Positions 1 to 64,000 of a stretch of 64,000 nt of DNA are shown here, one piece after another. A program made the translations under genes and the position numbers. The notes below the pieces were generated by a model. The model was given only the letters and a program-made list of their open reading frames with translations, was not told where the DNA came from and made no database searches. The stretch's first letter is position 1, and each line of letters opens with the position of its first letter. The DNA comes from Kineosporia babensis (GTDB lineage: Bacteria; Actinomycetota; Actinomycetes; Actinomycetales; Kineosporiaceae), in the NCBI RefSeq assembly GCF_021129305.1, contig NZ_JAJOMB010000013.1, positions 62,001-126,000 of the forward strand, written 5' to 3'.

Positions 1-431
1 AGAACGTGATCGCCCTGGCCGTGGGCATGGTCGAGGGGATGGGCCTGGGTGACAACTCGAAGGCCTCGATCATCACCCGCGGCCTGGCCGAGATCACCCG
101 GCTGGGGGTGTCTCTCGGGGCCGAGCCGGCCACCTTCGCCGGGCTGGCGGGGATGGGCGACCTGGTCGCCACCTGCGCTTCTCCGCTCTCGCGGAACCGC
201 ACCTTCGGGGTGCACCTGGGACAGGGGATGAGCGTGGACGAGACCGTCGCGATCACCAACCAGACCGCCGAAGGGGTCAAGAGCGCGGGGGCGATCCTCG
301 GCCTGGCCAAGGCGCACGGGGTGGACATGCCGATCGCCGAGGCGGTCACCGGAGTGGTCTCCGGCGAGCTGCCGCTCTCGGAGCTGGCGCAGAGCCTGCT
401 GTCTCGTCGTCGTAAGTCCGAGTTCGCCTGA
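1..431 (+). CDS. gpsA: Glycerol-3-phosphate dehydrogenase [NAD(P)+], C-terminal part (5' end outside window)
   Basis: The enzyme makes sn-glycerol 3-phosphate from dihydroxyacetone phosphate in the cytoplasm for phospholipid synthesis. Only the last 143 codons lie in the window, and the frame is open to base 3. The visible part starts in the conserved N-V-I-A segment and holds the substrate-binding helix with GLGDNSKA followed by ITRGLAEITRLG. It continues with GLAGMGDLVATC and SRNRTFG, all hallmarks of the GpsA C-terminal domain. The stop is followed by a strong hairpin shared with the convergent PLP enzyme. The gpsA-ddl neighbourhood is usual in actinobacteria. Identification is secure; the N-terminal Rossmann domain is not visible here. 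Confidence 0.95.
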   Translation, partial: NVIALAVGMVEGMGLGDNSKASIITRGLAEITRLGVSLGAEPATFAGLAGMGDLVATCASPLSRNRTFGVHLGQGMSVDETVAITNQTAEGVKSAGAILGLAKAHGVDMPIAEAVTGVVSGELPLSELAQSLLSRRRKSEFA

Positions 432-454
432 GGCGCGTTCACCGACCGACCCGG

Positions 455-491
455 CCGCCCCGTCCCTAGTTCAAATTAGGGGACGGGGTGG
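455..491. terminator. Bidirectional hairpin terminator between gpsA and the PLP enzyme
   Basis: Arms CCGCCCCGTCCCTA and TAGGGGACGGGGTGG pair around an AT-rich loop (gttcaaat), with one bulge. A T-rich stretch (ctggtttt) follows on the + strand. The hairpin sits between two convergent stop codons, so it can serve both genes. Confidence 0.75.
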
Positions 492-524
492 CTGGTTTTG
501 GTGCCTCGGTAGGAGGAGCGCTCG

Positions 525-1679
525 TCAGGAGGCAGATTCCAGGGCCTGGAGCAGATCGGCCCACAGGTCCTCGACGTCTTCGATACCGGTGGAGAGCCGG
601 ATCAGCGTCTCCGGCACCAGAGTGGACTCCCCTCCGTGCCGGCGCCGCCGCTCCAGGGACGACTCCACCCCTCCGAGGCTGGTGGTGTGCACCCACAGCT
701 GTGTGGCGGCGCAGACTTTTTCCGTCGCCTCCGCATTCCCGTCCAGCTCGAACGAAAGCATGGCGCCGAAGCCGCGCATCTGCCGCTTGGCCAGTTCGTG
801 GCCGGGGTGCGAGGTCAGCCCGGGGTAGCGCACCTGGGTGACAGAGGGGTGATCGCTCAGCCGGCGGGCCAGTTCGGCCGCGTTAGCGCTCGCCCGATCC
901 ACCCGAAGAGCCAGCGTGCGCAGCCCACGCAGCGCCAGCCAGGCCTCCATCGGGCCCGGAATCGCCCCGTTGATCGTGCGATGCCCGTGCAGGCGGGTCA
1001 AAAGACCGTCCGGGTCGCCGGTCTGCGCCACCACGATGCCGAGCAGGACGTCGGAGTGCCCGCTGAGGTACTTCGTCGCCGAATGCACCACCAGGTGTGC
1101 GCCCAGTGACAACGGTTGCTGCAGAAGGGGGGTGGCGAACGTGTTGTCGACCGCGCTCAGCACACCCTTCTCCCGAGCCGCGGCGATGATCGTGGCCAGG
1201 TCGCTCACGTCCATCATCGGGTTGGTCGGGCTCTCCAGGATCACCAGATCGGCGCCCTCCAGGGCCTGGATCACGACCTCCGTGTCGGCCGCCGGCACCG
1301 CTCGCACACTGAGTCGTCCGGCTGCGGCGAGTTCGGCCGACAGCTGCGCGGTTCCGGAGTAGGGCACGTCCGGGATCACCACTGTGCCACCCAGCGGCAC
1401 CAGGTTGAGCACGGCCGAGATCGCCGCCATCCCCGAGCCGAACGACAGCGCCGCGCCACCCTCCAGGGCGCCCACCGCGTCCTCCAGCGCCGTCCAGGTC
1501 GGGTTGCCCCAGCGGCCGTACCCCAGATCACCCGGCTGATGGGCGAAGTCGGAGGCGGTGTACGTAGAGGTCAGCACCACCGGGACGTTCATCGGCTGGT
1601 TCGCCGCGGCCGGCGGGCGGCCCGCGGTGACCGCCACGGTGGCCAGAGCCTGCCCGGCCCGGGAGATGTCGTCGCTCAT
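525..1679 (-). CDS. Cys/Met metabolism PLP-dependent enzyme (cystathionine gamma-synthase/lyase type)
   Basis: 384 residues, the usual length for this family of fold-type I PLP enzymes that make or cleave cystathionine or related thioethers. Visible landmarks are the substrate-entry stretch VVLTSTYTASDF near residue 35, FGSGMAAISAVL, the PLP aspartate region SAVDNTFATPLLQQP, and the Schiff-base lysine in VHSATKYLSGHSD. The C-terminus has the conserved GGVESSLE and RLSTGIED motifs. The ATG at 1677-1679 is chosen because homology begins at MSDDISRAGQ; a longer open frame runs back into ddl on the other strand. Gamma-synthase, gamma-lyase and methionine gamma-lyase cannot be told apart by eye. 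It is divergent from ddl with a spacer of about 80 bp. Confidence 0.88.
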   Translation of the reverse strand: MSDDISRAGQALATVAVTAGRPPAAANQPMNVPVVLTSTYTASDFAHQPGDLGYGRWGNPTWTALEDAVGALEGGAALSFGSGMAAISAVLNLVPLGGTVVIPDVPYSGTAQLSAELAAAGRLSVRAVPAADTEVVIQALEGADLVILESPTNPMMDVSDLATIIAAAREKGVLSAVDNTFATPLLQQPLSLGAHLVVHSATKYLSGHSDVLLGIVVAQTGDPDGLLTRLHGHRTINGAIPGPMEAWLALRGLRTLALRVDRASANAAELARRLSDHPSVTQVRYPGLTSHPGHELAKRQMRGFGAMLSFELDGNAEATEKVCAATQLWVHTTSLGGVESSLERRRRHGGESTLVPETLIRLSTGIEDVEDLWADLLQALESAS

Positions 1680-1758
1680 GCGCACAGAGTAGGTGCGGTA
1701 CGGGTGCAGGGGTTCACCGGGATCGGGGGTGGCTGCGGGAACGGTACTCTCGCCGGTC

Positions 1759-2910
1759 ATGGACGCTATCCAGTCCGTGGATGCCACGGAAGCCAGCGCG
1801 ACCCCGGCCCGCAAGAGGCGGGTGGCAGTGCTGTTCGGCGGGCGCTCGAGCGAGCACGCGGTCAGCTGCGCCACCGCCTCGTCGGTGCTCAGCGCCATCG
1901 ACCGCGACGCCTACGAGGTGATCCCGATCGGCGTGACCCGCACCGGTCGCTGGGTTCTCGCCGCCGACGACCCGCAGCGCTGGGCGATCAGCGCCGGGGT
2001 GCTGCCCGAGGTCAAGGACGGCGACGGGCCCGGCGTGATCGCCCCGGTGCAGACCGGGGACCACTCGCTGCAGGTGCTCGAGCCCGGCCAGGTGCCGCAG
2101 GAGCTCGGCCAGGTCGACGTCGTGTTCCCGCTGCTGCACGGCCCGTTCGGCGAGGACGGCACGCTGCAGGGCCTGCTCGAGCTGACCGACGTGCGCTACG
2201 TCGGGGCCGGGGTGCTGGCCTCCGCGGCGAGCATGGACAAGGCCGTGATGAAGGTCATGCTGAAGGGCGCGGGCCTGCCGGTCGGGGAGTACCTGGTGGT
2301 GCGGCCCGGGCAGTGGCAGCGCGAGCCCGACGCGGTGCGCGACGACGTGGAAGAGCTCGGCTGGCCGGTGTTCGTGAAGCCGGCCCGGGCCGGTTCCAGC
2401 GTGGGCATCACCAAGGTCGACGGCCCGGACGAGCTGGACGCCGCGATCACCGAGGCGCTGCGGCACGACCGCAAGCTGGTGATCGAGGCCGCCGTGGTGG
2501 GCCGCGAGATCGAGTGCGCGGTGCTGCAGGCGGCCGACGGCAGCTGCGCCACCAGCCTGCCCGGCGAGATCGAGTTCGTCGGTGAGCACACGTTCTACGA
2601 CTTCGAGGCCAAGTACCTGGACGGCACCACCAAGCTGTCCTGCCCGGCCGACCTGCCGGCCGAGGTGATCGCCCGGGTGCGCGAGCTGTCGGTGCGCACC
2701 TTCGAGGCGATGAACTGCGAGGGCCTGGCCCGGGTGGACTTCTTCGTGCTGCCCGACGGCTCGGTGGTGGTCAACGAGATCAACACCATGCCGGGCTTCA
2801 CCAGCTCCTCGATGTACCCGCGGATGTGGGCGGCCACCGGTCTGGAGTACCCGGAGCTGATCGACCGGCTGATCAAGACGGCGCTGGCGCGGCCCACCGG
2901 GCTGCGCTGA
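1759..2910 (+). CDS. ddl: D-alanine--D-alanine ligase
   Basis: Joins two D-alanines with ATP to make the dipeptide that caps peptidoglycan precursors (cytoplasmic). 383 residues. The N-terminal domain has VAVLFGGRSSEHAVS, and the ATP-grasp core has FPLLHGPFGEDGTLQGLLE, PVFVKPARAGSSVGI and the metal-binding VVNEINTMPGFT near the end. The ATG at 1759 is preferred because upstream in-frame codons are not family-like and would run into the divergent gene. An N-terminal extension of about 25 residues precedes the conserved RRVAVLFGG strand. Assignment is firm. The gene is followed by two strong hairpins. Confidence 0.95.
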   Translation: MDAIQSVDATEASATPARKRRVAVLFGGRSSEHAVSCATASSVLSAIDRDAYEVIPIGVTRTGRWVLAADDPQRWAISAGVLPEVKDGDGPGVIAPVQTGDHSLQVLEPGQVPQELGQVDVVFPLLHGPFGEDGTLQGLLELTDVRYVGAGVLASAASMDKAVMKVMLKGAGLPVGEYLVVRPGQWQREPDAVRDDVEELGWPVFVKPARAGSSVGITKVDGPDELDAAITEALRHDRKLVIEAAVVGREIECAVLQAADGSCATSLPGEIEFVGEHTFYDFEAKYLDGTTKLSCPADLPAEVIARVRELSVRTFEAMNCEGLARVDFFVLPDGSVVVNEINTMPGFTSSSMYPRMWAATGLEYPELIDRLIKTALARPTGLR

Positions 2911-2916
2911 GGTTTT

Positions 2917-2986
2917 CCGGTTCCGGCCGCTGAGCCGGAACCGGCAACGGCCGGTGACCAGAGACGTCCTCTGGTCACCGGCCGTT
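2917..2986. terminator. Double hairpin terminator between ddl and the DUF3515 gene
   Basis: Two consecutive perfect stems. The first pairs CCGGTTCCGGC with GCCGGAACCGG. The second pairs AACGGCCGGTGACCAGAG with its complement across a 4-5 nt loop. TGATCTTTT follows the second stem on the + strand. It separates convergent genes. Confidence 0.85.
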
Positions 2987-3003
2987 GATCTTTTGCCGTT
3001 GAG

Positions 3004-3564
3004 CTAGCTGGGGGAAGCGCTGGGGGCCGAGTCGGCGGCGTCGTAGCAACGCCGTTCGGTCTGCTCCAGAGGCGCTACGGCCTCGCTCAGATCGACCAGG
3101 GCGCCGGTGGCCTGGGTGCGCTCCACCGAGGTCGGCACCTGCACCTCTACGGCCGGGGTACGGCCGTAGGTCAGGAACCGGTAGTGCTCGGGCGTCTCGC
3201 TGAACACCCAGGCGACATCGTTGACGTCGATGCACGCGTCGGTGGTCGGGCCGGTCGGGGTGGCGCCACAGGCGAGGTAGATCGGCGGATCACCCCAGGT
3301 GGCCATGCCCACGCTGTCCTGCGCGGTACGGGAGCGGCCGAGCACGGTCTCGGGCAGCTGCTCGAGCAGATCGGCGCACTCGGCGCTCTTCGCCTCCTCG
3401 GTGAGGGTGAAGAACGCCTCGGCCGGCTCGTCCGCCGGGTCGTCGTCGTTGCCGCCGCAGGCCGTCAGGGCGAGCGCCGCGGCGAGGGCCACCGGGACAG
3501 CGATCAGGGCCCGGCGCCGAGGCCGGACCCTGATCTGCCCGCTGTCTCCAAGGACCTGGCGCAT
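3004..3564 (-). CDS. DUF3515 family lipoprotein
   Basis: 186 residues. A basic N-terminus (RVRPRRR) precedes a hydrophobic segment and the lipobox LTAC at about residue 36, so the mature protein is probably a membrane-anchored lipoprotein on the outer face. The central WGDPPIYLACG and the spaced cysteines are typical of DUF3515. The family has no assigned biochemical role, but it is regularly found beside thiL and an Lrp/AsnC-like gene in actinobacteria. It follows the AsnC-like gene by 4 nt and probably shares its transcript. The tail is Ser/Pro/Ala-rich. Confidence 0.85.
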   Translation of the reverse strand: MRQVLGDSGQIRVRPRRRALIAVPVALAAALALTACGGNDDDPADEPAEAFFTLTEEAKSAECADLLEQLPETVLGRSRTAQDSVGMATWGDPPIYLACGATPTGPTTDACIDVNDVAWVFSETPEHYRFLTYGRTPAVEVQVPTSVERTQATGALVDLSEAVAPLEQTERRCYDAADSAPSASPS

Positions 3565-3568
3565 CAGC

Positions 3569-3805
3569 TCACATCTTCACGACGGTGCAGGTGAGCGTGC
3601 GGGTGATGCCCTTCACGTCCTGGATCTTGGCGATCACGCCCTGGCCGAGCTCGTCGACGGAGGGGGCCTCGATCCGGGCGATGATGTCGTAGGGACCGGT
3701 GACGTCCTCGGCCAAGGTCACGCCCGGGATCTGCGCGATCTCGGTGACGATCGACGTCGACCGACCGACCTCGGTCTGGATCAAGATGTAAGCCTGCACC
3801 ACCAC
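3569..3805 (-). CDS. Stand-alone Lrp/AsnC ligand-binding (RAM) domain protein
   Basis: 78 residues matching only the C-terminal alpha-beta sandwich of Lrp/AsnC regulators: VVVQAYILIQTEVGRS, then GPYDIIARIEAPSVDEL, then VKGITRTLTCTVV. There is no helix-turn-helix, so it does not bind DNA as a classical Lrp and may bind amino acids or heterodimerise. The GTG at 3803-3805 is chosen because AGGAG lies 6 nt upstream and single-domain homologues start there; the open frame continues upstream without family resemblance. It is first in a likely operon with the DUF3515 lipoprotein and divergent from thiL. Confidence 0.85.
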   Translation of the reverse strand: MVVQAYILIQTEVGRSTSIVTEIAQIPGVTLAEDVTGPYDIIARIEAPSVDELGQGVIAKIQDVKGITRTLTCTVVKM

Positions 3806-3959
3806 GTGTTTCTCCTGTCCGAACTGCCTGAGGGTCTCCAGAGGCTCCACGGTGCGGGCCGACCCAGACATTGGGCCGTCACGCTACCGTGTCGAGGAGC
3901 AGACAGAGCAGTGGGTTGGCCGGAACTTGTTCACCGGCCGCCGAGGATTGGGGAAGCAA

Positions 3960-4985
3960 TTGGGGACGTCCGGGGACCTTCCGGATGGATTCGGCCCGAC
4001 GATCGGCACTCTCGGTGAGGACCCGCTCGTCGCCGGTGTGATCGAGCGCTATCCATCAGCACCCTGGCTCACGGTCGGCCCGGGCGATGACGCAGCAGTT
4101 CTAGACCTGTCCGGCAGCCGGGCCGGAGCGCTGATCGCCTGCACCGACACGATTGTCGAGGGTCAGGACTTCCGCCGGGACTGGTCGACAGCCCGTGACA
4201 TCGGTATCAAGGTCGCCGCTCAGAACTTCGCCGACGTCGCTGCGATGGGTGGCAGGCCTCACACCCTGCTGGTGAGTCTGACCACTCCCGCAGATGTCCC
4301 GGCTTCTTGGGCGCACGAGCTGGCGGACGGTCTGGCGGCGGAATGCTCCCGGGCCGGCGCGGTGGTGGCCGGGGGAGACGTTTCGGCCGGCACGGAGATT
4401 GTGATCGTCGGCACTGCGCTGGGTTCGCTGGCCACGCCCTCGGCGGTGCTGCGCTCAGGGGCCCGGCCTGGGGATGTGGTTGCGGTCACCCCTGGCAGCG
4501 GGCGTTCGGCTGCAGGCTGGGCGTTGCTGCGGGCCGGGCTGGTTTCTTCTGCTTTTGAAGGCTTGCTGAGTGAGCACCGGGCTCCCGTACCGCCTTATCC
4601 GGCCGGGGTAGAGGCTGCGCTGGCCGGGGCCACGGCCATGATCGACACCAGCGACGGCCTGGTCCGCGATGCCCTGCGGATCGCCACCGCTTCCTCGGCG
4701 GTGCTCGGCTCTTCAGTGGTGCTCGATCTGGACCCCGGCGCGCTTGCTGCCTCGGACGACCTGCTGCGTGCCGCTTCGGCTTTGGGCGTGGACGCCGCTG
4801 CGGCCGCCGAGTGGGTTCTGACCGGCGGCGAGGACCACTGCCTGCTCGCCTGCTTCCCTTCCCCTGCCGTTGTGCCGGCTGCGTTCCGGGTGATCGGTTC
4901 CGTGCTGGCTGGGGATTCTGGGGTTGGGGTCCGGCTCGGGGGTAAGCCGTTCGACGGCGAAGGTGGCTTCCGGCACTGGAGCTAG
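3960..4985 (+). CDS. thiL: Thiamine-monophosphate kinase
   Basis: Phosphorylates thiamine monophosphate to thiamine diphosphate, the cofactor used by the E1 subunits encoded further along. Motifs of the PurM-like fold are clear: TVGPGDDAAVLD, CTDTIVEGQDFRRDWS, QNFADVAAMGGRP, VVAGGDVSAG, MIDTSDGLVRD and WVLTGGEDHC. The start is uncertain. The TTG at 3960 has GGGGAAG upstream and gives 341 residues with a short extra N-terminus. A GTG at 3852 would add 36 residues of unlikely sequence and crowd the divergent AsnC-like promoter. Codon usage is somewhat looser (more T-ending codons) than in neighbours. Confidence 0.9.
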   Translation: MGTSGDLPDGFGPTIGTLGEDPLVAGVIERYPSAPWLTVGPGDDAAVLDLSGSRAGALIACTDTIVEGQDFRRDWSTARDIGIKVAAQNFADVAAMGGRPHTLLVSLTTPADVPASWAHELADGLAAECSRAGAVVAGGDVSAGTEIVIVGTALGSLATPSAVLRSGARPGDVVAVTPGSGRSAAGWALLRAGLVSSAFEGLLSEHRAPVPPYPAGVEAALAGATAMIDTSDGLVRDALRIATASSAVLGSSVVLDLDPGALAASDDLLRAASALGVDAAAAAEWVLTGGEDHCLLACFPSPAVVPAAFRVIGSVLAGDSGVGVRLGGKPFDGEGGFRHWS

Positions 4986-5042
4986 GGCTCGTGCTGCGCC
5001 TGGTGCTGGCCGGCCTAGGTCTCGATTGTCTGTGGCAAAACG

Positions 5043-5079
5043 ACGGCCGCCGGGGTCCCGAAGGAACCCCGGCGGCCGT
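5043..5079. terminator. Hairpin terminator between thiL and rpmB
   Basis: ACGGCCGCCGGGGTCC and GGAACCCCGGCGGCCGT form a 16-bp stem with a short cgaa-type loop. It sits between convergent stops and should serve both strands. Confidence 0.75.
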
Positions 5080-5094
5080 GAAGCCTGACTGGTG

Positions 5095-5280
5095 TCAGCG
5101 GCTGACCTTGCCCGCCTTCAGGCAGGAGGTGCACACGTTGATGCGCTGCGGCGTACCGCCGATGGTGGTGCGAACGCGCTGGATGTTCGGGTTCCAGCGA
5201 CGCTTCGTACGGCGGTGCGAGTGCGAGACGCTGAAGCCGAAGCCCGGTCCCTTCTGGCAGACGTCGCAGTTGGCGGCCAC
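5095..5280 (-). CDS. rpmB: 50S ribosomal protein L28
   Basis: 61 residues, normal length. It has the Cys pairs CDVC (near the N-terminus) and CTSC (near the C-terminus), the zinc-binding C+ form, and the basic core [14 protein letters not shown]. The GTG at 5278-5280 has CAGGAG upstream and gives the usual [11 protein letters not shown] start; the open frame extends further upstream but is not L28-like. It is divergent from the DAK2-recG cluster, whose leader shares the spacer. Confidence 0.95.
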
Positions 5281-5578
5281 GGTGATCTCCTGAGTATCGA
5301 ACTGATGTCTTATGCGTGGGGCCGAATCTGCTGGCCCGGGTACGCCGGGGGCAGCCGCAGGCAGCGATGACCTAACACGCTCGAAGAAACAGACTAGCCG
5401 AACGGGAACCCCAGCCCAAACCGGAGCCCTCCGAGCCACCTCGCGTGAGTGACCAGGCCGGGCAGAATTGCCCCTGTCCGGGTGAACAGGGCATGAATGG
5501 CAGGTGTGGCCGGGCGGCGGATACTGTCCGGCGCAGGGATGGCCGCCGTACCGGTCGATCAGGTGAGGGAGGAATGCG
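5281..5578. other. Divergent spacer between rpmB and the DAK2 gene
   Basis: About 300 bp holding two divergent promoter regions. Small dyads are visible near 5461-5495 (GGGCA-gaat-TGCCC, and CCTG[T]...ACAGG). The GGAGGAAT just before 5579 is the ribosome binding site for the DAK2 gene. No convincing gene is present, and -10/-35 boxes cannot be assigned with confidence. Confidence 0.5.
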
Positions 5579-7849
5579 GTGCTGAGCGTTCTGGACCCGC
5601 CTGCGGCGCGGCGCTGGGCGATGGCTGCGCTGGCCGCTCTGGCCGACGCGCGCGAGGAGATCGACGCCCTCAACGTGTTCCCGGTGCCGGACGGAGACAC
5701 CGGGACCAACCTGTACCTGACCCTCGAGGCCGCCGTCGCCTCAGCCCAGACGCTTCCCCCAGACGCTCCGGTCGCTGCAGTGGCCGATGCCTTCGCCCGG
5801 GGAGCGCTGCTGGGGGCTCGGGGTAACTCGGGGGTCATCGGGGCCCAGTTGCTGCGGGGATGGGCCCAGGTGCTCGCCGAGAACACCGAGCTCACGGCGC
5901 AGACCGCGGTGGAATGCTTCCGGCGGGCCGACGAGCAGGCGTGGAAGGCGGTGCATCAGCCGGTCGAGGGCACGATCCTCTCGGTGAGCCGCGCCGCTGC
6001 CCAGGCCGCGCAGGCCGCCGCCGCGTCAGACTTCGGCGCTGACCTGGAGGCAGTGATCAGCGCCGCCGCCGAAGCCGCCCAGCTTGCATTGGCCTACACG
6101 CCGGTGCAGTTGCCCGCGCTCGCCGCCGCCGGGGTGGTGGACGCAGGGGGACGTGGGCTGGTCGTGCTGCTCGATGCCTTGGCCGAGGTGGTGCTGGCCG
6201 ATCACACGCATCACCGGCAGTACCGGCGTCGGCGTCGTCCGGCGAACCTCCCTGCGATGGATTTCGCGGCCTGCTACGGAATGAAGGCCGTGGCGCCGGC
6301 GACTCCCGCTGTGGGGGTGCCGGTGCTGGCTGGGGAGACGTGGGGCGGTGTGCGTAAGCCTGCGCAGCAGGGGTCTGTGGCTTCGGTGGTGGGGGATGCC
6401 GCCGGTGACCTGGGATATGGCCGTGCCGGAGAGGCTTCTGGGCAGAGGGCAGGGAGCCGTCGGGGTAGGCGCTCGGATGGTGCGTCGTCTGGCGACTCGG
6501 CGCGGTCAACTGAAGGCGCTGTCAGCGAGGCGCATTCGCGGACGGGTGATCTGGGTACGCGCGGCGGGCGGGAAGGTCTCCCGGAGAACGGTGAGCAGCC
6601 GTCGCGCGTGGACACACGGGCTCGGGCCGAGGACGTGGGGGGTCGAGGTGGATGGCCTGGGGAGGTCACGGGTTTGCCGACTGGGGAGGCAGGTTGGTTT
6701 CCCGGGCGTGCAGGTGGCGCAGGGGGAGATTTGGGTACCGGGCCAGAAGGCGTGGGGGTGGGGGCGGAGTTCAGGAGTGACGGCGGGACGGCGGCCGGGG
6801 AGGCAACGGCGTCGCTGGGAGGTGCGGTGGGAGCGTCCGTTGCTGGTTTCCCTGACCCCCATGCGAGGGCGACGGAGGCAGCGTCGGGGCCCACAGACGT
6901 CCATAAGCATGAAGGTTCTGGGCTTTACGAGGTGATGTTCCTGCTCGACACCGATCCGCAGCACGGTGACGAGCGGGTCGGTGCCCTGCGGGAACGGCTG
7001 GGAACGCTCGGTGACTCGCTGGTAGTGGTTGGTGGGCCTGACCTTTGGCAGGTCCATGTGCATGTGGCGGATGCCGGGGCGGCGGTGGAGCGCGCGATCG
7101 AGGCCGGGCGTCCGCATCAGATCCGGATCACGCATCTTGGCGGCTCGCAGGCCGAGTCGGCGCCCGCGCAGCCCGGGCACCGCACTCCTTCGACCGGGCT
7201 GGTGGCCTGCGCGGCCGGGCCCGGTCTTTCCGATCTGTTCGAGAGCACCGGGGCGGTGGTCGTGGCCGGTGGACCGGGACGTCGTCCGTCGACGGCCGCG
7301 ATCCTGGCCGCTATTCACCGGACTCAGGCCACCGAGGTCGCCGTGCTGCCCAACGATGCCGACACGCTCAGCGTGGCCCGGATCGCCGCGGCCTCGGCCC
7401 GGAGCGAGGGGATCCGGGTGACGGTCGTGCCCACCCGCGCCCAGGTGCAGGGGCTGGCCGCGGCGGCGGTGCACGATCCGGATCGGCGCTTCGACGATGA
7501 CGTGGTCTCGATGTCGGCGGCGGCCGGGGCGGCGCGCGACGGCGCCGTGACCGTGGCCGTCCGGAATGGACTCACCAGCGCGGGGGAGTGCAGGATCGGA
7601 GACGCGCTGGGCGTCCTCGACGGTGATTTCGTGGTGATCGGGTCCGGCCTCGAGACGGTTGCGATCGACGTGCTGCACCGGTTGCTGGCCTCCGGCGGGG
7701 AGCTGGTCACCATCGTTGTCGGTGCCGGCGGGCATGATTCCCTTGCGCGCACGGTTGCGGCGCACGCCCGCGGTCTCGGCCGGGGCCTGGAGGTGAACGT
7801 CGTGGACGGCGGTCAGCCCAGGTACCCGCTGCTGATCGGGGTGGAGTAG
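5579..7849 (+). CDS. DAK2 domain / FakA-like fatty acid kinase family protein with long internal insert
   Basis: 756 residues. The N-terminal DAK2 (DhaL-like) nucleotide-binding domain is clear: [19 protein letters not shown] binds Mg-ATP, and [18 protein letters not shown] is the second family motif. After about residue 443 the FakA-like middle domain ([27 protein letters not shown]) and the C-terminal DegV-like part follow. Characterised FakA proteins phosphorylate fatty acids bound to FakB partners; no fakB is in this window. Residues about 245-442 form a Gly/Arg/Glu-rich, probably disordered insert with looser third-codon-position usage. The GTG start has a good GGAGGAAT site. It is commonly placed directly before recG in actinobacteria, as here. 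Confidence 0.88.
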
Positions 7850-7876
7850 ACAGACGCGGACAGGGGTGAGTGCTCG

Positions 7877-10132
7877 GTGACCACGGCAGGGCCGACCGAA
7901 TCGATGCCCGAACGGCTCAGAGAGCCCCTGGTCAAGTCGCTGGGCGCCCGGGCGGCGAACGCGCTGGGCCGGGAGCTGGGCCTGGAGACGGTGGGCGATC
8001 TGCTGCGGCACTACCCGCGCCGCTACATGGAACTGGGTGAGCTCACCCCGATCGACTCGCTGCCCGAGGACGAGCCGGTCAGCCTGGTCGCCGAGGTCAA
8101 GAAGGTCAGCGTGCGGGAGATGAAGACCCGGCGCGGCAAGATCATGAACGTCGAGGTGACCGACGGCCACGGTTCGCTGGACCTGACCTTCTTCAACCAG
8201 GTGCACAAGCCGCAGAAGGATCTGAAGGTCGGCCGGCGGGCGCTGTTCAGCGGCAAGGTCTCGCGGTACCGGGACGGCAAGCAGCTCGCCCAGCCGATGT
8301 ACGAGCTGCTGGACGAGGAGTCCGACCTCAGCGAGGAGAAGCTGCAGGAACGGCTGGAGATGCCGCTGCCGATCTACCCGGCCACCGGCAAGATGCCCTC
8401 CAACCGGATCCGGGACTCGCTGCGCCCGATCCTGGACACGCTGCCGAAGAATCTGCCCGATCCGGTGCCGGCCCCGGTCCGGATGAAACTCGGCCTGATC
8501 GACCTGAGTTCGGCGCTGCGCCAGATCCACCGGCCGGGCGATCGGGCCCAGCTGGCCGCGGCCAAACGGCGGCTGAAGTTCGAAGAGGCGTTCATCCTGC
8601 AGAGCCTGCTGGTCTGGCGTAAGGCGGTGGACCGGCGCCAGCAGGCCACCCCGCGCCCGTACGTGCCCGGTGGTTTTCTGGACGCGCTGGACGATCGGCT
8701 GCCGTTCGAGCTGACCGACGGGCAGAAGAAGGTGGGCGAGGAGATCGCCGCCGACCTGGCCGAGGAATACCCCATGCACCGGCTGCTGCAGGGTGAGGTG
8801 GGCTCGGGCAAGACGCTGGTGGCGCTGCGGGCGATGGCCCGGGTGGTCGACTCCGGCGGTCAGGCCGCGCTGCTGGCCCCCACCGAGGTGCTGGCCATGC
8901 AGCACCACCGCTCGATCACCGCGATGCTCGGCGACCTGGCCGGCGGCGGGATGCTCGGCGGGCACGAGCGTGGCACCAAGGTCACCCTGCTGACCGGCTC
9001 GATGAACACCGCCACCCGGCGCCAGGCCCTGCTCGAGGCGGCCTCCGGGGAGGCGGGCATCGTGGTCGGCACGCACGCCCTGATCCAGGACACGGTGCAG
9101 TTCGCCGATCTCGGCCTGGTGGTGGTGGACGAGCAGCACCGCTTCGGCGTGGAGCAGCGCGACGCGTTGCGGCGCAAGGGCCAGAACACCCCGCACCTGC
9201 TGGTGATGACCGCCACCCCGATCCCGCGCACGGTGGCGATGACGGTGTTCGGCGACCTGGAGACGTCGGTGCTGGACCAGCTCCCGGCCGGGCGCAGCGA
9301 GATCGCCACGCACGTGGTGAACGTGCGCGACGAGCGCTGGCTCAGCCGCACCTGGCAGCGGGTGGCCGAGGAGTGTCACGCCGGGCACCAGGCCTACATC
9401 GTCTGCGCGCGGATCGGCTCGGACGAGGTGGAGGAGGAGTTCGTCCCGGACGAGGGTCTGCACGTGGTCTCCGACGCCGAGGCCGCCACCTTCGACCTGA
9501 AGATCGGCGAGGAGCGGCGCCCGGCCGCGGCCGCGATCGACATCCTGGCCGCGATGAAGGTGCAGCCCGAGCTGGACGGCCTGGTGATCGAGATGCTGCA
9601 CGGCCGGATGCCGGCCGAGGAGCGCGAGGACGTGATGCGCCGCTTCGCCGCCAACGAGATCCACGTGCTGGTCGCCACCACCGTGATCGAGGTCGGGGTG
9701 GACGTGCCGAACGCCACCGCGATGGTGATCACCGACGCCGACCGGTTCGGGGTCTCGCAGCTGCACCAGCTGCGCGGACGGGTCGGCCGGGGCAAGGCCG
9801 CGGGGGTCTGCCTGTTGCTGACCGAGGCCGGGCCGGGCCCCTCGCTGGACCGGCTGCGCTCGGTGGCGAGCACCCGGGACGGTTTCGAGCTGGCCCGGAT
9901 CGACCTGGAGACGCGCCGGGAGGGTGATGTGCTCGGCTCCCGGCAGTCGGGGCTGGGCAGTTCGCTGAAGCTGCTGCGCGTGCTGCGGGACGAAGATGTG
10001 ATCACGGCCGCCCGGAAGGAGGCCACCCTGCTGCTGGACGAGGACGTCCGGCTGCGCGCGCACCCGCAGCTGGTGGATGCGCTGCGCCCCTGGGTGGGCT
10101 CGGACCGGGCCGCCTTCTTGGACCGAGGCTGA
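7877..10132 (+). CDS. recG: ATP-dependent DNA helicase RecG
   Basis: Branch-migration helicase that remodels stalled forks and Holliday junctions. 751 residues, typical length. It has an N-terminal wedge/OB region (to about 280), Walker A QGEVGSGKT near 312, the DEQHRFGVEQR box, VMTATPIPRT (motif III), and the C-terminal helicase motifs ATTVIEVGVDVPNA and QLRGRVGRGK. The GTG at 7877 is the earliest sensible start. The gene lies 27 bp after the DAK2 gene and 3 bp before rsmD, so the three are probably co-transcribed. Confidence 0.95.
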   Translation: MTTAGPTESMPERLREPLVKSLGARAANALGRELGLETVGDLLRHYPRRYMELGELTPIDSLPEDEPVSLVAEVKKVSVREMKTRRGKIMNVEVTDGHGSLDLTFFNQVHKPQKDLKVGRRALFSGKVSRYRDGKQLAQPMYELLDEESDLSEEKLQERLEMPLPIYPATGKMPSNRIRDSLRPILDTLPKNLPDPVPAPVRMKLGLIDLSSALRQIHRPGDRAQLAAAKRRLKFEEAFILQSLLVWRKAVDRRQQATPRPYVPGGFLDALDDRLPFELTDGQKKVGEEIAADLAEEYPMHRLLQGEVGSGKTLVALRAMARVVDSGGQAALLAPTEVLAMQHHRSITAMLGDLAGGGMLGGHERGTKVTLLTGSMNTATRRQALLEAASGEAGIVVGTHALIQDTVQFADLGLVVVDEQHRFGVEQRDALRRKGQNTPHLLVMTATPIPRTVAMTVFGDLETSVLDQLPAGRSEIATHVVNVRDERWLSRTWQRVAEECHAGHQAYIVCARIGSDEVEEEFVPDEGLHVVSDAEAATFDLKIGEERRPAAAAIDILAAMKVQPELDGLVIEMLHGRMPAEEREDVMRRFAANEIHVLVATTVIEVGVDVPNATAMVITDADRFGVSQLHQLRGRVGRGKAAGVCLLLTEAGPGPSLDRLRSVASTRDGFELARIDLETRREGDVLGSRQSGLGSSLKLLRVLRDEDVITAARKEATLLLDEDVRLRAHPQLVDALRPWVGSDRAAFLDRG

Positions 10133-10135
10133 TGG

Positions 10136-10711
10136 ATGACCAGGATCATTGCGGGTAGTGCGGGCGGCCGGCGGCTGGTGGTGCCCAAGGGTGACACCAC
10201 CCGGCCGACCAGCGACCGGGTGCGGGAGGCACTGTTCGCGGCGCTGGAGGCGCGCGGGCTGGTGCAGGGCGCACGGGTGCTGGACCTGTTCTGCGGTTCG
10301 GGCGCGCTGGGGCTGGAGGCGATCAGCCGGGGAGCGGCCGAGGTGGTGCTGGTGGACGCCGCCCGGCAAGCAGTCGACACCGCTCGCAAGAACGTGGCCA
10401 CGCTGCAGTTCCCGCGGGCCGCGGTGGTGCTCTCATCGGTGCAGAAGTATCTCGACGGGCGCCCGGCGGTGGCCGCGGATCTGGTGTTCGCCGATCCGCC
10501 GTACCCGCTGGGGGAGGGCGAGCTGGCCGCGCTGCTGGCCTCGCTGGCTTCGCACGGGTGGTTGGCCGAGGACGCCACGGTGGTGGTGGAACGTAGTGGG
10601 CGCTCGCCCGAGCCGCGCTGGCCCGAGGGCATGTTCCGCGAGGCCGTCCGGCGCTACGGCGAGACGTCGGTGTGGCAGGCGGTCTGGGACCCGGCGCCGG
10701 CTTCGGTCTGA
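10136..10711 (+). CDS. rsmD: 16S rRNA (guanine(966)-N(2))-methyltransferase
   Basis: SAM-dependent methyltransferase acting on G966 (E. coli numbering) of 16S rRNA. 191 residues. It opens with TRIIAGSAGGRRL, has the SAM-binding VLDLFCGSGALGLEA, and has the catalytic FADPPYPL motif of N2-guanine methyltransferases. The ATG is 3 nt past the recG stop. In most actinobacteria rsmD directly precedes coaD; here the two are separated by 215 bp containing repeats. Confidence 0.95.
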   Translation: MTRIIAGSAGGRRLVVPKGDTTRPTSDRVREALFAALEARGLVQGARVLDLFCGSGALGLEAISRGAAEVVLVDAARQAVDTARKNVATLQFPRAAVVLSSVQKYLDGRPAVAADLVFADPPYPLGEGELAALLASLASHGWLAEDATVVVERSGRSPEPRWPEGMFREAVRRYGETSVWQAVWDPAPASV

Positions 10712-10753
10712 CGGTCTGGCGGTCTGGCGGCTGCGGTCGGGGATCGGGTGAAT

Positions 10754-10788
10754 GCGTACATCGAGTACATCCGGTGCCATGTGTACAC
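10754..10788 (-). repeat. 35-nt GTGTAC-ended dispersed repeat, copy A
   Basis: Read on the - strand it starts GTGTACACATGGCACCGG and ends GTACTCGATGTACGC. It differs from copy B (31058-31092) at about 5 of 35 positions and from copy C (51902-51936) at about 10. The ends GTGTAC and GTACGC can pair with one G-U. It lies in the rsmD-coaD spacer. Confidence 0.7.
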
Positions 10789-10854
10789 GAGTTCCGTCGG
10801 TGTCCAGCCCGCCGATCAGGGCAGCTGGGCGAGGGGTGGTCAGGCTCCGGCCGC

Positions 10855-10886
10855 GGATGTGATCCAGTTATGGATGTGATCCAGTT
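10855..10886. promoter_or_regulatory. Tandem dyad (two copies, 17-bp period) upstream of coaD
   Basis: The 15-mer GGATGTGATCCAGTT occurs at 10855-10869 and again at 10872-10886. Each contains the dyad GGAT-GTG-ATCC, extended in the second copy to TGGAT-GTG-ATCCA. The block ends about 40 bp before the coaD GTG and just upstream of a weak promoter candidate (TAGCGT at 10914-10919). The layout suits a dimeric regulator binding two adjacent sites; the regulator is unknown. Confidence 0.55.
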
Positions 10887-10926
10887 CCAGTGGGACTGAC
10901 GCCCGAGTTCGTCTAGCGTCGCTGCT

Positions 10927-11448
10927 GTGACCCGTCGTTGCGTGTGCCCCGGCAGTTTCGACCCGGTGACCAACGGTCACCTCGACGTGATCGAGCGGGC
11001 TGCCGGGCTGTTCGACGAGGTGGTCGTCGCGGTGGCCGGCAACCCGGCCAAGAAGTCCCTCTTCACCGTCCCCGAACGGGTCGGGCTGATCGAGCAGAGC
11101 CTGTCCGGCCTGCCCAACGTGCGGGTCGCCACCGTGCCCGGCGGACTGCTGGTCGACTTCTGCCGCCAGGTCGAGGCGGTGGCCGTCGTCAAGGGCCTGC
11201 GCGGCGGCACCGACTTCGCCTACGAACTTCCGATGGCCCTGATGAACCGGCATCTGAGCGGCGTCGAGACCGTCTTTCTGCCCGGAGAGCCCCGCTTCGA
11301 GCACGTTTCGAGTAGTTTGATCAAGGAGGTGGCCGCTCACGGGGGCGACGTGTCCGGTCTTGTCCCAGAGCATGTCCTGGCGCGCCTCCTGGCACGAGTC
11401 GGGCGGGTTGGTCAGACTGAAAACGGTCAGCCCGATGCGGCCGGTTGA
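10927..11448 (+). CDS. coaD: Phosphopantetheine adenylyltransferase
   Basis: Transfers AMP from ATP to 4'-phosphopantetheine, the penultimate step of coenzyme A synthesis. 173 residues. It has the nucleotidyltransferase signature GSFDPVTNGHLDVIERA, KSLFTVPERVGLIEQS, and the C-terminal SSSLIKEVAAHGGDVSGLVP. GTG start with no strong Shine-Dalgarno. The last 15 residues are unlike the family. CoA supply links it loosely to the pyruvate dehydrogenase genes nearby. Confidence 0.95.
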   Translation: MTRRCVCPGSFDPVTNGHLDVIERAAGLFDEVVVAVAGNPAKKSLFTVPERVGLIEQSLSGLPNVRVATVPGGLLVDFCRQVEAVAVVKGLRGGTDFAYELPMALMNRHLSGVETVFLPGEPRFEHVSSSLIKEVAAHGGDVSGLVPEHVLARLLARVGRVGQTENGQPDAAG

Positions 11449-11533
11449 GGACCTTAAGTAGCTACATAGTTGCTCTCGGTGAATCGACCACTTCCCCTCG
11501 CATCGGACCGAAGCGGTATGAGGGAGGTCCTCG

Positions 11534-12493
11534 GTGAGTCTTCGCCGAACCTTGGACGCAATGGGCGCAATGGTGGAGCGGGCGTCGTCGGTGCCGCTCT
11601 CGGCGTCCTGCATGGTCAACCGCGCCGAGATGCTGGCCCTGGTGGAGCGCGCCCGGGCCGAGCTGCCGGTGGAGCTGGATCAGGCCGCCGAACTGCTGGT
11701 CGCCCATCAGGAGGTGATCTCCCGGGCGGAGTCCGAGGCGGAACAGCTCCTGGCCCAGGCCCAGGCCGACGCCGAACGGCTGATCATGGAGAGCGCGCTG
11801 GTGGCCAGTGCTCGCGCGCGTTCGGACCAGATCCTGGACGCGGCCCGGGCCGAGGCGGCCCGGTTGCTGCGCGAGTGTGACCTGTACACCGACAACCGGC
11901 TCGCCGCCCTGCAGGCCGATCTGGCCCGCACCCTGGGGCAGGTGCAGCGCGGCCGGGACCGGCTGCGCGAGCGCAGCGAGCTGGACTACCTGGACCCGCT
12001 GGCCGACGAGGCCGATCCGGAGGGCCGCGACGTCCAGGTCGACTACGAGGCGGTGGAACGGCAGCGGGCCCGCGAGCTTCAGCAGGAGCAGCGGCGGGCG
12101 CGTGACCAGGCCTACGACCACCAGCGTGACCAGGCGTACGACCACCGGGCCGACACCGAGGACGCGTACGACCAGGACGCCTACGACCAGGACCGGGCGG
12201 CCGAGCCGGACCGGGCCGGCGCGCCCCGGGCCTCGCGGTCCGGGCCGGAGTTCGAGCATCGGCCCGATGCCCGGGACGAGCCCGGGGCCAGGCATTCCCG
12301 CCCTGCTGCACGTGATACCCCCGATACGGCCGGGGCCGATCTGACCGGCGCCGCCGCGTCCTCCGATGCCCAGAATCATCCCGAACACGACGAGAACGGG
12401 CGGATCCCGATCCCGGTCGGGGCCGGGCCGGAAAGACGAGTGCTCGATCTGACCGCGGTGGAGCGGGCCGCCGAGCGTTCCGGTTTGGGATAA
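11534..12493 (+). CDS. DivIVA/AtpF-like coiled-coil protein
   Basis: 319 residues. Residues about 28-150 are a long charged helix (VNRAEMLALVERARAELP through AQADAERLIMESAL and SDQILDAARAEA), resembling ATP synthase subunit b and DivIVA-type polar scaffold proteins. Homologues sit between coaD and DUF177 in many actinobacteria and are annotated as cell-division initiation or F0F1 subunit B family proteins; the true role is not settled. From about 185 the tail is disordered, with short repeats of the type RDQAYDH and AYDQD. The GTG start is preceded by GGGAGGTCCTCG. Confidence 0.75.
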   Translation: MSLRRTLDAMGAMVERASSVPLSASCMVNRAEMLALVERARAELPVELDQAAELLVAHQEVISRAESEAEQLLAQAQADAERLIMESALVASARARSDQILDAARAEAARLLRECDLYTDNRLAALQADLARTLGQVQRGRDRLRERSELDYLDPLADEADPEGRDVQVDYEAVERQRARELQQEQRRARDQAYDHQRDQAYDHRADTEDAYDQDAYDQDRAAEPDRAGAPRASRSGPEFEHRPDARDEPGARHSRPAARDTPDTAGADLTGAAASSDAQNHPEHDENGRIPIPVGAGPERRVLDLTAVERAAERSGLG

Positions 12494-12514
12494 GCCCACG
12501 ACCTGAAGTAGCCT
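12485..12514 (+). promoter_or_regulatory. Possible promoter for the DUF177-rpmF operon
   Basis: TTGGGA (12485-12490) and TAGCCT (12509-12514) are separated by 18 bp and lie about 75 bp before the DUF177 start. The match to the vegetative actinobacterial consensus is moderate. Confidence 0.35.
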
Positions 12515-12589
12515 TGCTCGCTGGTCTTACTGTGTCTGCTCGGCCTTCATCGGCCGGACAGGTTCGCCCGTGCTTGTGAGGAGTGCACC

Positions 12590-13186
12590 ATTCGTCTGAA
12601 CGCCCGATCGCCCTATGTTCTCGACACGAGGGAACTCGGCCGGCGCCCGGGCATGATGCGAAAGGTTGAGCGGACCGTCCCGGCCCCGGCCGAGCTCGGC
12701 ACCGAGGTGATCGGCGTGCCCGAGGGCTCCGACGTCGAGCTGGCTCTACGGCTCGAGGCGGTGATGGAGGGCGTGCTGGTCAGTGGCACGGTCTCGACCA
12801 CGGCGGTGGGTGAGTGCATCCGCTGCCTGGACGAGGTGAAGCTGGACCAGGCGGTACGGATCGGGGAGCTGTTCAGCTACCCCGAGAACCGGGTCGCCGA
12901 AGACGAGGACGAGGACCGGCAGGAGGTCGAGGGCGACTTGATCGACCTCGAGCCCGCCCTGCGCGACGCGGCGGTTTCCAACCTGCCGTTCCAGCCGGTC
13001 TGCCGGGAAGACTGCCCGGGTCTGTGCTCCGAGTGCGGAGCGCGGCTCGCGGACGACCCGGACCACCAGCACGAGGTGGCCGACCCCCGGTGGTCGGCGC
13101 TTCAGGGCATCCTGACCGATGGGGTGCCGAACCAGGAATCCGGAGCGTCCGCAGTGGGCGGCCCGGACGATACGAAGGAGAGCTGA
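12590..13186 (+). CDS. DUF177 (YceD) family protein, apparent ATT start
   Basis: 198 residues if read from 12590. The family accompanies rpmF almost universally and is linked to 23S rRNA or ribosome assembly; the exact role is unknown. The conserved N-terminus [19 protein letters not shown] is in frame but has no ATG, GTG or TTG before it. GAGGAG at 12578-12583 is followed 6 nt later by ATT (12590-12592). The first standard start, ATG 12653, would delete the 21 conserved residues. The body has the Cys motifs CIRC and [13 protein letters not shown], likely a zinc site, plus an acidic stretch before it. The stop is 4 nt before rpmF. Confidence 0.8.
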
Positions 13187-13190
13187 CGGC

Positions 13191-13394
13191 GTGGCCGTTC
13201 CTAAGCGGAAGATGTCCCGCAGCAACACGCGGTCTCGCCGGGCGCAGTGGAAGGCGACGCCGACGGCGCTCACCGCCACGACGTCGGGTGGCACCACCAC
13301 CTACTCCCGGCCGCACCAGGCGCAGGTCGTCACCGACTCGGCCGGCACCCCGCTGTACCTGGAGTACAAGGGCCGCAAGGTCAAGGACCTCTGA
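13191..13394 (+). CDS. rpmF: 50S ribosomal protein L32 (cysteine-free form)
   Basis: 67 residues starting [22 protein letters not shown], unmistakable L32. The four zinc-binding cysteines of the C+ form are absent. The C-terminal half reads [20 protein letters not shown] and ends YKGRKVKDL, a pattern known from Micrococcales-like actinobacteria. The GTG start has AAGGAG upstream, overlapping the end of DUF177. The order DUF177-rpmF-rnc is conserved. Confidence 0.95.
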
Positions 13395-13402
13395 GTCTGA
13401 TC

Positions 13403-14251
13403 ATGACGGCAGGGCATGCGTCCGGCGAGGGGACCTCGGTCTCCCTCTCAGGTCAGGAAGCCCACACAGTTGTGACTGACCCGAACGACGTACCGCCCGT
13501 CGGCCTGGACGCCGAGGCGCTCGCCAAGCACGACAAGCTTGTCGAGGTTCTCGGCGTCCAGGTCAGTCATGGGCTGCTGTTCAAGTCGCTCACCCACCGC
13601 TCGTACGCGTACGAGAACGGCGGGCTGCCGACGAACGAGCGGCTGGAGTTCCTGGGCGACTCCGTACTGGGTCTGGTGGTCACCTCCGCCCTGTACCGCT
13701 CGCACCCGGATCTGGCCGAGGGCCAGCTGGCCAAGCTGCGCGCCGCGGTGGTCAACATGCGGGCGCTGGCCGGGGTCGGCCGCCGCCTCGGCCTGGGCGA
13801 GTACCTGATGCTCGGCCGGGGTGAAGAGGCCAGCGGCGGACGGGACAAGTCGTCCATCCTCGCGGACACCGTCGAGGCGCTGATCGGCGCGGTCTACCTG
13901 GAGTCCGGGATGGACGTGGCCGGCGAGCTGGTGCACCGCCTGGTCGATCCGCTGCTGGAGACGAGCGCCGAGCTCGGGGCCGGCCTGGACTGGAAGACCA
14001 GCCTGCAGGAGCTCACCGCGATGGAGGGCCTCGGGGTACCGGAGTACGCGGTCACCGAAGAGGGGCCCGACCACGCCAAGATCTTCCACGCCGCTGCCCT
14101 GGTGCAGGGTGTCCCGCGTGGTGAGGGCAGTGGGCGCAGCAAGAAGGAAGCCGAGCAGGAGGCGGCCGCGGCTGCTTTCGGCCGGCTGACCGCCGAGCGG
14201 GCCGAGAAGGCCGCCGCGGAGCAGAACGACAAGCCTGATCCGGGCGAGTAG
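13403..14251 (+). CDS. rnc: Ribonuclease III
   Basis: Cleaves double-stranded RNA in rRNA maturation and mRNA turnover. About 282 residues from the ATG at 13403, which lies 8 nt after rpmF. It has the catalytic motif [35 protein letters not shown] with the second acidic site, and a C-terminal dsRNA-binding domain ([10 protein letters not shown], then [19 protein letters not shown]). The first 45 residues are variable, and a GTG at 13472 is an alternative start. The Lys/Ala/Glu-rich tail is short. Confidence 0.93.
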
Positions 14252-14292
14252 GTCAGCGCCAAGCCTGGCCGACGACTGAGAAGAGCTGAGCC

Positions 14293-15267
14293 GTGCCGGA
14301 ACTGCCCGAGGTCGAGGTGGTCCGGCGCGGCCTGGCGCGGTGGATGATCGGCACCACGATCGATCAGGTCGAGGTGCTGCACCCGCGGCCGGTCCGCCGG
14401 CACGAGGCCGGCATCGACGACTTCGTGGCTCGGCTGAACGGCGTCACCGTGACCGACGTGGTCCGGCGCGGCAAGTTTCTCTGGCTCACCCTCGACTCCG
14501 GTGAGGCCCTGATGGCTCACCTCGGGATGAGCGGCCAGCTGCTGCTGGAGGCCCCCGACGCCCCGGACGAGAAACATCTTCGCGTGCGCCTGGGCCTGCA
14601 GGGCGGCACCGGCCGGGAACTGCGGTTCGTGGACCAGCGGATGTTCGGCGGGCTGGCCGTGGTCGAGATGATCAAGACGACGGACGGCGGTCCGGGCGGC
14701 CTGGGTGGCGTGCCCGACGACGCCGAGATTCCGCCCGGCCGGCCCGAACCGGCTCGGGGCGAGGGCCCGGTCGAGGGGGAGTACTCGGCCGAGGAAGCGC
14801 TGATCCCGGTGCCGGTGGCCCACATCGCCCGCGACGCGCTGGACCCGGCGCTCGACGTGGATCTGCTCGCCGCCCGGCTGAAGCGCCGCGAAACCGGCCT
14901 GAAGCGCGCCCTTCTGGACCAGACGCTGATCTCCGGCATCGGCAACATCTACGCCGACGAGGCGCTGTGGCGCGCCCGGCTGCACTACGAGCGGCCCACC
15001 CACAAGCTGAACCGCCCCACCCTGAACCGGATTCTGGCCGATGCCCAGAACGTGATGCGGGAGGCGCTGGCCCAGGGTGGCACCAGCTTCGACAGCCTGT
15101 ACGTCGACGTGAACGGCCAGAGCGGTTATTTCGAAAGAGGTTTGGACGCGTACGGGCGCGAGGGTGAGGCCTGTCACCGGTGCGGTACCCAGATCCGGCG
15201 CGAGACCTTCATGAACCGCTCGTCGTTCTTCTGCCCCAAGTGCCAGCCGAAACCCCGCGGTAGCTAG
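14293..15267 (+). CDS. mutM: Formamidopyrimidine-DNA glycosylase (Fpg)
   Basis: Removes 8-oxoguanine and formamidopyrimidines, then nicks the abasic site. It begins [13 protein letters not shown], where Pro2 after Met removal is the catalytic nucleophile and Glu3 assists. It has [21 protein letters not shown], the helix-two-turn-helix [15 protein letters not shown], and the zinc finger CHRCG...CPKCQ at the end. At 324 residues it is about 40 longer than usual because of an acidic, Gly/Pro-rich insert around residues 136-175. GTG start. It usually follows rnc in actinobacteria. Confidence 0.95.
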
Positions 15268-15270
15268 GGC

Positions 15271-15855
15271 CTAGTCCAGCCCGAGGTGGCGCAGCGCCCG
15301 GCGGGCGTGAGCCTCCGCCTCCTCACGTGAGGGCGCCCGGCGCAGCCCGAGCAGACGCTGCCGGTGCGCCTCACCGAGCAGCAGCGTGAACAGTGAGGTG
15401 GCCAGTTCCCGGTCGGGCTGCGGCAGCCGGGCCTCGATCGCGTCGATGTACCCGGAAGGCCCTTCCCGGTAGAACCGCTGGGCAAGTTCGGGAAAACTCT
15501 GCGACTCGATGATCATCAGCCGGTGCAGGCCCACCGACCCGTCCGAGTGCGCGGTCACCACGATGTTGATCGCCAGCTCGACCAGGCTGCCCTCGGTGGT
15601 CGGCTGCTCCAGGGTCTGCCGGCGCAGCCGCTCCACCCCGGCCAGGAAGATCTCGGTGCGGTCGCCGAAGTAGCCGTAGATGGTGCGTTTCGTGACCCGG
15701 GCCTCGGCCACGATGTCGTCCAGAGTGACCTGGTTGTAGCCGCCGGCGACGAGCAGCCGGACCGCTGCGTCCAGGATGTCGTCACGCCGCCGGGCCCGCT
15801 CGGCCTCGGTCGGTCGGCCGCGCTTACGAGGCCTCTTCCCGACCTGGTCTGTCAT
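15271..15855 (-). CDS. TetR-family transcriptional regulator, likely controls the adjacent pdh operon
   Basis: 194 residues. After a basic leader (GKRPRKRGRPTEAER) comes a typical TetR helix-turn-helix: DDILDAAVRLLVAGGYNQVT, IVAEARVTKRTIYGYFGDR. The C-terminal half is a variable helical ligand-binding domain with no recognisable ligand signature. It is divergent from pdhA across 150 bp that contain two perfect dyads overlapping -10-like hexamers for both strands. This suggests it represses itself and the pdh operon. The ATG at 15853-15855 is the start nearest the conserved leader. Confidence 0.88.
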   Translation of the reverse strand: MTDQVGKRPRKRGRPTEAERARRRDDILDAAVRLLVAGGYNQVTLDDIVAEARVTKRTIYGYFGDRTEIFLAGVERLRRQTLEQPTTEGSLVELAINIVVTAHSDGSVGLHRLMIIESQSFPELAQRFYREGPSGYIDAIEARLPQPDRELATSLFTLLLGEAHRQRLLGLRRAPSREEAEAHARRALRHLGLD

Positions 15856-15872
15856 CGGCCCCCCTCGCGGCT

Positions 15873-15916
15873 CTATGATCACGCGAATCATAGAATGAAA
15901 CGAAGTCCGTTTCATT
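15873..15916. promoter_or_regulatory. Tandem palindromic operators in the tetR-pdhA intergenic region
   Basis: Dyad 1 at 15873-15893 is CTATGAT, 7 nt, ATCATAG. Dyad 2 at 15894-15916 is AATGAAACG, 5 nt, CGTTTCATT. Both are perfect and abut. TAGAAT (15891-15896, + strand) and TATGAT (the complement of 15887-15892, - strand) look like -10 boxes lying inside the dyads, so occupancy should block both transcripts. The AT-richness stands out from the surroundings. Confidence 0.75.
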
Positions 15917-16005
15917 ACGGGTCGCCGCACCGCACCTCCCGGCAGCGATCCACACCGGCGTGGACCGGCCCGGCCACGCCTGATCTGGGCACGAAGGAGA
16001 TCCCC

Positions 16006-17070
16006 ATGCCCCGCAAGGCCAGGGCAGTTGCTCCCACACCGGACGAGCAGCTCGCCTTCTACCGGCAGATGGTGCAGGTGCGCCGCTTCGAGGAGCGAGC
16101 GGCCCGCGCGTACACCGAGGCGAAGATCGGCGGCTACTGCCATCTGAACCTGGGTGAGGAAGGCACCGTCGCAGGCCTGATGGCCGCGATGCAGCCGGAC
16201 GACTACATCTTCACGAACTACCGCGAGCACGGGTACGCCCTGGCCCGCGGCATCGCCCCCGAGCGCGTGATGGCCGAGCTGTACGGCCGCAGCGACGGCG
16301 TCTCCCGCGGCTGGGGCGGCTCGATGCACATGTTCGACATCGAGTCCCGCTTCATGGGCGGCTACGGCATCGTCGGCGGCCAGGTGCCGCTGGCCACCGG
16401 CGCCGCGCTGGCGATCGACTACCGCGGCGGCAGCGAGGCGGTGATCTGCCAGATGGGTGAGGGCACCACCAACATCGGGGCCTTCCACGAGTCGCTCAAC
16501 ATCGCCGCGCTGTGGAACCTGCCGATCGTCTACGTGGTGATCAACAACGGTCTGGGCATGGGCACCACGGTGGAGAAGTCCTCGGCCGAGCCCGAGCTGT
16601 ACAAGCGGGCCGCCTCGTACCGGATGGCCTCGGCCCGGGTGGACGGCAACGACCCCGAAGCCGTGCACGAAGCCACCAAGGTCGCCCTGGCCAGCGCCCG
16701 GGCGGGCAAGCCGTACCTGCTGGAGGCCGTCTCCGGGCGGATGAAGGGCCACTCGGTGGTGGACCCGGCCAAGTACCGCAGCAAGGAGGAGACCGAGGCA
16801 GCCCGGGCGGGCGACCCGGTCGCCGCCTACGCCACCCGGCTGAGCGAGAAGGGCGTGCTCACCGAGGAACTCATCGCGCAGATCGACGCCGAGGTGAGGG
16901 CCGAGGTCACGGCCGCCGCCGAGTTCGCCGACGCCAGTCCGCACCCGGAGGTCAAGACCTTGTTCGACTACACCTACGCCACCCCGGTGGCCAACGACTC
17001 CCGGCGGCTGCCGGGCGAGGCCCTCTACCCGGCCGCTCCGCGCCCGAGCAGCAAGGGAGCTTCGGCATGA
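16006..17070 (+). CDS. pdhA: Pyruvate (2-oxo acid) dehydrogenase E1 component, alpha subunit
   Basis: Thiamine diphosphate-dependent decarboxylase half of the 2-oxo acid dehydrogenase complex. 354 residues. YREHGYALARGI, SRGWGGSMHMFD and GGYGIVGGQVPLATGAA are typical of the PdhA/AcoA type rather than branched-chain E1. The ThDP motif is GEGTTNIGAFHESLNIA, with Glu in place of the more common GDG. ATG start with AAGGAG 6 nt upstream. It overlaps pdhB by ATGA. Probably repressed through the dyads upstream. An acetoin dehydrogenase role cannot be excluded by sequence alone. Confidence 0.88.
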   Translation: MPRKARAVAPTPDEQLAFYRQMVQVRRFEERAARAYTEAKIGGYCHLNLGEEGTVAGLMAAMQPDDYIFTNYREHGYALARGIAPERVMAELYGRSDGVSRGWGGSMHMFDIESRFMGGYGIVGGQVPLATGAALAIDYRGGSEAVICQMGEGTTNIGAFHESLNIAALWNLPIVYVVINNGLGMGTTVEKSSAEPELYKRAASYRMASARVDGNDPEAVHEATKVALASARAGKPYLLEAVSGRMKGHSVVDPAKYRSKEETEAARAGDPVAAYATRLSEKGVLTEELIAQIDAEVRAEVTAAAEFADASPHPEVKTLFDYTYATPVANDSRRLPGEALYPAAPRPSSKGASA

Positions 17071-18062
17071 GCGTGATCACCTACCGCCAGGCGCTGCACG
17101 ACGCGCTGCGCGAGGAGATGCTCCGCGACCAGGACGTGTTCCTGATCGGCGAGGAGATCGGGCTGTTCGAGGGCTCGTACAAGATCACTGCGGGGATGCT
17201 CGAGGAGTTCGGCGAGAAGCGGGTGCGCGACACCCCGATCGCCGAGGAGGGCTTCACCGGCGCCGCGATCGGCGCCGCGATGCTGGGCCTGCGCCCGGTG
17301 GTCGAGCTGATGACGATCAACTTCTCGCTGATCGCGATCGACCAGATCATCAACCACGCGGCCAAGATCTACGGCATGTTCGGCGGCCAGGCCCGGGTGC
17401 CGCTGGTGATCCGCACCCCCGGTGGTGGTGGCCAGCAGCTGGGCGCCACCCACTCGCAGAACATCGAGCTGTTCTACGCGTTCGTGCCCGGCATGAAGGT
17501 GGTCGCGCCCTCCAGCCCGGCCGACGCCAAGGCGCTGATGCTGGCCGCGATCCGCGACGACGACCCGGTGCTGGTACTGGAGAACCTGGCGCTGTACAAC
17601 ACCACCGGCGAGGTGCCCGACGTGGTCGAGCCCGCCGAGATCGGCAAGGCCAAGGTCACCCGGGAGGGCAAGGACATCACCGTCGTCGCCTACTCCCGGA
17701 TGGCGCACGTGGCCCTGCAGGTCGCCGAGCAGCTGGCCCGCGAGGAGGGCATCGACGTGGAGGTCGTGGACCTGCGCAGCCTGCGCCCGCTGGACCGGGA
17801 CACGGTCGTCGAGTCGGTCAAGAAGACCAACTGCGCGGTCGTTCTCGAGGACGACTGGCTGACCTACGGGATCGGCGCCGAGATCGCGGCGACCATCTCC
17901 GACGGTGCCTTCGACTACCTCGACGCCCCGGTCCGCCGGGTGGCGATGGCCGAGGTGCCGCTGCCCTACGCCAAGTCGCTCGAGACCGCCGCCCTGCCCT
18001 CGGCCGCGGACGCCGCCAACGCCATTCGTGAAACGCTCGACGCCGTGGCCCGGCGTCGCTGA
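17067..18062 (+). CDS. pdhB: Pyruvate (2-oxo acid) dehydrogenase E1 component, beta subunit
   Basis: 331 residues, full length. Transketolase-like pyrimidine domain with FLIGEEIGLFEGSYKIT, VRDTPIAEEGFTGAAIGAA, and LMTINFSLIAIDQIINHAAK. It then has VIRTPGGGGQQLGATHSQ and the C-terminal EVVDLRSLRPLDRDTVVESV. It pairs with the alpha subunit to bind thiamine diphosphate at the heterotetramer interface. It overlaps pdhA by 4 nt, indicating translational coupling, and is followed 13 nt later by E2. Confidence 0.9.
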   Translation: MSVITYRQALHDALREEMLRDQDVFLIGEEIGLFEGSYKITAGMLEEFGEKRVRDTPIAEEGFTGAAIGAAMLGLRPVVELMTINFSLIAIDQIINHAAKIYGMFGGQARVPLVIRTPGGGGQQLGATHSQNIELFYAFVPGMKVVAPSSPADAKALMLAAIRDDDPVLVLENLALYNTTGEVPDVVEPAEIGKAKVTREGKDITVVAYSRMAHVALQVAEQLAREEGIDVEVVDLRSLRPLDRDTVVESVKKTNCAVVLEDDWLTYGIGAEIAATISDGAFDYLDAPVRRVAMAEVPLPYAKSLETAALPSAADAANAIRETLDAVARRR

Positions 18063-18075
18063 GAGGACCGCAGCA

Positions 18076-19323
18076 ATGATCGACATCCTGATGCCCCGCC
18101 TCTCGGACACGATGACCGACGGCACCGTCTCGGCCTGGCACAAGAAGCCCGGTGACCCGGTCGCCGCCGGTGACCTGCTGGTCGAGATCGAGACCGACAA
18201 GGCGATCATGGAGCAGGAGGCCTACGAGGCCGGCACGCTCGCCGAGATCCTGGTCCCCGAGGGCGAGAACGTCGCGATCGGCACCCCGATCGCCCGCCTG
18301 GACAACGGCACCGGCGACGCACCTGCACCTGCCCCCAAGGCCGAAGAGCCCGCCCCGCAGGAGGCCCCGGCCGAAGCAGCCCCTGCCCCGGTCGTCGAGA
18401 AGCCGGTCAAGGCAGAAGAGAACGGCGAGCGCCGCGCCGCCACTCCGCTGGTGCGGAAGCTGGCCCGCGAGAACAACATCGACCTCTCCACGGTGACCGG
18501 CAGCGGCCCGGGGGGACGAATCGTCCGTTCGGATCTGGACAACGCGCTCAAGGCGCCGGCCGCGCCGGCGGCGCCCACCCCGTCCGCCAGCAGTGCCCCG
18601 GCGGCCCCGCAGACGACTGACGCCCGCGAATCCACCGCGGTCCCGTTCGATGCGGTACGTCAGGCCATCGCCACCCGCCTGACCGAGAGCGCCACCACCA
18701 TCCCGACGTTCACCGTCACGGTCGGCGCCGAGGCGGACAAGCTGATGGCCCTGCGGGCCCAGCTGAACTCGGCCCTGGACGGTTCCGGCGTCAAGGTCAG
18801 CGTCAACGACCTGATCGTCCGCGCCGTCGCCCTGGCGCTGCGCGAGCACCCGGGGATCAACGCCTCGTACTCGGCCGAGGGCCGGGGTCAGACTGTGCTG
18901 CACCAGCGGATCAACGTGGGCGTGGCGGTCGCCGCCCCGGCCGGGCTGATGGTGCCGGTGATCCACGACGCCGACCAGGCCTCGGTGTCCGCGATCTCCG
19001 CGCGCACCAAGAAGCTGGTGGCCAAGGCCAACGACCGGACGCTGAGCACCACCGAGATGGCCGACGGCACCTTCACCGTCAGCAACCTCGGGATGTTCGG
19101 GGTGGAGCACTTCACCGCGATCATCAACCCGCCGCAGGGCGCCATCCTGGCCGTCGGCGGGGCCTCGACCGAGCTTGCTCTGGTGGACGGTGAGGTGGTC
19201 CAGCGCAAGAAGATCCGCTTCACGCTGACCGCCGACCACCGGATCATCGACGGCGCGCTGGCCGCCCAGTTCCTGGCCACGCTGACCCAGCTGATCCAGA
19301 ACCCGTTCCGGATCGTCGCCTGA
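18076..19323 (+). CDS. pdhC: Dihydrolipoamide acyltransferase (E2) of the 2-oxo acid dehydrogenase complex
   Basis: 415 residues. A single lipoyl domain carries the lipoylated lysine in VEIETDKAIMEQE near residue 43. Pro/Ala linkers flank a peripheral-subunit-binding domain (ATPLVRKLARENNIDLSTV, GPGGRIVRSD). The C-terminal catalytic domain contains FTVSNLGMFG and ends in TADHRIIDGALAAQFL with the HxxxDG active site. The order E1a-E1b-E2 makes this an operon. No E3 (lipoamide dehydrogenase) is present, so a shared E3 must be encoded elsewhere. A hairpin element and a strong terminator follow. Confidence 0.92.
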   Translation: MIDILMPRLSDTMTDGTVSAWHKKPGDPVAAGDLLVEIETDKAIMEQEAYEAGTLAEILVPEGENVAIGTPIARLDNGTGDAPAPAPKAEEPAPQEAPAEAAPAPVVEKPVKAEENGERRAATPLVRKLARENNIDLSTVTGSGPGGRIVRSDLDNALKAPAAPAAPTPSASSAPAAPQTTDARESTAVPFDAVRQAIATRLTESATTIPTFTVTVGAEADKLMALRAQLNSALDGSGVKVSVNDLIVRAVALALREHPGINASYSAEGRGQTVLHQRINVGVAVAAPAGLMVPVIHDADQASVSAISARTKKLVAKANDRTLSTTEMADGTFTVSNLGMFGVEHFTAIINPPQGAILAVGGASTELALVDGEVVQRKKIRFTLTADHRIIDGALAAQFLATLTQLIQNPFRIVA

Positions 19324-19324
19324 C

Positions 19325-19493
19325 CTAGGTCGTGTTTTGGAAGTCCATGCCTACTGCGGGGCACCCGGTGGCCGCCTGGACTGCGCCGTTGGGACGCCCA
19401 CGTAGAACACCGCTACGAGGGCGCCCCAACGGCTTGCCAGACGACCACCGGGCACCTCCTCGCTACGGCAGCGACTTCCAAAACACTCCCTAG
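19325..19493. mobile_element. Hairpin (MITE-like) element with CTAG flanks, copy 1
   Basis: 161 bp bounded by CTAG on both sides (19325-19328 and 19490-19493). Terminal inverted repeats are of the type GG-NN-GTGTTTTGGAAGTC. The inside folds on itself almost completely: CCCGGTGG pairs with CCACCGGG, GCCGTTGGG with CCCAACGGC, and the apical CGTAG with CTACG. It shares TGCCTACTGC and GGGCACCCGG on the left, and CGGGCACCTCCTCGCTACGG on the right, with copy 2 at 42017-42183. It has no coding capacity. The ends and CTAG target resemble elements moved by IS5-family transposases, but no transposase is present here. Confidence 0.65.
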
Positions 19494-19497
19494 GGCC

Positions 19498-19541
19498 AAA
19501 AAGCACGCGCCGGGCAGGAAACTGCCCGGCGCGTGCTTTTT
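19498..19541. terminator. Strong terminator of the pdh operon (bidirectional)
   Basis: AAAAAGCACGCGCCGGGCA pairs perfectly with its complement over 19 bp around a 6-nt loop, giving A-runs and T-runs on both sides. It lies between convergent pdhC (with its element) and the winged-helix gene. Confidence 0.95.
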
Positions 19542-19547
19542 CGCGTA

Positions 19548-20204
19548 CTAGTCCAGCCGGTACCCGTACCCCCGCAGGGTGACCAGCCGGTCGGCGTGAT
19601 GGCCGAGCTTCACCCGTAGCCGGCGCACGTGCACGTCGATGGTGCGGTCGCCGGAGATGTAACCGGTGTGCCAGACGGCCCGCATCAGCTCGTCACGCCC
19701 GAGCGCCTGCCCGCGGTGCCGCTCCAGGAACGCCAGGAGGTCGAACTCCCGGCGGGTGAGCTCGACCGGCTCCCCGTCGAGTTCCAGCGTGCGGCGGGTG
19801 GTATCGACGTCGAACGGCTCACCCGGTTCACGCGGCGCCGGAGGATCAGTGGCCGGAACCGGGGTCAGCGCCGCCGCCCGGGCTCCGTCATCAGCAGCCG
19901 GAGCGCTCCAGCGGCGCGGGCCTACCAACGGGTTCGGCCGGGCCGGGGTGCTCGGCGGTTCGCTCGGGCGGGTCCGGGCGGCCGGCTCCCGCAGCTCGAT
20001 CTCCACGCTGGTGACCACGTCGGGCGCTACCGCATGCACCAGGTCTTCCACCGCGCGAGCGATACCCCGCAGGTCGGGCCCGGGTTTCGGGGCCCGCGAA
20101 GGCTGACCGTCGGCCGTGGCGCCGGGCACGCTCAGACGCACCACCAGGCCCGCCTGGGGGGAGTGGTCGCCTCGATTGGCATCTGTTCCCGGTGAGGTCA
20201 GCAT
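19548..20204 (-). CDS. Orphan OmpR/PhoB-type winged-helix DNA-binding protein
   Basis: 218 residues. The C-terminal 95 residues are a complete OmpR-type effector domain: DTTRRTLELDGEPVELTRRE, FDLLAFLERHRGQALGRDEL, DRTIDVHVRRLRVKLG, and LVTLRGYGYRLD. There is no receiver domain with phosphorylatable Asp. Instead the N-terminus (about 1-75) has a small alpha-beta unit (GLVVRLSVPG, RGIARAVEDLVHAVAPDVV), then a Pro/Ala linker. No kinase gene is adjacent. The ATG at 20202-20204 is preferred for its GGAG 7 nt upstream; a GTG at 20237 is possible. It is divergent from the sulfotransferase gene. Confidence 0.8.
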   Translation of the reverse strand: MLTSPGTDANRGDHSPQAGLVVRLSVPGATADGQPSRAPKPGPDLRGIARAVEDLVHAVAPDVVTSVEIELREPAARTRPSEPPSTPARPNPLVGPRRWSAPAADDGARAAALTPVPATDPPAPREPGEPFDVDTTRRTLELDGEPVELTRREFDLLAFLERHRGQALGRDELMRAVWHTGYISGDRTIDVHVRRLRVKLGHHADRLVTLRGYGYRLD

Positions 20205-20369
20205 TGAGAAGCTCCGGTCGCGTAGATCAATAAGCACAGCCGCGGCGCAGGTGCGTCGTCCTGGTCAATTCCCCATGAGATCGAGTGAAGCACCCGTGAG
20301 GCCGGTCTACAAGTAACTCTATCGGATTGGTCTAGAATTTCTGGTAATCCTGATCCCGGAGGCGTTGCG

Positions 20370-21323
20370 ATGTCCTTGCCCGACTTCTTCCTGCTCGGCG
20401 CGCCCAAGGCCGGAACCACGGCCCTGCACGCCGCCCTGGCTCAGCACCCCGGCCTGTATCTGTCGGCGGTGAAGGAACCGAAGTTCTACCTGTGTGACGG
20501 TCGTCCGCCGCCGCGTTCGCAGCAGCGTGGGCCGGGGGACGCGCACAGTGCGCAGGAGTGGGTGTGGCGGCGCAGTGAGTACGAGGCGCTGTTCGACCTG
20601 GCGCCCACGGGGACGTTGAAGGGTGAGAGCACTCCCTTCTACCTGTACGACCGGCTGGCCCAGCGCCGGATCAGATCGGACGTGCCCGGCGCCAAGTTGC
20701 TGGTGGTGCTGCGGGATCCGATCGACCGGGCGTACTCGAACTGGATGCACCTGTGGTCGGACGGGCTGGAGCCGATCGGGAACTTCGCCGAGGCCTGGGC
20801 TGCCGAGGACGAGCGGGTGGCGGCGGGCTGGGCGCCGTTCTGGCACTACCGTCGGCTCGGGCTCTACGGAGAGCAGTTGCGTGACCTGATCGAGTTGTTC
20901 GGCCGGGAGCAGATTCACGTGCTGCGCTATCGCGATCTGGTCGAGACTCCGGACTCGGCGCTGGACAAGGTCTGCGCGTTCCTCGGGGTGGAGTCGGGGC
21001 ACGTGGAGCAGCCCGCCCGGGAGAACTCGCGCTCGTACGTCGCGCCGGGGCCCCGTACGGCGGTGCTGTCGCGGGTACTGCGAGCGGGCGCGGCGGCCGG
21101 GTCCTTTGTGCCACCCCAGGTTTGGCGGCGGGGTAGCCGGCCGTTGCTGCAGTGGTTACAACAAGGGGACGCGCGGCGCCCGGTTCTCGACCAGGCGGTC
21201 CGGATGCGGTTGGTCGAGTCCTACGCCGAGGACAACGCGTTGCTCAATGAGTTGGCGGGGCAGTCTTTTGCGGACTGGATGGGTACTACTTCGCGGGGGC
21301 AGTTCGCGCCCACCGAGAGCTGA
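20370..21323 (+). CDS. Sulfotransferase family protein
   Basis: 317 residues. The N-terminal FLLGAPKAGTTALHAAL is the 5'-phosphosulfate-binding loop of PAPS-dependent sulfotransferases. KEPKFYL is the substrate-side motif, and KLLVVLRDPIDRAYSNWMHL is the 3'-phosphate-binding loop. The acceptor is unknown; related actinobacterial enzymes act on glycolipids, polysaccharides or secondary metabolites. It stands alone, without sulfate-activation genes nearby. Its 3' end overlaps the convergent FUSC gene by 38 bp. Codon usage in the last 250 bp is looser than in core neighbours. Confidence 0.85.
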   Translation: MSLPDFFLLGAPKAGTTALHAALAQHPGLYLSAVKEPKFYLCDGRPPPRSQQRGPGDAHSAQEWVWRRSEYEALFDLAPTGTLKGESTPFYLYDRLAQRRIRSDVPGAKLLVVLRDPIDRAYSNWMHLWSDGLEPIGNFAEAWAAEDERVAAGWAPFWHYRRLGLYGEQLRDLIELFGREQIHVLRYRDLVETPDSALDKVCAFLGVESGHVEQPARENSRSYVAPGPRTAVLSRVLRAGAAAGSFVPPQVWRRGSRPLLQWLQQGDARRPVLDQAVRMRLVESYAEDNALLNELAGQSFADWMGTTSRGQFAPTES

Positions 21324-22359
21324 GCAGCACCAGGGCGATGGCGATGGCCAGACCTAGGGCGGTCTCGGCCAGTCGGTCGGCGGCTGTGCTCAGGGGGTCG
21401 CTCTCCACCGCCAGGTGTTGCATGAGCAGCGCCAGGGGAGTGATCCCGATGACGGCCAGGCCGTAGTTGCGGGCCACGAACAGTTCGGCCCAGGCCTGCG
21501 CGATCAGGGCAAGGACGAGTGTGGTCACCACATTCGGGTCGAACGAGAGAATCGCCAGACTCAGCAGAACCCCGGCCAGGGTGCCCCAGATCCGGTGCAT
21601 CGCGCGGGCCACCCGATGCGTGCTGCTTGGGCCGGTCAGTGGCGCCACCGCGGAAACCATGGCCCAGTAAGGGTGCGCGCCGCCTGCGGCCACGGCGATG
21701 GTTCCGGCGAGCGCCGGGCCAACGGCGTAGGCGAGCAGGTCTCCGCGCACGCCGGGGGCGTTGAACAGTTCGGCTCGGCTGAGACGGCGCTTGTGCGGCC
21801 GTTTCTCGCGGTTGCGCCCGGCCGCGAACAGCTGTCCGCCCTGACCCACCAGCACGGCGAAGACGGCCGTGGCCGCGCTGACGCCCAGGGCGATCGGGAC
21901 CATGCTCCAGGGCTGGTGGTGCGCGGCACAGGCGCCGACCGCGAAGACCGGGAACAGGGCACCGGGCGGAGCCCAGTGCGCCCAGCGGGAAATCAGATAA
22001 CTGAGGACGCTCACCGCGGCGGTCGCGGTGATCGCCAGCGCGGTGCCCCCGACGGCGGCGACGAGTACGCCGAGCGTCACCGCGCAAACCATGAACACGC
22101 CGGTCTCGGTCTGCATGCGCAGTCGCGAGGAGTAGATCGAGTGCCGGCCGTACAGACTGCAGAACGCGCCGAAGCTGGCGAACAGGGTCAGGTCGGTTCG
22201 GCCCAGCGCGACCAGGACGGCGACCGGTACCCCGACCGAGACGACGGCGCGCAGCGCTCCCCAGTGAGCATGCTCGTGCGGGCGGAGTTCAGTGAGACCC
22301 CAGCCACGCACCGTTGCCCGCGGGGAGAAGGGGAGTCCGGACACCCGTCCATAGTGCAC
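21286..22359 (-). CDS. FUSC-family integral membrane protein (aromatic acid exporter-like)
   Basis: 357 residues with an unusually long hydrophobic content and about 10 predicted membrane spans in two bundles. The halves are separated by a basic loop near residue 180 (NREKRPHKRRLSR). HAHWGALRAVVSVGVPVAVL and the later HPYWAMVSAVAPLTGP resemble the paired FUSC motifs of fusaric acid resistance and AaeB-like exporters. The substrate is unknown. GTG start. The 3' end overlaps the convergent sulfotransferase gene. Confidence 0.72.
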   Translation of the reverse strand: MHYGRVSGLPFSPRATVRGWGLTELRPHEHAHWGALRAVVSVGVPVAVLVALGRTDLTLFASFGAFCSLYGRHSIYSSRLRMQTETGVFMVCAVTLGVLVAAVGGTALAITATAAVSVLSYLISRWAHWAPPGALFPVFAVGACAAHHQPWSMVPIALGVSAATAVFAVLVGQGGQLFAAGRNREKRPHKRRLSRAELFNAPGVRGDLLAYAVGPALAGTIAVAAGGAHPYWAMVSAVAPLTGPSSTHRVARAMHRIWGTLAGVLLSLAILSFDPNVVTTLVLALIAQAWAELFVARNYGLAVIGITPLALLMQHLAVESDPLSTAADRLAETALGLAIAIALVLLSSRWARTAPAK

Positions 22360-22408
22360 CCGGTGCCAGCGTTACTGCACCTGATGCCACAACTCGCCGC
22401 AAACGTCC

Positions 22409-23344
22409 CTAAGCAGGCTCTACCAACTCGGTCCGCAGGTCGTGCGAGCCGTCCGGCAGGGCTGCCTCGTAGTACAGCCGCTGCCGCCCGTCGGGCAGCT
22501 TCACCACGTCGAGGTAACGCAGCGCGTGGTCACCGTGCGGGCTGCGGGCGATCGGCTGCTCCCCGATCGCGGTGAACGTGCCCGCCCCTTCACCCACGGC
22601 CGGCCCCTCGGCCACCCCGGTGCGCTCGAACCAGTTCTCCGCCGATGTGGCCCGGCCGTCGTAGTACGCGATCAGCCGTTCGCCCTGCTCCACCACCGCA
22701 GTGACCCGCGCGCCGCGAGCGTCCCAGCGCCCCACGCGTCCTTCGATCGCCACCGGCCCGAGTTCCCAGGCGAGCCCGTCCGCACTGGTGGCGAAGCGGG
22801 AGTTCATCCGGTCGGTGGCGTCCGGGTCGTCCAGGGGATGGCAGCACACCCACATCCGCCAGCCGTTCTCGTCGAGGTGCACCACCGGATCCTTCACCCC
22901 GGTCAGATCGTCGCCCGGCAGCACCACCGTGCGCCTGCCCTCAGGCAGGTCCGCCACCTCGTCGGCGTCCAGGGCCTCGATCCACCAGTGCTTGGAGTTC
23001 GGCGTGGAACAGCTCAGGTACAGCCGCCAGCCGCCCTCGGCGGTCTTCAGCAGCGCCGGCCGCTCCAGCGAGGCGGCCCCGAAGATGTCCCGGCCGACCG
23101 AGGCCACCGTCTCGAAGTGCACCCCGTCCTCGCTGCGGGCGATCGTGACCGCAACCCCGCGACCCGCGTCCAGCGGCCGGCGCACCCGGTAGGCCAGCCA
23201 GAACACCCCGTCCTCGAAACAGACGCTGGGGGCTCCGGCCCAGTGACCCGGCCCGGCGCCGGGGGCGTCGATGCAGACCTGGGAGGCCTGGTGGTCGGGG
23301 ACGGTGATACCGGAGAGGACCTTGGCCGAGGGAGCGATCGTCAT
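22409..23344 (-). CDS. Five-bladed beta-propeller, glycoside hydrolase-like protein
   Basis: 311 residues without a signal peptide. Repeated blades are suggested by [57 protein letters not shown] and [19 protein letters not shown]. These follow the pattern of GH43/GH32/GH130-type propellers, where acidic residues in blade strands are catalytic. The family cannot be fixed by eye and enzymatic activity is not established. It is divergent from smc, with 150 bp between. Confidence 0.6.
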
Positions 23345-23495
23345 GGTGGGGCTCTTCCTCCAAGCGGATTCGCCCGCGCGACGGGCAGCTCGAGTGATCG
23401 CTGGCCAGTGTGCCAGGACTTCAGCACTCGTCCGGTCCAGTTCACGGAGGCGGTTACCCTGGGGCCGTCCGCATCTGCCGAGGAGTCAGCCGCCC

Positions 23496-26400
23496 GTGCA
23501 CCTGAAGACCCTGACCCTGCGCGGGTTCAAGTCGTTCGCCTCCGCCACCACGCTGCGCCTGGAGCCGGGGATCACCTGTGTGGTCGGCCCCAACGGCTCG
23601 GGCAAGTCGAACGTGGTGGACGCGCTGAGCTGGGTGATGGGCGAGCAGGGGGCCAAGAGCCTGCGTGGCGGCAAGATGGAGGACGTCATCTTCGCCGGCA
23701 CCTCCGGGCGGCCCCCGCTGGGCCGCGCCGAGGTCGCGCTGACCATCGACAACACCGACGGTGCGCTGCCGATCGACTACACCGAGGTGACGATCTCGCG
23801 GACGATGTTCCGCTCCGGCGGCAGCGAGTACGCGATCAACGGCTCCCCGTGCCGGCTGCTGGACATCCAGGAACTGCTCTCTGACTCCGGCATCGGCCGT
23901 GAGATGCACGTGATCGTCGGCCAGGGCCAGCTCGATGCGGTGCTCCAGGCCACCCCCGAGGAACGGCGCTCGTTCATCGAAGAGGCCGCGGGGGTGCTCA
24001 AGCACCGCAAGCGCAAAGAGAAGGCGATCCGCAAGCTCGACGCGATGCAGGGCAACCTGACCCGGCTGGCCGACCTGACCACCGAGATCCGGCGCCAGCT
24101 GAAACCGCTGGGCCGACAGGCCGAGGTGGCCCGCAAGGCCCAGGTGGTCCAGGCCGACCTGCGCGACTCCCGGGCCCGGCTGCTGGCCGACGACCTGGTC
24201 ACGCTGACCGAGAAGATCGCCGAGGAACTGGCCGACGAGGCCGCGGTGCAGGAGCGCAAGGCCGCGGTGGAGACCGAGCTGGGCTCCACCCGGGCCCGGC
24301 TGTCGGCGCTCGAGCTGGCCACCAGCGCGGCCGCGCCCCAGCTGTCCAAGGCCCAGAACACCTGGTACCAGCTGTCCTCGCTGCGGGAACGCACCCGGGG
24401 TACCAACAGCCTGGCCGCCGACCGGTTGCGGTTGCTGTCCGAGGCCGAGCCCGACGCGCAGCAGACCGGGCGCGATCCGGAGGACCTCGAGGCCCAGGCC
24501 GAGCTGGTGCGTGAGCAGGAGGAACAGCTCCAGGCCGAGGTCGAGGGCGCGAACGAGCTGATGCTGATCGCCGAGGACCGGCGACGCGAGGCCGAGCAGG
24601 CGGCCCGGGCCGAGGACCAGCGCTTGGTCGAGCTCGCCCGGCGGGCCGCGGACCGGCGCGAACAGCTGGCCCGGCTGGCCGGCCGGGTGGCCGCGCAGCG
24701 CAGCACGGTGGACGCCTCGGTGGACGCGGTGGAACGGCTCTCCGGCACGATCGCGGACGCTCAGCAGCGCTCGGCCGAGGCTGCTCAAGCGCTGGATTCG
24801 GTGCCGGTTTCCGCCGAGGGTGACGCTTCGGAGGACGAGGTTGTCGCCGAGGCGCTGGCGGTCGAGGCCGAGCAGGTTTCCGCGCGGATCGCGGCGGACG
24901 AGAGCCGGCTGGAAGAGGCCCAGGCTTCGCTGACCGCGCTGAACCGCGAGCTGGAGGCGCTGCGGCACACCGAGCGCGAGGCGCATGGTGAACGTAAGGA
25001 GTGGGCGGCCCGGCGGGACACCCTGGCGCTGGGGCTACGGCGTAAGGACGGTGCCGGTGCAGTTCTCGCGGCCGGGGTGCCGGGTCTGATCGGCTCGCTT
25101 GCTGCGGTGCTGGCGGTAGAACCCGGATTTGAGACGTCCGTGGCCGCGGCCCTGGGGCCGGCGGCGGAAGCGGTTGCGGTCGGGGATCTGGGCGGCGCCC
25201 TGGCCGCGCTGCGACTTCTGGCGGCGGAGGACGGCGGGCAGGCAGTGCTGGTGCCCGCCTCCGGCGGGGCCGGGCTGGTGGACGCCGATCCTTCCGGTTG
25301 GCCGGTGCTGCCCGCCGGTGGACGCTGGGTGCGCTCGCTGGTGCGGGAGCCTTCTAGCCTGACCGCGGCGATCGACCGGCTGCTGTACAAGGTCGCGGTC
25401 GTGCCCGACCTCGACTCGGCGGCCGAGGTGGTGCGGTTGTGGCCGGACGTCACGGTGGTCACCACCTCCGGCGAGCTGGTCTCGGCGGCGCTGGTACGCG
25501 GCGGCTCGGCCTCTGCCCCCTCCCAGATCGAGACCCAGGCCGCCGTCGAGCAGGCCGAGGAGCACGTGGCCGCGGCGGCCGAGAAGGCGGAGACGGCCGG
25601 CGCCGCACTGGCCGAGGCCGGGGACCGGCAGACCTCGGTGCAGCAGCAGGTACGTGATCTGCAGAGCGCGGTGAAGCAGGCCCAGGGCGATCTGCGCCGG
25701 GTCGAGAGCCGGATCGGTGAGCTGGAGAACCGCCGGGCCAAGGCCGCGGCCAAGCTGGCCGCCGAGCGGGGCAGCCTGGCCGCTACCGCCCGGGCGGCCG
25801 AGGCCGAGGTCGAGCGGCTGATCGCGCAGCGTGAGCGCGCGGTGCAGGCGTCGGAGTCCGCCCGGGAGGCTCTGTTCGAGCTCGAGGCCCAGCTGGAGGC
25901 CGCTTCGGAGGCTTCCGAGGAGGCCGAGGAAGAGCCGGACACCTCCGAACGTGATCGGCTGAACGATGCCACGGCCCGCGCCCGGGGCGCCGAGACCGAT
26001 GCCCGGCTGGCGCTGCGTACCGCGGAGGAACGCGCCCGGGCCGTGGCCGGCCGGGCTGACCAGCTGATTCGGCAGGCGGCCGAGGAGCGCGAGGCCCGGG
26101 CCCGGGCGGTGGCCCGGCAGGAGCGGCGCCGGCGGCAGATGCAGATCGCCCGGGCGGTGCTGGCCGGTGGTGAGTACATGCTCGTGCTGCTGGAGAAGTC
26201 GCTGGCCACCGCCGAGCAGGTGCGGCTGCAGCTGGAGGCCGAGCGGGACGCCCGTAACACCGAGTTGCAGGCGGTGCGTGAGGCCGAGCAGCGGCTGGCG
26301 GCGGAGCAGGCCCGGCTGATCGACTCGGCCCACCGCGACGAGGTGGTGCGGACCGAGCAGCGGCTGCGGATCGACGGCCTGCGCCAGCGCAGCGTGGACG

Positions 26401-27347
26401 AGCTGGGGATGGACCCGGACGTGCTGATCGACGAGTACGGCCCGCACCAGCTGGTGCCGCCCAGCCCGCCGGCCCCGGGCGATCCGGAGCCCGAGACCCC
26501 GCCCGAGCCCACCCCGTTCCACCGGGCCACCCAGGAGAAGCGGCTGCGCAAGGCCGAGCGGGCGCTGAACCTGCTGGGCACGGTCAACCCGCTGGCCCTG
26601 GAGGAGTTCGCGGCGCTGGAGGAACGGCACACCTTCCTGAACAAGCAGCTCGACGACCTCAAGGTCTCCCGTCGTGACCTGTTGCAGATCATCGAGGACG
26701 TGGACCGGCGGGTGGAGGAGGTCTTCACCGAGGCCTTCAACGACACCGCGCGCGAGTTCGTCGGGGTGTTCGGCCGGCTGTTCCCCGGGGGTGAGGGCAA
26801 GCTGATCCTCACCGACCCCTCGAACATGCTGACCACCGGCCTGGACGTGGAGGCCCGCCCGCCGGGCAAGAAGGTCAAGCGCCTGTCGCTGCTGTCCGGC
26901 GGTGAGCGCTCACTCACCGCGGTCGCCCTGCTGGTCTCGATCTTCAAGGCCCGGCCCAGCCCGTTCTACGTGATGGACGAGGTCGAGGCGGCGCTGGACG
27001 ACACCAACCTGGGCCGGCTGATCGGGATCTTCGAGGAACTGCGGGAGTCGTCCCAGCTGATCGTGATCACGCACCAGAAGCGCACCATGGAGGTGGCGGA
27101 TGCGCTGTACGGCGTGACGATGCGTGGTGACGGGGTGACCACGGTGATCAGTCAGCGGCTGGCCGACGAGGACTCCTCCGACGGGCGGGCGCGACGGGAG
27201 AAGCCGGCTGCTGCACCGGAGGCCGGCGGTGATGCTGTGCAGCCGGATGCTGACGCAGAGGTTGATGCTTCGGCGCATCGGGTGATCGATCTCGATGCGG
27301 CGGCCCGGAATTCGGCCGAAGACGCCGGGCCGGACCCGATCGGATAA
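23496..27347 (+). CDS. smc: Chromosome segregation protein SMC
   Basis: 1283 residues. ATPase head halves lie at the two ends: Walker A GPNGSGKSN at 31-39, then a signature LLSGGERSLTAVALL and Walker B FYVMDEVEAALDD near 1130-1170. Two long coiled coils rich in Ala/Glu/Arg surround a hinge at about 520-680. It organises and condenses the nucleoid with ScpA/ScpB, which are not in this window. The GTG at 23496 starts the conserved HLKTLTLRGFKSFA; longer in-frame reading is not SMC-like. An acidic, Ala-rich C-terminal tail of about 80 residues follows the head. The smc-ftsY neighbourhood is usual. Confidence 0.96.
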   Translation: MHLKTLTLRGFKSFASATTLRLEPGITCVVGPNGSGKSNVVDALSWVMGEQGAKSLRGGKMEDVIFAGTSGRPPLGRAEVALTIDNTDGALPIDYTEVTISRTMFRSGGSEYAINGSPCRLLDIQELLSDSGIGREMHVIVGQGQLDAVLQATPEERRSFIEEAAGVLKHRKRKEKAIRKLDAMQGNLTRLADLTTEIRRQLKPLGRQAEVARKAQVVQADLRDSRARLLADDLVTLTEKIAEELADEAAVQERKAAVETELGSTRARLSALELATSAAAPQLSKAQNTWYQLSSLRERTRGTNSLAADRLRLLSEAEPDAQQTGRDPEDLEAQAELVREQEEQLQAEVEGANELMLIAEDRRREAEQAARAEDQRLVELARRAADRREQLARLAGRVAAQRSTVDASVDAVERLSGTIADAQQRSAEAAQALDSVPVSAEGDASEDEVVAEALAVEAEQVSARIAADESRLEEAQASLTALNRELEALRHTEREAHGERKEWAARRDTLALGLRRKDGAGAVLAAGVPGLIGSLAAVLAVEPGFETSVAAALGPAAEAVAVGDLGGALAALRLLAAEDGGQAVLVPASGGAGLVDADPSGWPVLPAGGRWVRSLVREPSSLTAAIDRLLYKVAVVPDLDSAAEVVRLWPDVTVVTTSGELVSAALVRGGSASAPSQIETQAAVEQAEEHVAAAAEKAETAGAALAEAGDRQTSVQQQVRDLQSAVKQAQGDLRRVESRIGELENRRAKAAAKLAAERGSLAATARAAEAEVERLIAQRERAVQASESAREALFELEAQLEAASEASEEAEEEPDTSERDRLNDATARARGAETDARLALRTAEERARAVAGRADQLIRQAAEEREARARAVARQERRRRQMQIARAVLAGGEYMLVLLEKSLATAEQVRLQLEAERDARNTELQAVREAEQRLAAEQARLIDSAHRDEVVRTEQRLRIDGLRQRSVDELGMDPDVLIDEYGPHQLVPPSPPAPGDPEPETPPEPTPFHRATQEKRLRKAERALNLLGTVNPLALEEFAALEERHTFLNKQLDDLKVSRRDLLQIIEDVDRRVEEVFTEAFNDTAREFVGVFGRLFPGGEGKLILTDPSNMLTTGLDVEARPPGKKVKRLSLLSGGERSLTAVALLVSIFKARPSPFYVMDEVEAALDDTNLGRLIGIFEELRESSQLIVITHQKRTMEVADALYGVTMRGDGVTTVISQRLADEDSSDGRARREKPAAAPEAGGDAVQPDADAEVDASAHRVIDLDAAARNSAEDAGPDPIG

Positions 27348-27750
27348 AGCGTTCATGATGCGGGCCTGAGGTGCGCATGACATCGTAAGGGCCTTCGGGT
27401 GCATCCCGGGGGCCTTTTCGATTGCCCTGCCGATGGCCTGTTTTCGCTCCGGATGCCCAACGACTGGGCGCCGGTGGCAGTTCCCCTTGCGCGCTGGGAC
27501 TTTTCCGGTAGTTACCGGTGTCGTTCCTGTGACTGCTCCACTCGGGGGAAGCATGATCGGTCTCACTTCGGGCATCACCGTGACCAGCGGGCCCTTGGGA
27601 AAGACGCTGCGCGGGAACAGGTTTTGATGCGCGTTGCGCGGCACGGATTCGGTCAGGTGTCCAGGCCTGGCGGGTCGAAGTGACGCGATCGCAACAATTG
27701 ACAGGCCCGTTCCCATTGGGTCGAGGCGAAATACCTCGTAACGTAGACAT
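27348..27750. other. Intergenic region smc to the low-complexity membrane protein gene
   Basis: 403 bp. It contains the smc terminator and then about 280 bp with no supported gene. Short open frames here have no ribosome binding site and no recognisable sequence. TTGACA at 27698-27703 has no good -10 partner. TTGGGT (27716-27721) and TAACGT (27739-27744), 17 bp apart, place transcription start close to the GTG at 27751. Confidence 0.5.
27387..27418 (+). terminator. Rho-independent terminator after smc
   Basis: AAGG-G-CCTTCGGG pairs with CCCGGGGGCCTT with one bulged G and two G-U pairs. TTTT overlaps and follows the right arm. Confidence 0.75.
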
Positions 27751-30700
27751 GTGCTTGCCGCGATCGTGGGACTGTTGCTCATCCTGACCATTGCGATCGG
27801 ATTTCTGTACCTGATCGCCGCGCCTCAATTACGCTCGGGCTCAAGGATTCTCACGCCCGAGGGAGAAAAGGCGGTGATGACGGCGGCGCACGCCCCGGCG
27901 GCCGCCGGGCGGGGCACGGTCCGCGGCGTCATCGCCTCGTGGCGCGCATCGATCGCCACGGCCCATTGGTTCCAGCGGATCTGGCACCCGGTGAGCGAGG
28001 CCATCCACGGTGCGCTCGACCGCCTGGAGGATCGCGAGGCCTCCGGTTCCCGGGCGCAGCAGCCGGGCCGTTCGGCCAACAGCGTCGGTGCGGCCGACCT
28101 CACCGCGCGCATGGGCCGCTCGCAGCCCCGCGGTCACACCCGCTCCGCTGCTGCCCCCGGTGGTCGTACGCATCCAGCTTCGGCGTGGCTGGGCAACACC
28201 GGCGAGATCCCGATGCGGGACATCGCGGTGCCGTCCGACCCGGAGATGGTTGACGATGGTGACCGCCCGCTGGCCGATGCCGAGATCACCCGCCCGATGG
28301 CCCCGGTTCCCGGTGCAGTACCGGCCTCCGCCGGTGCCCGCGCCAACACTCGTACGCCGCTCAGCAACGCCCACGGTGCCACCCCGGGCGTTGCCGCGGT
28401 GGCTGCCTCACCGACGAACGCTGCTCCTGCCGCCGCTGCCAAGCAGAGCGTGAGCCCGTCCGACGACACGATCGTGGCTCCGGCGGTGCGGGTCGGCCGT
28501 ACCCCCGGCGCCCAGGCTCCCGCCGCCCGCGGCACCACCCCTGGTTCCGCGGCCGCCGCTGCCCCCGCCGCCGCCAAGGCTGCCACCCGTGGCGGCTCTG
28601 ACTCGGATGCCGCCTCCGGCGCTGTTCAGAGCGGCGTGCGTCACGCCAGCACCCCTGCTCGCCCCACTTCCAAGCCCAAGGGCCCCCGGCGCGACAAGTT
28701 CGACGTCGCGGCCATCATCGGCAACCGCGGCCGGTCCAAGGACAACGCCGCCAAGGAAGCCGCCGCCAAGGAGGCTGCTGCCAAGGCCGACCAGCAGGCG
28801 GCGGCCGAAGCCAGCACCAAGCCCTCCCAGGCTCCGGTCGCTCCCGGCGACGAAACCGTGATCATGCCCCCGGTCCGCGCCGTCGACCCCGCCGACGAGA
28901 CCGTCGTCATGCCCCCGGTCAAGGCCCCCGTCGCTGCCGCGGTCAGCACCTCGGCCGCCCCCCGGGTCTCCGCCTCGGTCAAGGAGCCCACCCCGGCCAA
29001 GGCCCCCAAGCCCCAGGCCTGGCCCTCCGCCCCCACGAACACCACCGCCAAGAGCAGCACCGCCAAGCCCCAGCCCAGCACATCCGACGACACCGTGGTC
29101 AGCACCCCCGTCCCGGCGCCCGTGTCTGCCGCCGACGAGACCGTGATGATCGCCCCCGTCAAGGAACCGGTAGCCCGCTCCACCCCCGAACCCGCCGCCG
29201 AGAAGGCCGCGGCGGAGAAGGCGGCTGCGGAGAAGAAGGCTGCCGAGGAGGCCGCGGCGGAGAAGGTGGCTGCGGAGAAGAAGGCTGCCGAGGAGGCCGC
29301 CGCCGAGAAGTCGGCGGCAGAGAAGGCGGCGGCAGAGAAGAAGGCTGCGGACAAGGCAGCGTCGGAGAAGACTGCGGAGCGGGCCACCGCCGAGAAGGTG
29401 GCCACGGAGAAGGCGGCCGCGGACAAGGTTGCGGCGGATCAGGCTGCTGCTGAGCAGGAGGCTGCTGAGCGAGCCGTAGCCGAGAGGGTAGCTGCGGAGA
29501 AGGCGGCTGCGGACAAGGTTGCGGCGGATCAGGCTGCTGCTGAGCAGGAGGCTGCTGAGCGAGCCGCAGCGGAGAAGGTGGCTGCGGATAAGGCGGCCGC
29601 TGACAAGAAGGCTGCCGAGCAGGCTGCGGCTGAGAGGGCCGCGGCGGACGCAGTTGCTGCTGAGGAGAAGGCTGCCGAGCGGGCTGCTGTCGAGAAGGCT
29701 GCTGCTCAGAAGCAGGCTGCGGTGGACGAGGCGGCCGCAGCGAAGGTGGTTGCTGACAAGGCTGCGGCGGAGAGAGCGGCTGCCGACAAGGTTGCCGCTG
29801 ACCTGACTGGGGCGGAGAAGGAAGCCGCTGAGAAGGCTGCCGAGGAAAACGCCGCAGCTCGGGAAGCCGCCGCACCCAAGAAGGCAGACGAACAGAAGGC
29901 AGCAGCCGCACAGACTGCAGCGGCCACCGACCAGGCCACCGAGGGCGAGTCGGCGCAGAACGTGACGCTGTCCGACGAGACGGTGATGATCGCGCCGGTC
30001 GTCGCGGAGGCTGAGGCGCCGCAGCGGAACGCGGACGACGTCATGATCATGGCCGCCATCCGCGAGCCCATCGCACTCGCCGGGCAGGCATCGGGAGCAG
30101 ACAAGAGTGCTTCCGCCGCCAAGAACAGCTCGGCCGGCGAAAGCACCGACCAGCGTGTCGCTGGAGCCGAGACTGAGGCGAAGACCGGGACTGAGACCAA
30201 GACGGCGCCTGCCGAAGCCAAACCGGTGCCGCAACCGGTCAACGCAGGCGAGACCGAGGTCGTGGCGCCGATGCGGAACTCTGCCGAAGCCGAAGCCGAA
30301 GCGAAGCCGCAGACGGAACGAGCCAACGCAGACGAGGACGCGGCGAAGCCGGTGCAGCAAGGGCTGGCCAACGCCGCCGAGACCGAAGTGATGGCGCCGG
30401 CGCGGGACTCCGCCGAAGCCCAGGCTGAAGCGAAGCCGCAGACGGATCGGACCGGCAAGGACGAACCCGCGGCGACAGGATCGGCGAGCACGGACGAGAC
30501 GGTGGTGATGGCTCCGGTCTCTGAGCTGGCGAGCACGGACGAGACGGTCGTGATGGCTCCGGCCGCGGAGCCGGTGAGCACGGACGAGACGGTTGTGATG
30601 ACGCCGGTGGCAGAAGCCGGTAGCACCGACGCGACGGCGCTGATGGATCCGGTTCAGGACCCGGACGAGACCGCGGTGATGGACCCCGTCGACGAGCAGG

Positions 30701-30792
30701 TGGACTCCGACGGGCGGCCGAACAAGTCGCACAACAAGAACCGGTCGCGGGGCAAGAAGGCTCGCGGTGGCCGGGTGCGGCACAGCCGCTAG
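27751..30792 (+). CDS. Membrane-anchored, Ala/Lys/Glu-rich low-complexity protein with repeated DETVVMxPV motifs
   Basis: 1013 residues, function unknown. One N-terminal membrane span (about 2-24) is followed by a basic/hydrophobic region to about 110, so the bulk is probably cytoplasmic. About 14 copies of a motif close to D-E-T-V-V-M-x-P-V occur near residues 236, 366, 380, 445, 460, 740, 760, 832, 875, 913, 928, 943, 958 and 970. Residues about 478-713 are helical repeats of EKAAAEK and ADKVAAD type. The C-terminus is very basic (NRSRGKKARGGRVR). No Shine-Dalgarno precedes the GTG, which may be leaderless. The smc-ftsY location is known for poorly conserved proteins. Frame and codon bias support real translation. 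Confidence 0.8.
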   Translation: MLAAIVGLLLILTIAIGFLYLIAAPQLRSGSRILTPEGEKAVMTAAHAPAAAGRGTVRGVIASWRASIATAHWFQRIWHPVSEAIHGALDRLEDREASGSRAQQPGRSANSVGAADLTARMGRSQPRGHTRSAAAPGGRTHPASAWLGNTGEIPMRDIAVPSDPEMVDDGDRPLADAEITRPMAPVPGAVPASAGARANTRTPLSNAHGATPGVAAVAASPTNAAPAAAAKQSVSPSDDTIVAPAVRVGRTPGAQAPAARGTTPGSAAAAAPAAAKAATRGGSDSDAASGAVQSGVRHASTPARPTSKPKGPRRDKFDVAAIIGNRGRSKDNAAKEAAAKEAAAKADQQAAAEASTKPSQAPVAPGDETVIMPPVRAVDPADETVVMPPVKAPVAAAVSTSAAPRVSASVKEPTPAKAPKPQAWPSAPTNTTAKSSTAKPQPSTSDDTVVSTPVPAPVSAADETVMIAPVKEPVARSTPEPAAEKAAAEKAAAEKKAAEEAAAEKVAAEKKAAEEAAAEKSAAEKAAAEKKAADKAASEKTAERATAEKVATEKAAADKVAADQAAAEQEAAERAVAERVAAEKAAADKVAADQAAAEQEAAERAAAEKVAADKAAADKKAAEQAAAERAAADAVAAEEKAAERAAVEKAAAQKQAAVDEAAAAKVVADKAAAERAAADKVAADLTGAEKEAAEKAAEENAAAREAAAPKKADEQKAAAAQTAAATDQATEGESAQNVTLSDETVMIAPVVAEAEAPQRNADDVMIMAAIREPIALAGQASGADKSASAAKNSSAGESTDQRVAGAETEAKTGTETKTAPAEAKPVPQPVNAGETEVVAPMRNSAEAEAEAKPQTERANADEDAAKPVQQGLANAAETEVMAPARDSAEAQAEAKPQTDRTGKDEPAATGSASTDETVVMAPVSELASTDETVVMAPAAEPVSTDETVVMTPVAEAGSTDATALMDPVQDPDETAVMDPVDEQVDSDGRPNKSHNKNRSRGKKARGGRVRHSR

Positions 30793-30969
30793 CTACCCGC
30801 ACCGCGGTCGGTAGCCGCGCGCGACGCGGTTGGAAGCACGGCGCCGGAGGATCCGGTCGGCGGTCCGAGGCGGCTACGAGCAGACGTAGGGCTCGGTTCT
30901 CTCCAGTAGGGGAGGCCGGGCCCGCGCTGTTTTCCCCACCCTGCTGTTGCCCGGCGAGATCACGACAAC

Positions 30970-31007
30970 GCGTAAACAAAGTGTCTCTGGCGGCACTTTG
31001 TTTACGC
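30970..31007. repeat. Perfect inverted repeat GCGTAAACAAAGTG / CACTTTGTTTACGC
   Basis: Two 14-bp arms (30970-30983 and 30994-31007) with a 10-nt GC-rich loop. The arms are AT-rich in a GC-rich context. No T-run follows on either strand, so it is not an ordinary terminator; an operator or recombination-type site is possible. Confidence 0.7.
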
Positions 31008-31057
31008 ACTCCCTTGAATCGCCCGTACCAGCGGGAGGGAAGCTGCCTGCAGATTTC

Positions 31058-31092
31058 GTGTACACATGGTCCCGGGCGTACTCGATGTACAC
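31058..31092 (+). repeat. 35-nt GTGTAC-ended dispersed repeat, copy B
   Basis: Starts GTGTACACATGGTCCCGG and ends GTACTCGATGTACAC, so the ends GTGTAC and GTACAC pair perfectly. It is the closest relative of copy A in the rsmD-coaD spacer. It lies about 220 bp upstream of ftsY. Confidence 0.7.
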
Positions 31093-31311
31093 GATCAGCA
31101 AACCTCTCGCCGGGCCGCCCGGCCGGTCAGCGCACCACCCGCAGGAGCAGCGGCCAGGTCTCGACTGGATGACGCGCCGCGCTGGAGAGACACCCGGCGC
31201 GGGCGTCCTGGCGGTGGGGCTGGCATGCTCAGGTACGCCGACACGTCATCTTTATCTTTCTTCGGCGTCGGGGGTCCGGCGCCGGCCTGTGCCTGAGGAG
31301 GCTCGCCCGGA

Positions 31312-32538
31312 GTGGACACCGTCCAGTGGATCATTCTCATCGCGATCGTCGCGCTGGCGGCGCTCGGCGGTACCGTCGGTCTGCTCGCGGGGCGCGGGCG
31401 TCGGCAGCCGCCGCTACCCCCGGAAAACACCGAAAGCGGCGGAAGCACCGCAACCCTTGAGCGGCGTCCCCCGAGCACTACCGAAGACGAGGTAGACCGC
31501 TCAGGCGGGGTAGACGTCCTCGAGCCGTCGGCGCCGACCGTCGAGCCGGAGGCCGAGGCCGAGCCTGAGGTCGCCGAACCGGTCATCGTCATTCCGGAGG
31601 TCGAGCGGCCAGAGGCGCCGCGCGGTCGTCTGGTCCGGCTGCGCGCCCGGCTGGCTCGCTCCAACGCGCTCGGCCGGGGACTGCTCGAGCTGCTCAGCCG
31701 GGACAAGCTCGACGCCGACACCTGGGACGAGATCGAGGAGACGCTGCTGCTGGCCGACCTCGGCGTCGATCCCACCACCGAGCTGATCGACCGGCTGCGC
31801 GAGCGCGTCTCGGTGCTCGGCGTGCGGGACACCGAGCAGGTGCGGGTGCTGCTGAAGGAAGAGCTCAAGGCGCTCGTCGACCCGGGGGAGGGGCTGGACC
31901 GCTCGCTCAACATCGAGAACGCGCCCGATCGTCCGTCGGTGGTCATGGTCGTCGGGGTGAACGGCACGGGCAAGACCACGACGGTGGGCAAACTGGCCCG
32001 GGTCCTGGTGGCCGAGGACAAGGACGTGGTGCTCGGCGCCGCCGACACCTTCCGGGCCGCCGCCGCCGATCAGCTGGCCACCTGGGGCGACAAGGTCGGC
32101 GTGCCGACCATCCGCAGCGATCGGGACGGGGCCGACCCGGCGTCGGTGGCGTTCGACGCGGTCAAGGCCGGCATCGAGACCGAGGCCGACGTGGTGCTGA
32201 TCGACACCGCGGGCCGGCTGCAGAACAAGGTCGGCCTGATGGACGAGCTGGGCAAGGTCAAGCGGGTGGTGGAGAAGCACGGCCCGGTCGACGAGGTGCT
32301 GCTGGTCCTGGACGCCACCACCGGGCAGAACGGCATGCAGCAGGCCAAGGTGTTCAGCGAGGTGGTGGCGATCACCGGGATCGTGCTGACCAAGCTGGAC
32401 GGCACGGCCAAGGGCGGCATCGTGGTCGCGGTGCAGCGCACGCTCGGGGTGCCGGTGAAGCTGATCGGCCTGGGCGAAGGCCCGGACGACCTGGCCCCGT
32501 TCGAGCCGGACGCCTTCGTGGAGGCCCTGCTCGCCTGA
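31312..32538 (+). CDS. ftsY: Signal recognition particle receptor FtsY
   Basis: 408 residues. An N-terminal membrane span (WIILIAIVALAALGGTVGLL) is followed by an acidic A-like region with several EAEAE/EVAEP stretches. The N domain starts around 105, and the G domain has GVNGTGKTTTVGKLA, the DTFRAAAADQL motif, VLIDTAGRLQNK and TKLDGTAKGG. It receives the SRP (ffh, 8 kb downstream) at the membrane. GTG start. A textbook terminator and then tandem 64-bp units follow the stop. Confidence 0.96.
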   Translation: MDTVQWIILIAIVALAALGGTVGLLAGRGRRQPPLPPENTESGGSTATLERRPPSTTEDEVDRSGGVDVLEPSAPTVEPEAEAEPEVAEPVIVIPEVERPEAPRGRLVRLRARLARSNALGRGLLELLSRDKLDADTWDEIEETLLLADLGVDPTTELIDRLRERVSVLGVRDTEQVRVLLKEELKALVDPGEGLDRSLNIENAPDRPSVVMVVGVNGTGKTTTVGKLARVLVAEDKDVVLGAADTFRAAAADQLATWGDKVGVPTIRSDRDGADPASVAFDAVKAGIETEADVVLIDTAGRLQNKVGLMDELGKVKRVVEKHGPVDEVLLVLDATTGQNGMQQAKVFSEVVAITGIVLTKLDGTAKGGIVVAVQRTLGVPVKLIGLGEGPDDLAPFEPDAFVEALLA

Positions 32539-32551
32539 GGGCCCGAGAACC

Positions 32552-32620
32552 AGAAAGCCCACCAGAGGACGACTCAGCCGGCCCCCGTGACCGGCCGCCT
32601 CGTCTACTGGTGGGCTTTCT
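32552..32620. terminator. Long terminator hairpin after ftsY
   Basis: AGAAAGCCCACCAG (32552-32565) pairs perfectly with CTGGTGGGCTTTCT (32607-32620). The 41-nt loop itself holds a smaller stem (GAGGACGA with TCGTCT-like partners, and GCCGG with CCGGC-like bases). Confidence 0.8.
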
Positions 32621-32812
32621 AGGTGCTTGAGGACGTCGGTGGGCCGCCTGATCGAGGCGCGCACCTACGTCCGTTGCTGGGTTTAGGGGCTTGAGGACGT
32701 CGGTGGGCCGCCTGATTGAGGCGCGCACCTACGTCCGTTGCTGGGTTTAGGTGCTTGAGGAGGTCGGTGAGCCGTCCGATCGAGTCGGCCACCTCGTCCG
32801 TTGCTGGGTTCT
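32621..32812. repeat. Three tandem 64-bp units between ftsY and the convergent exported-protein gene
   Basis: Units at 32621-32684 and 32685-32748 differ at only about two positions; the third (32749-32812) is diverged. Each begins like AGGTGCTTGAGGACGTCGG and ends in TCCGTTGCTGGGTT. Each unit carries an inverted repeat: GACGT-GGTG-CGCCT on the left pairs with AGGCG-CACC-ACGTC on the right. In unit 3 the stem reads GAGGT...ACCTC, so both sides changed together. Confidence 0.85.
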
Positions 32813-32818
32813 GAGTTC

Positions 32819-33928
32819 TTAGGCCGGAGCGTGACGCCAGCGGTGAGCGAGCGCGTGGAAGGCCCGCTTGGGCTCCCAGCGCCAGTTCTCGCCCTCCTGC
32901 TGCACCTTGACGATCGAGTAGCTCGCGGCGTCGTAGTCGTACCGGGGTTCGTCCGGGTTGTGTGGCGAGTCGGGGCTGACGAAGTCGTAGACCGTGGCCG
33001 CGTGGATGCCTGCTTCGGCGAAGATGTCGTACATCCGGGTGATGTGATCGGCCTGGACCTGCTCGCTGCGCACCACGTCGGCCCTCAGCCGCGGCGGGTC
33101 CTGCTCGTAGTCGACCGCGTACCAGGCCATTCCGCCTTCCTTGGGCGCCCCGACAAAGGTGCAGGACCCGTATTCCTGCACCACGACCGGCTTTCCGTGC
33201 TTCTGGTACGTCCGTAGATCGCGCAGGTAGTCACCGCGCCGGGCGTAATAGCTGTAGTAGTTGACGCTGACCAGGTCGAACAGCTTCCAGTCGACCTCGT
33301 CACCCTCGGCCGCGCCGTAGGTCAGCGGGCCCTTGAACACCCGGCGGGCGGTGCCGGCACTCTGGCCGATGAAGCGCTCCAGTTCGCGCTGCATGTGCAC
33401 CGGATCGAAGTTGCCCTTGAGCAGATTCTGGACCCGCTCCAGGGCGTGCTCCCCGGGCACAATTCCGGGCACGAAGAGCCAGAACTCGCAGCCGACACTG
33501 AGGTGAACCCGTGCCCCGTCCTTACGCAACTGTTCCGCGACCCTGCCGGTTTCGGCCAGATGCTCCAGTATTTCGCCCTCCGGTACGTCGCCGAGTCGGG
33601 GCTGCAGAAAAACCGTGAGCCCCCGCTCGGCGGCTTCCGTGGCGGTGGCCGCCAGCCGTTCCACTCCGTCGCCGAGCACTGCAACCGTGTTGGCGTGCAG
33701 GCGTTCTTTGATTGCCTTCAGGTCCGCCCGCATGCGACGCGCCTGCCAGCCGGTCCCCGGGCTTTCGCCGTCGTTGACCCCGTAAGTAACCCCCCGGAAC
33801 CGCACTTCCCGTCGCTTGGGTTGAGTAGTGACCGGATTCGGCTGAGCACTCGCGACGGTCGGGGTCGAGGCGACGGCCAGACCCGCCAACGCGGTACCCC
33901 TCAGCAGCTGACCACGTGTGATGTCCAT
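32819..33928 (-). CDS. Exported TIM-barrel (glycosidase-superfamily-like) protein of unknown function
   Basis: 369 residues from the ATG at 33926-33928. An N-terminal export signal (ITRGQLLRGTALAGLAVAS ... ASA) resembles a Tat leader in which the second Arg is Gly. The mature part has VRFRGVTYGVNDGESPGTGW, LTVFLQPRLGD, VHLSVGCEFW, FDLVSVNYYSYYA and KPVVVQEYGSCTF. These are strand-end acidic residues as in retaining glycosidase barrels, and Glu in VQEYG could be the nucleophile. Relatives are sometimes labelled abortive infection proteins without biochemical support. An alternative GTG start is at 33959-33961. Confidence 0.6.
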   Translation of the reverse strand: MDITRGQLLRGTALAGLAVASTPTVASAQPNPVTTQPKRREVRFRGVTYGVNDGESPGTGWQARRMRADLKAIKERLHANTVAVLGDGVERLAATATEAAERGLTVFLQPRLGDVPEGEILEHLAETGRVAEQLRKDGARVHLSVGCEFWLFVPGIVPGEHALERVQNLLKGNFDPVHMQRELERFIGQSAGTARRVFKGPLTYGAAEGDEVDWKLFDLVSVNYYSYYARRGDYLRDLRTYQKHGKPVVVQEYGSCTFVGAPKEGGMAWYAVDYEQDPPRLRADVVRSEQVQADHITRMYDIFAEAGIHAATVYDFVSPDSPHNPDEPRYDYDAASYSIVKVQQEGENWRWEPKRAFHALAHRWRHAPA

Positions 33929-34362
33929 GTCTGAAGTCTGCGAAGCCCGCCGGGTCGGCACCTCCGTCGCGGGGAGGGGATCGGGGCGCTGCGGGTAGGA
34001 GATTGAGCCGTCATGAAGGTGATCCCTGAGTGACCCGATCCTTGGCCGGGCAACGTTCTGGTCACTGTTCGGTCACACCTGGCGCAGAAGACCGGACCGG
34101 GTCTAGCGCATCACGCCCGAATGGCCTAACGCCCAGCACGAGTAACTGAGCGGAAACATCCCGGCGCCAAACGTTACGGCGGGGAAACCCCGCGGGTGTC
34201 GTCAGGAAACCGGAACACAGCAATTTCATCGGTGAGCGTTCGACTCCCTCGCGGGGTCGCTGCCCGCCGCGGTCACCCTGAGCTGCGGCGCCCTAGAACT
34301 CGATGGTCCCGAATACGACGGCCCCTTCACCGAGGGGCGGTTCTCTCCTTGAAGGGGTGCGG
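33929..34362. other. Intergenic region upstream of amt
   Basis: 434 bp between divergent genes. It contains two GlnR-type boxes (34142-34188) and a GCGGGG-AAA-CCCCGC hairpin overlapping the second box. A GTTCGACTCC stretch near 34229 superficially resembles a tRNA T-loop but has no pairing arms. No gene is supported. Confidence 0.55.
34142..34188 (+). promoter_or_regulatory. Two GlnR-type nitrogen-control boxes upstream of amt
   Basis: GTAAC-N6-GAAAC at 34142-34157 and GTTAC-N6-GAAAC at 34173-34188 match the actinobacterial GlnR half-site pattern gTnAC-n6-GAAAC. They are 31 bp apart, somewhat wider than the usual 22 bp spacing. They lie about 175 bp before the amt ATG, where GlnR activates amtB-glnK-glnD in other actinobacteria. 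Confidence 0.7.
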
Positions 34363-36026
<1,664 letters not shown>

Positions 36027-36038
36027 GGAACTCCAGAA

Positions 36039-36084
36039 CACCGGTGACTCCCGGTACCCCCAGGGGTATTGGGAGTTTCCGGTG
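36039..36084 (+). other. Segmented hairpin in the glnK-glnD spacer
   Basis: CACCGG, ACTCCC and TACCCC on the left pair in order with GGGGTA, GGGAGT and CCGGTG on the right, each segment separated by a 2-nt internal loop. No T-run follows, so it may be an RNA processing or attenuation element rather than a terminator. Confidence 0.6.
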
Positions 36085-36148
36085 CTGGTGGCAAAACCCG
36101 ACCGGTGAAAGCCCTGACCGATCCGGGAGCTGGGACGAAAGGTGAACG

Positions 36149-38623
36149 GTGACGGCTGGCCAGTTCGACGGCCTGGAGGAAGATCCCGCCCTCGAGGAGG
36201 GGGAGAACGCCGAGGATCTGGCTCAGGCAGCCCTGCACGCCGCGCGTGACCTTCGCAAAGACAGACTCGCGCTGGCGCTGCGCTCGGGAAGCCCGGGCGC
36301 CGAGCGCCGCCGCACCCTCACCGAGATGGTCGAGCGGGCCCTCCAGCTGGACTGGGCCGCGGCCGTCGCCCCCCTGAACGAACAGCCCAAGCGCCGACGG
36401 CAGAGCGGACTCGACGGCCTGGCCCTGGCCGCCGTCGGCAGCGTGGCCCGCGGCGATGCCGGCCCGGCCAGCGATCTGGACCTAGTACTGCTGCACGACG
36501 GCCGGAGGCTGCCTGCCGACGAGGTGGGCGAGATGGCCCAGCGCCTGTGGTACCCGTTGTGGGACGGGGGACTTCGCATCGACCACTCGGTGCGTACCCC
36601 CAACCAGTGCCGCGAGGTGGCCGCCGCCGACCTGTCCGCAGCGATCGGCATGCTCGACCTGCGGGTGATCGCGGGCGACGCGGCGCTGGTCGTGAAAACC
36701 CGCACCTCGCTGCTCAGTGACTGGCGGGGAGGGATCCGGCGCCGCCTGCCGCAGGTTCTCGACTCCCTGGCCGAACGCGCCGAGAGGTACGGCGAAGCGG
36801 CGCACCTCCTGGAACCCGACATCAAGGACGCTCGCGGCGGCCTGCGCGACGTGACGGTTCTCCGGGCGCTCGCGGCGAGTTGGGTTACGGACCGCCCTCA
36901 CGGCTCGGTGGACGATGTGCACGCCAGCCTGCTGGACATCCGAGATGCCTTGCAGGCGGTCACCGGCAAGAGCAACGACCGTCTGCTGCTGGCCGAACAG
37001 GATGCCGTGGCGGTGCTCTGCGGGCTTACCGACGCCGACGAATTGCTTGCCCGCGTGGCTGACTGCACCCGATCCATCGCCTACGCCGTAGACGTCACCG
37101 CCCGTCGCGCCCGGCAATCTCTGCCCGCCCGCCGCCTCCGCCCCGGCCCCCGCCGTCCCCGTCTACGTCCGCTCGGCCATGGCCTGGTCGAGCACGACGG
37201 CGAGGTAGTGCTGGGCGTAGGGGTAGAAGCGGCACAGGACCCGGTACTGCCTCTGCGGGCCGCCGCTACTGCTGTGCGCGTGGGGCTTCCGCTCTCCCCG
37301 GTCACCGTCGAGCACCTGGCCCAGGACTGCCCCCCGCTGCCCGACCCCTGGCCGGTGGCCGCGCGCGAAGAATTCGTCGCCATGCTGGCCGGTGGGCCGC
37401 ACCTGGCCCAGGTGTGGGAATCGCTCGACCGCGCCGGCGTGATCACGCAGTGGATCCCGGAATGGTCATCGGTCCGTAACCGCCCGCAGCGCAACGCCGT
37501 TCACCGCCATACCGTGGACCGGCACCTGATCGAGACGGTGATCCAGATCCAGGGTGCCCTACGCGAGACCTCACGCCCGGACCTGCTGGTCCTGGCCGCC
37601 CTGCTGCACGACATCGGCAAGATCTCCGGAGCGCAGGACCACTCGCTCACCGGTGCCCCGATCGCCGAGAAGATCGCCCGGCGGATCGGCCTCAGCGACG
37701 AGGACAGCGAGCTGATCGAGCGCCTGGTCCGCGAGCACCTCACCCTGATCGAGCTGGCCACCCGTCGCGACCCGGACGACCCGCGTACCGTCGAGGCTCT
37801 GGTCGGCGCGGTCGGCGAGCGCCAGGAAACCCTGCTTCTGCTGCGGGCTCTCACCGAGGCCGACGCGGCTGCGGTCGGCGCGGTGGCCTGGACGGCCTGG
37901 CGGGCCCGGCTGGTGGACGACCTGATGGCCCGGGCTGCGACCGCCCTGCGCGGAGAGGAACCGCCCGGTCCGGCGCCGATCGCCCAGGCCGAGGTGGAGC
38001 TGGTCCAGACCGTTCTCACCGACGGACGCCCGCGGGTGGCAGTCACGCCGATGGACGAGCTGCACGTGGTCACCGTGGTCGCCCCGGACCGCTCCGGCCT
38101 GCTCGCCGACATCGCCGGGGTGATGGCCAGCTTCCGGCTCACGGTGAAGTCCGCCCTGGTCCGCACCGTGCACCTGGGTTCGGAAGGCCCGTACATCGCG
38201 GTGGACACCTGGTGGGTGCAGACTCGCGGCGACATGCCCGCGCCGGAGTTGCTGGAGCAGCACCTGCGCCGGCTCAGCGAAGGTGACCAGACCGTCCTCG
38301 AGCCCCTGATCCGCCGTGACGCAGGCTTCCGCAGCCGCACCGGCGCCCCCGCCCGCCCCCGCGTAGTACTCCTGCCCGGAGCCTCCGAAGAAGCCACCGT
38401 GCTGGAGGTTCGCGCCGCTGACCGTCCCGGCCTGATGCACGCCATCGGTTCAGCCCTGGCCGGGGTAGGGGTAGACCTGCGCTCCGCCCACGTGGCTACC
38501 CACGCCGGGCAAGCAGTCGACGTGCTGTACGTCTGCGAACGCGGTGGGGGCCCGCTCTCGCCCCCGCGCGTGGCCGAAACCGTGTCGGTGCTGGTGGACG
38601 CGGGCTCGGTGCCTCAGCCCTAG
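36149..38623 (+). CDS. glnD: Bifunctional PII nucleotidyltransferase / removing enzyme
   Basis: 824 residues. The nucleotidyltransferase domain has [22 protein letters not shown] with the catalytic DLD. The GlnD-specific helical region has [16 protein letters not shown]. An HD domain carries [16 protein letters not shown] for the reverse reaction, and two ACT domains ([20 protein letters not shown] and [19 protein letters not shown]) sense glutamine. In actinobacteria the transferase adenylylates GlnK rather than uridylylating it. GTG start after GGTGAACG. The 3' end overlaps the convergent small membrane gene by 4 nt. Confidence 0.94.
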
Positions 38624-38973
38624 GAAGCGTTCATGGCCGAGTCGAGCAGCGTCCACGGGATGAGCAGGCCCATCAGCGCGATCAGGTAGCCGACGCTGGT
38701 CAGCAGGCCTCGGTGGGTCCGGACCGCGAGGCTGATCCCGACAACGCCGGCGCCGACCACGCCGGAGAGCAGCGGGGTGAGCGCGAGAGCCGTGTTCAGG
38801 TCGGTGTTGCAGAACCAGCCGGGAATTGCCGATACAGGACCGCAGTCCACCGTGCTCATCAGGATGGCCATCAGTAGCACGAAGCCGAAAAACAGGTTCT
38901 GTACCAGGGTGAGGGCGAGGACCAGGGCGACCACCCATACCGGCAGCGGACGCTCGGTCGCCTGCTCGTTCAT
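38620..38973 (-). CDS. Small membrane protein, paralogue of the 39783-40175 product
   Basis: 117 residues, three membrane spans. A short N-terminus is followed by a span from [20 protein letters not shown]. An outside loop with two cysteines ([13 protein letters not shown]) comes next, then [21 protein letters not shown] and [21 protein letters not shown]. The loop cysteines and the RGLL...YLIA motif recur in the third gene of this cluster. The ATG at 38971-38973 overlaps the upstream gene by 4 nt. Function unknown. Confidence 0.72.
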
Positions 38974-39686
38974 CGCAGCGCCCAGGCGTTGTTCTGGTCC
39001 AGGCAGATCTGGTCCGGCTCGGGCTGTGCGTAGGTGACGGTCGAGCCCTCGTCGAGGGCTACCTCGAGTTCGACGACCACGGCACCGTGCAGGCACAGCG
39101 CCGCTTCGTGGATCGGGCCGTCCCAGGCCAGGTCCTGGCCGTAACTGTGCTGCAGACCGGTGGTGGGCCCCGATCCTTCGGCCTCGTCCTCAGGCAGCGG
39201 GTCTTCGTGCAGCAGGCCGCCTTCGACGATCCGGTCGGCCGAGCAGTCCGGCGAGTCGCCGGAGGCCAGGCCCCAGATGCTGTCGGCCTCGACGAGCGGT
39301 TCGGCGCAGGTCTCACTCGCCCAGGAAGTACCGGCCCGGAGCGACTCGACCATCGTCCGGCGGCCCTGGTCACCGCACGCGTCCTTGATCTCGATCTCGG
39401 TCTTCACGTCGGACAACCGCGGTGAGCTCCAGCCCGGGCCCCGCAGGTTCCAGGCGGGCTCCGTCCAGGTAGCGCGCAGAGCACCCGCCGAAGTGGTGAC
39501 GACGCAGCGTTCCACCTCTTCGATCCAGGTCTCGTCGGTGTACGCGAAGCGGCGCTCGTACCGGCCGGGTTCCAGCCCGCTGTCGGCGCTGATCGGCTGG
39601 ACGTACCCGGCCAGGGCGATCACCGCGGCCAGGACGCCGACACCGGCCAGCGGCCAGACCGCTCGCCGGCGAAGGTTCGTGGACAT
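38970..39686 (-). CDS. Exported or membrane-anchored protein of unknown function
   Basis: 238 residues. A short basic start (TNLRRRAVW) and one hydrophobic segment (PLAGVGVLAAVIALAGYV) precede an acidic extracytoplasmic domain with several cysteines (ERCVV, KDACGDQG, SETCAEP, SPDCSAD, ALCLHG, DQICLDQ), probably disulfide-bonded. No family recognised. It overlaps the downstream small membrane gene by ATGA and sits between two paralogous membrane genes. This suggests an envelope module. Confidence 0.7.
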   Translation of the reverse strand: MSTNLRRRAVWPLAGVGVLAAVIALAGYVQPISADSGLEPGRYERRFAYTDETWIEEVERCVVTTSAGALRATWTEPAWNLRGPGWSSPRLSDVKTEIEIKDACGDQGRRTMVESLRAGTSWASETCAEPLVEADSIWGLASGDSPDCSADRIVEGGLLHEDPLPEDEAEGSGPTTGLQHSYGQDLAWDGPIHEAALCLHGAVVVELEVALDEGSTVTYAQPEPDQICLDQNNAWALR

Positions 39687-39782
39687 GGGTCACCTCGGGT
39701 CGGAGAAGGACGACAGCGGATGGACGAGGTTCCCGGGCCGGCTGTTGCACCAGGTGAGAGGCTTTTCGCCGGCTTCGGTGGC

Positions 39783-40175
39783 TCAGGCGGGAAAACCGAT
39801 GACGATCAGCGGGAGCAGCGATCCGGTGATGGCGATCAGGTAGGCCACGCCGAACAGCAGCCCGCGGCGGGACGGCAGGAGCGCGGCGATCACGCCGAGC
39901 CAGATCCCGAGCGCGCCGGCAGCCAATGGCATCAGGGTTAGCGGGATCACGCTGTCGTTGCCGCACAACCAGGCCCAGGGGGAGCCGCAGGGGTGCCATT
40001 CCACGGCGACGAACAAGAAGGCCATCGGAGCGCCGGGAACGGTGAGCACGATCAGGATGGCCAGGGCCCACAGCCGGGCCCCGAGGGATATCTGCGTGGT
40101 GGGCTGCGGCCGGGCCTGGTAGCTGCCGGGCTCGAGCGGGGCCGGCGGCTCTTTCGGCAGTGGCTCGTCGTTCAT
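39783..40175 (-). CDS. Small membrane protein, first gene of the envelope trio
   Basis: 130 residues. A Pro-rich cytoplasmic N-terminus is followed by three or four membrane spans. The loop WHPCGSPWAWLCGND with two cysteines and the ending RRGLLFGVAYLIAITGSLLP parallel the 38620-38973 product. Function unknown. About 95 bp separate it from the next gene downstream. It is divergent from ffh across 80 bp. Confidence 0.7.
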   Translation of the reverse strand: MNDEPLPKEPPAPLEPGSYQARPQPTTQISLGARLWALAILIVLTVPGAPMAFLFVAVEWHPCGSPWAWLCGNDSVIPLTLMPLAAGALGIWLGVIAALLPSRRGLLFGVAYLIAITGSLLPLIVIGFPA

Positions 40176-40255
40176 CAGGTGCCTTCTTCGTGACGGTCGG
40201 GAGCGGTACGGCCTCGACGAGGGAGCCGGATCCCCCGTTGCATTAAGCTGTTGGG

Positions 40256-41860
40256 GTGTTCGCCACCCTTTCCGATCGCCTGACCGCCACGTTCAAGTCG
40301 CTGCGCGGCAAGGGCCGGCTCTCCGAGGCCGACGTCGACGCGACGATCCGCGAGATCCGCCGCGCGCTGCTGGACGCCGACGTGGCGCTGCCCGTCGTCA
40401 AGCAGTTCACCGCGCGCATCCGTGAGCGCACCGTCGGTACCGAGGTCTCGCAGGCGCTGAACCCGGCGCAGCAGGTCGTCAAGATCGTCAACGAGGAGCT
40501 CATCGGCATCCTCGGCGGGGAGACCCGGCGGCTGCGGTTCGCCAAGAACCCGCCCACCGTGATCATGCTGGCCGGTCTGCAGGGTGCGGGTAAGACCACC
40601 CTGGCCGGAAAGCTCGGCCGCTGGCTGCGCGAGCAGGGGCACACCCCGCTGCTGGTGGCCTCCGACCTGCAGCGCCCCAACGCGGTCACCCAGCTCGAGG
40701 TGGTCGGTGAGCGGGCCGGCGTGCCGGTGTTCGCTCCCGAGCGCGGTGTCTCCGAGGGCCAGGGCGTCTCCGGCACCAGCCAGGGCGACCCGGTCCAGGT
40801 GGCGCGCGACGGTGTCGCCTTCGCCCGGGACAAGCACCACGACGTGGTCATCATCGACACCGCCGGCCGCCTCGGCGTCGACGGTGAGCTGATGCAGCAG
40901 GCCGCCGACATCAAGGCCGCCACCAGCCCCGACGAGGTCCTCTTCGTCGTCGACGCGATGATCGGCCAGGACGCGGTGACCACCGCGATGGCGTTCATGG
41001 AGGGCGTCGGCTTCACCGGTGTGGTGCTGTCCAAGCTGGACGGTGACGCCCGCGGTGGTGCGGCACTTTCGGTCGTCGGGGTCACCGGTCAGCCGGTGAT
41101 GTTCGCCTCCACCGGCGAGAAGCTGGAGGAGTTCGAGCTCTTCCACCCCGACCGGATGGCCTCCCGCATCCTCGACATGGGTGACATCCTCACCCTGATC
41201 GAGCAGGCCGAGAAGGCGTTCGACGCCGAGCAGGCCGAGAAGATGGCCACCAAGTTCGCCGACGGGGACGACTTCACCCTCGAGGACTTCCTGGCCCAGA
41301 TGGCCGCCCTGAAGAACATGGGCTCGCTGAAGAAGATGCTCGGGATGCTGCCGGGCATGGGCGAACTGCGCGAGCAGCTCGACAACTTCGACGAGCGCGA
41401 GATGGACCGGGTCGAGGCGATCATCAAGTCGATGACGCCGCTGGAGCGCCGCTCGCCGCGGGTGCTCAACGGCTCGCGCCGGCTGCGCATCGCCAAGGGC
41501 TCGGGCACCCAGGTCAGCGAGGTCAACACGCTGATCGAGCGGTTCGGCGAGGCGCAGAAGATGATGCGCGCGATGCGTAAGGGCGGCGGGATGCCGGGCA
41601 TGCCTCCGGGCATGGGCGGGATGCCGGGGATGCCCGGGCTTCCGGGTGGCAAGAAGGGCAAGGGCAAGAACACCGCGCCGCGTAAGGGCAAGGCCAAGTC
41701 GGGCAACCCGGCCAAGCGGGCCCAGCAGCTGGCCGACGGTGGCAAGAAGAGCGCGGCGGCGCCCAGCGGTGGCGCGTTCGGGATGGGCAACCAGCCCTCG
41801 AACGTGGACCCGGCCAACTTCGACCTGCCGCCCGGTTTCGAGAAGTTCCTGGGCCGCTGA
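40256..41860 (+). CDS. ffh: Signal recognition particle protein Ffh (SRP54)
   Basis: 534 residues. N domain (TLSDRLTATFKSLRGKGRLS), G domain with GLQGAGKTTLAGKLG, the DLQRPNAVTQL motif, IIDTAGRLGVDGEL and LSKLDGDARGGAAL. The methionine-rich M domain from about 330 binds 4.5S RNA and signal sequences (SGTQVSEVNTLIERFGEAQK, then MPGMPPGMGGMPGMPG). A basic, Lys-rich tail extends the end. GTG start. It partners with FtsY. It lies upstream of rpsP, as in many actinobacteria, here separated by an amidohydrolase gene. Confidence 0.96.
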   Translation: MFATLSDRLTATFKSLRGKGRLSEADVDATIREIRRALLDADVALPVVKQFTARIRERTVGTEVSQALNPAQQVVKIVNEELIGILGGETRRLRFAKNPPTVIMLAGLQGAGKTTLAGKLGRWLREQGHTPLLVASDLQRPNAVTQLEVVGERAGVPVFAPERGVSEGQGVSGTSQGDPVQVARDGVAFARDKHHDVVIIDTAGRLGVDGELMQQAADIKAATSPDEVLFVVDAMIGQDAVTTAMAFMEGVGFTGVVLSKLDGDARGGAALSVVGVTGQPVMFASTGEKLEEFELFHPDRMASRILDMGDILTLIEQAEKAFDAEQAEKMATKFADGDDFTLEDFLAQMAALKNMGSLKKMLGMLPGMGELREQLDNFDEREMDRVEAIIKSMTPLERRSPRVLNGSRRLRIAKGSGTQVSEVNTLIERFGEAQKMMRAMRKGGGMPGMPPGMGGMPGMPGLPGGKKGKGKNTAPRKGKAKSGNPAKRAQQLADGGKKSAAAPSGGAFGMGNQPSNVDPANFDLPPGFEKFLGR

Positions 41861-42237
41861 TCCAGAACAATCAGCAGGGGACGTCGTGCTCGCCTTGGGT
41901 GGGCCGGCGTCCCTTGGCGTTCCGGGGCCAATGAGGGACGTGGGTGCTCGCCTCGGCGGGTCGGGCACCTGTCGATTCGGTCGGGTCGCTGCGGCCGGCC
42001 TCGCAGAGCCGGGCGCTTAGGGCCTGTCCTGTGGATCTTTGCCTACTGCAGGGCACCCGGGACGCCGTCTGACCGTGTCCGGCGTGGCCCCACGCAAAAC
42101 CATTGCGAGGGGCCCCACCGGCCACGTCAGCCGACGTCCGGGCACCTCCTCGCTACGGCCATGATCCACAGAACAGGCCCTAGGCTGAACCCGGCGGTCG
42201 AAGACGAGCGCCGGCGGGCGGAGGAGGCGGTGTTCTC
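41861..42237. other. Intergenic region ffh to the amidohydrolase gene
   Basis: 377 bp. It contains an imperfect 57-bp-period direct repeat starting at 41878 and 41935 (GGGACGT...TGCTCGCCT...GG), then hairpin element copy 2. No gene is supported, and there is no clear ffh terminator. Confidence 0.5.
42017..42183. mobile_element. Hairpin (MITE-like) element with TTAG/CTAG flanks, copy 2
   Basis: 159 bp between TTAG (42017-42020) and CTAG (42180-42183). The ends GGCCTGTCCTGTGGATC and the complement of GATCCACAGAACAGGCC match with one mismatch. Conserved with copy 1 are TGCCTACTGC and GGGCACCCGG on the left, and CGGGCACCTCCTCGCTACGG on the right. The stems differ but still pair, for example the apical CGCAA/TTGCG here versus CGTAG/CTACG in copy 1. 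No coding capacity. Confidence 0.65.
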
Positions 42238-43326
42238 GTGCGGATGATCCGGCTGAACGGACCGGTGCTGACCGGGCCGGACGAGGTGCGTGACGGTGCC
42301 TGGGTCATCGGCGGTCGCATCACCTTCGAGCGACCCACCGGGCCGGGTCTGGACGAGAGCACACTCGAGGGCTGGGTGCTGCCCGGGCTGGTCGATGCGC
42401 ACAGTCATGTCGGCCTCGACGGCCAAGGCGCGGTCGACGCCGAGACCAGCGAGAAGCAGGCGCTGGCCGACCGCGACGCCGGGGCTCTGCTGCTGCGCGA
42501 TGCCGGGTCACCGGCCGACACCCGCTGGATCGACGAGCGCGAAGACCTGCCGGTGATCGTGCGGGCCGGCCGGCACATCGCTCGCACCCGCCGCTATCTG
42601 CGCAACTACGCGCACGAGATCGAGCCCGAACAGCTGCCCGCGATGATGGCCGCGCAGGCCCGCCTGGGCGACGGCTGGGTCAAGATCGTCGGTGACTGGA
42701 TCGACCGCTCCACCGGCGACCTGGCGCCCTGCTGGCCGCTCGAGGCGCTCACCGCCGGGATGGCCGCGGCGCACGCCGAGGGCGCCCGGGTCACCGCGCA
42801 CTGCTTCGGCGAGGACTGCCTGCCCGATCTGCTCACCGCCGGGATCGACTGCATCGAGCACGCCACCGGACTCGACCCCGGGACCAGGGCGCGGGCCGCT
42901 GCCCAAGGCGTGCCGATCGTCCCCACTTTGATCAACATCGCCACCTTCCCGCAGATCGCCGGGCAGGCCGAGAGCAAGTTCCCGGTCTACGCCGCGCACA
43001 TGCGGGCGCTGCACCAGCGCCGGTTCGAGACGGTGAAGGCGGCGTACGACGAGGGGGTGCCGGTGTTCTGCGGGACCGACGCCGGGGGCAGCCTGCCGCA
43101 CGGGCTGGTGGTTTCCGAGATCGCCGAGCTGCACGCGGCCGGGCTGCCGCGTACCGCTGCTCTGGACGCGGCCTGCTGGTCGGCCCGGGCCTGGCTGGGC
43201 AGGCCGGGGCTGGCCGAGGGGGCTTCGGCCGATCTGGTGGTCTACGACGCCGATCCGCGGGCCGACCTGAGGGTGCTCGCCGCGCCGCGAGCGGTGATCC
43301 TGCGAGGTGCCCGGACGTCCGGCTGA
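42238..43326 (+). CDS. Amidohydrolase family protein (imidazolonepropionase-like)
   Basis: 362 residues. A metal-dependent hydrolase barrel: VLPGLVDAHSHVGLD gives the HxH metal pair, GWVKIVGDW may give the bridging lysine, TAHCFGED and CIEHATG the next histidines, and FCGTDAGG the catalytic Asp. The C-terminal strand returns to the small beta domain (SADLVVYDADPRADL). The substrate is unknown. GTG start. It lies alone between ffh and rpsP. Confidence 0.82.
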   Translation: MRMIRLNGPVLTGPDEVRDGAWVIGGRITFERPTGPGLDESTLEGWVLPGLVDAHSHVGLDGQGAVDAETSEKQALADRDAGALLLRDAGSPADTRWIDEREDLPVIVRAGRHIARTRRYLRNYAHEIEPEQLPAMMAAQARLGDGWVKIVGDWIDRSTGDLAPCWPLEALTAGMAAAHAEGARVTAHCFGEDCLPDLLTAGIDCIEHATGLDPGTRARAAAQGVPIVPTLINIATFPQIAGQAESKFPVYAAHMRALHQRRFETVKAAYDEGVPVFCGTDAGGSLPHGLVVSEIAELHAAGLPRTAALDAACWSARAWLGRPGLAEGASADLVVYDADPRADLRVLAAPRAVILRGARTSG

Positions 43327-43408
43327 GAGGCTGGAACGGGAGTTGAACGAGGCCGGACGGGCGCCGGAACAGGTGCTGGCCACAATCGGCCGGGGCATCT
43401 GGCAGAAT

Positions 43409-43494
43409 GGTCCGCTGAACCCGGCCGGTGCGGACCCTCTCACCGCAGGCGATGCCGAGTCCTAGGCCAATCCGTGCCACCGGAAACCCACCCG
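43409..43494 (+). other. Structured leader of the rpsP operon
   Basis: Two stem-loops precede rpsP: GGTCCGC (43409-43415) with GCGGACC (43430-43436), and CACCGG with CCGGTG around 43479-43494. Each is perfect. They lie between the amidohydrolase gene and the rpsP ribosome binding site (GAGGAG near 43526). Confidence 0.45.
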
Positions 43495-43539
43495 GTGAAG
43501 CAGTGCGGCCGCATCCATGCATATGAGGAGTCCACACCC

Positions 43540-43998
43540 GTGGCAGTCAAGATCCGTCTCAAGCGGATGGGCAAGATCCGCGCCCCGCACTACCGCATCG
43601 TCGTCGCCGACTCGCGCACCAAGCGTGACGGTCGCGCGATCGAGGAGATCGGCAAGTACCACCCGACCTACGACCCGTCGGTGATCGAGCTCGACAGCGA
43701 GCGCGCCCAGTACTGGCTGGGTGTCGGCGCGCAGCCGACCGAGCAGGTTCTGGCCATCCTCAAGGTCACCGGTGACTGGCAGAAGTTCAAGGGCCTGCCG
43801 GGCGCCGAGGGCACCCTGCGCGTCGCCGAGAAGAAGGTCGAGGACCGTTCGGCCTTCGCCGAGGCGAAGAGCCTGAACGAGAACGAGGCCAAGACCCTGC
43901 GCACCAAGCGCGAGGAAGAGAAGAAGGCCAAGGCCGAGGCGAAGACCGAGGCTGCGGCCGAGGAGAAGCCCGCCGAGGCCCCGGCCGAGCAGGCCTGA
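43540..43998 (+). CDS. rpsP: 30S ribosomal protein S16
   Basis: 152 residues. [20 protein letters not shown], then the [18 protein letters not shown] motif, define S16. The family core is about 85-90 residues. Here a Lys/Ala/Glu-rich tail of about 50 residues (ending [13 protein letters not shown]) extends it, as in other actinobacteria. GTG start with GAGGAG about 10 nt upstream. First gene of the rpsP-khpA-rimM-trmD-rplS cluster. Confidence 0.95.
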
Positions 43999-43999
43999 C

Positions 44000-44242
44000 G
44001 TGCTGGTCGACGCGCTGGAGCACCTGGTGCGTGGCATCGTCGCCCATCCGGACGACGTGGTCGTGCGCAATCGCTCCCTCCGTCGGGGTTCCCTGCTCGA
44101 GGTCCGGGTGCACCCCGAAGACCTCGGCCGGGTGATCGGCCGGTCCGGTCGCACCGCCACCGCGCTGCGCACCGTGGTCAAGGCGATCAGCAACGGTGAG
44201 CCGGTCCGGGTCGACGTCGTCGACGTCGACCGCGGTCGCTGA
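44000..44242 (+). CDS. khpA: KH-domain RNA-binding protein KhpA
   Basis: 80 residues, a single KH domain with the GxxG loop in DLGRVIGRSGRTATALR. KhpA pairs with KhpB/Jag in other bacteria to bind sRNAs and mRNAs. GTG start 2 nt past the rpsP stop. The position between rpsP and rimM is conserved in Gram-positive bacteria. Confidence 0.93.
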   Translation: MLVDALEHLVRGIVAHPDDVVVRNRSLRRGSLLEVRVHPEDLGRVIGRSGRTATALRTVVKAISNGEPVRVDVVDVDRGR

Positions 44243-44270
44243 CCAACCCCAACTGGAGAACTGTTTCACC

Positions 44271-44813
44271 ATGCGTCTCGTGGTAGCCCGGGTCGGTCGT
44301 GCCCATGGTCTGCGCGGCGAGGTGAGCATCGAGGTCCGGACGGATGCGCCGGACCAGCGGTTCGTCAAGGGAGCCGTCTTCCACGTGGAAGACGGCTCCC
44401 TCAGCCGTTCCCTGGTGGCCTCCGGGCACACCACGACGCTCACCCTGGCCCGCGTCCGTGACAACAACGGCACGTACCTGCTCACGTTCGAAGAGATCAC
44501 CGACCGCAACGGCGCCGAGGATCTGCGCAACGCCGTGCTCGAGGTGGACCTGCCGGAGGCCTCCGACGAGGAGGACGCCTGGTACGACCACGAGCTGGTC
44601 GGCCTGGCCGCGACGAACCCGGCCGGGGAGAAGCTCGGCGAGGTCGTCTCCGTGCAGCATCCGGGGGCGCAGGACCTGCTGGTCATTCGCACCACCGGCG
44701 GTCAGGACCGGCTGGTGCCGTTCGTCAGCGCGATCGTGCCCGAGGTCGACATCGCCGGCGGCCGGATCGTCCTCGACCCACCCGCCGGGCTGCTGGAAGA
44801 CCTCGACGACTAG
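44271..44813 (+). CDS. rimM: Ribosome maturation factor RimM
   Basis: 180 residues; helps 30S head assembly by binding S19. It has [19 protein letters not shown], then the PRC-barrel part [20 protein letters not shown] and DLLVIR...[16 protein letters not shown] at 44271 with TGGAGAAC upstream. The stretch [12 protein letters not shown] is encoded by a 34-bp perfect DNA palindrome. The TAG stop overlaps the trmD GTG. Confidence 0.95.
44368..44401. repeat. 34-bp perfect palindrome inside rimM
   Basis: AGGGAGCCGTCTTCCAC is followed without a gap by its exact complement GTGGAAGACGGCTCCCT. The centre is between 44384 and 44385, about 115 nt into rimM. It can form a 15- to 17-bp RNA stem. Confidence 0.9.
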
Positions 44814-45775
44814 TGCGTATCGACGTCGTCTCGATCTTTCCCGAGTACCTGACCCCGCTCGAGCTCTCGCTGATCGGCAAGGCCCGGCGCACCGGCCTGC
44901 TCGACCTCACCGTGCACGATCTGCGCGAGTTCACCCACGACCGGCATCGAACAGTGGACGATGCACCGGCCGGCGGGGGAGCGGGCATGGTGATGAAACC
45001 CGAGCCGTGGGCCGAAGCGCTTGACCACATCGTGGCCGAGGGCCGCCGGGCCGGTGCGCAAACTGGTGCCGGAGAGCTCGACTCGCCACAAACGTCTTCT
45101 GTTGCCCTGAACCAGACGCAACCCGCTGCCCCGGCCGCTGATGCGTTGCCCGGGGACCCAACCGAAACTCAGCCCCCTGCAGCCGTGACCGCTCCTGAGG
45201 GCGAGTCTCCCCACGCGTTTCCCCTTTTGCTCGTACCTAGCCCTTCTGGTCGCCCGTTCACCCAAGCGATGGCCCGGGAGCTGGCGGCCGAGCCGTGGCT
45301 GGCTTTTGCCTGCGGGCGCTACGAAGGCATCGACGAGCGGGTCTACGAACACGCCTCAAGCCAGATGCGGGTGCAGCCGGTCAGTCTGGGCGACTATGTG
45401 CTCAACGGTGGCGAAGTAGCAGTACTGGCGATCGTCGAAGCTGTGGCCCGCCTGATCCCGGGGGTAATCGGTAATGCCGAGAGCCTGGTCGAGGAGAGCC
45501 ACGAGGACGGTCTGCTGGAGTACCCCGTGTACACCAAACCCGCCTCCTGGCAGGGCCGCGACGTACCCCCGGTGCTGATGTCGGGGCACCACGCGCAGAT
45601 CGAGCGCTGGCGTAGGGACGAACGGCTGCGCCGCACCGCCCGGCGTCGTCCCGATCTGATCGGCCTGCTCGACCCGGCCGATCTGGACAAGAAGGACCGG
45701 GCCGTTCTGGCCGACGAGGGCTGGGCCCTGGCGGGTTCCCGATTTCAGCCCGTGACCGACTCTGTGGCAGACTGA
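44813..45775 (+). CDS. trmD: tRNA (guanine(37)-N(1))-methyltransferase
   Basis: 320 residues. [40 protein letters not shown], then the SAM-binding trefoil-knot motifs [13 protein letters not shown] and [21 protein letters not shown]. It methylates G37 of tRNAs to prevent frameshifting. The usual length is about 240-270. Residues about 82-135 are a Gln/Thr/Ala/Pro-rich insert between the two halves of the SPOUT domain, with more A- and T-ending codons than the rest. GTG start overlapping the rimM stop. Confidence 0.95.
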
Positions 45776-45778
45776 ATC

Positions 45779-45837
45779 CTCGTGCCGCCTGTCGGCTGCG
45801 CCCCTGCCACAGGGGGAGTGCGCGGAACCGACACGAG
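45779..45837 (+). other. Structured candidate leader of rplS
   Basis: CTCGTG at 45779 pairs with CACGAG ending at 45837, enclosing GCGC-CCCTG and CAGGGG-GTGCGC-type inner stems. It lies in the 141-nt trmD-rplS spacer. Leader-mediated autoregulation of L19 is known in Firmicutes, but no recognised consensus is matched here. Confidence 0.5.
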
Positions 45838-45916
45838 AGCCGGCCACGAACCGTAACCCGTAGAACCTTCTACCTGCGCGTGTGACCTGTGGCATCCGCG
45901 AGAGAGCGAATCCGCT

Positions 45917-46276
45917 ATGCACGCACTCGACAACCTCGACGCCTCCTCCCTGAAGAGCGACGTTCCCGACTTCCGGGCCGGTGACACGGTCAAGGTCCAC
46001 GTCCGCGTGGTCGAGGGCAACCGCTCCCGGGTGCAGCTCTTCCAGGGCGTCGTGATCCGCCGCTCGGGTGGTGGCATCCGCGAGACCTTCACCGTCCGCA
46101 AGGTCAGCTTCGGCGTCGGCGTCGAGCGCACCTTCCCGGTGCACACCCCGATCATCGAGAAGATCGAGGTGGCGACCCGCGGTGACGTGCGTCGCGCCAA
46201 GCTGTACTACCTGCGTTCGCTGCGCGGCAAGGCCGCCAAGATCAAGGAGAAGCGCGACGCCGTTCCGGCCCGCTGA
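45917..46276 (+). CDS. rplS: 50S ribosomal protein L19
   Basis: 119 residues. [59 protein letters not shown] and the basic end [18 protein letters not shown] are canonical. ATG start with a weak upstream purine stretch. It is separated from trmD by a structured 141-nt spacer, which may give it separate control. Confidence 0.96.
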
Positions 46277-46297
46277 TCCAGCTGCTCCAGTGGTTGC

Positions 46298-46327
46298 GGC
46301 CCTGGCTTCCCGAGGGAAGCCGGGGCC
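46298..46327 (+). terminator. Hairpin terminator after rplS
   Basis: GGCCCTGGCTTCCC and GGGAAGCCGGGGCC form a 14-bp stem with one G-U pair and a 2-nt loop. Only a weak T-rich tail follows. Confidence 0.65.
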
Positions 46328-46555
46328 GGTTCCGCTTTGGTACTCCTTGCCCGGTCCGGCTGCGGTCGGCACAGGTAGGGATGAGAAGCTGTGAGTTCGC
46401 CCGCGGGCGGTGCGGGCGCGTGGTTCGGCGGCGCGCCGGGCACACGCGTGCGAAGATCGGCGTGTTTTCTTGTGTGGTGCAGATCGGCCCGAATCCGGGT
46501 GGATCTTCTCGGCGTCGGGCCTCGGCCCGGCGGCTGGACGAAGGGGTAGCTTCGG

Positions 46556-47245
46556 GTGCGAGGTGGCCGTACCGTGCCGACGTCACCCCGTCCGGCGATG
46601 CCTGAGCGCACTTCGGCGAGCCCGCTGCGCCGGGCCGCCACCGGCCTGGTCGCGGTCGCGGTGACGATCGCGCTGATCCGGGCGCTGGTCCTGCAGTCGT
46701 TCGTGGTCCCGACCGGTTCGATGGAGCCGACCGTGCAGATCGGCGACCGGGTGCTGGTATCCCGCTTCTCCTATCTGACCTCGGACGTGCAGCGCGGCGA
46801 CGTGATCGTGTTCAACGGCGCCGGGGTGTTCGACCCGCTGGACGACGGGCCGGACACGCTGCTGGCCGGTCTCGGCCGGGCGCTGGCGACGGTCTTCAGC
46901 ATGCCGGTCGGATCGCGTGACTACGTCAAGCGAGTGATAGGTGTGTCTGGTGATCGTGTGGTGTGCTGCGACGCCGAGGGGCGTCTGACGGTCAACGGCA
47001 CTCCGGTCGACGAGCCGTACCTGGCCGAGGGCAACGCACCGAGCGACGTGAAGTTCGACATCGAGGTGCCCGAGGGCCGCCTGTGGGTGATGGGTGACCA
47101 TCGTTCCGAATCGGCCGATTCCCGCGCCTATCTGGGTGCTCCCGGCGGCGGTACGGTCCCGGTCGATCACGTGGTGGGCAAGGTCATGGGCATCTACTGG
47201 CCGATGTCGCGCGTGGGTGGTCTGGACAACGGAGGTGGCCGGTGA
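46556..47245 (+). CDS. lepB: Signal peptidase I, first of three
   Basis: 229 residues. An N-terminal membrane anchor (TGLVAVAVTIALIRALVL) precedes the Ser active-site box VPTGSMEPTVQIGDRVLV and the Lys box RDYVKRVIGVSGDRVVC. C-terminal box LWVMGDHRSESADSR. It cleaves Sec and Tat signal peptides outside the membrane. The GTG start at 46556 is the longest; an ATG at 46598 is possible. The C-terminus ends soon after the catalytic core, without a second membrane span. It overlaps the second gene by GTGA. Confidence 0.92.
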   Translation: MRGGRTVPTSPRPAMPERTSASPLRRAATGLVAVAVTIALIRALVLQSFVVPTGSMEPTVQIGDRVLVSRFSYLTSDVQRGDVIVFNGAGVFDPLDDGPDTLLAGLGRALATVFSMPVGSRDYVKRVIGVSGDRVVCCDAEGRLTVNGTPVDEPYLAEGNAPSDVKFDIEVPEGRLWVMGDHRSESADSRAYLGAPGGGTVPVDHVVGKVMGIYWPMSRVGGLDNGGGR

Positions 47246-48054
47246 AGAGCTCGCGCGAAGGAGACGCCTGGGACGACCAGGTGACCCCGGCTGATCCGTG
47301 GAACCCGGACGCGGACCACGCCGCCACGGCGGAGGTGCCGACCCGTCCGGAGCCGGCTGCGGCGGCGACTGCCCCGGAAGCACCGCGTCCCTCCGCGATG
47401 TCGCAGTTCTTCAGCCTGGTCCGCGAACTGGTCATGGTGCTGGTGATCGCCCTCGGGCTGTCCCTGCTGATCAAGACCTTCCTGGTGCAGGCCTTCTTCA
47501 TCCCCTCGCCGTCGATGGAGAACACCCTGCTGACCGGCGACCGGGTGCTGGTGAGCAAGCTGACGCCGGGCCCGTTCGACCTCAAGCGCGGCGACATCGT
47601 GGTGTTCAAGGACCCGGGCGGCTGGCTGGGCGACAGCACGGTGGCCGAGGCCGGGGCGGTGCACAAGGTGCTCAGCTTCGTCGGCCTGGTGCCCAGCAAC
47701 TCCGACGACCACCTGATCAAGCGGGTCATCGGGATGCCCGGCGACGTCGTGGCCTGCTGCGACGAGCAGGGCCGGATCACCGTGAACGGGGTGGCGATCG
47801 ACGAGCCGTACCTGTACCCGGGCGACTCGCCGAGCGACAAGACGTTCTCCGTCACGGTGGCGGCCGGGCACATCTGGGTCCTCGGTGATCACCGCTCGGT
47901 GTCGCAGGACTCCCGCTACCACCCCGACGTCAACAACGGGATGGTGCCCGAGGCCAACATCGTCGGGCGGGCCTTCGTGAACGTCTGGCCGCTGAGCCGG
48001 TTCGGTCTGCTCAGGAATCCGTCCTCGACGTTCGTCAACGTCCCGGCACCGTGA
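47242..48054 (+). CDS. lepB: Signal peptidase I, second of three
   Basis: 270 residues. A long acidic, Ala/Pro-rich cytoplasmic start (about 55 residues) precedes one membrane span (ELVMVLVIALGLSLLIKTFL). The Ser box is FIPSPSMENTLLTGDRVLVSK, the Lys box DDHLIKRVIGMPGDVVACC, and box E IWVLGDHRSVSQDSR. It is most similar to the third copy. It overlaps both neighbours by GTGA. Confidence 0.92.
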   Translation: MKSSREGDAWDDQVTPADPWNPDADHAATAEVPTRPEPAAAATAPEAPRPSAMSQFFSLVRELVMVLVIALGLSLLIKTFLVQAFFIPSPSMENTLLTGDRVLVSKLTPGPFDLKRGDIVVFKDPGGWLGDSTVAEAGAVHKVLSFVGLVPSNSDDHLIKRVIGMPGDVVACCDEQGRITVNGVAIDEPYLYPGDSPSDKTFSVTVAAGHIWVLGDHRSVSQDSRYHPDVNNGMVPEANIVGRAFVNVWPLSRFGLLRNPSSTFVNVPAP

Positions 48055-48959
48055 CCTCGGGCGTGAATACGCACCGCTCCACGGGTTCGTGGGAGCCGGA
48101 CGACGGGGAGGACGCCTGGAGACGCGCCCGCCGTACCCCGCCGAGCCGGCCCCGGGGGCCCAGCCGCCGCGATGCGCTGGACGCCGAGCGGGTACGGGCC
48201 GGCAAGCCTCCCCGGCAGCGTAAGCCGCCCGGTAAGTTCCGCCCGCTCGCGCACCGTCCCAAGCCGGAAGACCCGCCGCTGACCGCGGTGCAGGCGGCCG
48301 GGTACCTGTTCCGTGAGATCTTCCTGGTGATGGCCATCGCGCTGGTGCTGTCGCTGGTGATCAAGACGTACCTGATGCAGGCGTTCTTCATCCCCTCCTC
48401 GTCGATGGAGGACACCCTCCAGATCGGCGACCGGGTGCTGGTCAGCAAGCTCACGCCGGGTCCGTTCAACCTGCAGCGCGGCGACATCGTGGTGTTCGAG
48501 GACCCGGGGGGCTGGCTGCCGCCCGCCCCGGCCAAGGAGGCCCAGAGCCCGGCCATGGAGCGGGTGCACGGTGCCCTGATGTTCGTCGGCCTGATGCCCA
48601 GCGACGCCGACAACCACCTGATCAAGCGGCTGGTCGGGCTGCCCGGCGACAAGGTGGTCTGCTGCGACGAGCAGGGCCGGCTCACCGTGAACGGGGTGGC
48701 GATCGACGAGCCCTACATCAAGTCCACGGTGGTGCCCAGCGAAGAGGAGTTCGAGGTCACGGTGCCCGCGGACCATGTGTGGGTCCTGGGGGACAACCGT
48801 GGCGACTCGGCCGATTCGCGCTACCACCGCGACAATGCGGACGGCGGGGTGCCACTGGAGAACGTAGTGGGGGTCTCGTTCGCCCGGGTCTGGCCGCTGG
48901 GGCGGATGGGTGTGCTGACCAATCCGTCGTCGGTCTATCAGGGGGTCGGGCCGCCGTGA
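48051..48959 (+). CDS. lepB: Signal peptidase I, third of three
   Basis: 302 residues. The N-terminal 80 residues are Arg/Pro-rich (RARRTPPSRPRGPSRRDALD). They are followed by one membrane span (LFREIFLVMAIALVLSLVIK), the Ser box FIPSSSMEDTLQIGDRVLV, the Lys box NHLIKRLVGLPGDKVVCC and box E VWVLGDNRGDSADSR. Paralogous arrays of this kind are known in streptomycetes. It is probably an operon with the two preceding copies. Confidence 0.92.
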   Translation: MTSGVNTHRSTGSWEPDDGEDAWRRARRTPPSRPRGPSRRDALDAERVRAGKPPRQRKPPGKFRPLAHRPKPEDPPLTAVQAAGYLFREIFLVMAIALVLSLVIKTYLMQAFFIPSSSMEDTLQIGDRVLVSKLTPGPFNLQRGDIVVFEDPGGWLPPAPAKEAQSPAMERVHGALMFVGLMPSDADNHLIKRLVGLPGDKVVCCDEQGRLTVNGVAIDEPYIKSTVVPSEEEFEVTVPADHVWVLGDNRGDSADSRYHRDNADGGVPLENVVGVSFARVWPLGRMGVLTNPSSVYQGVGPP

Positions 48960-49097
48960 CGTCGGTCGGCCGGAGTGACGTGACCACGGAAACACGCGCA
49001 ACTTCTGCCCCTTCGCGCGGTGAACCCGCCCAAGTCCGGTAGCGTCGGGCAGTCCGAATCATTCCGTCTTCTCAGCTTTGCAGGTGGTGAGCGCGCG

Positions 49098-50216
49098 ATG
49101 ACCCCGACGTCCGGTCCTTCGGGCTCCCAGCCTTTGTCCGGTTCCCGGGCCGCCCGGCCGTTGTCGAAGAAGGCGCTGGCCAAGCAGGACGCCGCGCAGC
49201 GGGCCAAGGCACGTAAGGCGGCGGCCAAGAAGGCCCTGCTGAAGAAGCTCACGGCCCAGCCGCCCACGCTGCGCGAGGAGCGCAAGCTGCTGCGCGAGGG
49301 GCACCGTTTCGTCGCCGGGATCGACGAGGTGGGGCGAGGCGCACTGGCCGGTCCGGTGACGGTCGGCGTGGTCGTGGTTGACCTGGAGACGAAGTCCGCG
49401 CCGACCGGCGTCCGGGATTCCAAGCTCCTGGCTCCGGCCGCCCGCGAGAAGCTGGTGCCGCGGTTGCGGCGCTGGGCGCCGATGAGCGCGGTCGGGCATG
49501 CCACCTCGGACGAGATCGACGAGATCGGGATCATCTCCGCGCTCCGGCTCGCCGCCGCCCGGGCCTTCGCCACGCTGGAGATCCGGCCGGACTGCGCGCT
49601 GCTGGACGGTTCGCACGACTGGCTGAGCGTTCCGGTCGATCCGGTGGAAGAGGCGCCGCAGGGCACCTCGCTGTTCGACTTCGACGAGGAGCCGGTGGCG
49701 GTCGGGCACCCGCTGAGCTTCATCGACGGTGAGCCGCTGGCGTCGATCGTGCCGGGGCGGGTGACCACCCAGGTCAAGGCCGACCTGCGGTGCGCGGCCG
49801 TGGCCGCGGCGAGTGTGCTGGCCAAGGTCGAACGCGACGCGCTGATGGTGTCTTTCGCGGACCAGTACCCGGGGTACGGCTGGGAACTGAACAAGGGTTA
49901 CTCGGCGCCGGACCACCTGGCGGCCCTGCGGCGGCTGGGCCCCAGCCGGCTGCACCGGCTTTCGTGGAACATCCCGGGTTCGGACGGGGTGTTCGGCGAG
50001 ACCCTGGATCTGGAGTCTGTTTCCGAAATTGAGGACGTGGTGGTCGCCGAGGCGGAATCGGCGGCTGATTCGGCGGAGGAGCTGGGCGACGCCGATCTGG
50101 CTGCTGCTTCTGAGGTTTCTTCACCTTCGGTTTCTTCGCCTTCGGCCGAGCTGCCGCCGCCGGAGCACGGCCGGGCGGTGGGGTACGACCACGAAGAGCT
50201 GACGCTCTTCCCATGA
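49098..50216 (+). CDS. rnhB: Ribonuclease HII with extended tails
   Basis: Removes RNA from RNA/DNA hybrids and misincorporated ribonucleotides. The core has [20 protein letters not shown] (first catalytic Asp-Glu), [10 protein letters not shown] and [21 protein letters not shown], then [18 protein letters not shown]. 372 residues against about 200-250 for the family. The N-terminus is a Lys/Ala-rich basic stretch ([20 protein letters not shown]) and the C-terminus is acidic and Ser-rich (residues about 305-365). The ATG at 49098 has AGGTGGTGAG upstream. It overlaps crcB by ATGA. Confidence 0.93.
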
Positions 50217-50620
50217 CCGGCGGCCGGGTGCTGGCGGTGATCGCGCTGGGCGGTGTGATCGGCGCGCAGGCACGGTACGGCCTGACCCAGCTGATTCCCT
50301 CCTCGCCCGGGGGAGTGCCCTGGGCGATCCTGATCATCAACATCTCCGGCGGGCTGTTCATGGGCGCTCTGATGGCCTGGCTGGGGCGCTCGGGGCGCTC
50401 GGGGCGCTTGGCCGAGCCGCACCCGCTGATCCGGCCGTTCTTCGGGGTAGGCATCCTCGGCGGCTTCACCACCTTCTCCACCTACAGCACGGACACCTTT
50501 CAGCTGATCGATGCCGGTCGGCCGCTGGCGGCGGTGCTCTACGCGGGGCTGACCCTGGCCGGGGCGCTGCTGGGGGTTGTCCTGGGCTCGCGGCTGGTGG
50601 TCCGGGCCGGTGAGCACTGA
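50213..50620 (+). CDS. crcB: Fluoride ion channel CrcB/Fluc, first subunit
   Basis: 135 residues, four membrane spans. [36 protein letters not shown] and [14 protein letters not shown] are the family motifs; the Phe and Thr residues of FSTYS line the fluoride path. It overlaps rnhB and the second crcB by ATGA and TGATG. Two unequal subunits suggest a heterodimer, as in several Gram-positive bacteria. Confidence 0.92.
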
Positions 50621-50994
50621 TGCTTCTGCCGTTGATGGTGGGGCTCGGAGCAGCTCTGGGGGCGCCCAGCCGCTATCTGCTGGACCGCTGGGTGCAGGCC
50701 CGGCACGAGACCGGGCTGCCCCTGGGCACGCTGCTGATCAATCTGCTGGGCTCGGCCGGGCTCGGTCTGCTGCTCGGGCTGGCGGCTGGGGGAGCGCTGC
50801 CCGGCGAGGCGCTGGCGGCGGCCGGGACCGGCTGGTGCGGCGCGTTCACCACCTACAGCACGTTCAGCTTCGAGACGGTTCAGCTGGCTCGCCAGGAACG
50901 GCTCGGCTGGGCCGCCGGTTACGTGGCGCTCTCGGTCCTGGGAGGGCTGCTCCTGGCCTGGGGCGGGGTGGAGATCGGTCTGGCACTGGCCTGA
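50620..50994 (+). CDS. crcB: Fluoride ion channel CrcB/Fluc, second subunit
   Basis: 124 residues, four spans. It has LGAALGAPSRYLLDRW, LLINLLGSAGLGLLLGLAAG and GAFTTYSTFSFETVQL. It starts inside the stop of the first copy, so the two are translationally coupled. No fluoride riboswitch is recognised upstream of the pair. Confidence 0.92.
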   Translation: MLLPLMVGLGAALGAPSRYLLDRWVQARHETGLPLGTLLINLLGSAGLGLLLGLAAGGALPGEALAAAGTGWCGAFTTYSTFSFETVQLARQERLGWAAGYVALSVLGGLLLAWGGVEIGLALA

Positions 50995-51250
50995 GCCGGA
51001 CGCTCCGGGCATTTCTTCCAACCGATTCGGATCATCCGTCTGCTTGGCATCGTTGCAGGCCGGAGCGGGGTGTATCCGGACCGTCGGGCCTTTGCCGGTG
51101 AAGAGGGGCGCGGCTGACGTCCCCGGCGGCACGGTTCTGCGCCATCATGGGACGGGATGGTCCGACCAGCGGCACACAGGAGCAAGCGGCAGGTATGAAC
51201 GAGCGACGGCAAGCCTCCAGATCGCGGGCCCGTGGCGGCAGGGAGGCGGG

Positions 51251-51580
51251 ATGAGCGCCGAGGACCTGGAGAACTACGAGACCGAGATGGAGCTGCAGCT
51301 CTATCGCGAGTACCGCGACGTGGTCGGTCTCTTCAGCTACGTGGTCGAGACCGAGCGGCGTTTCTACCTGGCCAACCAGGTCGACCTGCAGGTGCGCTCG
51401 GCCGACGGCGAGGTCTACTTCGAGGTCTCGATGAGCGACGCCTGGGTCTGGGACGTCTACCGCCCGGCCCGCTTCGTCAAGGCGGTCAAAGTGGTCACGT
51501 TCAAGGACGTGAACGTGGAAGAGCTCACGCCGAACGATCTCCAGCTACCGAAGAACGGTGGCTTCGGCTCCGCCTCCTGA
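51251..51580 (+). CDS. DUF2469 family protein
   Basis: 109 residues, soluble and acidic. MSAEDLENYETEMELQLYRE, then VVGLFSYVVETERRFYLAN and RSADGEVYFEVSMSDAWVWD, define this actinobacterial family of unknown function, usually found after rnhB. The ATG at 51251 has AGGGAGGCGGG upstream. Longer in-frame reading upstream is not family-like. Confidence 0.92.
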   Translation: MSAEDLENYETEMELQLYREYRDVVGLFSYVVETERRFYLANQVDLQVRSADGEVYFEVSMSDAWVWDVYRPARFVKAVKVVTFKDVNVEELTPNDLQLPKNGGFGSAS

Positions 51581-51590
51581 ACCGGCGAAC

Positions 51591-51632
51591 GAGCCCGTGA
51601 CCGCGGGAGGAGCTTCTCGCGATCACGGGCTC
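51591..51632. terminator. Hairpin after DUF2469
   Basis: GAGCCCGTGACCGCGGGA pairs with TCTCGCGATCACGGGCTC with two C-A type mismatches. No T-run is seen, so terminator activity is less certain. Confidence 0.5.
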
Positions 51633-51748
51633 CGTATGCCTGTCTCCGCACCCCAGGCGAAGTTCTGCCCCGGCCAGCCCTGCCCAACCCGCCTTTCCGG
51701 ACGGATTCGCGGATCCTGCGCTCAGCTGATCTCGCTGGCCTGACTTTT

Positions 51749-51793
51749 CAACCGGCCTCGCCAACCGGCCTCGCCAACCGGCCTCGCCAACCG
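51749..51793. repeat. 13-nt tandem repeat CAACCGGCCTCGC, 3.5 units
   Basis: Three identical units at 51749, 51762 and 51775, then CAACCG. Non-coding by position. Confidence 0.9.
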
Positions 51794-51901
51794 AACCTTC
51801 CAGCTTGCCTCGGCTCGCTGCTCGGCTTCGCTGGTCATGCTTCTGGCTGAGCCCCCTGACCCGCAGTGGCTCGGCAGCAAACTCAGGGAACCTCCTCGAA
51901 T

Positions 51902-51936
51902 GTGTACACCTGGTACCGGTGGTCCACCGAGTGCGC
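51902..51936 (+). repeat. 35-nt GTGTAC-ended dispersed repeat, copy C
   Basis: Starts GTGTACACCTGGTACCGG and ends GTCCACCGAGTGCGC. More diverged than copies A and B, but the ends GTGTAC and GTGCGC still pair through G-U. It lies 15 bp before the stop of the ABC permease gene. Confidence 0.6.
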
Positions 51937-51951
51937 TGCCCCACGCATCGT

Positions 51952-52680
51952 CTACTCGTCGCCGTTGATCCGGATGCTGCGCAGGCGGTAACCGGTGTAG
52001 GCCAGCCCGGCCACAGTGACCACCACCAGCAGGGTCACCCCGGCGCCCAGCCCCACGGCCGACTCGATGCCCAGACCGGACGCCTGATCACCGACCATCT
52101 TCTGGGTGACGGCGAGGGCCCACTGCTGAATGCTCAGGGCCTGGGCCCCGGGCACGTAGCCGCCGATCGCGGCTTCCCAGACCAGCGCGTAGAGCAGACC
52201 GATCACCACGGCGTTGCGGGTGAGCACGGCCAGCAGCAGGAACACCGTGGCGTAGGCGATGCCGGCCAGCAGCGCGCCCGCGGCGTAGCCGGTGGCCAGG
52301 TTGCTGTCGCTGCCCGCCATGATGAAACCTGCGGCCAGGGTGGGCAGCACGCCGAAGATGACGATCACGCCGAGTGCCACCACCCACTTGCTGACCGCGA
52401 TGACGTAGCGGTTCAGGGGTTTGGCCAGCAGATAGACGATCGAGCCGTCGTCGATCTCCGGGCCGATCGCTCCGGTGCCGGCGATCAGGCACAGCAGCGG
52501 GATCAGGAACCCGAGCGAGAACGAGCCGAGCAGATCGGCGGCGGCGCCGGCGGACTGACCGCTGACCAGCCGCACCAGCAGGGCCAGGGCCAGCAGTACG
52601 GCCGGCAGGACGAAGAGCAGGACGGCGCGACGGCGGCCGACGAGGCTGTGCCAGGTGAGCCCGGCTACGGTGGCGTTCAT
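51952..52680 (-). CDS. ABC-2 type transporter permease (second module)
   Basis: 242 residues, six membrane spans: AVLLFVLPAVLLALALLVRL, then GSFSLGFLIPLLCLIAGTGA, VIVIFGVLPTLAAGFIM and others. IGPEIDDGSIVYLLAKPLNR is the cytoplasmic motif typical of ABC-2 permeases (compare the N-DxxxGTxxxLLxxPxxR style). It overlaps its ATPase by ATGA. It exports an unknown substrate. Confidence 0.85.
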   Translation of the reverse strand: MNATVAGLTWHSLVGRRRAVLLFVLPAVLLALALLVRLVSGQSAGAAADLLGSFSLGFLIPLLCLIAGTGAIGPEIDDGSIVYLLAKPLNRYVIAVSKWVVALGVIVIFGVLPTLAAGFIMAGSDSNLATGYAAGALLAGIAYATVFLLLAVLTRNAVVIGLLYALVWEAAIGGYVPGAQALSIQQWALAVTQKMVGDQASGLGIESAVGLGAGVTLLVVVTVAGLAYTGYRLRSIRINGDE

Positions 52681-53642
52681 CGGCTGACCAGGTAGGAGAA
52701 GACTTTCTCCAGCGACTCGTCGGCGGGTGTGACCTCGTACAACCGGATCCCTCGTTCCCGGGCGAAGACCGGCAGCCGGTGGGCGAACCGGTTGTAGTCG
52801 GTGGCCTGCACGTTCAGGATCTCCGTCCCGCTGCGGCGGCCGAGTTCGACGCCGGCGGTGGAGCCGTCGGCGATCAGGGCCGCGGCCAGCGCGCGGTCGT
52901 CGCTGGAGCGGATCGTGTACTGGTGCGGCCGTTCGGTCATCAGGCGGCGGATCTCGCGGAAGTCGCCGGAGGCCGCGTGCCGGCCGGCCACCATCACCTC
53001 GATCCCAGCCGCGATCTGCTCGACCTCTTCGAGGATGTGCGAGCTGAACAGCACCACCCGGCCGTTGCGGCCGAGCTCGGCCATCAGGTCCATCAGTTGC
53101 AGGCGCTGACGCGGATCCATCCCGTTGAAGGGCTCGTCGAGCAGCAGCACGTCCGGGTCGTGCACCAGCGCGGTGGCCATCTTGATGCGCTGCTTCATGC
53201 CCTTGGAGTAGGTGCCCACGTCACGCCCGGCCGCCGACTCCATGTCCACGGTCTCGATCGCCCGCCGGGCCGCGGCCTGCGGGTCGGGCAGCCGGTGCAG
53301 CTTGGCGTTGGAGAGCACGAAGTTCCAGCCGGACACCCCGTCGTACATCGCCTCTCGTTCCGGCACCAGACCGATCCGGCGGTAGATGCTCTCGTTGTGC
53401 CAGGTGGTCTCGCCGTCGATGGTGACCGTGCCGGAGGAGGGCGGCAGGAACCCGCTCATCAGGTGGATCAGCGTGGACTTGCCGGCCCCGTTGGGACCGA
53501 GCAGGCCGGTCACCCCCGGGCCGATCGTCATCGAGACGTCGTTCACCGCCACGACATTGCCGAACCAGCGGCTGACCTGCTCCAGCTTCATCGTGACCGG
53601 TGCTCCCGCGGTGCGGGGCCGATAGGGCACAGTCGCGGTCAT
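52677..53642 (-). CDS. ABC transporter ATP-binding protein (second module)
   Basis: 321 residues. Walker A GLLGPNGAGKSTLIHLM, signature YSKGMKQRIKMATALVHD, Walker B VLLLDEPFNGMDP, then FSSHILEEVEQIA. A C-terminal domain of about 100 residues follows, as in CcmA-type exporters. The ATG at 53640-53642 overlaps the preceding permease stop. Third gene of a four-gene operon. Confidence 0.92.
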   Translation of the reverse strand: MTATVPYRPRTAGAPVTMKLEQVSRWFGNVVAVNDVSMTIGPGVTGLLGPNGAGKSTLIHLMSGFLPPSSGTVTIDGETTWHNESIYRRIGLVPEREAMYDGVSGWNFVLSNAKLHRLPDPQAAARRAIETVDMESAAGRDVGTYSKGMKQRIKMATALVHDPDVLLLDEPFNGMDPRQRLQLMDLMAELGRNGRVVLFSSHILEEVEQIAAGIEVMVAGRHAASGDFREIRRLMTERPHQYTIRSSDDRALAAALIADGSTAGVELGRRSGTEILNVQATDYNRFAHRLPVFARERGIRLYEVTPADESLEKVFSYLVSR

Positions 53643-54532
53643 GATGCTGAGACCTTCCGGTAGCGGGCGGCCAGCAGGGCGTAGGAACCGGCGATCACCA
53701 GGAGCATGACCGCGGTGAAGACCAGCCCGCCCAGAGTGCCGGGCGGCGGTTCGGGGTAGGTGGACTCGGCGTTGACGGTCCAGACCAGCACACCCTGGAC
53801 CAGCGAGACCGGGTTCAGCAGGGCGAAATAGGCGGACAGGGCGGCCTGGTCGTTCTCGTAGGACAGGGCCGAGAGCACGCCGCTGACCAGGGTCAGCAGC
53901 AGGAGCACGGTGATCACGGCAGCCACCCCGAAGCCCCGGCGCGGGGTGATCGAGGCGATCAGCAGGCCGATCCCGGACAGCACCAGACTGAGCAGGAATG
54001 CGCCGAGAAGGCCGGCGGCCCAGCCCTTCGCGTTCGGCCAGAACTCCATCTTGGCCAGCAGGGCCCCGATGAACAGCGCGGTCTGCGGGACGGCGATCAG
54101 GATGAACAGGGCGGTGCTCATCGCGCCGTATTTGGCCAGCACGTAGTCGTTGCGGGTCAGCGGCCGGGACAGGTACAGCGGCATGGTGCGAAAGCGCAGG
54201 TCGCGCGAGACCGTGGCCGGCGCCTGGGCAGCCAGGAAGATCGTGATCGCCGAGCTCAGCGCGAAGATGTAGCTGACGTAGTCGAGCGGCAGTTCGTCCA
54301 GCCCCAGCACACCGGCCACCACGGCCATGATGACCGCCGGGGCGGTCATCACCAGGAGCAGCAGGAACGGCATGATCTTCGACTTCGTGGACCGGCCGAG
54401 ACCGTAGCAACCACGCAGGCTGTCGGCGTACAGCGAGCGGATCAGGTAACCGCGGCCGAGCCGGGGGCCCTCGTAGTGCCGGAAACCGATGTCGTGGATG
54501 ACACCGCTACCGGCTCCGGAGTCACTGCTCAT
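53639..54532 (-). CDS. ABC-2 type transporter permease (first module)
   Basis: 297 residues with a cytoplasmic N-terminus and six spans, from IMPFLLLLVMTAPAVIMAVV onward. VSRDLRFRTMPLYLSRPLTR is the cytoplasmic motif before the third span. The ATG at 54530-54532 overlaps the upstream ATPase by 11 bp. The cargo is unknown. Confidence 0.85.
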   Translation of the reverse strand: MSSDSGAGSGVIHDIGFRHYEGPRLGRGYLIRSLYADSLRGCYGLGRSTKSKIMPFLLLLVMTAPAVIMAVVAGVLGLDELPLDYVSYIFALSSAITIFLAAQAPATVSRDLRFRTMPLYLSRPLTRNDYVLAKYGAMSTALFILIAVPQTALFIGALLAKMEFWPNAKGWAAGLLGAFLLSLVLSGIGLLIASITPRRGFGVAAVITVLLLLTLVSGVLSALSYENDQAALSAYFALLNPVSLVQGVLVWTVNAESTYPEPPPGTLGGLVFTAVMLLVIAGSYALLAARYRKVSAS

Positions 54533-55559
54533 CGTCGCCGCCCCTCGGCTGGTCCGATTCCTGCGGCCGGTGGTTCTGCGCGGCCGTGACCCATTGCTGC
54601 TGCAGCGCGGCGGCCGCGGCCTGACCGGCCGTGGAAGCCGAAGCCTGGCTCTGTGGGTCGAGACTGGGGTCGACCCGGAAGATCTCGGCCATCCGGTGAC
54701 GGCGGCGCTCCAGCCGGTGCAGCCCCACTCCGAGTTGCACCACCACGTCGAGCACCAGGTCGTAGGTGGAGTCGTCCACCAGTTCGACCTCGAGCTGGCG
54801 TCCGGCCGGGTGCACCAGCAGCCCGGCCGCGTGCATCGCGCGACCCACCTCATCCATCCGCTCGTCCACCTCGATCGCCAGGATGCGGCTGGCCGAGGTG
54901 ACGTCCGCGGTGGAGGTGGAACGCAGCAGCCGACCGCCGTCCACCACCACGATGTGGTCGCAGATCTGCTCCAGCTCACCCAGCAGGTGCGAGGTGACCA
55001 GCATCGGGATGCCGAACTCGGTGCCGATCCGGCGCAGCAGCTCGAGCATCTGGTCCCGCCCGGCCGGGTCCAGGCCGTTGGTGGGCTCGTCCAGCAGCAG
55101 CAGACCCGGGTCGTGCACCAGCGACTGGGCCAGCTTGACCCGCTGCTTCATCCCGGTGGAGTACCCGCCCATCGAGCGGTAGCGCTCCTCGTAGAGGCCG
55201 ACGTGGCGCAGGGTGTCGGCGGTGCGCTCGCGGGCCGCGGTCAGCGGCAGGCCGGACATCCGGGCCATGTGCAGCACGAACTCGGTGGCCGACATGTCGG
55301 CCGGAAGGCAGTCGTGCTCGGGCATGTAGCCCACACGTTGCCGGATGGCGGGGCCGTCGGTGGCGACGTCGAGACCCAGGACCCGGGCGCCACCGGTGGT
55401 GGCCGGCAGCAGCCCGAGCAGGATCTTGATCATCGTGGACTTGCCGGCCCCGTTGGCTCCGACCAGCCCGACGACTCCCGGCTCGATGGCGAAGGTCAGC
55501 CCGTCGAGCGCGGTGACAGCGCCGTAGCGCTTCGAGAGGTTCTCGACCGAGATCATCAT
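54522..55559 (-). CDS. ABC transporter ATP-binding protein (first module)
   Basis: 345 residues. Walker A GLVGANGAGKSTMIKILLGL, Q-loop VGYMPEHDCLPADMS, signature YSTGMKQRVKLAQSLVHD, Walker B LLLLDEPTNGLDPAG. The C-terminal region after about 225 ends in a Gln/Ala-rich tail. First gene of the operon; two adjacent ATGs (55557-55559 and 55554-55556) can serve as start. Divergent from yraN. Confidence 0.92.
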   Translation of the reverse strand: MMISVENLSKRYGAVTALDGLTFAIEPGVVGLVGANGAGKSTMIKILLGLLPATTGGARVLGLDVATDGPAIRQRVGYMPEHDCLPADMSATEFVLHMARMSGLPLTAARERTADTLRHVGLYEERYRSMGGYSTGMKQRVKLAQSLVHDPGLLLLDEPTNGLDPAGRDQMLELLRRIGTEFGIPMLVTSHLLGELEQICDHIVVVDGGRLLRSTSTADVTSASRILAIEVDERMDEVGRAMHAAGLLVHPAGRQLEVELVDDSTYDLVLDVVVQLGVGLHRLERRRHRMAEIFRVDPSLDPQSQASASTAGQAAAAALQQQWVTAAQNHRPQESDQPRGGDDEQ

Positions 55560-55731
55560 GACCTGGCCGACTCTAGTGCGGCCCTCCGACATTTCGGCCC
55601 GGTCCCGATCCCCATTTCTGCAAATCATCCCCTGGGCTGACCCTGATCGGTCTTCAGGGGCATGTAGGGGTAAACCCTGGCTGGAGTCGCTCCGGCCGAG
55701 AGCCGCTCCACTGACGTACACGAACCGGGGT

Positions 55732-55740
55732 TTGTCCACA
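55732..55740 (+). promoter_or_regulatory. DnaA-box-like 9-mer TTGTCCACA
   Basis: An exact match to the actinobacterial DnaA box form, in the divergent spacer between the ABC operon and yraN. A single site is weak evidence. Confidence 0.4.
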
Positions 55741-55806
55741 GTTGCCGATCCGGAGATGACCGGAACCTGTTCATGCCTGGATGCTTTCGGGACGGAGGTG
55801 GTGAGG

Positions 55807-56166
55807 ATGCAGTTGGAGAAGGCCGAACTCGGCCGGTACGGGGAAGATCTGGCGGCCGCGCACCTGGAGGCAACGGGCTGCCGGATCCTGGCCCGCAACT
55901 GGCGGTGCCGGCACGGGGAGATCGATCTGGTCGCCCTGGATCAGGAGTGCCTGGTGGTGTGCGAGGTCAAGACCAGACAGTCGCTGCGGGCCGGTGATCC
56001 GATCGAGGCGGTGACCGCGCTCAAGGCCGGCCGGTTGCGCCGGCTGGCCGGGGCCTGGCTGTCCTCGCAGGAGCGTTTCTACCGGGACGTGCGGATCGAC
56101 GTGGTGGGCATCGTCCGGCCGCTGTCCGGCACCGCCCGGCTGGTGCACCTGAAGGCGGTGGCCTGA
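55807..56166 (+). CDS. yraN: YraN / UPF0102 family protein
   Basis: 119 residues. LGRYGEDLAAAHLEATGCRI, then CRHGEIDLVALDQECLVVCEVKTR carries the E...D...E-x-K pattern of the restriction-endonuclease-like fold. Function is unsettled; it is often linked with rnhB, yifB and dprA. The ATG at 55807 has GGTGGTGAGG upstream and matches family starts. The yifB ATG follows the stop directly. Confidence 0.92.
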   Translation: MQLEKAELGRYGEDLAAAHLEATGCRILARNWRCRHGEIDLVALDQECLVVCEVKTRQSLRAGDPIEAVTALKAGRLRRLAGAWLSSQERFYRDVRIDVVGIVRPLSGTARLVHLKAVA

Positions 56167-57804
56167 ATGGCCCTGGGCAGAGCTCTGGCCGTGGCCATCG
56201 TCGGGATGACCGGGCACGTGGTCGACGTGGAGGCCGACATCGCCCTCGGCCTGCCTGCTTTCACGCTGGTCGGGCTGCCGGACGCCTCGCTGGCCGAGTC
56301 CCGCGACCGGGTGCGGGCCGCCTGCTCCAACTCCGGGCATCCGCTGCCGCAGCGCCGGATCACCGTGAATCTCTCCCCGGCGGCGCTGCCCAAGGCCGGC
56401 AGCAGCTTCGACCTGGCGGTCGCGGTGGCCCTGCTCACCGCCCAGTCGGTGCTGTGCTCGCCGCTGGTCCAGCAGTTCGTCCATGTCGGCGAACTGGGGC
56501 TGAACGGACGGGTCCGGCCGGTCCGGGGCGTGCTTCCGGCTACGTTGGCAGCGGTTCGTGGCGGCTACCCGGACGTCGTGGTGCCGATCGCCAACGAGGC
56601 CGAGGCGAGGCTGGTGCCCGGGGCCCGGGTGCATCCGGTGCGTACCCTGGCCGACCTGATCCGGTTGCACGGGGGAGAACCCTCCGAACCGCGGCTCGAA
56701 CTGGAACAGGCTCTTCTGCCCGGGATCTCCGGGGCGGGCGCGGCCCGTTCCAGCGGATCGGCCCGGCCGACGGGGCCGGGTGACGTTCTGCTGCAGCCTT
56801 CCAGCCTGGTTCCCGCCCCGGGTGGTCCACCGGCCGGGCCCAAACCCGATCTGGCCGATGTGGTCGGCCAGAAACAGGCCCGCTACGCGCTGGAGCTGGC
56901 GGCCGCGGGCGGGCATCACTTGCTGCTCATGGGCCCACCCGGAACGGGGAAGACCTTGCTCGCCTCTCGGCTGCCCGGCATTCTGCCGGACCTGGACGAC
57001 GAGTCGGCCGTGGAAGTGACTGCGGTGCACTCGGTCGCCGGAACCCTGGATGCCGCGACCGGGCTGATCCGGAGGCCTCCGTTCCAGAACCCGCACCACA
57101 CCTGTACCGTCGTCTCGATGGTCGGCGGCGGTAGCGGCCTGCCGCATCCAGGTGCGGCTTCGCTGGCCCACCGAGGCATTCTCTTCTTGGATGAAGCCGG
57201 CGAATTCGCAGCTCAGGTACTGGATTCGCTGCGTCAGCCGCTGGAGCACGGCGATCTGGTGATCCACCGGGCCAACGGCTCTGCCCGGTTCCCGGCCCGT
57301 TTTCTGCTCGTCCTGGCCAGCAATCCCTGTCCCTGCGGATTCGCCTCCGGCCGAGGGCTGGACTGCGTCTGCGTACCGAACGCCCGGCGCCGCTACCTTT
57401 CCCGTCTGTCGGGCCCTCTGCTGGACCGGGTGGATCTACAGGTGGACGTCCTACCGGTGTCCCGGGCGGACATGGCTGCGGACGAGCCCGCCGAAAGTAC
57501 TGCGGTGGTGGCCGAACGAGTGCTTCAAGCCCGTGCCGTGGCCAAGGAACGTCTGGCCGGAACACCGTGGAGCTGCAACGGCGAGGTACCGGGGAGCTAT
57601 CTGCGGGGGCGGCTCAAGCTTTCTTCCGCGGTGACTCAGGACGTCGATCACGCGCTGGACAACGGACGTCTCTCGATTCGCGGGCACGACCGAGTACTCA
57701 AAGTCTCTTGGACTGTGAGTGACCTGGCCGGGCAGGAAAGGCCTACCAGGGACGACGTCTCCCGGGCCCTGATGCTGCGTCGACGAGGGCAGGTGACGGT
57801 GTGA
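56167..57804 (+). CDS. YifB/ComM family Mg-chelatase-like ATPase
   Basis: 545 residues. An N-terminal Lon-protease-like fold (VDVEADIALGLPAFTLVGLP, SRDRVRAACSNSGHPLP) precedes AAA+ Walker A LLMGPPGTGKTLLASRLPG and Walker B ILFLDEAGEF. CPCGF and the Mg_chelatase_C region follow. In Gram-negative bacteria ComM is a branch-migration helicase in transformation; the actinobacterial role is inferred. It overlaps dprA by GTGA. Confidence 0.92.
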   Translation: MALGRALAVAIVGMTGHVVDVEADIALGLPAFTLVGLPDASLAESRDRVRAACSNSGHPLPQRRITVNLSPAALPKAGSSFDLAVAVALLTAQSVLCSPLVQQFVHVGELGLNGRVRPVRGVLPATLAAVRGGYPDVVVPIANEAEARLVPGARVHPVRTLADLIRLHGGEPSEPRLELEQALLPGISGAGAARSSGSARPTGPGDVLLQPSSLVPAPGGPPAGPKPDLADVVGQKQARYALELAAAGGHHLLLMGPPGTGKTLLASRLPGILPDLDDESAVEVTAVHSVAGTLDAATGLIRRPPFQNPHHTCTVVSMVGGGSGLPHPGAASLAHRGILFLDEAGEFAAQVLDSLRQPLEHGDLVIHRANGSARFPARFLLVLASNPCPCGFASGRGLDCVCVPNARRRYLSRLSGPLLDRVDLQVDVLPVSRADMAADEPAESTAVVAERVLQARAVAKERLAGTPWSCNGEVPGSYLRGRLKLSSAVTQDVDHALDNGRLSIRGHDRVLKVSWTVSDLAGQERPTRDDVSRALMLRRRGQVTV

Positions 57805-59426
57805 GTACGGAGGATCGGGTAGAAGAGAACAGAGTAGGGACGCTGGACATCGGGATTCCGGCCGAAGAGGACAACGCACAGATACTGGCCACCGCTGTTA
57901 CGGCCACCGCTGTTTCGGCCACCGGTGTTCCGGCCGCAGAACCAGCCAGACTGGTCTGGCCTGATCCGGCGCTGATGCATCTGCCGGCCCAGAAGACGCC
58001 GGAAGCCGAGCCGACTTTGCCGAAAACCGGGCCGACATCGGCGGGAGCCGGGTCGGCACTGCCGAGATCCGGGCCGACATTGCCGGGAGCTGGGCCCGCG
58101 GCGTCAGGCCGGATGCATCAGGGGGTGGTGGCCCCTGAGCCGCAACTGCCGGAAGCCGAGAGGGCAGAGCCGAAGGCTGTTCCAGGATGGGCGGAGACCG
58201 GGTCAGGATCATCAGTGGCCACGCAGGAAGTACCGCAGGCCGGGAAGGAGTTGTCAGGCGACCCGCCGGATTCGGCGGACCACCCTGCGGCAGAATCCGT
58301 CGCCGGAACACCCGCAGCAGGAGATCTGACCGACGACGCAGAGCGCCTGGCCCGTGTGATCTGGAGCCGCCTGGTGGAACCGGCCGATCCCAAGGCCGGA
58401 GCCCTGGTGGCGCGGTTGGGCGCAGTCGAGGCGCTGGCCGAGGCCCGGGCCGGGCTGCACTCGCAGCGTTATGTCGACAAGCTTGCCGCGCTCGATCCGG
58501 TCCGGGACATCCGTAATCTGACCACGCTCGGCGGGCGTCTGCTGATCCCGTCCGACCCGGAGTGGCCCGAGAGCCTGCTGCGGCTGGAAGCCGAAATGCC
58601 CTTCTGCCTTTACGTCGTCGGCCCACTCGACTTGGGCCAGGCCGGTGGTCAAGCGGTCTCGATCGTCGGTGCCCGGGCCGCCACCAGCTACGGCGAGCAC
58701 ATGGCCACCGAACTGGCTCTGGGCTGCGCCGACCGAGGTCTGACCGTGGTCTCCGGAGCAGCCCTGGGCATCGACGCGGCGGCGCACCGCGGGGCCCTTG
58801 CGGTCAGCGGGCCGACCGTCGCGGTGCTGGCGGGCGGGGTGGACCGGGCCTATCCGGCCACGAACGAACGGCTCATCCACGAGATCGGCCGGTTCGGCGC
58901 TCTGGTGAGTGAGGTGCCGGTCGGCTCGGCTCCCACCCGCTGGCGGTTCATCCTGCGCAACCGCATCATTGCGGCGCTGGGGCAGGCCACCTGCGTGGTC
59001 GAGGCAGGTAGCCGTTCCGGGACCACGGGCACCGCGCAGTGGGCAGACCGGCTGAGCCGCCCGGTGGGAGCTGTGCCCGGCCCGGTCACCTCACCGGCGT
59101 CCTACGGAGCTCACCGGCTGCTGCGCAACGGTGCAGTGTGCATCACCTCGGCCGCGGAACTGTGCGAACTTGCCGGTCCGATCGGAACTTTCGTCCTACC
59201 TGAAGGCGGCGCTGCCCCGGGTGAGCGCGACGGCCTGGAACCCCACGACCTGCGGGTGCTCGACACGCTTCCGGTACGAAAATCCATCACCCTCGATGAG
59301 CTGTGCCTCCAGGCCGGTCTGAGTGAGAGCCTGGTCCTGCCTTCGCTGGCCCGGCTGGAGATCCGTGAACTGGCCGAGCCGGACGCGGATCTGTGGCGCC
59401 GGGCCCGGCCTCGGAGGAAACCGTGA
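57801..59426 (+). CDS. dprA: DNA-processing protein DprA with long disordered N-terminus
   Basis: 541 residues; the family is usually 290-390. The Rossmann-like core starts near 190: GGRLLIPSDPEWPESLLRL, VSIVGARAATSYGEHMA, VVSGAALGIDAAAHRGAL, VLAGGVDRAYPATNERLIHE and FILRNRIIAALG. A winged-helix C-terminus (DLRVLDTLPVRKSITLDEL) follows. Residues 1-170 are Ala/Pro/Thr/Glu-rich and contain short tandem repeats of TATAVSATG and PTLPGAGP type. It loads RecA on single-stranded DNA in competent bacteria. It is coupled to yifB by GTGA. Confidence 0.93.
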   Translation: MSTEDRVEENRVGTLDIGIPAEEDNAQILATAVTATAVSATGVPAAEPARLVWPDPALMHLPAQKTPEAEPTLPKTGPTSAGAGSALPRSGPTLPGAGPAASGRMHQGVVAPEPQLPEAERAEPKAVPGWAETGSGSSVATQEVPQAGKELSGDPPDSADHPAAESVAGTPAAGDLTDDAERLARVIWSRLVEPADPKAGALVARLGAVEALAEARAGLHSQRYVDKLAALDPVRDIRNLTTLGGRLLIPSDPEWPESLLRLEAEMPFCLYVVGPLDLGQAGGQAVSIVGARAATSYGEHMATELALGCADRGLTVVSGAALGIDAAAHRGALAVSGPTVAVLAGGVDRAYPATNERLIHEIGRFGALVSEVPVGSAPTRWRFILRNRIIAALGQATCVVEAGSRSGTTGTAQWADRLSRPVGAVPGPVTSPASYGAHRLLRNGAVCITSAAELCELAGPIGTFVLPEGGAAPGERDGLEPHDLRVLDTLPVRKSITLDELCLQAGLSESLVLPSLARLEIRELAEPDADLWRRARPRRKP

Positions 59427-59433
59427 ACCCGGC

Positions 59434-60396
59434 TCAGACCGGGCCCGCCGAGGCGTCGAGCAGCTCGCGGCCGCCCTGACGCAGCAGGCTGATCGCGACC
59501 GAGGTGCCCAGCAGCACCGGGTCCAGAGCGCCGTCGGTTTCCTCGGCCTGCACGATGGTCTTGCCGTCGAGTGAGAACACCATCGCCCGCAGCGAGAGCG
59601 TGCCGTCCGGCCCGGAGGAGGAGTGTGCGGCGATCGGGCTGTTGCAGCTGCCCTGCAGCACATGCAGCAGCATCCGCTCGGCCGTGGTCTCCCGCCAGGT
59701 GTCCGGACTGCCCAGGCGATCGACCAGCTCGATCATGGCCGAGTCGTCCTCGCGGCACTGCAGGCCGAGCACGCCGGCGCCGACCGGAGGGCACATCGTG
59801 TCCACGTCGAGGATCTGCGTGGCACGGGCGCTCTCGCCGATCCGCTCCAGCCCGGAGTAGGCCAGCAGCAGCGCGTCTGCCTCTCCGGCCTCGAGCTTGG
59901 CCAGGCGGCTGTTGGCGTTGCCCCGGATCGGCACGGTGACCAGTTCCGGGTAACGGCGCGCCAGCTGGGCGATCCGGCGCACCGCGGAGGTGCCGATCCG
60001 GGTGCCCGGCGGGAGCTCGTCGAGGGTCAGGCCGCCGGGATGGATCAAGGCGTCGCGGATGTCGTCGCGTTCCAGATAGCAGGCGAACGCGGTTCCGGCC
60101 GGCACCGGCCGGTCCCCGGGCACGTCCTTCATGCAGTGCACCGCGATGTCCACCGCACCGGTGAGCAGGAGCTGGTCCACCTCTTTGGTGAACGCGCCCT
60201 TGCCCCCGAGCGCGGCCAGGGACCCCTGCCAGCGATCGCCGCTGGTGGTGACCGGGACGACCAGCACCTGCAGATCGGGCACCAGTGCAGTCAGCTCGGC
60301 CCGGACTCGCTCCACCTGGGCCAGGGCCATCGGCGACGAGCGGGTACCGATCCTGACGATGCGACCGGTCTCGCCCGAACTACCGGGAGGATTCAC
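59434..60396 (-). CDS. hemC: Hydroxymethylbilane synthase (porphobilinogen deaminase) family
   Basis: 320 residues. [82 protein letters not shown] and the dipyrromethane cofactor cysteine in [14 protein letters not shown]. It makes the tetrapyrrole precursor for heme. The usual GG-C-Q-V-P reads QGSCNSP here. It is alone, with no other hem gene in the window. The GTG at 60394-60396 lies 7 nt from a TATTCT -10 box and has no Shine-Dalgarno, consistent with leaderless initiation. Confidence 0.88.
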
Positions 60397-60478
60397 CCCG
60401 CAGAGAATAGGTCCAGTCCACGCGGCACCCCGGCGCGCCGCGCTTGAGCCGCAATCCGGGAGAGGAGACGGTGGGCAG

Positions 60479-61531
60479 ATGCCCGAGCAGCCCCCCGGCC
60501 GATCACCCGATCCTGACGCCGTCCCCGCTGATCCGGACCCGCACGAAATCGGGCCCACAAACGTCTCCAATTACTCAGCCGACCAGCATCTGACCGAGGA
60601 GTTCGCCCGGCACCTCGCGGCCGAACGCAACCTCTCCGAGCACACCGTGCGCGCCTACGTCGGCGATGCAGTTGAGCTCTTGCGACACGCCCGAGCCGCC
60701 GGAGCCGGGCCCGATCACCTCGACGACCTGCTCACTCTGCCGGTTCTGCGCTCCTGGCTGGCGGCGCTGTCCACCTCTGGTCAGGCTCACGCCAGCCTGG
60801 CTCGACGGGCAGCCAGCGCGCGCGCCTTCACCCGCTGGCTGTTCCGCACCGGCCGGCTCGCTGTCGACCCAGGTGCCCGTCTCCAGGCTCCTAAGCGAGG
60901 CCAGCGGCTTCCTGGTGTTCTACGGCAGGACCAGGCGCGCGGCGCGCTGGCCGAAGCGGCCTCGCTGGTGGAGCACGGCGTCCCGGAGGATTCGGCCGAA
61001 GGTCTCAAGACCCCGCCCGGCGATCCGATACTCGTGCGCGACCTGGCCCTGCTGGAGCTGCTTTACGCGACCGGCGTCCGAGTGGGTGAACTTTGCTCGC
61101 TGGACGTCGACGACATCGATCGCGATCGGCGCACGATCCGGGTCCTCGGCAAGGGCGGCAAGGAGCGGGTGGTGCCCTACGGAGTACCTGCGGCGCAGGC
61201 CCTCACAACCTGGCTGGATCGCGGCCGACCGGCTCTGACCAGCCAGAACAGCGGACCGGCGGCGTTTTTGGGAAAGCGTGGAGGTCGGGTCAACCAGCGC
61301 CAAGTCCGGCAGGTGGTGCATCAGGCCCTGGAACGGGTGAATGACGCGCCCTCGCTTGGGCCGCACGGGTTACGCCACAGTGCGGCGACGCACCTTCTTG
61401 ACGGCGGCGCGGACCTTCGTAGCGTACAGGAACTGCTCGGTCACGCTACGCTCACGACTACGCAGCTCTACACGCATGTGTCGGTGGACCGGCTGCGCGC
61501 CAGCTACCGTCAGGCCCACCCCAGGGCCTGA
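60479..61531 (+). CDS. xerC: Tyrosine recombinase, XerC-like
   Basis: 350 residues. An N-terminal core-binding domain ([20 protein letters not shown]) is followed by the catalytic domain with Arg in [12 protein letters not shown], Lys in [13 protein letters not shown], HxxR in [17 protein letters not shown], His/Trp position in [13 protein letters not shown], and Tyr nucleophile in TQLYTHVS. A Pro/Asp-rich N-terminal extension of about 35 residues precedes the core. It probably resolves chromosome dimers at dif; the location next to dprA and the sigma gene matches xerC in other actinobacteria. Confidence 0.9.
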
Positions 61532-61585
61532 GTACGACGAAGCTGCCTGACCGGATGACTAGGCGCTCAGCAGGGAGGGACCCGG

Positions 61586-62404
61586 GTGACTGCCAACAGC
61601 GACGCCCTCGTCGACACGACCGCGGAGGACGCCGTAGCGGCCAACGAAGCCGCCTTGCGGGCGCTCTGGGAGAAGTTCAAGCTCACGGGTGACCAGACCA
61701 CCCGTGAGCGGCTGATCCTGCACTACTCACCCCTGGTCAAGTACGTGGCCGGCCGGGTCGGGGTGGGCCTGCCGCCGAACATCGAGCAGGCCGACCTGGT
61801 GTCCTACGGGATCTTCGGCCTGATCGACGCGATCGAGAAGTTCGACATCGACCGGGCGATCAAGTTCGAGACGTACGCGATCTCCCGGATCCGCGGCGCG
61901 ATCATCGACGAGCTGCGCGCGATCGACTGGATCCCGCGTTCGGTCCGCTACAAGGCCCGCGAGGTGGAGCGCGCCTACGCGGCGCTGGAGGGCGAGCTGC
62001 ACCGCACCCCGACCGAGCCCGAGGTGGCCGAGCGGCTGGGGATGACCCTGGAGGAGCTGCATGCGGTGTTCTCCCAGGTCTCGTACGTGAATGTGGTTGC
62101 CCTGGACGAACTGCTCACGGTCGGCGGGGAGAAGGGCGACAAGCTCTCGCTGGTCGACACCCTCGAGGACACCAAGGCCGAGGACCCGGTGCAGGCGTTC
62201 GAGAGCGAGGAGACCAAGTTCATGCTCTCGCGTGCGATCAACCAGCTGCCCGAGCGGGAGAAGATCGTCGTCACCCTCTACTACTACGAGGGCCTCACGC
62301 TGGCCGAGATCGGCCGGGTGCTGGGTGTGACCGAGTCACGGATCTGCCAGATGCACACCAAGGCCGTGCTGCAGCTGCGCGGGAAGCTCGCCGAGGTCAG
62401 CTAG
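61586..62404 (+). CDS. whiG: RNA polymerase sigma factor, WhiG/FliA type
   Basis: 272 residues. Sigma-70 group 3 regions are clear: [20 protein letters not shown], then [24 protein letters not shown] (region 2), [19 protein letters not shown] (region 3) and [20 protein letters not shown] (region 4). WhiG directs sporulation of aerial hyphae in streptomycetes; FliA directs flagellar genes. Which applies cannot be decided here, and no flagellar gene is nearby. GTG start after GGGAGGGA. Confidence 0.92.
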
Positions 62405-62429
62405 ACCTCAGGCGTCGGGCTGCTGCGAG

Positions 62430-62466
62430 TTGTCCACAGGTAGGCAGGAACGCCGGTTTATCCACA
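62430..62466 (+). promoter_or_regulatory. Two DnaA boxes (TTGTCCACA, TTATCCACA)
   Basis: Exact 9-mers at 62430-62438 and 62458-62466, same strand, starts 28 bp apart, in the spacer between the sigma gene and the M23 gene. TTATCCACA is the classical high-affinity box. The spacer shows no dnaA or dnaN gene and no AT-rich region, so it is not the origin. Confidence 0.55.
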
Positions 62467-62517
62467 GTTCGCTCGCCGGGCTGTCGCTCGGCCCTGGCCT
62501 CCCGGCAGCCTGGAGCA

Positions 62518-63066
62518 GTGACTTCACTGATCCTGATTCTTGCCGCAGTACTTGGTTTTTCGCCGGGCTTTCCAATTGAGGACGATCGCCCGTCCGCCTC
62601 GGTCTCTCAGTGGCGGTGGCCGCTCAGCCCTCGGCCGACGGTCGAGCGGGTCTTCGTCCTCGGGCCGCATCCCTGGTCGCCCGGGCATCGAGGGGTGGAT
62701 CTGGCCGGGGCCCGGGGGCAACCGGTCGTGGCGCCGGCTGAGGGCACGGTCAGCTTCGCCGGGGTGGTCGCCGGGATGCCGGTGGTCAGCATCGACCACG
62801 GTGACGGCCTGGTCAGCAGCTTCGAGCCGGTGCGCACCCGGGTGCACCGTGGGCAGGCGGTCCTGGGCGGTGCGGTGCTGGGGGAGCTGGTCGGCTTCGG
62901 GCCAGGTAGTCACTGCCTGCCGGTGGTCTGCCTGCACTGGGGCACCCGGCGGGAGGGGGTCTACATCGATCCGCTGGAACTCGTCGGCGCCGAGCCCGGT
63001 CCGGCCGTGTTGCTTCCGCACCGGCCCTTGCCCTGGTTCCGGGCCGGGACAGGTTCGTTCTGGTGA
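62518..63066 (+). CDS. M23-family (LytM-like) secreted protein, degenerate active site
   Basis: 182 residues with an N-terminal hydrophobic export signal (SLILILAAVLGFSPG). The M23 core has HRGVDLAGARGQPVVAPAEG (metal-binding HxxxD) and VVCLHWGTRREGVYIDPL. The usual HxH is CLH, and the Y-x-H stretch after HGDGL reads SFEPV, so both catalytic histidines appear missing while the three metal ligands remain. Homologues sit near rpsB in actinobacteria with the same changes. It may regulate amidases rather than cut peptidoglycan. Confidence 0.85.
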   Translation: MTSLILILAAVLGFSPGFPIEDDRPSASVSQWRWPLSPRPTVERVFVLGPHPWSPGHRGVDLAGARGQPVVAPAEGTVSFAGVVAGMPVVSIDHGDGLVSSFEPVRTRVHRGQAVLGGAVLGELVGFGPGSHCLPVVCLHWGTRREGVYIDPLELVGAEPGPAVLLPHRPLPWFRAGTGSFW

Positions 63067-63095
63067 CCAGCGTGCTCATAGCCCAAACGTCTGAG

Positions 63096-64000
63096 CTAGC
63101 CGCGGATCCGGGCCAGACGCTCGGCCGCCTCGGCAATCACCTCGGTGCGCTTGCAGCAGGCGAAGCGCACCAGCGAGCTCGGCTGCGACGGATCCTCGGC
63201 GAACGCCTGCACCGGCACGGCCACCACCCCGGCCAGTCCGGGCAGGTCGTTGCACAGCGCGGCACCGTCGGTGTAGCCCAGCGGAGCTGCATCGGCGATC
63301 ACGAAATAGGTTCCGTCGCTGGGGCGTACGTCGAAATCCGCTGCGGCCAGCCCTTCGGTGAGCATCGCGCTGCGCCGGGCCAGGTCACTGCCGATCGCCC
63401 GGATCTCCTCGTCCGGCAGAGCCAGGCCCTGGGCCACCGCCGGCTGGAACGGGCTGCCGTTCACGTAGGTCAGGAACTGCTTCACCGCCGTCACCGCGTC
63501 GACGATCTCCGGCCGGGCGTGCAGCCAGCCGATCTTCCACCCGGTCACCGAGAACGTCTTGCCGGCCGAGGAGATCGTCACCGTCCGCTCGGCCATGCCC
63601 GGCAGCGTCGCGATCGGAACGTGCTGGTTGCGGTCCCCGTCGGTGAAGGCCAGGTGCTCGTACACCTCGTCGGCCACCACGATCAGGTCGCGCTCGCGGG
63701 CGATCGCCGCGACCGCCTCCAGCTCGGTCCGCTCCAGCACCCGCCCGGTCGGGTTGTGCGGCGTGTTCAGCAGGATCAGCCGGGTCCGGTCGGTCACCGC
63801 CTCGGCCAGAGCCTCGGCCCGCAGCCGGTACTCGGGCCATTCCAGCTTCACCGTGCGCCGCACCGCGCCGGCGATCTCGATCGCGGCCGAGTACGAGTCG
63901 TAGATCGGCTCCAGCACCACCACTTCGTCGCCCGGCTCGGTCAGCGCGACGATGCTGGCGGTGAGCGCCTCGGTGGCCCCGGCCGTGACCAGCACCTCGG
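63096..64000 (-). CDS. Class I/II pyridoxal-phosphate aminotransferase (start outside window)
   Basis: 302 codons visible; the frame is open to the window end. TAGATEALTASIVALTEPGD, LILLNTPHNPTGRVL, VADEVYEHLAF, the lysine box SSAGKTFSVTGWKIGW, and RFACCKRTEV with the carboxylate-binding Arg are typical of the kynurenine/methionine aminotransferase or DapC-like subgroup. The substrate cannot be fixed by eye. The start lies beyond base 64000. Confidence 0.9.
   Translation of the reverse strand, partial: EVLVTAGATEALTASIVALTEPGDEVVVLEPIYDSYSAAIEIAGAVRRTVKLEWPEYRLRAEALAEAVTDRTRLILLNTPHNPTGRVLERTELEAVAAIARERDLIVVADEVYEHLAFTDGDRNQHVPIATLPGMAERTVTISSAGKTFSVTGWKIGWLHARPEIVDAVTAVKQFLTYVNGSPFQPAVAQGLALPDEEIRAIGSDLARRSAMLTEGLAAADFDVRPSDGTYFVIADAAPLGYTDGAALCNDLPGLAGVVAVPVQAFAEDPSQPSSLVRFACCKRTEVIAEAAERLARIRG

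Follow-up and report, generated by a model that had tools for sequence, protein, structure and literature searches.

A palindromic, gene-less repeat family of Kineosporia babensis with IS5-type ends and an orientation that tends to follow replication

Two copies of a long hairpin element lie in the 64,000-nucleotide stretch of the Kineosporia babensis genome that was analyzed here (the window). They belong to a multicopy family that is very probably a family of MITEs of the IS5 type, that is, of gene-less palindromic mobile elements. As an explanation of the whole, we lean towards palindromic MITEs moved in trans by IS5-family transposases, with an orientation tied to replication; on the part that concerns the replication mechanism our judgment is evenly balanced. 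As far as we have found within the open-access literature, three things are new: the element family itself, a core that stays constant while the IS5-type ends change, and an asymmetry that involves strand and replication together; no earlier description of the family was found there. The kind of element is already known from ERIC, Correia/NEMIS and RUP (as described in the accessible part of PMC2229807). The features of the two copies and their surroundings are as follows (window coordinates).

17905-19323, plus strand: 2-oxoacid dehydrogenase E2 gene (lipoyl, E3-binding and acyltransferase domains; Pfam), upstream of copy 1
19326-19327: TA to the left of copy 1, one half of the likely target duplication, within CTAG at 19325-19328 (flanks)
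19328-19490, plus strand: copy 1 of the element, type A ends, 163 bp (covariance-model limits and fold; G000:C5:81328-81490)
19328-19345, plus strand: left terminal inverted repeat of copy 1, GGTCGTGTTTTGGAAGTC, IS5-like (compared with an end of the element L105)
19348-19368, plus strand: left half of the conserved core of copy 1, TGCCTACTGCGGGGCACCCGG (motif count and conservation)
19401-19417, plus strand: apical hairpin of copy 1, CGTAG-AACACCG-CTACG (covarying pairs 77-92 and 79-90 of alignment A2)
19449-19468, plus strand: right half of the conserved core of copy 1, CGGGCACCTCCTCGCTACGG (motif count)
19473-19490, minus strand: right terminal inverted repeat of copy 1, GGGAGTGTTTTGGAAGTC on that strand, 16 of 18 positions as in the left repeat
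19491-19492: TA to the right of copy 1, the other half of the likely target duplication
42018-42019 and 42181-42182: TA flanks of copy 2
42020-42180, plus strand: copy 2 of the element, type B ends, 161 bp (fold and covariance model; G000:C5:104020-104180)
42040-42060, plus strand: left half of the core of copy 2 (motif count)
42139-42158, plus strand: right half of the core of copy 2 (motif count)

The initial annotation had described a pair of hairpins, the first just behind a pdh operon, and both were recovered where it had placed them, folding far better than shuffled sequences. Over 19325-19493 the fold reaches -107.4 kcal/mol against a shuffled mean of -60.9 (z -11.5), and over 42017-42183 it reaches -104.0 (z -9.9), with none of 200 shuffles as low in either case. 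The E2 gene ends with TGA at 19321-19323, copy 1 starts 4 nt after it, and an E1-beta-like gene (Pfam) precedes the E2 gene, which fits a site behind a pdh operon. The left and right core stretches occur twice each in the window, compared with 0.01 and 0.05 expected occurrences, respectively. The stems differ between the copies while their pairing is kept, down to the apical CGTAG/CTACG in one and CGCAA/TTGCG in the other, as had been described. The stretches identical in both copies had been called unpaired; they are indeed conserved, but they form an asymmetric, partly paired core. Two further observations concern the surroundings of copy 1 and its core. Between copy 1 and the next, convergent gene is a strong hairpin, AGCACGCGCCGGGCA...TGCCCGGCGCGTGCT (19499-19541), preceded by A and followed by T, as would be suitable for a terminator serving both genes, though a terminator scan gave no flag. 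The right half of the core (19449-19468) resembles a ribosome-binding site on the minus strand (GCGAGGAGGTGCC) and the 3' end of 16S rRNA on the plus strand (CACCTCCTC), perhaps by chance.

The prediction, made from two copies, that the genome holds many of them was borne out. A covariance model built from 26 full-length copies gave 77 matches in the K. babensis genome, or 47 places when hits on the two strands are counted once; each of five congeners has 4-10 places. With up to three mismatches, the right core was found at 46 sites in K. babensis, 29 of them exact, against 3 for the reversed pattern; four of the 46 were judged by reading to be plainly chance (L042, L043, L045 and the second site in L014/L044). 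With at most one mismatch it was present in 6 of 118 genomes, all of the genus Kineosporia and including K. babensis itself. The exact motif was found at 11 loci, in Kineosporia rhizophila (6), K. mesophila (1), Kribbella sandramycini (2), K. capetownensis (1) and K. rubisoli (1). Short relatives are spread more widely: a model built from 14 short copies matched genomes from several families of the class, at least 15 of the 394, and these counts are lower bounds because the survey scored 12 candidates per genome. One further genus had matches in 6 of 12 genomes. The short relatives have in common GCC-TACT-GCG...CGC-TAC-GGC beneath differing terminal repeats; the weakest class-wide matches, and very short ones that lack most of the core (L147, L152), may be other palindromes. 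Carriage by plasmids or phages was considered and dropped, as copy 1 had no match among plasmids and phages and viral contigs contained no exact 19-base core.

Full copies are ~160-165 bp long and consist of terminal repeats of ~18 bp, a two-part core, an inner stem that varies by type, and an apical hairpin whose loop is conserved. In short copies (~70-90 bp) the core is kept and the inner stem is missing. Element lengths are mostly 69-165 bp, and no transposase gene is present. Types A and B differ in their ends, inner stem and apex alike, and a third type has A ends and an A apex on a B body (L010, L014, L016, L019, L021), from which it follows that parts are exchanged. The asymmetric core is constant where the ends differ. 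These descriptions exclude L020, L035, L038 and L064, which had no usable ends and were left out of the element lists; the ends of ~10 decayed copies were set by hand.

Several individual loci had features of their own. One otherwise type B copy (L013, G000:C10:107465-107627) has GAGCCTG on the left and CAGGCTC on the right, both ends altered together, and this is a fresh compensated change beside the TA. The sequence past the right TA of L017, GTGTGTTTTTGAAGTCCA, resembles the beginning of a further type A-like element, and copies may therefore be adjacent to one another. Approximately 20 bases upstream of the short copy L030 is another palindrome, GGGACGGGGACCTCACCTTTGAAAGGTGAGGTCCCCGTCCC, between two CTAG. 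A similar left end was also observed on a longer, different sequence at four loci (L083, L097, L100, L101), where a GGTCGTG../GGTCCGG.. end is followed by TGCCTAC and, further in, by different repeats that contain GTGTACAC and AACAAAGTG...CACTTTGTT hairpins; L083 has two of these sequences in tandem (1560-1833; 1836 onward). These long sequences are perhaps a larger relative or its remains; inspection by eye of the ORF lists of L083 and L097 revealed no transposase-like ORF.

TA is present on both sides of 52 of 108 elements, a set that includes L226-L232 from another genus and leaves out L235. The initial annotation had regarded CTAG as the duplicated target, but the duplication is most likely TA within CTAG, because the bases outside the TA are unequal in copies such as L009, L011, L016, L018 and L028, in which the element nonetheless keeps its terminal G and C. 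Empty sites alone fit a duplication of TA or of CTAG alike, and it is these unequal flanks that separate the two. At one such site, the flanks of L066 match L225 at 90% over 158 nt, gap-free, and the TAG of the uninterrupted gene is the insertion point. At another, the flanks of L062 match L205 at 86% with one gap, the right TA being decayed, and again the TAG of a gene is at the insertion point. The flanks of L222 match L252 at 79% with a 13-nt gap at the site, and L297 is a worse match (73%). Counted without four Kribbella loci and duplicate copies, 61 of 160 element ends have a stop codon within -3 to 12 nt, and at 41 of 160 the TAG stop of the neighboring gene is formed by the TA and the first G of the element. 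As the stop is rebuilt in this way, an element can enter a stop codon and leave the protein unchanged. In tandem gene pairs, where gene direction is partly confounded with replication, the element is sense in 26 and antisense in 7 (congeners 15:2; K. babensis 11:5, which alone is not significant, p 0.21); a cruder gene caller gave 22:3.

An IS element with matching ends was found in a congener (G003). This element, L105, is 1,070 bp long and has an open gene for a 312-aa IS5 transposase that matches NF033580 (NCBIfam transpos_IS5_3) at E 5.7e-70 and contains DUF4096 and DDE_Tnp_1 domains. Its ends, GGGCGTGTTTTGTAAGTC and GGGCGTGTTTCACAAGTG, are located in CTAG, and the ends of MITEs in the same genome include GGGCGTGTTTTGGAATTC (L054, L059). 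One end of L105 is identical to the ends of type A-like elements at 16-17 of 18 bases, and on this basis the best reading of our element is an IS5-mobilised MITE. IS5 elements in another genus have GGGAGTGTCTGACGGATC ends in TA (L186, L194). The source elements may belong to the group named IS427. It had been suggested that an IS5-family transposase with GGGCGTGT ends might be sought in the same genome; such a gene exists in the congener, as L105 demonstrates. In K. babensis three DUF4096 matches were obtained, and no ends like those of the element were found at these loci. No IS bearing type B ends was found. The end-finder, run on 37 loci, often returned no credible ends, and the ends cited here are limited to those flanked by TA left and right. 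One locus (L165, G156:C135:25386-25472) appears to combine an IS5 left end with the right end of our element; a fusion of this type is a possible step by which a core gains new ends.

The TA flanks within CTAG would also be expected of an IS630/Tc1-mariner MITE; RUP, an element of that kind, likewise uses TA. We find this origin scarcely credible, as the ends that match belong to the IS5 element L105 in CTAG, other IS5-type elements of the class likewise have TA flanks, and PF13358 (DDE_3) gave 0 matches at E 0.001 in the K. babensis genome; an IS630 origin was therefore dropped.

The covariation of the stems, first noted between the two copies of the window, was upheld beyond base composition on more copies. 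In the 26 full-length copies, 97.2% of cells pair, the covariation score is 0.321 compared with 0.128 when shuffled (0/500) and at most 0.106 for slid structures, and there are 19 double-change pairs compared with 13.0 (0/500); the number of further pair types, 37 versus 34.8, is not exceptional (56/500). The terminal helix and the inner helix (helix 6) hold nine double-change pairs each, and one lies between them. The 14 short copies gave a score of 0.431 versus 0.175 (0/500) and 13 double-change pairs versus 8.8 (1/500). Both controls, shuffles and slid structures, leave the relatedness among copies in place. The core helices vary little and thus say little for or against pairing there. Matched arms could be explained, as alternatives to selection on the fold, by one transposase recognising both ends or by template-switch correction of quasi-palindromes.

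Comparison of the two strands revealed a consistent difference between them. The strand on which the element was first noted is the worse folder, and its complement folds better: the minus strand had the lower RNA energy in 48 of the 48 full-length copies compared, in 19 of 27 short copies and, for two other groups, in 18 of 19 and in 4 of 6 copies, all hand-picked from the 108. Each transition mismatch between the arms was assigned to the strand on which it reads G-U. Across the 108 elements, G-U on the minus strand predominates both at the ends (66 versus 29 cells; 49 versus 28 distinct contexts) and inside (182 versus 40 cells; 88 versus 35 distinct). When the copies are taken as 55 clusters at 85% identity, a count that leaves out L040, L242 and L243, the figures are 43 versus 13 for the ends and 60 versus 28 inside, and 27 clusters favor the minus strand versus 8 (p 0.002). 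The asymmetry fades with wider clusters, to 14 versus 5 at 75% (p 0.06) and 5 versus 4 at 65%, and part of it resides in the shared core. Mutation bias was rejected as its cause, recent changes at paired sites being 26 versus 21; the corresponding counts for unpaired sites are circular and were set aside. Transversion mismatches at the ends are not depleted, with 51 distinct compared with 49 of the favored transition class, so that the data agree with a constraint against too good a fold of the plus strand no less than with a requirement for the minus strand to fold.

These data also bear on the idea that the fold is under no selection at all, the arms being alike through the matching ends of transposition and through template switching, and the strand asymmetry being inherited from few ancestors. 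That template switching perfects imperfect palindromes is described in the accessible part of PMC6357072, and both the undepleted transversions at the ends and the weakening of the asymmetry in wider clusters are what this idea would lead one to expect. We nevertheless consider it improbable: core mismatches that template switching would erase are kept across genera, covariation extends to the inner stem (the nine pairs of helix 6), away from the ends, and the orientation tied to replication is left unexplained.

The relation of orientation to replication is clearest in the congener G004, assembled as one contig of 8,065,021 bp with dnaA at 2,415,392. Its minus copies are at 0.73, 1.42 and 2.11 Mb and its plus copies at 2.94, 3.16, 3.41, 4.34, 5.12 and 5.75 Mb, so that 9 of 9 run along the fork (two-sided sign test 0.004), provided that replication starts at dnaA and terminates on the opposite side of the chromosome. 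Eight of these copies were from the covariance model and one from the right-core search. Their neighboring genes point both ways, and the GC skew of 20 samples was weak and of the expected sign (+0.011, -0.011). In the draft genome of K. babensis, copies on the same contig agree, with 38 of 45 in the majority (p 0.005) and 24 of 31 adjacent pairs alike (p 0.002). The proxy for replichore was the fraction of a contig's coding windows that lie on its plus strand, with contigs C6, C24, C27 and C34 left out. On all thirteen contigs sampled, 33 of 41 copies agree with the proxy (p 0.0001), and 28 of 30 have its direction on the nine contigs outside 0.46-0.54, an exclusion chosen after the values had been seen; the Spearman coefficient with mean GC skew was 0.50 (p 0.08). 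Near-identical type B copies agree in 13 of 15 cases, and the other two are on C7 (0.49), which has no clear direction. This agreement of recent copies favors polar insertion and is no proof of it. A small sample from another genus (G279, G243) had no bias, with two copies along the fork, three against it and two near the terminus.

When the fork runs with the element, the plus strand, which is the poorer folder, sits on the lagging-strand template. Such an arrangement is in keeping with hairpins being avoided on that template, whether when an element inserts or through loss afterwards. The orientation bias does not discriminate between insertion that is itself polar, the loss of copies in the wrong orientation, and an RNA role. 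The L105 transposase has no clamp-binding motif of the tested form.

Orientation tied to replication and a fold on one strand would also suit an element of the IS200/IS605 kind that transposes as a single strand, with the lagging-strand template as its target. IS200/IS605 elements are not known to have terminal inverted repeats or a target duplication. Our element differs from them in having long terminal inverted repeats and TA flanks, its ends are common to a DDE-type IS5 element, and it is the less well folding strand that occupies the lagging template, all of which make this kind very unlikely.

A role for the element as RNA is possible. It would then act as ERIC/NEMIS do, with a transcript hairpin setting stability or processing, a selected fold, and a core that is read by a protein or an RNase. 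Covariation with conserved loops, G-U-type mismatches that favor one strand, the frequent location of copies at the 3' ends of genes (the 61 of 160 ends close to a stop codon) and the 26:7 sense bias in tandem pairs are all in keeping with this, as are the orientation-dependent mRNA effects known for ERIC (in the accessible part of PMC2229807). However, the better-folding strand is antisense in most tandem pairs, the sense bias is not significant in K. babensis, and the copies of G004 follow replication next to genes that point in both directions. A scan restricted to the sigma-70 type found no such promoter at copy 1, and no Rfam family was matched at gathering score by the window or by loci L061, L141, L133 and L149, the weak hits being far below threshold. 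An mRNA element had been the first choice, as suggested by the sense bias, and was dropped since the opposite strand folds better and orientation in G004 follows replication; we now regard an RNA function as improbable.

Overall, our data support a mobile DNA element of the IS5 type, and its behavior may be pictured as follows. An IS5 transposase would recognise the ends of the element and act in trans. The need for both ends to fit the transposase would keep the arms alike, and presumably so would the correction of one arm with the other as template. Copies would be inserted, or would survive, so that the strand that forms the poorer hairpin is exposed on the lagging-strand template, and the core, as the consistently asymmetric part, may carry the polarity. 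A more specific version is offered tentatively: a portable hairpin core would swap its terminal repeats between IS5 transposases, fork polarity would set insertion or survival, and the strand on the lagging template would have decayed in its capacity to form a hairpin, with a G-U-rich fold retained on its complement, leaving a one-strand structure in double-stranded DNA.

Long palindromes are held to be unstable during replication, and yet dozens of them are present in one genome. Within one set of copies it is possible to count the covariation of the arms, the strand-specific mismatches and the orientation relative to the fork; if the link between them holds, the family is a natural test of which strand's hairpin cells tolerate. 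The family is also a warning that covarying stems with conserved loops, often taken to prove a structured RNA, can belong to mobile DNA; before a structured RNA is inferred, it is worth checking which strand the mismatches favor.

Compared with IS5-family IS elements and the MITEs derived from them, our element has the same GGGCGTGT-kind terminal repeats and TA/CTAG flanks, and a transposase gene with such ends is present in the genus. It differs from the IS5-family elements in having no gene, in being a long palindrome with a constant core under several IS5-type ends, and in its replication-tied orientation. Work by Gomez et al. in 2014 (cited in PMC4549789) reportedly, to judge by its title, linked the orientation of bacterial transposable elements to replication and the sliding clamp; our element shares with those an orientation set by replication, and differs in being nearly symmetric and gene-less. 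With ERIC/IRU, YPAL, Correia/NEMIS and RUP it shares a length of 100-200 bp, many copies, stable long stem-loops and mostly intergenic locations, and several of these families have TA at their termini, as our element does (both according to the accessible part of PMC2229807). The conserved stem-loop, the terminal TA and the copies behind genes of ERIC/IRU are all found here, in a likeness of kind only. Unlike ERIC, YPAL, NEMIS and RUP, our element occurs in other bacteria, has a sequence that appears unrelated on reading, carries IS5-like ends, and has an orientation that follows replication.
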